This document shows positions 1 through 33,338 of a stretch of 33,338 bases of DNA, piece by piece. Each line of letters begins with the position of its first letter. The stretch's first letter is position 1. Origin of the DNA: Companilactobacillus tucceti DSM 20183 (lineage in GTDB: Bacteria; Bacillota; Bacilli; Lactobacillales; Lactobacillaceae); contig NZ_AZDG01000025.1 of assembly GCF_001434665.1 (NCBI RefSeq), forward strand, positions 1 through 33,338, read 5' to 3'. The notes under the pieces are model-generated. The model made no database searches. It was not told where the DNA came from and saw nothing but the letters and a program-made list of their open reading frames with translations. The position numbers and the translations under genes were made by a program.

Positions 1-56
1 ATAATCATCAGATGAATTATTGTATTTCATCTGACAACCATAAAGGGATTATCGCA
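1..56. repeat. Left copy of 56-bp terminal inverted repeat (probable IS end)
   Basis: Bases 1-56 are the exact reverse complement of 33282-33337, and identity stops at base 57. Inside lies a 9-bp hairpin (8-16 with 26-34). Reading outward, both window edges enter the same sequence. This is what an assembly break at one end of a multicopy insertion sequence looks like. No transposase is in the window, so the IS family is not assigned. The repeat supplies the last ten codons and the stop of the ORF at 27-662. Confidence 0.6.
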
Positions 57-662
57 TGTTATAAAATAGATTTTTTCATTTTTTTTCAATTTAGGATAGA
101 AATCATTATTAATATTGTAGATTTTATTAAGATGTCTTAAAGTAACAAAAAAATTACAATTTTTTTTAACTTCTAATAGAATCCTGAGTATGATGAGTGG
201 ATCAATATTTAACAGGAATTCATCATAATGATTTATATTAAATATATTAAGCTTTTCCGATACATCCCAAGGAATTTCGCTATGATCAAGATATTGAGGA
301 TTATCATCTTCCGAATAATTATATTTCTCTTTAATATTAATTTTATAGAGAATTTTAACTAAACTCTCAAAATCAATTTTGTCAATTATAGAATTCGAGT
401 AGGAATTAATGTATTCCTCGTACTTTTTTTTAGTATTTTGGAATGTATATCCAAGCATATTTAGACGTTCTTTTACATCAAATCCGATTTTTGAATAACC
501 CATTTTCATTTCATAATTATTATTATCGTATATATATTTTACTAATTTTTTATCACTTGAGGTAAATAAAGGACAATAATTTTCATCGCTCATATACCCT
601 TTGTTAAAATCTATTTCAAAATTACCTATACTAAAAAAAAGATATGAATTTTCATTTTCCAC
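27..662 (-). pseudogene. HEPN/Toprim-associated N-terminal domain protein, 3' end replaced by terminal repeat
   Basis: This is an AT-rich ORF of about 211 residues. The N-terminal part (SIGNFEID, then a stretch ending in VKERLNMLGYTFQNTKKKYEEY) resembles the N-terminal domain of HEPN/Toprim-associated proteins. Those usually begin with a short strand pattern of the SYxxLxIG type and carry a DRLxxMGFT-like helix. Family members are normally longer and are suspected RNA- or nucleic-acid-targeting defence proteins. Here the last ten residues and the stop lie inside the 56-bp terminal repeat, so the native C-terminus is missing. A GTG at 662 is the likely start, with AAGGTG just upstream. A GTG at 669-671 overlaps the ydcF stop and is an alternative. 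The gene is closely coupled behind ydcF. Family assignment comes from motif memory only and is moderate. Confidence 0.45.
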
Positions 663-667
663 TAAAA

Positions 668-1747
668 TCACCTTATTCCATAACGATGTTCAAACCAAAC
701 AACTAAACAACTACCAATAACAATAAGTCCGATTGCAGCAGCGTGCCAATACTTATTACGCATAAATATTGCAATATATTCACGAATAATGGCATTTGGT
801 AAGAAGAATCTAGCTGTATGAGCTCCGACACCGTCAGCTTTTAATCCTGCCTGTTTAGCAACCATACCGGCTCGGAAAGTATGGTATCCATTGGTAACAA
901 AGATTGTATTAGGATCACTAGTTTGTTCATCGATAATTTTTTTAGAATAAAGCATATTTTGGTAAGTATTCTTAGATTCGGTTTCGGCGATGCCATTTTC
1001 CTTTGGTAAACCTTGTTTCAAAGCATATTCCAACATGGCCGTACCTTCTGGAATAAGCTCATCTCCACCTTGTCCACCTGAAAAAATCATTTTGGCAGCT
1101 TTACCTGTTTTTCTTAATTGTTTGTAATAAAATTTCATCCCTCGATCAATTCTTTGAGCAAGTAACGGAGAGACTTGATTACCATTCAATAGTCCAGCAC
1201 CTAAAACGATAATATAATCTTGATTTAACTTAGGACGATTAAATTGATATAGCACAAGCATGGTCAAATAATTGTAGAACCAAAATATTACATAAAACAA
1301 AATGGCATTAGAAATCATAATAACTAAACTGGACCAATGACTAGGTAGTCGATTATTAATTTCGTTAGTAAAGAATGGTAGGACCAATATGGCTATTCCT
1401 AGAACTAATGTCAGCATGTTTGCTAATGAATGACTTTCACGTTTCCAAACTATTAAGGCATTCCACAATAATAGTAAGGCTTGTAGGGCAAACAAGAAGG
1501 TTATAATTATTAGAAAGATAACAAAGATCCCAACGCTTATTACAATTAATGGATGATTATTTATTCCCAAAATTGTCATGGCTAAAACTGGTAAAAATGT
1601 ATACAAGAACAATGAAAACCAAATTCCATTACTTAAACGTCTTTTGTCTTTATGGTAAGCAACTGCAAAACAAATCCCAAAGAATATTGGTATTATCCAA
1701 GCCCAATAAAGGACCGTTGGAATAGGTACCCAAACTTCCTGATTCAT
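668..1747 (-). CDS. YdcF/DUF218-family membrane protein
   Basis: This 359-residue protein has about five hydrophobic segments in residues 12-165. A DUF218 (YdcF/SanA-like) domain follows at about 176-320, and a last membrane helix at about 338-353. The domain shows the family pattern: YIIVLGAGL at its start, an SPLLAQRIDRG helix, FSGGQGGDE, then ESKNTYQNM and TNGYHTFRAGM. DUF218 proteins are linked to envelope functions, possibly handling a nucleotide or lipid-linked substrate, but the reaction is not established. The long multi-helix N-terminus is the form common in lactobacilli. It lies 15 bp downstream of sbcC on the same strand and its stop overlaps the upstream alternative start of the next ORF, so it probably shares the sbcDC transcript. 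Confidence 0.85.
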   Translation of the reverse strand: MNQEVWVPIPTVLYWAWIIPIFFGICFAVAYHKDKRRLSNGIWFSLFLYTFLPVLAMTILGINNHPLIVISVGIFVIFLIIITFLFALQALLLLWNALIVWKRESHSLANMLTLVLGIAILVLPFFTNEINNRLPSHWSSLVIMISNAILFYVIFWFYNYLTMLVLYQFNRPKLNQDYIIVLGAGLLNGNQVSPLLAQRIDRGMKFYYKQLRKTGKAAKMIFSGGQGGDELIPEGTAMLEYALKQGLPKENGIAETESKNTYQNMLYSKKIIDEQTSDPNTIFVTNGYHTFRAGMVAKQAGLKADGVGAHTARFFLPNAIIREYIAIFMRNKYWHAAAIGLIVIGSCLVVWFEHRYGIR

Positions 1748-1762
1748 AAAATTTCCCCCAAA

Positions 1763-4700
1763 TTATTTAGTAACTATCTTAACTGTACTACGACCGTCAC
1801 CAATTTTTTTAATTAATACTTGTTGTCCAATAGTAGCTTTCATTGTTTCAATATGACTGATAACACCGACCATTCTATTTTCGCCGATAGTCTCTAAGGC
1901 CGACATAGCTTTGCCCAATGTTTCGTCATCTAAAGAGCCAAATCCTTCATCAATAAATAGCGCATCAATTTTAACACCATTAGCTGATGACTGAACGACT
2001 TCACTAAGTGATAGAGCAATTGATAAGGCAGCAATAAAAGTTTCACCACCTGATAAAGTATCAGAAGAGCGCGTCGCACCAGTTTCGTTGTCATAAACAT
2101 TTATATCTAATCCATGGTCAGTTCGTTTATCTGATCCTTGCTCAGCAATTTCAAAGCTGTAGCGATTATTAGATAGTAGATTTATGAATGTATGATTGGC
2201 GTAATCAAGAACTTTTCTTAAATAATTTTGTACGACATATGTTTGAAGCTGTAATTTTTCATCATTGCCATCTTTACCCGTTATAACGTTGTATAACCCG
2301 GTTATTTCGGATAATTTCTTATTAAAATCACTTTGATTATCAGTGATTTTTTTGATTTCTAGGTAAGTCGATTGAAAATTATCATAAGTCAATTTCAATT
2401 GAACGGCTTTATTGACGGCAGCCTTATTGAGCTCTTTTTGATTATTCAAATTTTCTGTTAAATGATCAATATCTGGTATTTTCAAGTCTTTCAATTGTTC
2501 ACTTATCGTCTTGATATCTCTATCCAAAAGTTCTTTTTCTTTATTGTATGAAGAAACTGATTCCTTTAATTGTGAATCAATGTCATCGTTTATTTCTTGG
2601 ATCCAATCTTTTAATTGAACAGAATCATTAGTTTTAGCATCTTTAGAATTAAGACCATCATCTAGAACTGTCTGTAATTCTTTGATATCAGTGATTTGTT
2701 TCTGAATTTGTTCAGTAATATCGGTTGTTTGCGTTTGAATAGAGGATAAAGCCAGCTCACTTGTATGAGCTTGATTTTTAGAATCTTCTAATTGCTCTGT
2801 ATATGTTTTGATGGCTTGTTTTAAAGTTGTTTGTTCAGATGATAATTCTTCACTAGTTTTTTTGTTGTTGGAAACTTGTTTTGATAGTTCTTTTAAATCA
2901 TTCTCAAAAGTAGTTTGTTTAGATTTAGACTCGGCCAAATTTAATTGGATATCAGAAATAGATTTTTCAGTTTCTTTTAGTGAATCTTTTAGATCGGTTA
3001 TTTCTTTATTCAATTTTTCTGCATTTTTAAGGGTGTCATTTACCAAAGTTATTTGTTCGTCAAAAGAGTCCTTAATACTATGTAAGTCATATTCTGTTGG
3101 TAAATATTTTTTGGATGAGTCGTTTAATAGTTCGTTGTATTTATTAGTTAATGTTTTAGTTGTAGATTCTAAGTCAGCCTTTTTGGTAGAAATTTCAAGG
3201 TTATTCTCGTCAAAGCTATTTTGAGTTGATTTCAAAGATTGTTCAGCGGCTGCGTAATTTTTTTGAGAAGTATCAACTGCTTCAATTGATTTCTTTAGTT
3301 CTGCTTCATCTGCTTGCACTGTTTTAACAACATTAGGGTGACTAGTTGAACCGCAGACGACACAAGGTTGTCCTTCTACTAGTTCTTGTTGTAGTTGTGC
3401 GATCATCAAAGATTGTCTAGTTCCAATTTTTTCTTGATAATCTTTTTTAGCTACTTCTAAATTATCTTGTTTGATTTTAAGATCAGAAGTTAGTGTAGTG
3501 TTTTTCGATTGTAAACTGGTTAATTCTGATTTTAAGTTGTTTTTTGTATTATCAATTGGAGACAATGTATCTATAAAGGCACTTTTTTCATCTATCAATG
3601 AATCTTTTTGTTCTTGTAAATCACTTGTATTAACTAATTGCTTTTCTTTTGATTCAATTTCAGTAGTTAATTTAAGTGATATTTGAGTTTGTTCTTTTAG
3701 ATTTGATTCAATAGAAGTTATTTGTGGATTTATAGTTTCTAATTCTTGATGGATTTTTTCAACACGAGTAACCAGTGGTATTAAATTGGCAAGTTCATCA
3801 ATACGCTTATTCTTAAGGTCAATATCTGATTGTTGATTGGTTAATTTGTTAAGGTTAAGGACTGCAAGGTCGTAGTCTTTTTTTGTAGATTCTAATTTTT
3901 TATCAATATTCTTTTTATTTTTTAAACTTTGTTCTTTTTCCGACTTGGTCTTGTTTAAGTCACGTATAGTGTCTTTAAATTGATCAGCCCAATCTAATTC
4001 AGCAATATGTTGTTTTTGTACTTCTATGTTTTCTTTTTTATCAATAATATTTACTTGATATTGTTTCTTTAAGTCCTCTAAATGCTTAAATTTATTTTGA
4101 AGTTCTTTAGCATCTTGTAGCTCTTTATCAACTTTATTTAAATTGTTAGCAATTTTATCAGATTCGGCTTGAGCAGATTCAGCTTGAGCTTTTTTTGTAT
4201 CGACCAACTTTTTCAAAATCACAATTTTTTGATCAGTTGCCTCATGATTTAATTTTTCTAAATCCTCATCGCTCAATTTCATAGAATTGATTTGAGTTTT
4301 TAATTCTGTTTCAAAGTCAGTACTTTGTTGTTTTGCGGCATCGTATTTTTCTTTTAGTTTATGGGTAAATGCGGTAAATATTTGTGTACCAAAAATATTT
4401 TTTAGAATTGATTCTTTATCACTAGTTTTGGCTTTTAAAAATTCAGAAAAATCATTTTGTGGCAGTAGGATAATTTTTCTGAATTGATCGGCATTTAATT
4501 TTAAAATATCAGAAATTTCATTACCAACATCTTTAGGTTTACTAGCAATGCTTTGTGTTTCTGGACCGTCCACTTTATCGACTACCCCTAATGTAGCAGT
4601 AGCTTTTCTTATGGTAAGTCCTTTACTCTTGGTCTTTTTCTCCAACACTTGTTCAGGAGTGCGTTCTACTTTGTATAGATTGTTCCCTTGTTCAAAATAG

Positions 4701-4936
4701 AAAGTAACGCTAGTTTGAGCATTGTTTGGTGCAAACTGACTGCGCATTTCCTTAGCATCACGGTCACTTGTCGTACTTCCAAATAGGGCAAATGTCATAG
4801 CATCAAAAATAGTTGATTTACCGGCACCAGTATCACCACCAATTAAAAATATTGGGGCTTCTTCCAGTCGTCTAAAATCAATAATTGAGTGTTCATGTGG
4901 CCCAAAATAGTTCATCTCTAAATAAACTGGTTTCAA
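1763..4936 (-). CDS. sbcC: Exonuclease SbcCD, ATPase subunit SbcC
   Basis: SbcC is the SMC-like ATPase of the SbcCD nuclease, which opens hairpins and processes double-strand ends. The 1057-residue protein has the full architecture: Walker A GDTGAGKS at 34-41, a very long Lys/Glu/Gln-rich coiled coil, and a zinc-hook CVVC at C525/C528. A second coiled-coil arm follows, then the signature LSGGE at 961-965, Walker B ending D996-E997, and the switch histidine H1028. Length fits the family. The start is TTG at 4934-4936, two bases after the sbcD stop, with GAGGGG as ribosome binding site; no ATG in frame fits better. It is translationally linked to sbcD. Presence of this nuclease matters because long perfect hairpins, its classical substrate, are common in this window. 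Confidence 0.97.
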   Translation of the reverse strand: MKPVYLEMNYFGPHEHSIIDFRRLEEAPIFLIGGDTGAGKSTIFDAMTFALFGSTTSDRDAKEMRSQFAPNNAQTSVTFYFEQGNNLYKVERTPEQVLEKKTKSKGLTIRKATATLGVVDKVDGPETQSIASKPKDVGNEISDILKLNADQFRKIILLPQNDFSEFLKAKTSDKESILKNIFGTQIFTAFTHKLKEKYDAAKQQSTDFETELKTQINSMKLSDEDLEKLNHEATDQKIVILKKLVDTKKAQAESAQAESDKIANNLNKVDKELQDAKELQNKFKHLEDLKKQYQVNIIDKKENIEVQKQHIAELDWADQFKDTIRDLNKTKSEKEQSLKNKKNIDKKLESTKKDYDLAVLNLNKLTNQQSDIDLKNKRIDELANLIPLVTRVEKIHQELETINPQITSIESNLKEQTQISLKLTTEIESKEKQLVNTSDLQEQKDSLIDEKSAFIDTLSPIDNTKNNLKSELTSLQSKNTTLTSDLKIKQDNLEVAKKDYQEKIGTRQSLMIAQLQQELVEGQPCVVCGSTSHPNVVKTVQADEAELKKSIEAVDTSQKNYAAAEQSLKSTQNSFDENNLEISTKKADLESTTKTLTNKYNELLNDSSKKYLPTEYDLHSIKDSFDEQITLVNDTLKNAEKLNKEITDLKDSLKETEKSISDIQLNLAESKSKQTTFENDLKELSKQVSNNKKTSEELSSEQTTLKQAIKTYTEQLEDSKNQAHTSELALSSIQTQTTDITEQIQKQITDIKELQTVLDDGLNSKDAKTNDSVQLKDWIQEINDDIDSQLKESVSSYNKEKELLDRDIKTISEQLKDLKIPDIDHLTENLNNQKELNKAAVNKAVQLKLTYDNFQSTYLEIKKITDNQSDFNKKLSEITGLYNVITGKDGNDEKLQLQTYVVQNYLRKVLDYANHTFINLLSNNRYSFEIAEQGSDKRTDHGLDINVYDNETGATRSSDTLSGGETFIAALSIALSLSEVVQSSANGVKIDALFIDEGFGSLDDETLGKAMSALETIGENRMVGVISHIETMKATIGQQVLIKKIGDGRSTVKIVTK

Positions 4937-4938
4937 AA

Positions 4939-6117
4939 TTATTCCCCTCTCAATTCCACAAAAATATTATCAACAAGTGATTTTTGTTCTTTTGATAACT
5001 CATCCCCAGTAATGGATTCAAAGAATTGATCAACCACTTCTTCATTACTTAGTTTATTGATATTTTTTGATGAATCAGAATCAGTATTCTTCTTTTCGAT
5101 ATTGTCATAGTCTAGTTCAACTACAGTTCCATAAATTTCCTGCAATTGAGCACGTACATTAGTTGAAACATGTTTAGTTCGGTCAAATTGTTTAATAGTG
5201 ATCGCAAACCAATCCTTGTTGACTGGTTGTTTAGAATAGAAATCTGGATCAAGTAATGTTTCCCAAGTCTCATTTAAGACAATCAAGTCAGTTCCAGGAA
5301 GAATCTCTTTAAAGTCATCGTTATTAGGTTTTTTATTAGTATCAACTATATAAAGACCCTTGTTTGATTTTACTTTAGCTTCTTTAACGTTGAATTTTAT
5401 GGGACTGCCGCTGTATCGAATATTTTCACTAGGGGAGGCGAATCTAGTGTGTATATGACCCAGCATAACGTAATCAAACTTATCAAACAAAGAAGTATTT
5501 AATGTTTCTAGTCCACCGACTTTTGAAGTAGTTTCACTAGTCAATTCAATGTCAGTTGCACTTGGTGATATTGCAAAATGGGTAACCAAAATATGCTTTT
5601 TAGCAGGATCGAATTTTTGGTAAATATCCTTTAAAACTAATGACATTGCGTCGCCAATAGTTTTAATATTTTTAACATCCTCTTCAGACATACCCATTTT
5701 TTGATAGTAAACACGAGCGTCCATGGGATCAAAGAAAGGTAATAAAAACAACTGTGCATCTGGAGTTTCCACTGGTGTAAAGGATTCATCTAACAATGTA
5801 TTAATATAAAAATTATTAAATTCCATCCAGTCACGACCGTAATTTAGTCGTTTAGCCCCATCATGGTTTCCAGAAATTGCATAGATAGGAAGTTTATTAT
5901 CAATATTAAGTTCTTTGAACATTTCGTTTAATGTAGTAATTGCGTCTGTACTAGGAATTGCACGGTCGTAAAGATCACCGGCAACTACGATTCCGTCAAC
6001 GTTTTCATCTTTTGCTATTTTTAAAATTTGTTTGAAGGCATATTTTTGTTCATCTAGTAATGAGTATCCATTTAGAGTACGACCAATATGCCAATCAGCA
6101 GTGTGTAGAAGTTTCAT
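4939..6117 (-). CDS. sbcD: Exonuclease SbcCD, nuclease subunit SbcD
   Basis: SbcD is the Mre11-like metallophosphoesterase partner of SbcC. The 392-residue protein shows the expected metal-binding series: D8 and H10 in HTADWHIG, then VAGDLYD, SGNHDG, LVTHFAI and LGHIHTR. I start it at the ATG at 6115-6117, which gives the canonical MKLLHTADWHIG N-terminus and has GGGAGG upstream. A longer reading frame to 6171 would run into the intergenic hairpin element and is not credible. The next gene, sbcC, begins two bases after the stop, so the pair forms an operon. The C-terminal capping region is Asp/Ser/Asn-rich and ordinary for low-GC Firmicutes. Confidence 0.96.
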   Translation of the reverse strand: MKLLHTADWHIGRTLNGYSLLDEQKYAFKQILKIAKDENVDGIVVAGDLYDRAIPSTDAITTLNEMFKELNIDNKLPIYAISGNHDGAKRLNYGRDWMEFNNFYINTLLDESFTPVETPDAQLFLLPFFDPMDARVYYQKMGMSEEDVKNIKTIGDAMSLVLKDIYQKFDPAKKHILVTHFAISPSATDIELTSETTSKVGGLETLNTSLFDKFDYVMLGHIHTRFASPSENIRYSGSPIKFNVKEAKVKSNKGLYIVDTNKKPNNDDFKEILPGTDLIVLNETWETLLDPDFYSKQPVNKDWFAITIKQFDRTKHVSTNVRAQLQEIYGTVVELDYDNIEKKNTDSDSSKNINKLSNEEVVDQFFESITGDELSKEQKSLVDNIFVELRGE

Positions 6118-6154
6118 ATGTGTTCCTCCCAATCTAGTTAATTGTAGCAAAAAA

Positions 6155-6272
6155 AGAGTGCAATGAAACACGGTCAGCTTTCGAGCATTAAGGCAAACAA
6201 CCCCATCAATCCAAGAGGATTAATGGGGTTGTTCGTCTTAAGCGGAAAAAGCTGTGTATCATTGCACATTTA
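6155..6272 (+). repeat. Intergenic hairpin element, type A, copy A1
   Basis: A near-continuous palindrome. The outer stem is GTGCAATGAAACAC (6158-6171) against GTGTATCATTGCAC (6254-6267), 13 of 14 pairs. Conserved blocks CAGCTTTCGAGCATTAA and TTAAGCGGAAAAAGCTG follow inside. The inner stem is 17 bp (6196-6212 with 6217-6233; one C-A opposition, which would be G-U in minus-strand RNA). The 5' edge begins AGAGTG. It lies between sbcD and the fumarate-reductase-like gene, in the orientation opposite to both. Related copies are at 18311 and 21286. Confidence 0.8.
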
Positions 6273-6282
6273 AGCCGCGTAC

Positions 6283-8085
6283 TTAAACAGCAACTTTCTT
6301 TAAAGCATCTTGAACTGCTTCTTTAATAGCAGTGCTAGAAACAGAAGCTCCAGAGACTGCATCAACATTAGTCGAGTTTGCTTCAAATATTTCTTGTGGC
6401 AACATTCTAATTGCTTTAACACCGTAGTCTTCTGATTCGCTTTGTTTTAGAATTTCTACATTTTGAATGTCTGAACCGTCCATCGTAACTCTAACGACGA
6501 TTTCATTACCCATACCAGAATTTGATCTTCCTATATATTGATTAGGTCCAGCGTCGAAATTTTCTTGGCTAGAAGTTTCTATACCTGTATGTTTACTGGC
6601 AGATGAAATGGCATCAACGGAATTTGTTTTTTCTTTAGCAGCATTTTCGCCGGCTATTTTACCAATTATCAGATCTTCAGCGAGATTGCTTCCACCGTTA
6701 TACTTGCGTCCCATCAAACTTCCTAATTCACCAGCAGCGTATAGATGAGGGATTACTTGGTCATCAGTATCGATTACTTCAGCATCGGAATTGTGAACAG
6801 GTCCACCGACGGTATTTAACAATCCTTGCACAAAAGCTAAAGCATAATATGGTCCATTATCAAATCCTGTTAAAGTCTTTGAATCCCTATTAAAGGCAAA
6901 ATCACGTTTCTCTTGGGCAAACTTATTGAAGTCTTCTACTGTTTCTTCTAGTTTATTAATACTTACATGGATTTTATCGGCAAGTTCCTTTAATGTGTCT
7001 GCCTTAATAACTTCTTTTAGAAATTCAGGATAAGGTGAGTTTTTATCGTTGTTTAGTTCATTAAATTTTTTAGAGTCAAAAATTACAAATGGATGCAATT
7101 GAGCATTCGGAACTCTCCATTGTCCGTGATCGTTAATATGTCCATGTCTGTGGATTTCATTTTCATCAAAGTAACGGGTACCATCATCTCCAACAACAAA
7201 TACACTACCACTATGTAGTGCAGGCCAGTCAAATGGTAAAAATTGAGCTCTTTTGCCTTTTGTTGGTTTAGGAGTTAATCCATGGAAAATACCATATGAT
7301 TCGTAATTTGCCATGTTGAATAATTTAGCGCCAACATCTTGAGCCATTTTGACACCAGCACCTTGATTATAGAGTGATCCAATAGGATGAAGACTAGTCT
7401 CTCCTAGGTACGTTTCTACCATTTCGGGATTGTTTTCAAATCCACCAGTTGCTAGAACGATACCGTTATTCACTTTAATATCAAGTAATTGACCATTTTG
7501 TTCAATTTGAACACCAATAATTGTTTTACTATCGTAATCTTGAATCAAATGCTTAGCTGGAGTCTCATATAGAACATCAATTTTGTCGCTTCGGTCAGTA
7601 ACTTGTTTGCGTAAATTCTTCCATAAAGCAGCATCAGCAACACCTTCGTGAACAGTAACAAGTTCGTGAGTATCACAGCCATTTAATTCAGGATATTCGT
7701 GAGCCATAAAATAAAGTGCTTTGGAGACTGGGGAATCTGGATGTTGTCCCATTACAAAAGGTTTGACGTCCAAATACTTTTCTAGATATTCAGGGATCTT
7801 GTATAATCCTTCAACATATTTATTCATCAATTTTTTATCGTAAGAAAGTGGGTAAGCTAACTCTTTGTAATATTCTTTCAAGTCGTCAAGATCGTCACCA
7901 GAAGCGATAACTTGACCTGCGTAACGAGTATTGCCACCCTCATGTCCCTCAGGAGCGGAATCAACTATTAAAACTTTGGCACCATTGTCCGCCGCAAATC
8001 GAGCAGCGGTTGCACCAGCACCACCGAATCCTAAAACAGCTACATCATAAGTTGCATCCCAACCGGTATATCTATTTTTGAACAT
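6283..8085 (-). CDS. Cytosolic fumarate-reductase-like flavoprotein (FAD_binding_2 plus FMN_bind)
   Basis: This 600-residue soluble protein starts with a Rossmann FAD site (YDVAVLGFGGAGATAA). The FAD_binding_2 domain of the fumarate/urocanate/cinnamate reductase superfamily runs to about residue 490. A C-terminal FMN_bind domain carries DAVSGAS at 575-581. That fits the ApbE flavinylation motif DxxS/TGAS/T, with S578 the predicted site of covalent FMN. It has no signal peptide or haem motifs, so it should be a cytosolic NADH-linked enoate reductase; related enzymes reduce fumarate or hydroxycinnamates. The segment GRKYNGGSNLAED differs from the usual fumarate reductase sequence, so the substrate is open. 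The start is ATG 8083-8085 with AAGGAG eight bases upstream; an in-frame GTG at 8094 overlaps that site. It is divergent from an Old Yellow Enzyme gene, a likely partner. Confidence 0.88.
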   Translation of the reverse strand: MFKNRYTGWDATYDVAVLGFGGAGATAARFAADNGAKVLIVDSAPEGHEGGNTRYAGQVIASGDDLDDLKEYYKELAYPLSYDKKLMNKYVEGLYKIPEYLEKYLDVKPFVMGQHPDSPVSKALYFMAHEYPELNGCDTHELVTVHEGVADAALWKNLRKQVTDRSDKIDVLYETPAKHLIQDYDSKTIIGVQIEQNGQLLDIKVNNGIVLATGGFENNPEMVETYLGETSLHPIGSLYNQGAGVKMAQDVGAKLFNMANYESYGIFHGLTPKPTKGKRAQFLPFDWPALHSGSVFVVGDDGTRYFDENEIHRHGHINDHGQWRVPNAQLHPFVIFDSKKFNELNNDKNSPYPEFLKEVIKADTLKELADKIHVSINKLEETVEDFNKFAQEKRDFAFNRDSKTLTGFDNGPYYALAFVQGLLNTVGGPVHNSDAEVIDTDDQVIPHLYAAGELGSLMGRKYNGGSNLAEDLIIGKIAGENAAKEKTNSVDAISSASKHTGIETSSQENFDAGPNQYIGRSNSGMGNEIVVRVTMDGSDIQNVEILKQSESEDYGVKAIRMLPQEIFEANSTNVDAVSGASVSSTAIKEAVQDALKKVAV

Positions 8086-8119
8086 ATTTCTCACTCCTTA
8101 ATTGTATTCATATACATCC

Positions 8120-8202
8120 ATTGTAATTCTATTCAATAGCTATGTGAACGCTTACTAAGAACAAATTAAATGTTTCACAATGCATCTATTTTGGGTTATT
8201 AT
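8120..8202. promoter_or_regulatory. Divergent promoters with candidate CcpA (cre) site
   Basis: Minus-strand promoter for the reductase: TTCACA (8143-8148 on plus as TGTGAA), 17 bp, TACAAT (8120-8125). Plus-strand promoter for the OYE gene: TTCACA (8174-8179), 17 bp, TATTAT (8197-8202). TGTGAACGCTTACT at 8143-8156 matches the cre consensus TGWNANCGNTNWCA at all but the last base and covers the reductase -35 box. Carbon catabolite control is therefore likely for at least the reductase. Confidence 0.6.
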
Positions 8203-8232
8203 GATCATATTAAATAAATTGGAGGGTTATGA

Positions 8233-9420
8233 ATGACAAATTATAAATTTTTGGAACCGTACACTTTTGAGAAAAAAGGAATTACAGTTAAAAATAGAAT
8301 CGTAATACCACCAATGACTGAAATGATGAGCTTTTCAAATGGTGAAGTTACACGAGACGAGCTTAGATATTATAGAATTCATACTGGTGGTGCAGGAATG
8401 TTTATTACTGCTGTTGCCAATGTTAATGATGAGGGTAAAGGATTTGAGGGTGAATTGAGTGCTGCGGATGACAAATTCATTCCTAGTTTGGCAAGTTTAG
8501 CAGATGCAATTCATAAAAATGGTACCAAGGCTATTTTGCAGATTTTTAGTGCCGGACGTATGACGTTTACATCAGTTCTCCGTGGCAAACAACCAGTTAG
8601 TGCTAGTGCTGTCAAAGCTTTACGTAATAATTCTGAGGAACCTAGAGCTTTAACGGAAGAAGAAGTTGAACAAACTATCAAAGACTTTGGCGCAGCAACT
8701 AAACGTGCAATTTTAGCCGGATTTGATGGAGTTGAAATTCACGGTGCTAATACTTATTTGATTCAACAATTCTTCTCACCACACAGTAATCGTCGTGATG
8801 ATAAGTGGGGTGGCAGTCTTGAAAAGAGAATGGCATTTCCATTTGCTGTGATTGATGAAGCACAAAAGGCAATTGATAAATATGCCAAGAAACCATTTAT
8901 TATGGGCTATCGTCTATCACCTGAGGAAGTAGAAAAACCAGGTATTACAATAGAAGATACTTTGGCATTTGTTGATGCGATCAAGAATAAACCAATTGAT
9001 TATTTACATGTTTCAATGGGTGATGTATGGCGTAAATCACTCAATGATTCGTCAATCGATAAACCATTGAATTTAATGATCAAGGAACATTTAGGACAAG
9101 ATATTCCATTGATTGGTGTTGGTGATATTCAATCACCAGCAGACGCTGAAAAGGTTATGGATAATGGTATTGAATTTGCTGCCATTGGTCGTGAAAGTCT
9201 TCGTGAACCAAACTGGGTAGAAAAAGTTGAATCAGGCGACGAAAACGCTATTCGTTATACACTATCATTGTCAGATCATGACGCATTAGGACTTTCAGGA
9301 ACATTCTGGGAATTCTTGTTAGCATCGTTTAGACCAGGACTACAAATTAGTAGTGACAAACAAACAGACCGTTCATTGTTCAATAACGCTTTGGATGGAA
9401 TATTTGCTGGAGCTAAGTAA
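8233..9420 (+). CDS. Old Yellow Enzyme-family NADH:flavin oxidoreductase
   Basis: The 395-residue protein is a TIM-barrel FMN enzyme of the NADH-dependent flavin oxidoreductase / OYE family. Signatures are VKNRIVIPPMTEMM near the N-terminus, the block FDGVEIHGANTYLIQQFF, SPHSNRRDDKWGGS, and the phosphate-binding stretch around GVGDIQSPADAEKVM and FAAIGRESL. It lacks the C-terminal iron-sulfur and NAD domains of 2,4-dienoyl-CoA reductase, so it is the short form. Such enzymes reduce activated alkenes or pass hydride to other flavoproteins. Divergent pairing with the FAD/FMN reductase suggests a joint enoate-reduction role; direct electron transfer between them is inference. Start ATG at 8233 has GGAGGG seven bases upstream. 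A strong terminator follows. Confidence 0.9.
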   Translation: MTNYKFLEPYTFEKKGITVKNRIVIPPMTEMMSFSNGEVTRDELRYYRIHTGGAGMFITAVANVNDEGKGFEGELSAADDKFIPSLASLADAIHKNGTKAILQIFSAGRMTFTSVLRGKQPVSASAVKALRNNSEEPRALTEEEVEQTIKDFGAATKRAILAGFDGVEIHGANTYLIQQFFSPHSNRRDDKWGGSLEKRMAFPFAVIDEAQKAIDKYAKKPFIMGYRLSPEEVEKPGITIEDTLAFVDAIKNKPIDYLHVSMGDVWRKSLNDSSIDKPLNLMIKEHLGQDIPLIGVGDIQSPADAEKVMDNGIEFAAIGRESLREPNWVEKVESGDENAIRYTLSLSDHDALGLSGTFWEFLLASFRPGLQISSDKQTDRSLFNNALDGIFAGAK

Positions 9421-9455
9421 ATTATTTAATGGTTTTATAGAAGTTTGGTAAATAA

Positions 9456-9501
9456 AAAAAGATCTTCCATGTTTAATAATATAAACGTGGAAGATCTTTT
9501 T
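9456..9501 (+). terminator. Rho-independent terminator after OYE gene
   Basis: A long stem, AAAAAGATCTTCCA (9456-9469) with TGGAAGATCTTTTT (9488-9501), is extended by GTTTA/TAAAC. It ends in a T run on the plus strand and an A run on its 5' side, so it could also act for the minus strand. Confidence 0.85.
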
Positions 9502-9522
9502 GGTTTAAGTAAATAAGCTGGA

Positions 9523-9687
9523 GATTTAGAGTAATGGAATCAGTTGCGAGTGTGGAGTTGAACGGCGATTTTTTGTTCTTACTCCACGGGCAATTCTAAA
9601 ATTTGCAAGTTTTGTGCAAAGTTTAGAATTGAGGTCTCAGACCTTGGCTGAGACAGTCCCACGCAACAGGTGGAATTACTCTAAATC
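9523..9687. repeat. Structured multi-hairpin intergenic element (type C)
   Basis: A 13-bp perfect outer stem, GATTTAGAGTAAT (9523-9535) with its complement at 9675-9687, is continued by GTTGCG/CGCAAC (9543-9548, 9662-9667). It encloses three hairpins: GTGGAGT/ACTCCAC (9552-9558, 9581-9587), CAATTCTAAA/TTTAGAATTG (9591-9600, 9622-9631) and GTCTCAG/CTGAGAC (9634-9640, 9648-9654). This is a four-way-junction layout with no coding potential, in the convergent gap between the OYE gene and asnA. I do not recognise it as a named RNA family. Confidence 0.65.
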
Positions 9688-9701
9688 GGAAGCACAGAAA
9701 A

Positions 9702-10709
9702 TTATAGAATTTGGATATGGTTTTCGTAACATTTGTCGATCATATCTTGTGGCCAAACACTAGCTTGAACTTCACCAACATGAGCTTTACCAAGTAGCAA
9801 CATACATAGACGTGATTGTCCGATACCACCACCAATAGTATATGGCAATTCACCATTTTCAAGCATTTGGTGATATGGAAGTTTGAGACGGTCTTCAGCA
9901 CCAGCTTCTTTCAATTGTTCTTTCATTGATTCTTCACTGACACGAATACCCATACTTGAAATTTCCAAAGCCATTTGTAAAGGCTCATACCAGAATAAAA
10001 TATCACCGTTTAATTTCCAATCGTCATAATCAGGGGCACGACCGTCGTGACGCTTACCTGATTTCATCTTTCCACCAATTTGCATTAGGAATACACAACC
10101 AAGTTCTTTAGTGATGGCATTTTCACGTTCCTTAGGTGTCATATCTGGGAATCTATCTTCAAGTTCTTGTGTTGTAACGAAGTGAATTTCGTCTGGTAGG
10201 TGATAAACTGCTTCAGGGAATTTATACCAAACTTCGTGTTCCATATGTTTGATAACTTTAAAAATTGTTTTAACAGTTTCTTTAAGTGTCTTAGTATTTC
10301 TTTCGTCTTTAGCGATAACTTTTTCCCAGTCCCATTGGTCAACGTAGATTGAGTGAATATTATCAAGATCTTCATCTTTTCTGATGGCGTTCATATTTGT
10401 ATAGAGACCAGTATGCATTGAGAAACCGTAGCGTTTTAGAGCAACACGTTTCCATTTAGCTAATGAGTGTACGATTTCAATTGTTTGGTCAGGGATATCT
10501 TTCATAGTAAATGAAACAGGAGTTTCAACACCATTCAAGTTATCATTTAGACCAGTGGATTTTTCAACGAACATTGGAGCTGATAAACGTGATAGATTTA
10601 ATTCCTTACCGAATTCTTCTTGAAAAGTTTCACGAATATAACGAATTGCTTTTTGTGTTTCGATGATTGATAATTTTGGATCGTATGATTCTGGAATTGT
10701 TAAATGCAT
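9702..10709 (-). CDS. asnA: Aspartate--ammonia ligase (asparagine synthetase A)
   Basis: AsnA makes asparagine from aspartate, ammonia and ATP. The 335-residue protein matches the family over its length (E. coli AsnA has 330). It resembles class II aminoacyl-tRNA synthetases, with recognisable segments [53 protein letters not shown] and the C-terminal [14 protein letters not shown]. The start is ATG at 10707-10709 (MHLTIPES), with AAGGAG upstream. The frame is open further upstream only because it runs through the T-box terminator. An asparagine-responsive T-box leader controls it. A glutamine-dependent synthetase (asnB) lies at 19327, so the cell has both routes to asparagine. Confidence 0.97.
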
Positions 10710-10757
10710 AGGTAGGTCTCCTTCATTTTTTAAATTTGTTCGATAAAAGACAGGCAA

Positions 10758-11040
10758 CAAAAAAAGTCTTTCATCCCTAATAAAAGGGACGAAAGACTTT
10801 CGCGGTACCACCCAAGTTGCTTATCAAAAATAAGCCACCTCAATAAGAGTACAAAACAACTATACTCTGCCGATGGTAACGTATCGGTTACGTCTAAACC
10901 TACTTTGGCAAAGCCATTTCAGCTAGAAACATAAGAAAGGGTTATTCAGTAAATTCAATGTCTCTTGGGTTCTCACCATCCCCAATTCACTGTCGATTTG
11001 AATAAACTTACTCTTCTTTCTTGTCGTCTTTATCTTGTGA
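10758..11040 (-). promoter_or_regulatory. T-box leader of asnA
   Basis: On the minus strand the T-box core GCAACTTGGGTGGTACCGCG (10801-10820) is a full match to the AAnnnGGGTGGnACCGCG consensus. It is followed by a terminator with a 16-bp stem, AAAGTCTTTCGTCCCT (10785-10800) with its partner at 10765-10780, and a U run. Upstream sequence to about 11030 forms Stem I, closed by AAGAAAG/CTTTCTT (11016-11022 and 10933-10939). An AAC at 10941-10943 is a possible asparagine specifier, but I could not fix the specifier loop with certainty. Binding of uncharged tRNA should permit read-through. Confidence 0.92.
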
Positions 11041-11045
11041 CATTT

Positions 11046-11073
11046 ATACTAGCATTAATTTTTGAAATGTAAA
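11046..11073 (-). promoter_or_regulatory. Promoter for the asnA T-box transcript
   Basis: Minus-strand TTTACA (11068-11073), 16 bp, TAGTAT (11046-11051). It lies just upstream of the predicted leader start. TATAAA three bases further downstream is an alternative -10. Confidence 0.5.
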
Positions 11074-11101
11074 TAGTTATTTTAAAATAAAGTTCAGAAG
11101 A

Positions 11102-11710
11102 TTAAATTATTGTTAGAAAGTTATATAGTAATTTTAATCCGTAAGCAATTATTATAATCCCGCAAATTATGTTTATGTAGCGTAATACTTTGGTGTTAAA
11201 CAAGTTACTGAACATAGAAATAATTAAAGTTAGACTAGTGAACCAGATTAGAGAAGCAGAGGCGACACCAGTAATAAACGGGGTCGAACTAGTTGCAGGC
11301 AAAGTTGCATTGAAAGCACCAAGCATCATAGTTCCATCAATAATTGCCTGAGGATTGGCCCAAGTTACGACAAAAGCACTCGTAGTAGTTTTCTTTATAG
11401 AAATTGGTGAGGTTGAGTTCTTAATATTAGATTTATTTGGTCGGAGTAATCCGATCCCAATGTAAATAACTATTAGACTTCCGAAAAGTAAAATTGCTAA
11501 TTGTAGCCATTTATAATGTTTCATTACTGCTCCGATTCCAAAGAAGCAACTAATAGATAAAGTAATATCAAAAAATATGACAATCGCTGCTGTTAATAAG
11601 GCACGACGTCTCGAGTGTGTCAAAGCTGAATCGATCACGAAAAGATTTTGCATTCCAATAGGTGCCACATAGGCCAGTCCCATAGTTAATCCTTGAAGAA
11701 AAAAATTCAT
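11102..11710 (-). CDS. LysE/ArgO-family amino acid exporter
   Basis: This 202-residue integral membrane protein has about six hydrophobic helices. The LysE-family N-terminus is FLQGLTMGLAYVAPIGMQNLFVIDSAL, here cited as residues 4-30 with the key GLAYVAPIGMQN block. The second conserved site is FVVTWANPQAIIDG, where the NPxA-type motif is typical. The family exports basic amino acids such as lysine or arginine, or other small metabolites; the substrate cannot be read from sequence. It is divergently arranged with a MocR-type regulator only 134 bp away. That arrangement suggests the regulator, whose PLP domain can sense an amino compound, controls this exporter. The start ATG at 11708-11710 has AGGAGC upstream (plus-strand gctcct). 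Confidence 0.88.
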   Translation of the reverse strand: MNFFLQGLTMGLAYVAPIGMQNLFVIDSALTHSRRRALLTAAIVIFFDITLSISCFFGIGAVMKHYKWLQLAILLFGSLIVIYIGIGLLRPNKSNIKNSTSPISIKKTTTSAFVVTWANPQAIIDGTMMLGAFNATLPATSSTPFITGVASASLIWFTSLTLIISMFSNLFNTKVLRYINIICGIIIIAYGLKLLYNFLTII

Positions 11711-11844
11711 TTAAATTTGCTCCTTGCCAACCAAGTTATATATGATTAAAGTTAAATCATCTTTACTTGAAGATTATATGGCCAATGTTGATCAAAGTAA
11801 CCAGCCAAAAATCAAATCATGACCCAACCAAAAGGACGATGAAT

Positions 11845-13308
11845 ATGAAAAGAATCTCATCTCTAAAAATAAATTGGCAACCAAATAAAGAAAGTAAAAT
11901 CCCAATATATAAGCAAATAGTTCAATTCGTCTGTAATAAAGTAGCAAACGGTGAGTGGATGGTTGGGGATGTTTTACCATCCCAAAGGATTCTTGCAGAA
12001 TTATTTGAAGTCAATCGCAGTACGATCGTAACTGCAATCGATGAATTAACATCTTATGGAATTGTCTCAGGAAGATTCGGGGCAGGAACACAGATCATAA
12101 GTAATACATGGTCGTTATTTTTGCCAAATATTTCTAATTGGAATAATCATTTAATGTCAGGTTCTTTTCAAGAAAATAATGTAATGATCCAGGCAATCAA
12201 CAAACTAGAATTTGAACCTGATGTAGTTAGAATTGGTACAGGTGAAATTGATCCCAGACTATTTTCTGAAAATATTTGGAAAGATATTTTGCAAAAAGTA
12301 GGTTCAAAGATTCATTCTTTAGGTTATACAGAGAATTTAGGCTTACCAGAGTTGAGAATGGCAATAGCAGAACACCTTAAAAAGACAGGCTTATGTGCTA
12401 AACCAGAAAACATTTTAATAACATCTGGTTCACTACAAGCATTACAGTTGATTGCCGAAAGTTTATTGCAGAAAAATAGTAATGTTTATACTGAAGCTCC
12501 GAGTTATTTAAAATCTTTACAAATGTTTCAATCGGCAGGGATGAATCTTAAAGGCATACCAATGGATTCAAAAGGGATTGAGTATTGGAAATTATCCACA
12601 AGTGGAAAACTAAATAATAGTATTTTATACACAATTCCAACTAATCAAAATCCAACTGGGATAACAATGACAAAAGATCGTCGAGAAAAATTAATGAGTT
12701 ATTGTATAGAAAACAGGTTACCTATTATCGAAGATGGTGCATATCAAGAACTCTGTTACGACAATGATGCGCCAAAGACTTTAAAGGCTATGGATGATAA
12801 TGAAATGGTAATTTATTTGGGAACTGCTTCTAAAACATTGGCACCTGGATTAAGGATAGGTTGGGTAGTTGCTTCTGAACCGATTGTTCAAAGATTAGGT
12901 GATGTTAAGATGCAGGTCGATTATGGAGCAAGTTCATTATCTCAATGGGCGATGACTGAGTTTTTGAATAGTGGTTTATACGATAGATACTTAAAAAATT
13001 TAAAAAATGAATTAAAAAATCGTCGTGATAATGCGCTTAAAGTTCTAGAAGAAAATTTTTCTGATTTAGCCAATTGGAATAATCCTAGCGGTGGATTTTA
13101 TATTTGGTTAACTTTTAAAAAGAATATAAAAATTGAAAAGTTATTTGAAGAAGCTATTAAAGAGAGGATCTTACTAAACCCCGGTGATATATATGACTTC
13201 AAAGAAAATCACTCTTTGAGACTGTCATTTGCGTATGTAAATAGTTTCGAGTTTGAACAAGCAATAAAAAAATTGGTCCAAATAGTCAAAAAAATCATTC
13301 CTATGTAG
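11845..13308 (+). CDS. MocR-type GntR regulator with aminotransferase domain
   Basis: The 487-residue protein has an N-terminal GntR winged helix (IPIYKQIVQFVCNKV, then LPSQRILAELFEVNRSTI). A class I aminotransferase fold follows, including TSGSLQALQ, TIPTNQNPTG and the PLP-binding lysine K330 in TASKTLAPGLRIGW. MocR proteins use bound PLP, often with an amino acid or amine, to control transcription, usually of an adjacent gene; examples are PdxR and GabR. The divergent LysE-family exporter is the obvious target here. I place the start at ATG 11845-11847, eight bases after AAAGGA; an ATG at 11839 is too close to that site. A shared terminator overlaps its stop codon. Confidence 0.9.
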   Translation: MKRISSLKINWQPNKESKIPIYKQIVQFVCNKVANGEWMVGDVLPSQRILAELFEVNRSTIVTAIDELTSYGIVSGRFGAGTQIISNTWSLFLPNISNWNNHLMSGSFQENNVMIQAINKLEFEPDVVRIGTGEIDPRLFSENIWKDILQKVGSKIHSLGYTENLGLPELRMAIAEHLKKTGLCAKPENILITSGSLQALQLIAESLLQKNSNVYTEAPSYLKSLQMFQSAGMNLKGIPMDSKGIEYWKLSTSGKLNNSILYTIPTNQNPTGITMTKDRREKLMSYCIENRLPIIEDGAYQELCYDNDAPKTLKAMDDNEMVIYLGTASKTLAPGLRIGWVVASEPIVQRLGDVKMQVDYGASSLSQWAMTEFLNSGLYDRYLKNLKNELKNRRDNALKVLEENFSDLANWNNPSGGFYIWLTFKKNIKIEKLFEEAIKERILLNPGDIYDFKENHSLRLSFAYVNSFEFEQAIKKLVQIVKKIIPM

Positions 13309-13329
13309 TTTACATAAGAATGATTTTTT
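13288..13329. terminator. Bidirectional terminator between convergent genes
   Basis: A-run plus ATCATTC (to 13300) pairs with GAATGAT plus T-run (13318-13329), and TATGTA/TACATA extend the stem. The MocR stop (13306-13308) lies in the hairpin and the protease stop (13328-13330) at its far edge. Confidence 0.85.
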
Positions 13330-14041
13330 AGTAGATATTCTTTAATCCATCAATATCGCCTTCTGAAAGTTGAGTTACGTTTTGATTAGATGGATACATG
13401 ACTGAATTCATATCGTCACTGTGATCTAAGCCTAAAGCATGACCAACTTCATGCATCGCTACAGAAGTTGTAACGGATTCGGAATAGTTTAAATTGATTG
13501 ATGCAGTGGCATGGTTGATTGCATGCTTAGTTGCATCATTAGTATTATAAATTAATTTTGGACCGCCATTTCCTAATTCGACTGAAGTGGTATTTGCTCC
13601 TTCGTCTTTATAATAAATCGAAAAGGTGATTCGATTTTGTTTAGAAGTACCTTCACCAGCAACTAAATTTACTAAGCCAGTGTCGTTATAAGCACTAATT
13701 GCGTTTTCAAATACCTGTCTAACTGCCGTGGGGGTCTTTTTTGTAAAATGATAATAATAAGTATTATCAACAGAAAACCCATCCATAATCGATAAAATGG
13801 GAGTTTGGCCCGTTGAAGTAGTTTGACTTTTTGAAGCAGTTTTTGTGTTATTAGACGTTGTCTGGCTTGGCTGTTTAGTTTGAATAAGATTGTTTACTTT
13901 AGATTGCAAATACGTAGTAGTAGTACTTACTTTACTAGTGATTTCTGTCTTAATATTGTTGGAATAATTACTATCAGATTCGTTTATTACAATACCACCA
14001 ATTACGACAGCTAACCCGAGTAATGCGATACTTCTATTCAT
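13328..14041 (-). CDS. Matrixin-like (M10) zinc metalloprotease, secreted or membrane-anchored
   Basis: The 237-residue protein has a hydrophobic N-terminus (IALLGLAVVIGGIVI) serving as signal peptide or anchor. A Ser/Thr/Gln/Asn-rich linker follows to about residue 85, then a catalytic domain. The zinc site is HEVGHALGLDH at 197-207, a perfect HExxHxxGxxH metzincin motif, with the Met-turn in SVMYP at about 213-217. This is the M10 peptidase pattern. It should act outside the cell on protein substrates that cannot be predicted. No propeptide cysteine switch is evident and the protein has no cysteines in the catalytic domain. It is monocistronic, convergent with the MocR gene and divergent from the CPBP gene. 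Confidence 0.87.
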   Translation of the reverse strand: MNRSIALLGLAVVIGGIVINESDSNYSNNIKTEITSKVSTTTTYLQSKVNNLIQTKQPSQTTSNNTKTASKSQTTSTGQTPILSIMDGFSVDNTYYYHFTKKTPTAVRQVFENAISAYNDTGLVNLVAGEGTSKQNRITFSIYYKDEGANTTSVELGNGGPKLIYNTNDATKHAINHATASINLNYSESVTTSVAMHEVGHALGLDHSDDMNSVMYPSNQNVTQLSEGDIDGLKNIY

Positions 14042-14190
14042 ATAAAACTTCTTTCTTCTTTAGAGTTAATTTAGTTTACAATCAAAACGGCGTGATGTCC
14101 ATCATTATTATTTAAATATTTGGTAAGGATAAATGAGTGCAGGAGTATAATTTAGAAGCATTAATTTTAAATAAATAAGGATGTGCTTTT

Positions 14191-14874
14191 ATGCAACAAA
14201 GTCGAGTACGACAATTGATTATTTCATTAATGGTCTATTTTATTTCCGCAGAGTTCTTGTATTCTTGGTTACGTCCCTTTATGTCACAAAACATAACAAG
14301 CGATATTGTTGTTCTACTAGAATATTTATCTTGTGCTATAGCGCTCTTTGCATTGACCGATTCTATAATAATTGACCTTGATGCCATTAGTAAGAATAGA
14401 AAGAAGCTTTGGTTGATACCTTTATTTGTGGTTTTAGATTTTTGCTTACAAATTATTTTACAAAATATTTTTACCATTCAATCAGGTAATCAAGGACATG
14501 TCGAGAATGTATTGCAAAATAATACTCATCTTTTAGGCCTTATTCTTATGTTCATCATGATCGTGATAGTTGGCCCGATCATGGAAGAAATTATTTTCCA
14601 GTATTTATTCCAAAAAGTAATTTTTAAAGGCTTACTGAAACGATTAAAACTCGGAAAAAGGGCTGTAAGTATCCTGGCAATCATTTTGTCAACAATGATT
14701 TTCATGTTGTATCATGTGACGAGTATGTCTGACTTTTCGAATTTAGCTATTTTCACTTATAGTGATTTGATTTTATTTGCAATCATTTATGAAATAACAG
14801 ATGACAATTTGATTTACCCGATCGTTGTTCATAGCTTGGGTAATTTAGTTGGTTTTATATTAGTTTTGTTTTGA
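14191..14874 (+). CDS. CPBP-family intramembrane protein with altered motif 1
   Basis: This 227-residue polytopic membrane protein has about six to seven helices. It belongs to the CPBP (CAAX protease and bacteriocin-processing, Abi) family. Motif 1 is E132-E133-I-I-F-Q137, where the family consensus is EExxxR, so the arginine is replaced by glutamine. Motif 2 is F171xxxH175 and motif 3 is H214xxxN218, both intact. Members act as intramembrane glutamic proteases and some give bacteriocin self-immunity in lactobacilli. Retention of both glutamates and both histidines suggests activity may survive, but that is inference. The start ATG at 14191 has AAGGATG upstream. TATAAT at 14146-14151 is a possible -10. 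Confidence 0.82.
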   Translation: MQQSRVRQLIISLMVYFISAEFLYSWLRPFMSQNITSDIVVLLEYLSCAIALFALTDSIIIDLDAISKNRKKLWLIPLFVVLDFCLQIILQNIFTIQSGNQGHVENVLQNNTHLLGLILMFIMIVIVGPIMEEIIFQYLFQKVIFKGLLKRLKLGKRAVSILAIILSTMIFMLYHVTSMSDFSNLAIFTYSDLILFAIIYEITDDNLIYPIVVHSLGNLVGFILVLF

Positions 14875-14885
14875 TAATATCTAAT

Positions 14886-14932
14886 AAAAAAATGTCGTTA
14901 TAAGAAGTTTTTCTTCTTGTAACGACATTTTT
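14886..14932. terminator. Bidirectional terminator
   Basis: AAAATGTCGTTA (to 14900) pairs with TAACGACATTTTT (14920-14932), with AAGAAG/CTTCTT inside. A and T runs flank both sides. It serves the CPBP gene and the convergent MscS gene, whose stop overlaps it. Confidence 0.88.
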
Positions 14933-15764
14933 ATTTGGGAAGTTCAATTCCAGCTTCGTTTAGAGCTACTAAATATTTTCTTAATAATAGGTTTTTGACT
15001 GCATATTGAGACCCAGGTTTAGTGAATGCATTAATTTGTAGAACAATCGTTCCATCATTTAAATTAGAGAATCCTAGTACAGTCGGTGCCTTAGTTATTT
15101 GAAGACTTTTAATGTTTAGTTCTGCGTTGACTTCTCTAATGACTTTTTTTATTTCCTCAAAGGGAGAATTACTGTAAACGGGGATATCAATCAAAGCCTG
15201 CATATCATTGCGCGATTTATTACTAACAACAGTTATATTTCGATTTGGAATGAAGTTAAGTGTTCCATCGAAACTTTTAATTTGAGTAGTTCTTATTCCA
15301 ACATAAGTTACTGTACCTTCGATGTCATTAACTTTAATCAAGTCACCGACACTTATTTGTTGTTCTAATAAAATAAAGAATCCATTTACCATGTCAGATA
15401 CGAATCCCTGAGCACCAAGACCAATAGCTAAACTGAATATTCCGGCACCAGCAATTAATGTTCCAACTGGAATACCTATCGCTGATAGTAGAGCATAGAT
15501 CCAAAAGAATAACAAAACGTATCGGAAAATATTTAAGACGATCGTGTAAATAGTATCAATTTTATTTTGTGGGATAGGATTTTTGCGGATTCTTAAATTA
15601 CTTTTGAAGATATGACGAATTACTTTTTTACCTATCCAATTTATTAAAAGTAATACAACTGTAAGTAATATCAACTGCGTTATAACGGATAAAACGTGTT
15701 GTGCTAAATCTTCCCAGTTAACTTTGAAGAGAATATTTTTGAAAAAAGTATTTAATGAATTCAA
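14931..15764 (-). CDS. MscS-family small-conductance mechanosensitive channel
   Basis: The 277-residue protein has an N-terminal membrane helix (about 24-46), a second around 75-95, and the pore helix with GIPVGTLIAGAGIFSLAIGLGA. The beta domain follows, with QQISVGDLIKVNDIEGTV and FIPNRNITVVSNKSR, then an alpha/beta C-terminal region. This is the compact YkuT-like MscS form. It opens under membrane tension to release solutes during osmotic downshock. Start ATG at 15762-15764 has AAAGGAT upstream. It diverges from the PAS-ApbE operon, with only 85 bp between starts; TATAAT at 15800-15805 may serve the plus strand. Confidence 0.93.
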   Translation of the reverse strand: MNSLNTFFKNILFKVNWEDLAQHVLSVITQLILLTVVLLLINWIGKKVIRHIFKSNLRIRKNPIPQNKIDTIYTIVLNIFRYVLLFFWIYALLSAIGIPVGTLIAGAGIFSLAIGLGAQGFVSDMVNGFFILLEQQISVGDLIKVNDIEGTVTYVGIRTTQIKSFDGTLNFIPNRNITVVSNKSRNDMQALIDIPVYSNSPFEEIKKVIREVNAELNIKSLQITKAPTVLGFSNLNDGTIVLQINAFTKPGSQYAVKNLLLRKYLVALNEAGIELPK

Positions 15765-15849
15765 ATTGTTTTGATCCTTTCTGGTAAGTCAGAATTTATT
15801 ATAATAGAATGAGATTGTGAATGATATTACTAATTAAGGAGTGGATATT

Positions 15850-16353
15850 ATGTCAGAGCCAGAATTTAAAGAAGGATACGTAAATTTTAAGACTGGAAGA
15901 TTGTCATTAAAGGAAATTCAACAAATTTTTAATACATTACCATTTGAAGTCGATTTTATTGATCAAACAGATCATTTCCGTTATTTTTCAGACAAAAAGA
16001 ACCGAGTTCATGAACGTTCAGTCGATGTTTTAGGAGAAACTGTTGAGGAGTGTCATCCTGCTAAAGTATTGCCATTTGTTAAAAAAGTGATTGATTCATT
16101 TAAAGATGGACAAGAAGATCAGTATGAAATGTGCATGCCACTGCATGGAAAACTAGTTTATATTCAATATTTTGCTATTCGTGACGAAGACAAGAATTAC
16201 TTAGGTACGATGGAGTTTACAGGAGATATCAGTCATATTAAAGAACTCGTTTCTGATAGTCCTGATGCTACAACTGGTGCCTCAAAACATGATGATATCA
16301 AGAAACCAGTTCCCGATGCAATGACAGGTGCCTCAAAACACGATGATAAATAA
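15850..16353 (+). CDS. PAS_10-domain protein with two C-terminal flavinylation motifs
   Basis: This 167-residue soluble protein has a short N-terminal helix, then a PAS domain at about 25-135 of the PAS_10/DUF438-associated type. Key segments are IQQIFNTLPFEVDFID, RVHERSVDVLGETVEECHP and YLGTMEFTGDISHIKEL. The tail holds two near-identical repeats, PDATTGASKHDD (138-149) and PDAMTGASKHDD (155-166). DATTGAS and DAMTGAS both fit the ApbE motif DxxS/TGAS/T, so T142 and T159 are predicted covalent FMN sites. There is no signal peptide, so modification would be cytosolic. apbE overlaps the last codons, which strongly supports the reading. The role is unknown: a redox or ligand sensor, or a small electron carrier. 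Start ATG 15850 has AAGGAG eight bases upstream; an in-frame GTG at 15841 overlaps that site. Confidence 0.85.
   Translation: MSEPEFKEGYVNFKTGRLSLKEIQQIFNTLPFEVDFIDQTDHFRYFSDKKNRVHERSVDVLGETVEECHPAKVLPFVKKVIDSFKDGQEDQYEMCMPLHGKLVYIQYFAIRDEDKNYLGTMEFTGDISHIKELVSDSPDATTGASKHDDIKKPVPDAMTGASKHDDK
16261..16347 (+). repeat. Tandem flavinylation-tag repeat in the PAS gene
   Basis: Two 36-bp coding units (from 16261 and 16312) encode PD-A-x-T-G-A-S-K-H-D-D, separated by the five-residue linker IKKPV. The DNA copies differ at several positions (for example aaacat versus aaacac) while the protein motif is kept apart from one T/M change, consistent with selection on the peptide. Confidence 0.85.
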
Positions 16354-17266
16354 TTTGTCGTATAAAAAAAATCAAAAGAGTATCTATGCTTTAGGGACAG
16401 AAATTAATCTAACGACTTTTGGAACTAGAGATGATCTAGCAATTGATCGTGCGGTAGATTTGATTGAGTCGTTTGAGAACCTGTTTACGGTGAATCGGAC
16501 CCATTCTGAGGTTATGGATATAAATTATGCTGCTGGTAAAAATCCAGTTCAAGTAAGTCCAGCAACTTACTTTTTGATTAAAAAGGCTGTTAAGTATAGT
16601 CGGGAACAATTTGGATTTAATGTTTCTATAGGTCCACTCGTGAAACTATGGAAAATCGGTTTTGATGGTGCTAATAAACCTAAAAATGAAGATATAAAAG
16701 CAAAAATCAAACTAATAGATCCAATACAAATACAGTTAGATGATAGAAATTTGACCGTTTTTTTAAAGCATCCTGGAATGGAATTGGATTTAGGTGGAAT
16801 AGCTAAGGGCTATATTGCAGATCGTATTAGAGATCTTTGGAGAGCATTTGGAATAAAAAATGGAATTATCGATCTAGGTGGGAATTTACTTTTTGTTGGC
16901 GACAGTGTTCATGATGACAAGAAATGGATCATCGGAATTCAAAGTCCAATAAATAATAGAGGCATATCCTTAGGAAATGTTAAAATGCCTGCTTGCTCTG
17001 CGGTCACTACTGGTATTTATGAACGATTTTTAGAAATAGATGGCAAAAAATATCATCATATTATCGATCCGAGAACAGGTTATCCACTACAGACTGACCT
17101 TGCCAGTGTGACGGTCTTTACTAGAGATTCAATTATTGGTGAAATTGAGGCTAAACGGTTATTCTTTTCTGGAAATACCAAGGTAAAACTTACTAATGAA
17201 TTATATGGAGCCGTATTTGTGTACCAAGATGGTTCATATAAGTCGATTGGCACAAAAATGATTTGA
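16343..17266 (+). CDS. apbE: FAD:protein FMN transferase (ApbE family)
   Basis: ApbE transfers FMN from FAD to Ser/Thr in DxxS/TGAS/T motifs. The 307-residue protein shows the family blocks ALGTEINLTTFG, FNVSIGPLVKLWKIG, LDLGGIAKGYIADRI, IIDLGGNLLFVGD, TTGIYERFLEIDGKKYHHI and IDPRTGYPLQ. It has no signal peptide or lipobox, so it acts in the cytosol. The C-terminal block reads SIIGEIEAKRLFFSG: the usual metal-binding Asp is E267 and the usual Thr is K271, an unusual site worth testing. The start is uncertain. ATG 16343 overlaps the PAS gene by 11 bp with no clear ribosome site, implying translational coupling; GTG 16328 and TTG 16355 are alternatives. Likely substrates are the PAS tail and the reductase at 6283-8085. 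Confidence 0.9.
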   Translation: MINNLSYKKNQKSIYALGTEINLTTFGTRDDLAIDRAVDLIESFENLFTVNRTHSEVMDINYAAGKNPVQVSPATYFLIKKAVKYSREQFGFNVSIGPLVKLWKIGFDGANKPKNEDIKAKIKLIDPIQIQLDDRNLTVFLKHPGMELDLGGIAKGYIADRIRDLWRAFGIKNGIIDLGGNLLFVGDSVHDDKKWIIGIQSPINNRGISLGNVKMPACSAVTTGIYERFLEIDGKKYHHIIDPRTGYPLQTDLASVTVFTRDSIIGEIEAKRLFFSGNTKVKLTNELYGAVFVYQDGSYKSIGTKMI

Positions 17267-17269
17267 CCT

Positions 17270-17295
17270 ACAATTATTTTCAATGGAATAATTGT
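17270..17295. other. Small perfect hairpin between apbE and the immunity-like gene
   Basis: ACAATTATT (17270-17278) and AATAATTGT (17287-17295) form a 9-bp stem just after the apbE stop. No T run follows, so it is a weak terminator at best. It may instead be an operator or a 3'-end stabiliser. Confidence 0.35.
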
Positions 17296-17317
17296 ATTGA
17301 GAAGGGAATGACCACCA

Positions 17318-17623
17318 ATGAATAAAAGTGAAGAAAATGTTCGTTTGATGATGGATCAGATTAGTGCCGCATATTCTGATGAGTCAGTCAAGGACTTACC
17401 AAATGTTAAATCAATGCTATTAAAATATGCAACGCAACTTAATAAAGATAGTTATTGTGATTTAATAGCTACAAAATTATGTAAGGAAATATCACTATAT
17501 TATTTCCAAAATAAAGAGACTTTTCCTAAAGCTCTAATTACTTTATATGGGCAATTAAAGCCTAAAGCAGTTCGATATGATGCTGAAGCCGTAGCATCAT
17601 TCATGCTTCCTGTTTGGTTTTAA
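17318..17623 (+). CDS. Class IIa-type bacteriocin immunity protein (orphan)
   Basis: This 101-residue protein without membrane helices is predicted to be all-helical. The segment KEISLYYFQNKETFPKALI, followed by TLYGQLKPKA, closely parallels the third and fourth helices of pediocin-like immunity proteins. The carnobacteriocin B2 immunity protein has a comparable ISSYYLSHK...TIYTQI stretch. Such proteins bind the mannose PTS permease-bacteriocin complex from the cytosolic side and protect the cell. No bacteriocin structural gene with a double-glycine leader is visible nearby, so this is an orphan immunity gene of a kind common in lactobacilli. It follows apbE by 51 bp and may be co-transcribed or use its own promoter. 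The family call rests on motif similarity only. Confidence 0.65.
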   Translation: MNKSEENVRLMMDQISAAYSDESVKDLPNVKSMLLKYATQLNKDSYCDLIATKLCKEISLYYFQNKETFPKALITLYGQLKPKAVRYDAEAVASFMLPVWF

Positions 17624-17660
17624 TTAAATCTGTTTAATGAGTGGATTTGTATATTATTAG

Positions 17661-17689
17661 TTCTCCAATATTTTAAATATTGATATAAT
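17661..17689 (+). promoter_or_regulatory. Extended -10 promoter for the cyclophilin gene
   Basis: TGATATAAT (17681-17689) is an extended -10 box. A weak -35, TTCTCC (17661-17666), lies 17 bp upstream of TATAAT. Confidence 0.5.
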
Positions 17690-17733
17690 TAAAATACGAT
17701 TATTTTTGGAAATAGACTGAAAAGAGGAAAACT

Positions 17734-18312
17734 ATGTATCCACAATTAGATTTAGATAATGCTACAGGTACTAAAGTTACAATTAAGACTAATCATGGCG
17801 ATATTAAGATCCAACTTTTTGACGAACTTGTTCCTAAGACCGTTAAAAACTTTGTTGAATTAGCCAAAAAAGATTACTACAAAGGTGTAATTTTCCATCG
17901 TGTGATTCCTGACTTTATGATTCAAGGTGGAGACCCTACTGGGACTGGAATGGGCGGAGAAAGTATTTATGGCCAAGCCTTTGAAGATGAATTTTCCGAT
18001 CAACTTTATAATTTAGACGGTGCTTTATCAATGGCTAACTCAGGTCCAAATACTAATGGTAGCCAATTCTTTATCGTTTCAAATCAAAACTTACCAAAGC
18101 GCATGCTTAAACAAATGGCACCCGCCGGCTATCCAGAGGAAATTATTGCCGCTTATAAAAACGGTGGAACCCCTTGGTTAGATCACAGACATACCGTGTT
18201 TGGACAAGTAATAGATGGTATGGACGTCGTTAGAGAAATTGCACGTGCTAAACGTGACCGTAATGATAAACCGCAAGAAGATATCGTTATGGAAGCCGTT
18301 GAAGTATGTTAG
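17734..18312 (+). CDS. ppiB: Peptidyl-prolyl cis-trans isomerase, cyclophilin type
   Basis: The 192-residue cytosolic cyclophilin catalyses cis-trans isomerisation of proline peptide bonds in folding proteins. Core motifs are present: [22 protein letters not shown] (catalytic Arg in FHRV), [18 protein letters not shown], and [14 protein letters not shown]. There is no signal sequence. An insertion of about 15 residues after the FFI strand ([19 protein letters not shown]) is larger than in E. coli PpiB but common in lactobacilli. Start ATG 17734 has AGAGGA upstream. The type-A hairpin element A2 starts directly at the stop codon and may form its 3' end. Confidence 0.95.
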
Positions 18313-18430
18313 AGCGCAGCTAAACACGTTCAGCTTTCGAGCATTAAAGTAAAATTGACCCAGCAACCTGAAGGTTGCTGGGTCAATTTTATTTTAAGCG
18401 GAAAAAGTTGTGTTTAGCTGCGCGTTTCGG
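18311..18430 (+). repeat. Intergenic hairpin element, type A, copy A2
   Basis: The outer stem is a perfect 14 bp: GCGCAGCTAAACAC (18314-18327) with GTGTTTAGCTGCGC (18410-18423). Conserved blocks TTCAGCTTTCGAGCATTAA and TTAAGCGGAAAAAGTTGTGT follow inside. The inner stem is a perfect 18 bp (18351-18368 with 18373-18390). It begins with AGAGCG overlapping the ppiB stop. Outer and inner stems are unrelated in sequence to those of A1 and A3. Confidence 0.85.
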
Positions 18431-18487
18431 CTGCATATCAAGGAAAAACAAAAGGAGAAAACCAAACTAAATTATCTATGTAGAAAT

Positions 18488-18583
18488 GTTAAGCAAAAAA
18501 AGCTGTGTTTAGCTGCGCGTTTCAGCTGCACATCATGTTTATAGCGGTTTTAAGCAAAAAAGCCATGTCTATCTGTCACCTAT
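18488..18583 (+). repeat. Two partial right arms of the type-A element
   Basis: TTAAGCAAAAAAAGCTGTGT (18489-18508), continuing into TTAGCTGCGCGTTTCAGCTGC, repeats the right arm and 3' flank of A2. A second, more diverged right-arm copy follows at 18549-18575 (TTTTAAGCAAAAAAGCCATG). Neither has a left arm nearby. They look like remnants of duplication beside A2 and abut the 3' end of the DUF2200 gene. Confidence 0.6.
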
Positions 18584-18930
18584 TTACGAAGAATATTCTC
18601 CATTTTTTTACCCTTAGCCACTTCATCAACCAATTTATCCATATAACGAATCTTTTGCATCAGCGGATCTTCAATTTCTTCAACTCTAACCCCACAAATA
18701 ACACCTTTAATAAGTTTTGCATTTTCATTCATGTGAGGTGCGTTGTCAAAGAAATCTTTAAGTGTCGTTTCTTGGTCTATTTGTTGTTGCATAGAGTCCT
18801 TGTCATAGCCTGTGAGCCAATAAATAACTTTATTTAAGTCATTAATGTCTCTTTCTTTTCTCTCGATTTTTTGGACATACATGGGATAGATACTGCTGAA
18901 AGTCATTTTAAAAATTTTATCGTTTGTCAT
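18580..18930 (-). CDS. DUF2200 family protein
   Basis: The 116-residue soluble protein matches the DUF2200 family nearly end to end: FSSIYPMYVQKIERKERD, VIYWLTGYDKDS, a variable acidic middle, and the highly conserved LIKGVICGVRVEEIEDPLMQ segment (cited by its key residues GVICGVRVEEIEDPLM), then YMDKLVDEVAKGKKMENILR. No biochemical function is established for the family. Start ATG at 18928-18930 has AGAGGAT upstream. It stands alone, convergent with ppiB, with type-A repeat remnants overlapping its 3' edge. Confidence 0.93.
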   Translation of the reverse strand: MTNDKIFKMTFSSIYPMYVQKIERKERDINDLNKVIYWLTGYDKDSMQQQIDQETTLKDFFDNAPHMNENAKLIKGVICGVRVEEIEDPLMQKIRYMDKLVDEVAKGKKMENILRK

Positions 18931-19326
18931 ATATTTATCCTCTAAAATTAGTTAATTACAGTATAAAGGAATCACGTATTTTAGAGTATAGAATTAATTC
19001 AATAAACTAGACAAAATAGTCAAATACATGTCAATATATGTATAAACAGCTTTGAATTTTTGATGCTATTTTAAAAATTGATTTAGGAAAATAAATGTAT
19101 GGGTTTTCAATTATTATATTGATATTTAAATCATAAATTTTCTTAAAATAAAATAGCTTATCCTTAAAAGATGCTTGGATAAGTATGACGAATCGTCTAT
19201 CATTAATTTGTGAAATTTAGCTTACCGAAACTTAATAGATGATATAATGAATTTTCATGAATTAATTATTAAGTAGTAAGAATTTTTTCAAAGATGTATG
19301 TTTTAAAAAGATGGAGGAAACAACCA
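18931..19326. other. 396-bp AT-rich intergenic region with asnB promoter
   Basis: No ORF or stable structure is seen. An extended -10, TGATATAAT (19240-19248), is the best asnB promoter; its -35 is weak (GCTTAC 19220-19225). The ribosome site GGAGG lies at 19313-19317. No T-box core GGGTGG is present, so asnB is not controlled like asnA. Confidence 0.5.
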
Positions 19327-21285
19327 ATGTGTGGAATTATTGCCTTTAGCGATATCGCAACTATGCAAAAAGAATCAACGATTGAGTCGATGATGGAAAT
19401 GATTCGTCACCGTGGACCTAATGTCGATGGTGGTGGTCATTTTATAAAAGATCAAATTGCTATGGGATTTTGCCGATTAAGTATTATTGATTTAGACGGT
19501 GGGGCACAACCTTTGTCAAACGAAGACGGATCTATCGTTATTACCTTTAATGGTGAGATCTATAACTTTAAAGAACTTCGCGAAGAATTATTAGAAAAGG
19601 GTCACACATTTAAAACTAAAGCTGATACAGAAGTATTATTACATGGATATGAAGAATGGGGTATGGAAGGTACTTTGAACCGAGTTCGTGGTATGTTTGC
19701 TTACCTCATTTGGGATGATAATAAGAAGGCACTTTACGGTGCTAGAGATTTCTTTGGAATCAAACCGTTATACTACTATAAACGTGGTGATACATTTATT
19801 GTTGGTTCAGAAATCAAAGCTTTCTTGGAACATCCTCATTTTAAAAAGGAATTAAATAAGAGAGCTCTAAAATCATATTTGATGAATCAATATAATGATT
19901 TGCATGAAACATTCTTTAAGGGAGTTTACAGATTCCCTGCAGGTCACTGGTTTGAATTAAAAGATAACAAGTTTACGACTCATAAATATTGGGATGCTAA
20001 ATACGATATCAATAAAACTAGAACTGAAGAAGAGACAATTGATGAAATTGATAAAACGGTTCAAGAATCAATTAAAATGCATAATGTTGCCGACGTTCCA
20101 GTAGGAAGCTTTTTATCTGAGGGTGTTGACTCAAGTTATGTAACTTCTGTTTTGAAGCCTCATGAAGTATTCAGTGTTAACTTTGATAATGGACCTTATA
20201 ACGAAGCAACGGCCGCAGAAGAGTTGGCCAACCGTGAAGGATTAAACTTCAATAAGACAACCGTTACAGGTGATGAAGCGTTTGAAGATTTTGCCGAGAT
20301 TCAATATCACATGGATGAACCAGATGGTAATCCATCAGTTATTCCTTTGTGGTACTTGTGTCGTTTAGCACGTAAGAAAGTTACCGTTGTATTATCAGGT
20401 GAAGGTGCTGATGAGCTATTCGCCGGATATATAAACTATGGTATGCACACTGAAAGTAAAATTGTTAAGCACGTTTCAAGTGCTTTAAAGAAATTACCTC
20501 GAGGTGCTCGCTATACTCTAGCCAAGGGAATCAATAAGCTACCTGCGTTCCCAGGTAAAGTTCATATGTATACTTGGCTAGCAAATCCAGCAAGTTATTA
20601 TACTGGTGAGTCAGTTGTTTATGACTTAAATCAACCAGTTATTTTCACTTCTCGTCAAGCAAACAATATTTTGAAGCCTGCTTATCATGACGACAGAACT
20701 GTTAAGGATACCTATTATGATGACTTCCAACGTGTTAAAGACGCTGATAGTGTTAAACAGATGCAATATATCGATTTACATCACTTTATGTTAAATGATA
20801 TTTTACAAAAAGCTGATAAGATCTCAATGGCACATTCATTGGAATTACGTGTACCATTCTTGGATAGAAAAGTAGCAGAGTTAGCTAATACTATTCCAAC
20901 AGAAATGTTATTTAATAGCAAAGGTACCAAATGGGCCTTGCGTCAAGCAGCCTTAAAACATTTACCAGAAGATTGGGCTAACCGTCCTAAATTGGGATTC
21001 CCAGTACCTGTTAAATCGTGGTTACGTGAAGAGAAATATTATAATAAAGTTCGAGAATTATTCAGTGAAGATTGGGTCAACGAATTGTTTGATCAAGATA
21101 GAATTTTAAAATTGTTGCGTGATAACTTTGAAAGTAAAATCGACGGACGACGTCAAGTTTGGACAATCTTTACATTCTTAACTTGGTATAAGTTGTACTT
21201 TGTTGACTTTGAAGAAGCACGTAAGAAATATGAACACGTTCAACCTGATGTTAAAGAGTTTATGGATAGTGGTAAATTAGTTTAG
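19327..21285 (+). CDS. asnB: Asparagine synthase, glutamine-hydrolysing
   Basis: This 652-residue enzyme makes asparagine from aspartate with glutamine as nitrogen donor. The start at ATG 19327 gives the required MCGIIAF N-terminus with catalytic Cys2; GGAGG sits upstream, and the frame upstream to 19294 is not coding. The class II amidotransferase domain shows RHRGPN, FNGEIYNF and ADTEVLLHGY. The synthetase domain has the PPi-loop motif at 263-270 as LSEGVDSS, where most family members have SGGxDSS, so the first glycine is E265. LSGEGADELFAGY and HSLELRVPFLDRKVAE are normal. Similar Glu forms may occur in lactobacilli, so I do not call it inactive. A type-A hairpin begins right after the stop. 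Confidence 0.95.
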   Translation: MCGIIAFSDIATMQKESTIESMMEMIRHRGPNVDGGGHFIKDQIAMGFCRLSIIDLDGGAQPLSNEDGSIVITFNGEIYNFKELREELLEKGHTFKTKADTEVLLHGYEEWGMEGTLNRVRGMFAYLIWDDNKKALYGARDFFGIKPLYYYKRGDTFIVGSEIKAFLEHPHFKKELNKRALKSYLMNQYNDLHETFFKGVYRFPAGHWFELKDNKFTTHKYWDAKYDINKTRTEEETIDEIDKTVQESIKMHNVADVPVGSFLSEGVDSSYVTSVLKPHEVFSVNFDNGPYNEATAAEELANREGLNFNKTTVTGDEAFEDFAEIQYHMDEPDGNPSVIPLWYLCRLARKKVTVVLSGEGADELFAGYINYGMHTESKIVKHVSSALKKLPRGARYTLAKGINKLPAFPGKVHMYTWLANPASYYTGESVVYDLNQPVIFTSRQANNILKPAYHDDRTVKDTYYDDFQRVKDADSVKQMQYIDLHHFMLNDILQKADKISMAHSLELRVPFLDRKVAELANTIPTEMLFNSKGTKWALRQAALKHLPEDWANRPKLGFPVPVKSWLREEKYYNKVRELFSEDWVNELFDQDRILKLLRDNFESKIDGRRQVWTIFTFLTWYKLYFVDFEEARKKYEHVQPDVKEFMDSGKLV

Positions 21286-21409
21286 AGAGCGTATAAAAAC
21301 ACGTTCAACTTTCGAGCATTAAGGCAAATACCCCTTGTCAATCCGATTTTGGATTGACAAGGGGTATTTGTGTTAAGCGGAAAAAGTTGTGTTTTTATGC
21401 GCGTTTAGG
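21286..21409 (+). repeat. Intergenic hairpin element, type A, copy A3
   Basis: The outer stem is GCGTATAAAAACAC (21289-21302) with GTGTTTTTATGCGC (21389-21402), 13 Watson-Crick pairs plus one U-G. Conserved blocks TTCAACTTTCGAGCATTAA and TTAAGCGGAAAAAGTTGTGT follow. The inner stem is a perfect 20 bp (21325-21344 with 21351-21370). It begins AGAGCG immediately after the asnB stop. Confidence 0.85.
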
Positions 21410-21451
21410 CAAGCAAGTTTGAGAAAACTATTTACGTCATAGTCGCATTCC

Positions 21452-22093
21452 TTACTTGTGTAAAGTATTAATAATAATTTTTTCAATAGATTCTAAGTCT
21501 TCATCTTCATTTTTAATCGTTTCAGGTAAAAAGTGTTGTTGAAGAAAATAGGGTAGTAACTGGCCTATTATTGTTCTAATAGTTTCCATAGGTGTGAAAT
21601 CTTCTCGAACTTGATGGGTACTCTGTAGGGCTTTAATAACTTTCTTGGTAAAAACAGGTCGTGAATCAAAAACTAATTTAGAAAATAACTTTCTAATATC
21701 AGGATTTATTAATAATTCAGAGAATAAAATCAAAACGGAATCAGTATTTTCTTTTAGAAACTTATAACGATCATTCACTACAAAGTGAATTAGTGTTTCC
21801 AAATTGCCACTATGCTTTTCAAAGTTATCAAAAAAATCGTCTCGATACATAGGAATAAAGTTTTGAATAATTGGAGTTAATATATCCATCAGTAAATCTT
21901 GTTTAGTTTTAAAATATTTGAAGATGGTTGCTTGACTGATGCCAGCTTTTTCTGCAATTTGAGCGGTGGAAGTACCGTCGTATCCATTTTGAGCAAAAAG
22001 TTCTAATCCGGCTAATAGTGCTGACCTTTTACCTTTAGGCATTTTTTGTGCATCTAACCAGTCGCGATAATTGTTGAAAATATTACTTTCCAT
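21452..22093 (-). CDS. TetR/AcrR-family transcriptional regulator
   Basis: The 213-residue regulator has an N-terminal TetR helix-turn-helix at about 25-70: LFAQNGYDGTSTAQIAEKAG then ISQATIFKYFKTKQDLLMDI. The C-terminal ligand domain is helical and not assignable to a ligand. It is the third gene of an ABC exporter operon, 11 bp after the permease, so it is probably an autoregulating repressor of that exporter. A near-perfect GTGAGTGATTACTCAC palindrome overlies the operon promoter region at 23984-23999 and is the likely operator. Start ATG at 22091-22093 has AAAGGAG upstream. Confidence 0.92.
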   Translation of the reverse strand: MESNIFNNYRDWLDAQKMPKGKRSALLAGLELFAQNGYDGTSTAQIAEKAGISQATIFKYFKTKQDLLMDILTPIIQNFIPMYRDDFFDNFEKHSGNLETLIHFVVNDRYKFLKENTDSVLILFSELLINPDIRKLFSKLVFDSRPVFTKKVIKALQSTHQVREDFTPMETIRTIIGQLLPYFLQQHFLPETIKNEDEDLESIEKIIINTLHK

Positions 22094-22104
22094 AACTAAC
22101 TCCT

Positions 22105-23241
22105 TTATACTTTGCGATAACGTTTTAATCCAACTATGTTTAGGAATGTCAAGACGACTAAGAATATAAGTAAGACACCGATATCTGATCCTAATGAACT
22201 TAATCCTTGTCCTTGCATGATAACTCTTGTGGCGGCATCACCAGAATATTTTATTGGAATGATGTATGAAATGTCCTTTACCCAGCTAGCCATTGAGTCT
22301 AATGGGATGATACCTGAGAAGAATATTTGTGGGATGACCAAGATAGGAATGAATTGCATCATCTGAAATTCTGAGTTTGCAAAAGTTGAAACAAGAATAC
22401 CAAAGGATAGTGCAACTAATGCTAATACCAAATTGATCAATATTACGTAGAATATATTTCCTACGACTTGGATTCCTAGTAGCCATACGGTTACCATAAC
22501 GATAATAATTGTTTGAATAACAGCTAGAATACCATAACTTGCCATGTATCCAAAGACTATCTCATGTCTTTTAACGGGTGTGGCAAGTAGACGATCCAAA
22601 GTTCCACTCGTACGTTCTTTTAGAAGTGCCATACCTGATATTAAGAATACAAAGAAGAACACGAAAAATCCTATGAGGATAGGTAATATTTTATCGAAGA
22701 ATCCAGTATTGGAGTCACCATAAACATAATGATTAGTAATCCTAGGTTTTGAATCAGCTTTTTTTGATTGAATATTATTATTCGCAGAAGCATTAGGCAT
22801 TTGGCTCTGTACCTTAGTTAAAGCTGATGAAGCTAAAGTTAGTTTTGATTTGAGAGTTGAGATAGTAGTGTCAGTCATGGCATTTTTAAAAGCCATTTTA
22901 ACAGCTACTGTCTTGGTAGAATCTGTATTTGCATATGTTAAATCATAATCGTTATTTTTCTTTTGAATGATTGCATCAACTTTATCATCCTTTAAGGCCT
23001 TTTTTGCTGCCTTTTTAGTGTCATATTTAGTGACACTGACATGCTTAGTTTGTTCGAGATTGGAATTTAAACTTGAAGGCATTGAGACTGTTGCTATATC
23101 AACATCAGTTGTTGAATTGGAATTAAAGATAAAACTCAATAGTATAAGTATTAACACTGGAGCTAAAAACATTAATGCTAGGGTTCTTTTATCTCTGAAG
23201 AGTTCTTTTAAAACTCTATTCATAATTGATATTATTCGCAT
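22105..23241 (-). CDS. ABC-2 type exporter permease
   Basis: This 378-residue membrane protein of the ABC2 permease class (drug or lipid exporter) has one N-terminal helix (about 21-40). A roughly 145-residue external domain follows, with repeats of Lys/Asp and the stretch KKAAKKALKDDKVDAIIQKK. Then come five helices from about residue 185, including LLKERTSGTLDRLLATPVKR, a family hallmark joining helices 2 and 3. The start codon overlaps the ATPase stop in TAATG, so translation is coupled. Substrate is not predictable. TetR-regulated exporters of this kind often respond to membrane-active compounds. Confidence 0.9.
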   Translation of the reverse strand: MRIISIMNRVLKELFRDKRTLALMFLAPVLILILLSFIFNSNSTTDVDIATVSMPSSLNSNLEQTKHVSVTKYDTKKAAKKALKDDKVDAIIQKKNNDYDLTYANTDSTKTVAVKMAFKNAMTDTTISTLKSKLTLASSALTKVQSQMPNASANNNIQSKKADSKPRITNHYVYGDSNTGFFDKILPILIGFFVFFFVFLISGMALLKERTSGTLDRLLATPVKRHEIVFGYMASYGILAVIQTIIIVMVTVWLLGIQVVGNIFYVILINLVLALVALSFGILVSTFANSEFQMMQFIPILVIPQIFFSGIIPLDSMASWVKDISYIIPIKYSGDAATRVIMQGQGLSSLGSDIGVLLIFLVVLTFLNIVGLKRYRKV

Positions 23242-23963
23242 TATAAAACACCTTCCGCCTTTAAAAATACATTTTCAATGGAATCAACTTCGTATTGCAT
23301 TTTGAGTACATCTGGTTTATCAAAGGCCATTACTTTCCCGTCAAGTAGTAGGGCAACTTTATCGGTTAACTCTGCCTCGTCCATAACGTGCGTTGTAATT
23401 AAAATACTTCTATCTTCGTCTCTGATGTGTTGTAATTCTTTCCAGACTTGTCTTCTTAAAGCTGGATCAATACCAACTGTAGGTTCATCTAAAATTAATA
23501 ATTTTGGTTGACCTATAAGTGCGATTGCTAATGATAAACGACGCATCATACCACCTGAATATCCACTGACTCTTTTGTTTAAATCGTCTGTTAAGTCAAC
23601 GACGTTAGCAACGTGTTTGATTTCTTCAGCTGTGTCTTTTTTGGATAATCCTTTCATGGCTGCAAAAAATTGCATATTTTCTTTTCCAGATAAATCTTCA
23701 TACAAAGCATCGGTCTGTGCCATGTATCCAATGTTTGCTAGCAACTGGCGATTAGGCATTGTTTCACCAAAGACTTTCGCAACCCCTCCATCGGCCACTT
23801 CCATTCCTAGAGCAGTTTTAATAACTGTTGATTTACCAGCACCTGATGGACCGATCAATCCAACGATTTCACCAGTGTAAACATCAAGATCGATATCTTT
23901 TAAAACTGTTTGATTACCGAATTTCTTTACTAAATGTTTTAGGGAGATGGTTGTGTCTGTCAT
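23241..23963 (-). CDS. ABC exporter ATP-binding protein
   Basis: This 240-residue ATPase energises the adjacent permease. Walker A is GPSGAGKST at 38-46. The signature is VSGYSGGMMRRLSLA, Walker B LLILDEPTVGIDP, and the switch histidine lies in LITTHVMDEAE. The GMMRRLSLA form is typical of ABC-2 drug/antibiotic exporters (DrrA/CcmA-like). Start ATG 23961-23963 follows AAAGGAGG. The open frame reaching 23999 would read through the operator palindrome and is not the gene start. It is the first gene of an ATPase-permease-TetR operon. Confidence 0.95.
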   Translation of the reverse strand: MTDTTISLKHLVKKFGNQTVLKDIDLDVYTGEIVGLIGPSGAGKSTVIKTALGMEVADGGVAKVFGETMPNRQLLANIGYMAQTDALYEDLSGKENMQFFAAMKGLSKKDTAEEIKHVANVVDLTDDLNKRVSGYSGGMMRRLSLAIALIGQPKLLILDEPTVGIDPALRRQVWKELQHIRDEDRSILITTHVMDEAELTDKVALLLDGKVMAFDKPDVLKMQYEVDSIENVFLKAEGVL

Positions 23964-23983
23964 AAAAGTTCCTCCTTTAGTAA

Positions 23984-24039
23984 GTGAGTGATTACTCACC
24001 TTTTGAAAATTAGTATAGCATCATTTGACGTACAGTCAA
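23984..24039 (-). promoter_or_regulatory. Promoter and TetR operator of the ABC exporter operon
   Basis: Minus-strand -35 TTGACT (24034-24039), 16 bp, -10 TATACT (24012-24017). Immediately downstream GTGAGTGATTACTCAC (23984-23999) is a 16-bp palindrome with one central mismatch pair, of the type bound by many TetR/AcrR repressors. It sits around the transcription start, where binding would block initiation. Confidence 0.8.
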
Positions 24040-24100
24040 TGAATTCATTCATAGATATTTTGAATATGATAAAATACCAATAGCACAAGGAGGGAACTAA

Positions 24101-24322
24101 ATGACATTTGAAAAGATTTTACCTAACATAAAAAATGGCGAAAAAGCCGTTCGTACAGGTTGGGAAGGCACAGAATTATTTATTATTTTGCAACAAGAAG
24201 GCAAGTTTGAAGGCGACGTTTTGAATCCATATTTTTTGATCAAAACTGAAGATGAAGCATATAGTATGTGGTCACCAACAGATTGCGATATTTTAGCTGA
24301 TGATTGGGAATTAGTTAAATAA
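24101..24322 (+). CDS. DUF2829 / Tad2-like small protein
   Basis: The 73-residue protein matches DUF2829: an N-terminal helix ILPNIKNGEKAVRTGW, a beta segment ELFIILQQ, and the C-terminal block MWSPTDCDILADDWELV. The ADDW ending is highly characteristic. Phage Tad2 proteins of this family sequester the signalling nucleotide made by the Thoeris defence system, and many phages carry them. Here the gene is chromosomal with no other phage genes nearby. Its stop overlaps the start of an SDR gene (TAATG), so it is expressed with a metabolic enzyme. Anti-defence activity is therefore uncertain; another nucleotide-binding role is possible. Start ATG 24101 has AAGGAGGG upstream. Confidence 0.85.
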   Translation: MTFEKILPNIKNGEKAVRTGWEGTELFIILQQEGKFEGDVLNPYFLIKTEDEAYSMWSPTDCDILADDWELVK

Positions 24323-25047
24323 TGGCCGAGGACTTTACCGATAAGGTTGTTTTGATAACTGGTGCAGCATCTGGAATTGGATTATCTCAAGCAAAATTAT
24401 TCAAAGATAATGGCGCAAAAGTGATTGCAGTTGATAAAAATGAAATCCCATTAGATGTTATGTCCTTTAATGGTGATGTTAGTCAAAGTGAATTTATTGA
24501 TAATCTATTTGATTCAATAAAAAGTAAATTTAATACGCTTGATATCGTTTGTAATACAGCTGGAATTTTGGATGGATATAGTCCAGTTACTGAGACGAGT
24601 TTGGAACAGTGGCAAAATATTTTAAACACTAATCTAACTAGTCAATTTATGGTCATAAAAAAAGCCTTACCAATGATGCTTGATAAAGGTAAAGGTGTCT
24701 TTGTTAATATGGCTTCTATTGCTGGGTTAGTAGCTAATGGTGGTGGCGTAGCTTATACAGCTTCTAAGCATGCGGTCATTGGAATGACCAAGCAACTTGA
24801 TATTGACTATGCCAATCAAGGTATAAGGGCTAATTGCATTGCTCCTGGAGCAATCGATACACCTATGAATGCCGCAGATTTTGCTGGAGATGGTAAAATG
24901 GCAAAGTGGGTAGCTGATCAGACACCTGCTAAACGATGGGCTAAACCAGAAGAAGTTGCTGAATTAGCACTTTTCTTAGCTAGTGATAGATCAGATTATA
25001 TTCACGGCAGTGTAGTACCAATAGATGGCGGTTGGACCGCTCAATAA
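24322..25047 (+). CDS. Short-chain dehydrogenase/reductase (FabG-like)
   Basis: The 241-residue classical SDR has the cofactor motif TGAASGIG (13-20), CNTAG in place of the usual NNAG, a catalytic serine in NMASIAG, and the Y145xxxK149 pair in AYTASKHAV. The tail VVPIDGGWTAQ is typical of FabG-like oxidoreductases. Substrate is unknown: 3-oxoacyl-ACP, acetoin/diacetyl or sugar alcohols are all possible. An acidic residue (D38 in VIAVDKNE) follows strand 2, favouring NAD(H) over NADP(H). It is translationally coupled to the Tad2-like gene. The queT leader follows 26 bp after its stop. Confidence 0.93.
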   Translation: MAEDFTDKVVLITGAASGIGLSQAKLFKDNGAKVIAVDKNEIPLDVMSFNGDVSQSEFIDNLFDSIKSKFNTLDIVCNTAGILDGYSPVTETSLEQWQNILNTNLTSQFMVIKKALPMMLDKGKGVFVNMASIAGLVANGGGVAYTASKHAVIGMTKQLDIDYANQGIRANCIAPGAIDTPMNAADFAGDGKMAKWVADQTPAKRWAKPEEVAELALFLASDRSDYIHGSVVPIDGGWTAQ

Positions 25048-25073
25048 AATAAAATGATATGCAAAATGCATTC

Positions 25074-25137
25074 ACTACGACACTTAATCTACCTTTGGTC
25101 GTAGTTATTACTAACCAAATATGGTTACAAAGGGGAA
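25074..25137 (+). promoter_or_regulatory. preQ1-II riboswitch of queT
   Basis: Stem ACTACGAC (25074-25081) pairs with GTCGTAGT (25098-25105). Its loop contains CTTAATCT and CCTTTG (25092-25097). CCTTTG pairs with CAAAGG (25128-25133), closing an H-type pseudoknot over the ribosome site AAAGGGG. A small hairpin AACC/GGTT (25113-25116, 25123-25126) lies between. This layout matches preQ1-II (COG4708) riboswitches, which repress translation when preQ1 binds. Confidence 0.9.
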
Positions 25138-25142
25138 TTATA

Positions 25143-25646
25143 ATGAAAAACTTTTCTAAGACATCAGGAATCTCGATCCAAGATATTGTTAGTACAGCAG
25201 TTGTAGCGGCGTTATATGTTGCAATGACGGTAGTATTTACTCCTTTAAGCTTTGGAGTAGTTCAAATCCGTTTTTCGGAAATGTTCAACTACTTAGTACT
25301 TTATAACAAACGATATATTTGGGGAGTTACTCTTGGTGTCTTTTTATCTAATTTTATGTCACCAACTTGGACATTGGATGTACCAGTTGGAACTATCGCC
25401 ACGTTATTAGTTTTGTTCTTTGTATTGTGGTTGACTAAGATGACAAAAGATATGCGCTTGAAATTTGTGATTACAGGAGTTATCTTTGCACTTTCTATGT
25501 TTACGGTAGCTGGTCAGTTACATTTTGTTTTTAAGGCACCATTTTTGATCACTTGGTTCACAGTAGGAATTGGAGAATTATTGTCGATGGCAATTGGTGG
25601 TCTGATAATTTACGCATTAGGTAAAAGATTTGATTTGACTAGATAA
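25143..25646 (+). CDS. queT: Queuosine-precursor transporter QueT
   Basis: QueT is the substrate-binding membrane (S) component for a queuosine precursor in an ECF-type transporter, used with a shared energising module encoded elsewhere. The 167-residue protein has about five to six helices. Family motifs are AALYVAMTVVFTPLSFGVVQIRFSE, here cited by the key PLSFGxVQIRFSE block, the VTLGVFLSNFMSP segment, and a C-terminal GELLSMAIGG helix. Start ATG 25143 lies seven bases after AAAGGGG, which is sequestered in the preQ1-II pseudoknot. An in-frame start at 25059 would translate through the riboswitch and is rejected. A type-B hairpin starts directly after the stop. Confidence 0.95.
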   Translation: MKNFSKTSGISIQDIVSTAVVAALYVAMTVVFTPLSFGVVQIRFSEMFNYLVLYNKRYIWGVTLGVFLSNFMSPTWTLDVPVGTIATLLVLFFVLWLTKMTKDMRLKFVITGVIFALSMFTVAGQLHFVFKAPFLITWFTVGIGELLSMAIGGLIIYALGKRFDLTR

Positions 25647-25647
25647 A

Positions 25648-25770
25648 AGAGTGCAACAAAGGGCGTTTTGCCACCGAATCATAGCCTAGAGCCACGAATG
25701 ATTGGGTACTATCAATCATTTGTGGCTCGTAGCTATGTGGAGGTTGCAGCCCTTTGTCACACGCTTAGTA
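25648..25770 (+). repeat. Intergenic hairpin element, type B, copy B1
   Basis: The outer stem is GTGCAACAAAGGGC (25651-25664) with GCCCTTTGTCACAC (25749-25762), 12 of 14 pairs. Conserved blocks include TTTTGCCACCGAA, CATAGCCTAGAG, TCGTAGCTATG and TGGAGGTTGCAG; CATAGC pairs with GCTATG and GAGCCAC with GTGGCTC. The apex is AATGATTG/CAATCATT. It begins AGAGTG directly after the queT stop. The inverted second copy is at 30703. Confidence 0.85.
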
Positions 25771-25788
25771 TATAAAATTCGGAAGCAA

Positions 25789-25819
25789 AAAAAAGACACC
25801 CATCATGGGTGTCTTTTTT
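25789..25819. terminator. Rho-independent terminator
   Basis: GACACCCAT (25795-25803) with ATGGGTGTC (25805-25813), flanked by A and T runs. It can serve queT on plus. The downstream gap to 25991 holds nothing else I can identify. Confidence 0.85.
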
Positions 25820-25991
25820 AGATTAAAGATTCATCGGGAAATGGATTTTAATCTATCTAAATTGGTATGGCTGGACAAGTATTTGACCAAAATAGGAGTG
25901 AATTCTTATCATAGGACAGAATAATTTATCCATACCAACAATTAAAATATATCATTGTACTTTTTTTTAGACAAACAATTAGATTGTAATT

Positions 25992-28934
25992 TTACTTAGG
26001 CATCTTCATAAAGCCATTTTTCAGTGAGTATTGATTACCCGCAGTGATGTCGTATTGTAACAATTCATAATCATGCATAATTGCTTTTTGTTTCTTATTT
26101 AGGTTATTAACTAACTTACCATTTTCATCGACATATTCAGAACTGGAGTTAACAGTATTATTTTTAGCTGAATTAAACGAATCTAGAGTCATTGCTGGTA
26201 GATCAGTATAAACCTTTGTTTGTAATGCATAATATGGAGAAACTTTCATATTCATTTTATACAATGCCATGGCAGCAAAATTGTTAGGACTAACTATTTT
26301 AGTCTTAGGTAAACTAGAATTTTGTTGACGACTATATTTGTTGCTATAAACGAAGTAGTCAGTTTCATGTAATTGTAGTCCATATTTCTGCATGGAATCA
26401 CCGTTATATAATCCAGGTAAATGGTCACCATACCAGATAAACGTAATAGGACGATCCATTTTATCTATTTGTTCAATAAATTGTTTCAAAGCTATATCAG
26501 TGTAGTGAATACCTTGAGTATAGTTTTCAATTTGTTGTTTACGGCTATTGTTTGTATAGGCAGAGCCACTGACAGAGTAATCGTTATTTTTATAGTAATC
26601 ATCAAACGGCATATGGTTTTGCATAGTTACTAAATTAATAAATTGTCCGCCTTGATGGTCATTCATAACTTTTAAAGTTTGCTTATAGGCAGACTCGTCA
26701 GAGATATAAGGGCTATCTTCTATCTTATCTGTATAAGTTAATTTATCTCCGTCTACTAGATGATAGAATTTGTCGAAACCGAATTTCTTGTAAACTTGTT
26801 TTCTACTATATAAGTTAGCAGAGAAGGGATGAATACCTGTTTTATAGTCAAACAGGTCGGTAAATGCAGGAGCAACTTTTTGATATGGGACAAGTTGTGA
26901 GTAAGGTGTTGGTAAAGTTGGTGAGAAGTTATTGATCGCCATACCGGTTAAAGTTTGATATTCAATATTAGCGGTACCGCCACCATAACCACTAGTTAGC
27001 ATTTCACCTGCAGGAGTTGATTGTTTCATTTGTCGGACGAATGGAATAGGATTTCCATGAACTGTTAAATTTGGAACTTTAGCTGGGTCAGAAAAACTTT
27101 CACTTAAATTAAAAATAACAGTTTGGTTTTTCATATCACTATTAGTACGAGTTTTATTTATATCCGCAGCTATTTTTTGATATTTTTTAGATAGTTGAGC
27201 CATTCTTTCTTTAGAGTAACCATCTGGTTTTTGCATAATAGTTACATCAAGATTATTTGCGAATTGAAGTAGGGTACCATTTAATTTAGCACCTCTTAAT
27301 TGAGCATAAAAATAAGGCTTATCTTCAATATCTTCTAATAATAAGGCGATAGGTGTCTTAGGATGATTAGCTGTAAAGAAGCTTCCTAGAGATAATATTG
27401 CTAGTAATATTATTAGACCACGCATTTTAAGTCCAAGATGAATCTTGTTCTTATCTTTTCTTTGAATCCAAATAGCGATAATTGCTAGAATTACGATTCC
27501 TATTAAAGCCCCAATAATCAATTTTGATGAAACCATGTTCAATAATTCTGATAGGGATGTCACCATTGACATATCTGATGGCAAAATTGGTTCGGCACGG
27601 AATTCGATTTTAATAAAGTTAGCAATCAACCAAATAATGTAGGCAGCCATGGTAATAATAAGTGAGTACCAATAGCGATTTAAAACTGACCAAACGATAC
27701 CAAAAATTGCTAAAAGAATAATGATATTGATGAAGATAATTGGTTCACGATGAATAATTATCCATTGGGTCATATTAATATCCCAATTCCATAACTTGCT
27801 CATAGATAAGACGGTCATTATCCACGAAAGTCCTAAAATCAGCCAAAAGTGCCATGCAGTGGCAATACGTTTGAGATATTTATTAGCATGAGATAGATCA
27901 AAACTGAAACTCTTAAATGGTTTAAAGTTGTTATTAAAAATAATTAGTTTCGAATAGATGAATTGAACAAGTAGAACGATTATTAATGATATTAGGATTA
28001 TTACGATTGTTCCCAGAAGTGCGGAGGTATGGTCAATGAATCCTCGTAACCAAGAAAAACTGAACACAATTAGTTTTGGATTATCAGCTAAAATCAAAAC
28101 TAATCCAAAGGTAAATATGTTTGAAACCTTTAAATAAACAGTTTGTTTTAGAATCTTGCTAAGTAAAATAAGACTTAAAACAACGGTAATTAAAAATAAA
28201 GGTTGGCTGCTGATAATACTTCCAAGGTAATGTGAGGTCAGCGTCATACCGTGGTGAGGATCATAATTTACTTTGTTGGTAGTTAACCAAGATGATACAA
28301 ATGATCCAATTAAAGAAAGTGCTAATAACAAAGAAATATTTAAATTTGAAAATCTAGACCAATCGTAGTTTCTGATCCAGTATCCAATCACGAATAAATA
28401 AAGATACCAAATTAGATTTTGTCCATGGCTGAATCCCATAATGTCTTGGCCGAGGATCATATTGGCCGCCACAAAAATAATGAAGATGATAATTAGTATT
28501 TTCCCAATACTTTTAGTGGAATGCTTTTGAATTACGCCAATTATAAATGGACCAATTAAAAGTATCCCAATGTATGATAGGAAAATACCAGTACTGCTTC
28601 TAAGTAAATATAATTCGGGCCGAGAAATTATCTGATTACTAAATATCGGCGTAGTTAGTTGTATCAGTAAGTCCAAAATCAGTAAGAATAAAATACTACG
28701 GTTAGGGACTTTAGAATTTTTCTTATAGTCCATACCGATCAAAATAGGTATGAATAAACTGGCAATAACGGTGATAGTTTTAAAAAGCCAGATACCCCAA
28801 AATCCAGAACTCATGTATTTTTGATTACTTAATAAATGCATTGCAGTTATAAATACACCACTGAGTATGGCGATACTTAATACTGAAAAAACCTTTGACC
28901 AAGTAAGATTGGTCTTTTGCTTCAAAGAACTCAT
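25992..28934 (-). CDS. LTA synthase / sulfatase-family membrane protein
   Basis: This very large membrane enzyme (980 residues) has about 13-14 hydrophobic helices up to residue 530. An extracellular sulfatase-fold domain of the lipoteichoic acid synthase family follows at about 600-890. Expected catalytic residues are visible: E612 in NLSESFSDP, nucleophile candidate T654 in GGGTANIEY, and D837-H838 in WYGDHLP. S. aureus LtaS is about 650 residues with five helices, so the N-terminal membrane part here is greatly expanded, as in other lactobacillar homologues. It probably transfers glycerol-phosphate or a related head group to a surface polymer; substrate is inferred. I use ATG 28932-28934. 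GGGGGAG lies about 14 bases upstream, which is long, so an upstream non-ATG start is possible. Confidence 0.85.
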   Translation of the reverse strand: MSSLKQKTNLTWSKVFSVLSIAILSGVFITAMHLLSNQKYMSSGFWGIWLFKTITVIASLFIPILIGMDYKKNSKVPNRSILFLLILDLLIQLTTPIFSNQIISRPELYLLRSSTGIFLSYIGILLIGPFIIGVIQKHSTKSIGKILIIIFIIFVAANMILGQDIMGFSHGQNLIWYLYLFVIGYWIRNYDWSRFSNLNISLLLALSLIGSFVSSWLTTNKVNYDPHHGMTLTSHYLGSIISSQPLFLITVVLSLILLSKILKQTVYLKVSNIFTFGLVLILADNPKLIVFSFSWLRGFIDHTSALLGTIVIILISLIIVLLVQFIYSKLIIFNNNFKPFKSFSFDLSHANKYLKRIATAWHFWLILGLSWIMTVLSMSKLWNWDINMTQWIIIHREPIIFINIIILLAIFGIVWSVLNRYWYSLIITMAAYIIWLIANFIKIEFRAEPILPSDMSMVTSLSELLNMVSSKLIIGALIGIVILAIIAIWIQRKDKNKIHLGLKMRGLIILLAILSLGSFFTANHPKTPIALLLEDIEDKPYFYAQLRGAKLNGTLLQFANNLDVTIMQKPDGYSKERMAQLSKKYQKIAADINKTRTNSDMKNQTVIFNLSESFSDPAKVPNLTVHGNPIPFVRQMKQSTPAGEMLTSGYGGGTANIEYQTLTGMAINNFSPTLPTPYSQLVPYQKVAPAFTDLFDYKTGIHPFSANLYSRKQVYKKFGFDKFYHLVDGDKLTYTDKIEDSPYISDESAYKQTLKVMNDHQGGQFINLVTMQNHMPFDDYYKNNDYSVSGSAYTNNSRKQQIENYTQGIHYTDIALKQFIEQIDKMDRPITFIWYGDHLPGLYNGDSMQKYGLQLHETDYFVYSNKYSRQQNSSLPKTKIVSPNNFAAMALYKMNMKVSPYYALQTKVYTDLPAMTLDSFNSAKNNTVNSSSEYVDENGKLVNNLNKKQKAIMHDYELLQYDITAGNQYSLKNGFMKMPK

Positions 28935-29140
28935 ATTTAAAAGAATCTCCCCCAATAATAAAAATTCCAGCACTAATAACTTCGCATTCTAGTGTTGGAA
29001 TAGGTTATTTAAAATTATCGATTTATATCATGTAAGTATATTACTATTGTAATAATTATCAAACTGCAAATCAAAATTATTTTATTTTCTGAATTTTTGC
29101 AACATTTTTTCAATTATTGAGTATTACGTATACAAAATCC

Positions 29141-29171
29141 TTGCCCTGTAGTTAACTCCAAGGTATATGAT
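29141..29171 (+). promoter_or_regulatory. MerR-type promoter of the aldo/keto reductase gene
   Basis: -35 TTGCCC (29141-29146), a 19-bp spacer, -10 TATGAT (29166-29171). The long spacer holds an imperfect dyad centred on AGTTAACT (GTAGTTAACTCCAAGG), the signature of promoters activated by MerR-family regulators of the AdhR/NmlR group. No merR gene is in this window. The rest of 28935-29225 is AT-rich with no other feature seen. Confidence 0.75.
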
Positions 29172-29225
29172 ATCGTCTATTGATTGAATCAAATCAATCG
29201 AACCTAATCAAAGAGGGAAATTTAA

Positions 29226-30071
29226 ATGACAAAATTAACTGAAACATATCAACTTTCAAATGAAACAAAAATTCCTAAGGTAGCTTTTGGTACTTGGCAA
29301 ATTCCAGCTAATAAGGCTAAAAAAGCGGTGCTAGATGCTTTGACAGTTGGATATCGTCATATTGATACAGCCCTAGTTTATGAAAATGAAAAAGAAGTAG
29401 GGCAAGGTATCCGTGATTCTGGAATTGATCGTGATGAAATTTTTGTAACATCAAAGCTTCCAGCAGAAACTAAGAGTTATGATGACGCAATGAAGGATTT
29501 TGAAGAGACAATGAGTAATCTTGATATTGATTATTTGGACTTGTATTTAATTCATGCTCCATGGCCATGGGCTCAAATTGGTTCCAATCACGATAAAGAG
29601 AATCAAGAAGTATGGCGAGCTATGGAAGATATTTACGCAACTGGCCGTGTAAAAGCTATTGGCGTTTCTAACTTTAATGTTCATGATTTACAAAATATTT
29701 TAGCAACAGCTAAAGTAAAGCCGATGGTTGATCAAATTCAATATTATATTGGTTATACAGAACCTAAAATCACTAAATTTGCACAAGATAATGGAATTCT
29801 TGTAGAAGCATACTCTCCATTAGCAACAGGTGGTTTAGTAGATAATCAACAAGTTAAGACGATTGCTGAAAAATATAATGTCAGTGTTCCTCAATTAGCT
29901 ATCCAATTTGTTGTTCAAAATGGTGTCTTGCCATTACCAAAAGCAACACAATTACCACACATTCAAGCCAACGCTAAACTAGATTTTGAAATCAGCGAAG
30001 AAGATATGAAATTATTGAATCAAATGCCAGATACAGCTCCAAGTGCATTTCATAATGCTACGCAAGGTTAA
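29226..30071 (+). CDS. Aldo/keto reductase
   Basis: This 281-residue NADPH-dependent carbonyl reductase has the AKR fold. The catalytic tetrad is complete: D47, Y52, K77 and H110 (HIDTALVYENE, VTSKL, LYLIH). The phosphate-binding region near LPLPKATQLPHIQANAKL is typical of AKR5-type prokaryotic 2,5-diketo-gluconate/methylglyoxal reductases. It likely detoxifies or reduces aldehydes and ketoaldehydes. The MerR-type promoter in front fits an aldehyde or electrophile response. Start ATG 29226 has AGAGGGAA upstream. Confidence 0.94.
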   Translation: MTKLTETYQLSNETKIPKVAFGTWQIPANKAKKAVLDALTVGYRHIDTALVYENEKEVGQGIRDSGIDRDEIFVTSKLPAETKSYDDAMKDFEETMSNLDIDYLDLYLIHAPWPWAQIGSNHDKENQEVWRAMEDIYATGRVKAIGVSNFNVHDLQNILATAKVKPMVDQIQYYIGYTEPKITKFAQDNGILVEAYSPLATGGLVDNQQVKTIAEKYNVSVPQLAIQFVVQNGVLPLPKATQLPHIQANAKLDFEISEEDMKLLNQMPDTAPSAFHNATQG

Positions 30072-30150
30072 AAGCATAAAATAAGCCAAATTTTAAATTG
30101 ATTCACCTGACTTTTACGGTATTATAATTGTAAAAAAGCAGGAGGGTATC

Positions 30151-30615
30151 ATGAATAAAATCGTTCCTAGTTTGTGGTTTGCGGATAATAATTGTGAAGA
30201 GGCAATTAACTACTACATTAAGGTATTTCCTAATTCAACTTTGGATGATGTGACTTATTATCCTGATGAAAAGTTAGATGAACATTTTGAAGGGATGACT
30301 GGCAAGATTTTGACGGCTGTTTTCCATTTAAATGGTCAAAAATTCATGGCTCTTGATGGTGGTCCTTACTTCCGATTTAACGAAGCAATTTCGTTTACTA
30401 TTGAATGTGCCGATCAAGCTGAAATAGATTATTACTGGGAAAAACTTTCTCATGTACCTGAAGCTGAACAATGTGGTTGGGTCAAAGATAAGTTTGGAAT
30501 GTCGTGGCAAATTATTCCTAAGAATATGGGTGAATTGACGCGAACTCCAAACCAAGTTCAAGCGATGATGAAAATGAAAAAGATTGATATTGCGGAATTG
30601 GAAGCTGCCAAATAG
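30151..30615 (+). CDS. VOC-family (PhnB-like) protein
   Basis: The 154-residue protein of the vicinal oxygen chelate superfamily is of the PhnB / 3-demethylubiquinone methyltransferase-like subgroup. It shows IVPSLWFADNNCEEAINYYI at the start (key residues W9-F10-N13-E17-A18), then FHLNGQKFMALDGGP, AISFTIECADQAEIDYYW and CGWVKDKFGMSWQIIP. This pattern marks a family of small proteins, mostly of unknown reaction. No actual methyltransferase fold is present despite the database name. Start ATG 30151 has GGAGGG upstream. It lies 79 bp after the aldo/keto reductase and probably has its own promoter. Confidence 0.9.
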   Translation: MNKIVPSLWFADNNCEEAINYYIKVFPNSTLDDVTYYPDEKLDEHFEGMTGKILTAVFHLNGQKFMALDGGPYFRFNEAISFTIECADQAEIDYYWEKLSHVPEAEQCGWVKDKFGMSWQIIPKNMGELTRTPNQVQAMMKMKKIDIAELEAAK

Positions 30616-30627
30616 TGAATAAATAAT

Positions 30628-30657
30628 AAAACAGCACCCCCTCGGGGGTGCTGTTTT
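30628..30657. terminator. Rho-independent terminator
   Basis: AAAACAGCACCCCC (30628-30641) pairs perfectly with GGGGGTGCTGTTTT (30644-30657), a 14-bp stem after the VOC gene. It has A and T flanks and should work in both directions. Confidence 0.9.
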
Positions 30658-30702
30658 ATTACTTTACGGAGCCAAGCTATTTTTTTGCCCAGACTTTTAT
30701 AG

Positions 30703-30824
30703 CATAAACGTGTAAAAAAAGGCTGCAACCTCCACATAGCTACGAACCACAAATGATTGATGGTGCCAATCGTTTGTGCCTCTAGGCTATGCTTCGGTGG
30801 CAAACCGCCTTTTTTCACACTCTT
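30703..30824 (-). repeat. Intergenic hairpin element, type B, copy B2
   Basis: Inverted relative to B1. The outer stem is GTGTAAAAAAAGGC (30710-30723) with GCCTTTTTTCACAC (30807-30820), 13 of 14 pairs, and it is quite unlike the B1 stem. Read on minus it shares TTTGCCACCGAA, CATAGCCTAGAG, TCGTAGCTATG and TGGAGGTTGCAG with B1. On that strand it starts AAAAGAGTG right after the permease stop, as B1 does after queT. Confidence 0.85.
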
Positions 30825-31883
30825 TTATAAAATAAATGCACCAACTAAACCAGCGACAAGGCCGAAAACAAATACACTGGCAGCTGTAATTCCTAAACTC
30901 TTCCAACTAAGGACAGGTTTTAGCAATGCCAATGAAACAATACTTACGGCTGGTAATGTCATCAAAAGTGCTGCTGTAGGACCAGCAGTTAGACCCAATG
31001 CCATTAGAGCTTGGATAATTGGAATTTCACCAGCAGTTGGAATAACAAAAATCGTTCCAACAAGTGCAAATAAGATAACGGCACCAACACCGCCACTAAG
31101 TCCACCTTGAATTGCTGGGAATAATACGTCTTCAAAAGTACCTAAGATGAAGACAATAACTACATAAGCAGGAATACTGTCGATTACTAATATGTAGAAT
31201 GCTTTCCACCAGCGTTTTAGTAATCCTTCGGTATTTTCTTGAACAGGATCAAAGTCTGAGCCTTCAGAAACCTCGACTTCTTTTTTACTGCTCAAACGTC
31301 CTACTAAAGTAGCAATACAAATGACCATTAGGATACCAAAAACAATTCTAAAGAACGTGAATTTCCATCCTAATACCAACCCCATAAAGATCAATGTAGC
31401 TGGGTTTAATAATGGATTGGCTAAGAAAAAGGCCATAATACTGTTAACTGAAGCCTTTGACTTAGCTAAACCTACGGTAACTGGTGCAGAGCAGCAAGTA
31501 CACATCATTGTTGGAACACCCATCAATGTTCCAATAAGTGTATTTCTAAGCTTTGTACCTCCCAGATAACGACGAATCCAACGTACAGGTAATAATACTT
31601 GTACTAATGAACCAACTATAAGTGCAACGACCAAGGCTTTCCAAACAGATAAGAAATAAGTTATCGTGAATGAGAATCCAGTTTTGAGTGACACGCCCCC
31701 AGTGGCAGTACCAACTCCTGCAATTATAGAGTCACCTACAGAATGTGTAGAAGCTGCGGCGATAGCCTTTTGGTAATAAGGCCACCACTTAACATAAAAT
31801 ATTCCGGCAACTAGGATAGCGAAGAATAAAATAGCGAAAACTATTTGCTGCTTGTTCCGATTATGTGAAATCTGCGTATCCAT
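30825..31883 (-). CDS. YraQ/DUF318-family permease (UPF0718)
   Basis: This 352-residue membrane permease has about eight to ten helices in two halves separated by a charged loop (KKEVEVSEGSDFDPVQE). The first half carries the hallmark GVPTMMCTCCSAPVTVGL with C128, C130 and C131, then SIMAFFLANPLLNPATLIFMG (key residues FFLANPLLNP). The second half has the parallel IPTAGEIPIIQALMALG motif. The cysteine cluster suggests handling of a soft metal, metalloid or thiol-reactive substrate; ArsP, an organoarsenical exporter, belongs to this superfamily. The actual substrate is unknown. Start ATG at 31881-31883 has GAAGGAAAG upstream. A TTGTATG/CATACAA operator-like repeat lies in the leader. Confidence 0.9.
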   Translation of the reverse strand: MDTQISHNRNKQQIVFAILFFAILVAGIFYVKWWPYYQKAIAAASTHSVGDSIIAGVGTATGGVSLKTGFSFTITYFLSVWKALVVALIVGSLVQVLLPVRWIRRYLGGTKLRNTLIGTLMGVPTMMCTCCSAPVTVGLAKSKASVNSIMAFFLANPLLNPATLIFMGLVLGWKFTFFRIVFGILMVICIATLVGRLSSKKEVEVSEGSDFDPVQENTEGLLKRWWKAFYILVIDSIPAYVVIVFILGTFEDVLFPAIQGGLSGGVGAVILFALVGTIFVIPTAGEIPIIQALMALGLTAGPTAALLMTLPAVSIVSLALLKPVLSWKSLGITAASVFVFGLVAGLVGAFIL

Positions 31884-31913
31884 ATTTCTTTCCTTCTTCC
31901 CTCAAAGAATTTG

Positions 31914-31933
31914 TTGTATGCCCTTACATACAA
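31914..31933. promoter_or_regulatory. Candidate operator upstream of the permease gene
   Basis: TTGTATG (31914-31920) and CATACAA (31927-31933) are perfect 7-bp inverted arms with a 6-bp spacer. On minus they lie just downstream of a TATAAT box (ATTATA at 31938-31943) and upstream of the ribosome site. The regulator is unknown. Confidence 0.45.
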
Positions 31934-32025
31934 TGATTATTATAAACTTCACAAAGTATATTTAAATATTAAATGTGCGATTTTTCACAAAAATAGGGAA
32001 TTCACCAAGATTTTAGAAATTATTG

Positions 32026-32056
32026 TTGCTTTAGAGTTTACTCTAAGGTGTTTAAT
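32026..32056 (+). promoter_or_regulatory. MerR-type promoter of the patB gene
   Basis: -35 TTGCTT (32026-32031), 19-bp spacer, -10 TTTAAT (32051-32056). The spacer region contains the dyad CTTTAGAGT-TT-ACTCTAAGG (32029-32048), very close to the AdhR-type MerR operator. It is the second such promoter in the window. Confidence 0.8.
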
Positions 32057-32087
32057 ATTCATAAAGACAAAAATGGAGGTCGATTAT

Positions 32088-33254
32088 ATGTATGATTTTG
32101 AAAACAGTATTGATCGTCGAAAGACTGACTCAATAAAATGGGATGTTAAAGACAATGAATTACCAATGTGGGTTGCTGATATGGACTTCAAAACAGCTCC
32201 AGAAATTGTCGAAGCTATTCATGAAAAAGCTGATCAGAAGATCTTTGGCTATGAAGAAGCTGGAAAAGCATATTTCAATGCTGTCGCCGGTTGGTATGAA
32301 AAAGAACACGATTTTCGTCCTCAAACAGATTGGATGATGTTTGTTACAGGTGTAGTACCAGCCATATCTTCAATTGTTAGACGAGTAACATCAATTGGAG
32401 ACAATGTATTGGTTCAAGCACCTGTATATAATATTTTCTATAATTCAATTGTAAATAATGGACGTCATGTTGTTTCTAGTGATTTGGTATTTGATAATTT
32501 AGCATATCAAATCGATTTTAAAGATCTTGATGAAAAATTATCAGATCCACTGACTACATTAATGATTTTATGTAATCCACATAATCCAGTTGGGAAAGTT
32601 TGGAGTAGAGAAGAATTAACAAAAATCGCTGAATTATGTAATAAGCATCATGTTAAATTGTTGAGTGATGAGATCCATGGTGATATTACCTTTAAGCCAT
32701 ATACACCAGCATTTTCTTTGGATAAAGATCTTGTTCAAAATTTGATGGTTTGTGTATCACCAAGTAAAACTTTCAATGTAGCCGCAATTCACGCCGCAAC
32801 TATTATTGTTCCTAATGAAAATCTCCGTGAACAGGTTAGTCGTGGTATAAATAGTGAAGAGTTGGCCGAACCTAACTCATTTGCCATGCCTGTAACGATT
32901 GCTGCATATGAAAAAGGTCATGAATGGGTATCTGAATTAAAGCAGCAAATCTTAAAAAATAAACAATTAGTTCAAGAGTTTTTGGCAAAGGAATTGCCAG
33001 AAGTTAAGTTGGTTCCATCAGAAGCGACATATCTACTATGGATGGATACGGGTGCAATTTCAGATGATTCTAAAGAATTAGCTGGATTTATCAGATCAAA
33101 AACAGGTTTGTATTTGTCTTCAGGTGATGTTTATGGTGGCAATGGTTATGACTTCTTGAGAATGAATATAGCATGTCCTATATCGACCGTTAAGGATGGA
33201 TTGAACCGATTGAAACAAGGTATTGATATGAAAAAAGAGAGTTCAGCGAAATAA
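32088..33254 (+). CDS. patB: PatB/MalY-type cystathionine beta-lyase / C-S lyase
   Basis: This 388-residue PLP enzyme of fold type I is of the MalY/PatB group. It cleaves C-S bonds of cystathionine and cysteine conjugates to give thiols, pyruvate and ammonia. Family segments are FDRR-like IDRRKTDSIKWD at the N-terminus, LPMWVADMDFKTAPEIVEAI, LCNPHNPVGKVWSREEL, SDEIHGDI and the PLP lysine K227 in SPSKTFNVA. Start ATG 32088 lies after GGAGG with good spacing; upstream in-frame ATGs overlap or precede that site. It is transcribed from a MerR-type promoter. The terminal repeat begins 27 bp after its stop, so any downstream operon partner is cut off. Confidence 0.93.
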   Translation: MYDFENSIDRRKTDSIKWDVKDNELPMWVADMDFKTAPEIVEAIHEKADQKIFGYEEAGKAYFNAVAGWYEKEHDFRPQTDWMMFVTGVVPAISSIVRRVTSIGDNVLVQAPVYNIFYNSIVNNGRHVVSSDLVFDNLAYQIDFKDLDEKLSDPLTTLMILCNPHNPVGKVWSREELTKIAELCNKHHVKLLSDEIHGDITFKPYTPAFSLDKDLVQNLMVCVSPSKTFNVAAIHAATIIVPNENLREQVSRGINSEELAEPNSFAMPVTIAAYEKGHEWVSELKQQILKNKQLVQEFLAKELPEVKLVPSEATYLLWMDTGAISDDSKELAGFIRSKTGLYLSSGDVYGGNGYDFLRMNIACPISTVKDGLNRLKQGIDMKKESSAK

Positions 33255-33281
33255 AAAAATGGAACTGTAAGATTTAAATCT

Positions 33282-33337
33282 TGCGATAATCCCTTTATGG
33301 TTGTCAGATGAAATACAATAATTCATCTGATGATTAT
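33282..33337. repeat. Right copy of 56-bp terminal inverted repeat (probable IS end)
   Basis: Exact reverse complement of bases 1-56. A separate small palindrome, AAGATTTAAATCTT (33269-33282), straddles the junction. Because both outward readings are identical for 56 bp, the two edges meet the same end of the repeat element, not its two opposite ends. Confidence 0.6.
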
Positions 33338-33338
33338 G

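Follow-up and report, generated by a model that had tools for sequence, protein, structure and literature searches.

A PAS_10 protein with two predicted flavinylation tags and an overlapping apbE gene in Companilactobacillus tucceti: a candidate soluble electron carrier

Introduction

Can the short tail of a PAS protein be loaded with covalent flavin, and what would such flavins be used for? This question is raised by a locus of Companilactobacillus tucceti DSM 20183 (genome G000, 2.17 Mb), in which the gene of a small PAS_10 protein runs into an apbE gene. We looked at this locus in a stretch of 33,338 nucleotides (contig NZ_AZDG01000025.1), called here the window. ApbE enzymes recognize the motif D-x-x-[S/T]-G-A-[S/T] and the FMN is bound at its last residue, as described in the available part of PMC12052999. 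An earlier note, made from the letters of the window alone, had proposed that the PAS_10 protein is a redox sensor or a soluble electron shuttle.

Results

The PAS_10 protein ends in two ApbE-type tags

The features of the locus are the following.

15850-16353, forward strand: PAS_10 protein of 167 residues, a member of the LjPAS family without FMN_red (Pfam PF13596, E 4.6e-22; PDB relatives 3cax and 2qkp)
16252-16350, forward strand: C-terminal tail, residues 135-167, predicted to be disordered (AlphaFold2 pLDDT < 50, 23-row alignment)
16264-16284, forward strand: flavinylation tag 1, DATTGAS, residues 139-145, predicted FMN acceptor S145 (published motif)
16315-16335, forward strand: flavinylation tag 2, DAMTGAS, residues 156-162, predicted FMN acceptor S162 (published motif)
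16343-17266, forward strand: ApbE, FAD:protein FMN transferase (Pfam PF02424, E 1.9e-70; best PDB match 7esa, E 3.6e-62)

The PAS_10 reading frame starts with an ATG preceded by AAGGAG, and among the nearest named relatives found, its product is 94% identical to that of C. baiquanensis, 92% to that of C. kedongensis and 91% to that of C. keshanensis. Promoter signals were not in excess over shuffles, and the terminator scan returned none. When the model of the PAS part (the residues before the tail) was used in a fold search, 3cax and 2qkp came first; further matches were weak, mostly 8-20% identical, and included heme- and FAD-binding PAS domains. Pfam detected in this protein neither a second or output domain, nor the FMN_red domain that characterizes the ApbE-associated FMN_red class and is found in its relatives, nor a folded FMN_bind domain (PF04205). 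The absence of an output domain by Pfam ruled out a PAS redox sensor of that design.

Both tags are strict copies of the ApbE motif, and their positions agree with the AlphaFold2 disorder, as the earlier note had it when it described two tags on an unstructured tail beside a PAS_10 domain. It had placed the FMN on T142 and T159. These residues occupy motif position 4 and were ruled out because the FMN attaches to the last residue (PMC12052999), which gives S145 and S162 as the predicted acceptors.

The likely start of ApbE is the ATG at 16343, inside the last PAS_10 codons, so that the two genes overlap by 11 nt. ApbE shares the stretches DLG(G/A)IAKG and HHI(I/L)DPxTG with 7esa, a FAD:protein FMN transferase, which together with PF02424 places it in the ApbE family; it is the single ApbE match in the whole genome. 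Its N-terminus, MINNLSYKKNQK, has no leader or lipobox, judged by eye, and the overlapping enzyme would thus share the compartment of the PAS_10 protein. The cytosolic, overlapping ApbE claimed at the outset is borne out by the Pfam match, the start at 16343 and the absence of a visible leader. Likewise, among 43 ApbEs near relatives (2 of them duplicates), none exceeds a 15-residue mean hydropathy of 1.6 (the highest is 1.56) and none has a lipobox-like site.

The tags are conserved and far more frequent than in shuffles

We compared the tail codons of the window protein with those of the three named relatives. In the motifs, 9 of 14 codons are variable with 0 amino-acid changes, versus 14 variable codons out of 20 and 7 amino-acid changes in the rest of the tail (hypergeometric p 0.014 on variable codons). 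Read at the codon level, this pattern is that of purifying selection on the motif residues.

Two strict motifs were obtained in 0 of 20,000 shuffles of the window tail. We then looked at 80 family-level loci, 20 from the first relatives and 60 further regions (59 candidates and 1 control), two pairs of loci being the same place. With the 60 regions hand-chosen for spread from best-scoring lists, these loci hold 82 PAS_10 ORFs, of which 78 have at least one tag and 43 of these an ApbE at 4 kb or less; as distinct counts, 76 of 80 ORFs are tagged, 41 with an ApbE within that distance. The 76 distinct tails contain 151 strict tags, where shuffles average 0.27 (maximum 3 in 500), and 215 relaxed tags, where they average 2.7 (maximum 9); before the two duplicate loci were removed, there were 152 strict and 220 relaxed tags in 78 tails. 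Four ORFs are untagged: one encodes a DUF438-type protein of Anaerolineaceae, one is the chosen control, one has the DxxTGPS variant and one is half of a split frame. At the order level, all 20 loci, hand-chosen in the same way, are tagged with 2-9 tags each, and 18 have an ApbE in the region. The conservation of the repeats and the linkage to apbE, both set by the earlier note as tests of its own claim, thus hold beyond the window.

As controls, 34 other PAS_10 proteins were taken, including six of Companilactobacillus (L012-L017) in which the absence of the motif had been seen before their use as controls: a tag after the domain was found in 0/34, and an ApbE in the flanks (at most 1.5 kb) in 0/34. 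The N-terminal part of the DUF438-hemerythrin protein is resembled by 33 of them. A chance motif was ruled out by the shuffles, the codon pattern and the untagged controls.

Some details of the tags vary. L141 has DxxTGPS where others have DxxTGAS, and in several genera there are loci with A as the fourth motif residue. The last residue is a serine in 208 of the 215 relaxed tags although ApbE is said to favour threonine over serine (PMC12052999), which counts against reading the protein as an electron carrier.

ApbE accompanies the tailed PAS_10 protein in genomes devoid of FMN_bind

To look at co-occurrence, 397 Lactobacillaceae genomes were searched: 206 match the tailed-PAS_10 profile at E 1e-6 and 253 match ApbE. 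With a strong match set at E 1e-35 for PAS_10, whose profile covers the tail as well, and at E 1e-30 for ApbE, a strong ApbE is present in 178 of the 179 genomes with a strong tailed-PAS_10 match versus 48 of the 218 remaining genomes (Fisher p 3e-66, phylogeny not corrected for). The sole exception, G284, is a genome 76% complete.

FMN_bind is absent (E 1e-3) from 31 of the 179 strong-match genomes, and ApbE is present in 30 of these 31. In these 30 genomes, the tail would therefore be the only recognisable ApbE substrate. This bears on the idea that the tail is never flavinylated, its motif having another role, and that ApbE serves the FMN_bind reductase at 6283-8094 alone. The window genome does offer this good FMN_bind substrate, but as a general explanation a reductase acting as sole substrate is ruled out by the 30 genomes, and the purifying selection on the motifs as well as the flavinylation of C-terminal FMN_red motifs in Lactococcus (PMC11334425, available text) also speak against it. 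We consider an unflavinylated tail very improbable.

A very divergent PAS_10 protein is encoded in six g22 genomes that lack FMN_bind; the two scanned gave Pfam E-values of 9.7e-5 and 3.4e-5. It bears a single DAISGAS at its C-terminus and has ApbE as its neighbour; this is the arrangement of the window in a distant lineage. In each of the 5 g18/g19 genomes that match PAS_10, one operon encodes an FMN_red protein with a C-terminal DATTGAS, followed by ApbE and then by an untagged PAS_10 protein.

Strong ApbE without PAS_10 match at E 1e-6 occurs in 29 genomes, 23 of which have FMN_bind. Six genomes (G022, G053, G092, G145, G311, G351) have strong ApbE, no FMN_bind and no PAS_10 match even at E 0.01, hence no recognised ApbE substrate. 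We checked 30 discordant genomes: 19 with weak PAS_10 and strong ApbE, the 6 with ApbE and neither PAS_10 nor FMN_bind, and 5 of the 8 with weak PAS_10 and no strong ApbE (G113, G121 and G139 being left out). Among the 26 matches listed, 8 are tagged, 5 have the tag on an adjoining FMN_red and 13 are without a tag found; these 13 comprise 7 of DUF438 size, 5 standalone proteins (143-167 aa) and L266, which has no scorable ORF.

At the phylum level, 98 of 398 genomes, few of them from Lactobacillales, match at E 1e-25. The matches listed end at profile positions 131-161 of 183, except those of the window genome and one order member, and tags were found in none of 28 scanned phylum-level loci. 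In the order sample of Lactobacillales, 155 of 295 genomes match at E 1e-20. The tailed PAS_10 family therefore looks centred on Lactobacillales.

The relatives carry FMN reductase domains

The commonest form of the family is ApbE, a small FMN_red protein and an FMN_red-PAS_10-tail fusion. Three sister Companilactobacillus species (L036, L038, L039) carry this fused form where the window has its PAS_10 gene, flanked by the MscS gene on one side and the EntA-immunity and cyclophilin genes on the other; in a fourth (L037), the same holds up to the end of its contig. In the tree, the PAS_10 domain of the window groups with the sister fused forms (support 0.89, 12-tip group). Given the fused form at the same locus and this placement, the clade of the window most likely lost the FMN_red parts and kept the tail, the ApbE and the FMN_bind reductase. 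A close partner of the FRedA/FRedB type was found in none of the four genomes of this clade, which have only FMN_red proteins 30-35% identical to the fused domain; in the window's genome the range is 26-35%, the best being 35%. The same low-identity kind is also present in four comparison genomes, beside their true partners. In the same tree, the commonest tailed type is more distant from the subfamily of the window than DUF438-type PAS_10 is, with supports of 0.76-0.89, and the controls do not form one clade.

Chains with three PAS_10 domains and 7-9 tags distributed over linkers and end, the largest forms, occur in L205 and in the Aerococcaceae bacteria DSM 111022 and DSM 111020.

A fumarate-reductase-like flavoprotein is the likely partner

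We looked for proteins of the window that could exchange electrons with the tail. Four features are relevant.

6283-8094, reverse strand: fumarate-reductase-like flavoprotein with FAD_binding_2 and FMN_bind (Pfam)
6343-6363, reverse strand: FMN_bind flavinylation motif DAVSGAS, residues 578-584 of the reductase (sequence)
6595-6615, reverse strand: extra tag-like DAISSAS, residues 494-500, in the linker before FMN_bind (sequence)
8233-9420, forward strand: Old Yellow Enzyme-type NAD(P)H:flavin oxidoreductase, divergent from the reductase (Pfam PF00724, E 1.2e-75)

The reductase is the single FMN_bind match of the genome. Its linker tag is found in 12 of 13 FMN_bind-bearing reductase copies of about 600-650 aa, all from Companilactobacillus. 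In 7 of 8 second-type Companilactobacillus loci, an FMN_bind reductase is divergent from apbE-FMN_red-fusion, while the eighth (L042) starts at a contig edge. The link between the tail and the reductase, suggested by the earlier note, is thus likely, relatives of the reductase adjoining apbE/FMN_red in these seven loci, and the enzyme probably both accepts the electrons and is a second substrate of ApbE. In the window itself, the reductase lies about 8 kb from the PAS_10 gene and the genome lacks a close FMN-reductase partner, both of which count against a carrier.

Other loci associate tailed proteins with fumarate metabolism. L275 and L276 contain, in one stretch, a tagged FMN_red, ApbE, PAS_10, LysR, a class II fumarase, a soluble fumarate-reductase-type flavoprotein and a DASS anion symporter; fumarase, flavoprotein and symporter are found in the region of the tailed protein in L086, L088, L097 and L132, and fumarase and flavoprotein in L095. 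In L107, one chain of 1024 aa contains FMN_red, PAS_10, tags, FMN_bind and FAD_binding_2. Of the 80 family-level loci, however, only 12 have a separate fumarate reductase gene within the region retrieved (L107 being the fusion), which again counts against a carrier. Genome-wide, FAD_binding_2 was matched at E 1e-20 in 25 of the 29 FMN_bind-less genomes searched (out of 31), and the best frame is 463-482 aa in 20 of the 25; as the other 4 are without match, other acceptors must exist.

In G002 (L210), the second member of the FMN_red pair is fused instead to FMN_bind-FAD_binding_2 (812 aa), which we take to be the architecture of L. plantarum HcrB. In that species, HcrA and HcrB both have a COG0431 domain, and HcrB needs NADH and FMN (PMC10295242, available text). 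The FMN_bind fumarate-, urocanate- and hydroxycinnamate-type reductases resemble the proposed system in that an ApbE-attached FMN feeds a FAD_binding_2 reductase, with the same FMN_red input module in L210; they differ in that their FMN sits in the folded FMN_bind domain, whereas the predicted sites of the window are on a short disordered tail.

Near the reductase, an Old Yellow Enzyme is also found in L211, L212 and L214, hence in all four species of the FMN_red-less clade including that of the window. An OYE-like domain is carried by a Klebsiella fumarate reductase.

Discussion

Altogether, these sequence comparisons make it fairly probable that the PAS_10 protein carries electrons in soluble, covalently flavinylated form, its tail FMNs accepting them from a flavoprotein that uses NAD(P)H and passing them on to a second flavoprotein. 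Relatives in many lactic acid bacteria speak for a tail that serves cytosolic reductases as an electron-carrying arm and against an isolated curiosity. FMN would be put on S145 and S162 of the disordered tail by the overlapping ApbE, a step that is strongly supported, and the tethered FMNs would act as swinging arms. The acceptor would most likely be the FAD/FMN_bind enzyme at 6283-8094, as its relatives indicate, with O2 as a likely alternative. In most of the relatives examined, electrons would enter through the small FMN_red and the FMN_red domain on the PAS_10-tail chain; the fusion and the neighbouring fumarase, fumarate reductase and transporter genes make NADH to FMN_red to tethered FMN to FAD reductase the simplest scheme. 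The weakest and speculative step is the input in the clade of the window, which may be the Old Yellow Enzyme, as suggested by its presence near the reductase in all four species. The PAS_10 domain would probably be a dimerisation or flavin-docking platform.

The characterized relative is LjPAS of Lactobacillus johnsonii, a PAS protein of 28 kDa that was investigated together with an NADH:FMN reductase forming H2O2, FRedA/FRedB, whose subunits are identical to the LJ0548/LJ0549 products (PMC4500961, available text). Like the window protein, LjPAS is encoded apart from FMN reductases, with homologues elsewhere in Lactobacillaceae fused to FMN reductase. By its PAS_10 domain (PF13596) and by the FMN reductases fused to or encoded with its homologues in the sister species and the tree, the window protein is a member of this LjPAS/FMN-reductase family. 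The difference is that the words ApbE, flavinyl- and C-terminal do not occur in the available text of PMC4500961; LjPAS is compared here by its published description.

LjPAS has been described as a modulator of FMN-reductase assembly, which counts against a carrier and raises the alternative of a redox regulator. PAS_10 would sense oxygen or redox state and slow the assembly or activity of the FMN reductase, the tail flavins, if any, being the sensing group. The initial rate of FRedB preincubated with LjPAS was indeed down by 50%, and LjPAS expression is repressed more than 3-fold anaerobically (PMC4500961). LjPAS was produced in E. coli, however, and ApbE co-expression is unmentioned in the available text. 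Moreover, close FRedA/B was not found in the clade of the window, the output domain is absent by Pfam, and up to 9 tags with three PAS_10 domains on one chain, the shift of the tag to FMN_red and the reductase fusion resemble electron transfer. A regulator thus seems unlikely to us; of the two roles first proposed for the protein, the electron relay is favoured and the pure redox sensor is less well supported.

In another alternative, the tethered FMNs are the arm of an NADH oxidase and chiefly reduce O2 to H2O2 for oxygen scavenging, the fumarate-type reductases being secondary. L. johnsonii FRedA/B makes H2O2 with free FMN (Km about 20 uM), interruption of its gene is cited as abolishing H2O2 production (PMC4500961, available text), and FAD_binding_2 is missing from 4 of 29 FMN_bind-less genomes searched. 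This oxidase function is nevertheless improbable, as the neighbours and one fusion indicate fumarate or enoate reductases and close FRedA/B was not found in the clade of the window.

Keeping the electron carrier as the preferred reading, a wider and more tentative proposal can be made, which we hold to be possible but somewhat doubtful: Lactobacillales would have a cytosolic flavin wire, in which PAS_10 scaffolds dock 1-9 ApbE-attached FMNs borne on disordered linkers, replacing free FMNH2 as the donor to soluble fumarate- or enoate-type reductases and O2. LjPAS would be its carrier subunit, the activity of which would have been missed as the proteins were made without ApbE. The H2O2-forming FMN reductase/LjPAS system would be open to reinterpretation. 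The tail would also provide a candidate substrate for lactic acid bacterial ApbEs in genomes without an FMN_bind protein, and a proposed electron donor for the soluble single-domain fumarate reductases of these bacteria. If true, serial, disordered and covalent flavin arms would exist naturally and be useful in the design of soluble electron relays. A terminal seven-residue motif suffices for ApbE in the engineered flavin tag (PMC12052999, available text); the tags of the window differ from it in being natural, repeated and conserved.

The elements of this arrangement are not without precedent, contrary to what had first been thought. Two Lactococcus FMN_red proteins are flavinylated by their cognate ApbE at motifs in a C-terminal extension, as established by co-expression with S/T-to-A controls (PMC11334425, mSystems 2024, available text), and the PAS-FMN_red family is in print (PMC4500961). 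Each text lacks the key element of the other, so the arrangement is not categorically new. In CC-licensed PMC papers, we did not find a flavinylated PAS_10 carrier without FMN_red, up to 9 tags, or a link between the tail and a fumarate-type reductase; flavinylation, lactobacilli and FMN reductase were not found together in them, and in connection with flavinylation they give "PAS domain" only in a reference title.

The Lactococcus proteins share with that of the window a cognate ApbE and one to two motifs in a C-terminal extension; they differ in that the window protein has no FMN_red, and PAS is not a word in the main text of PMC11334425. Related proteins are present in 112 plasmid records, 95 from Enterococcus, 8 from Lactococcus and single ones from Cytobacillus and Deinococcus. 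One Lactococcus lactis plasmid encodes a protein with FMN_red, PAS_10 and two DATSGAS tags, and the gene two places upstream is annotated as a FAD:protein FMN transferase; by analogy with this protein, the Lactococcus proteins of PMC11334425 may well belong to the tailed PAS_10 family.

Flavin tags in the reductase and in fused proteins

The fumarate-reductase-like enzyme and the relatives' fused proteins carried these features:

Window 6595-6615: second tag-like motif of the fumarate-reductase-like enzyme, in the linker N-terminal to FMN_bind
L049:5197-7899, L050:3865-6537 and L205:6100-8745: an FMN_red domain ahead of three PAS_10 domains; 7-9 flavin tags per protein
L107:5466-8537: FMN_red-PAS_10-tags-FMN_bind-FAD_binding_2 fusion, 1024 aa

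The linker motif was found in 12 of the 13 reductase copies compared (the window, L043-L047, L052 and L210-L214) and was absent from that of L041. Its presence suggests two covalent FMNs per reductase. The three-PAS_10 proteins, which adjoin a small FMN_red and ApbE, are candidates for a serial flavin wire. The L107 fusion has an additional DTVSSAS near its C-terminus.

At L257, L259-L262, L275 and L276, FMN_red bears the tag and its operon partner PAS_10 is untagged; at these loci the predicted tag switches subunit. The motif itself also varied: alanine occupies position 4 (DxxASAS, DxxAGAS) at L086-L089, L094, L105 and L134, which does not match the published consensus, and the ApbEs of these loci may differ in recognition. 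In certain PAS_10 tails (L111, L141), DxxTGPS replaces DxxTGAS.

Distribution and neighbouring genes

Despite a strong ApbE, FMN_bind and PAS_10 matches were both absent from genomes G022, G053, G092, G145, G311 and G351. The apbE - FMN_red - FMN_red-PAS_10-tail operon was plasmid-borne in Lactococcus and Enterococcus (L244, L245), the Enterococcus copy being flanked by IS1216 copies. In the C. halodurans assembly analysed, the fused gene is broken into two frames (L052:4986-6213).

Two other window genes were recorded:

17318-17623: a small gene resembling those for enterocin A immunity (PF08951), immediately past apbE
13328-14041: putative metalloprotease, secreted-looking, with a HEVGHALGLDH stretch

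This stretch is presumably a matrixin-type motif. Sister species keep the immunity-like gene at the corresponding locus.
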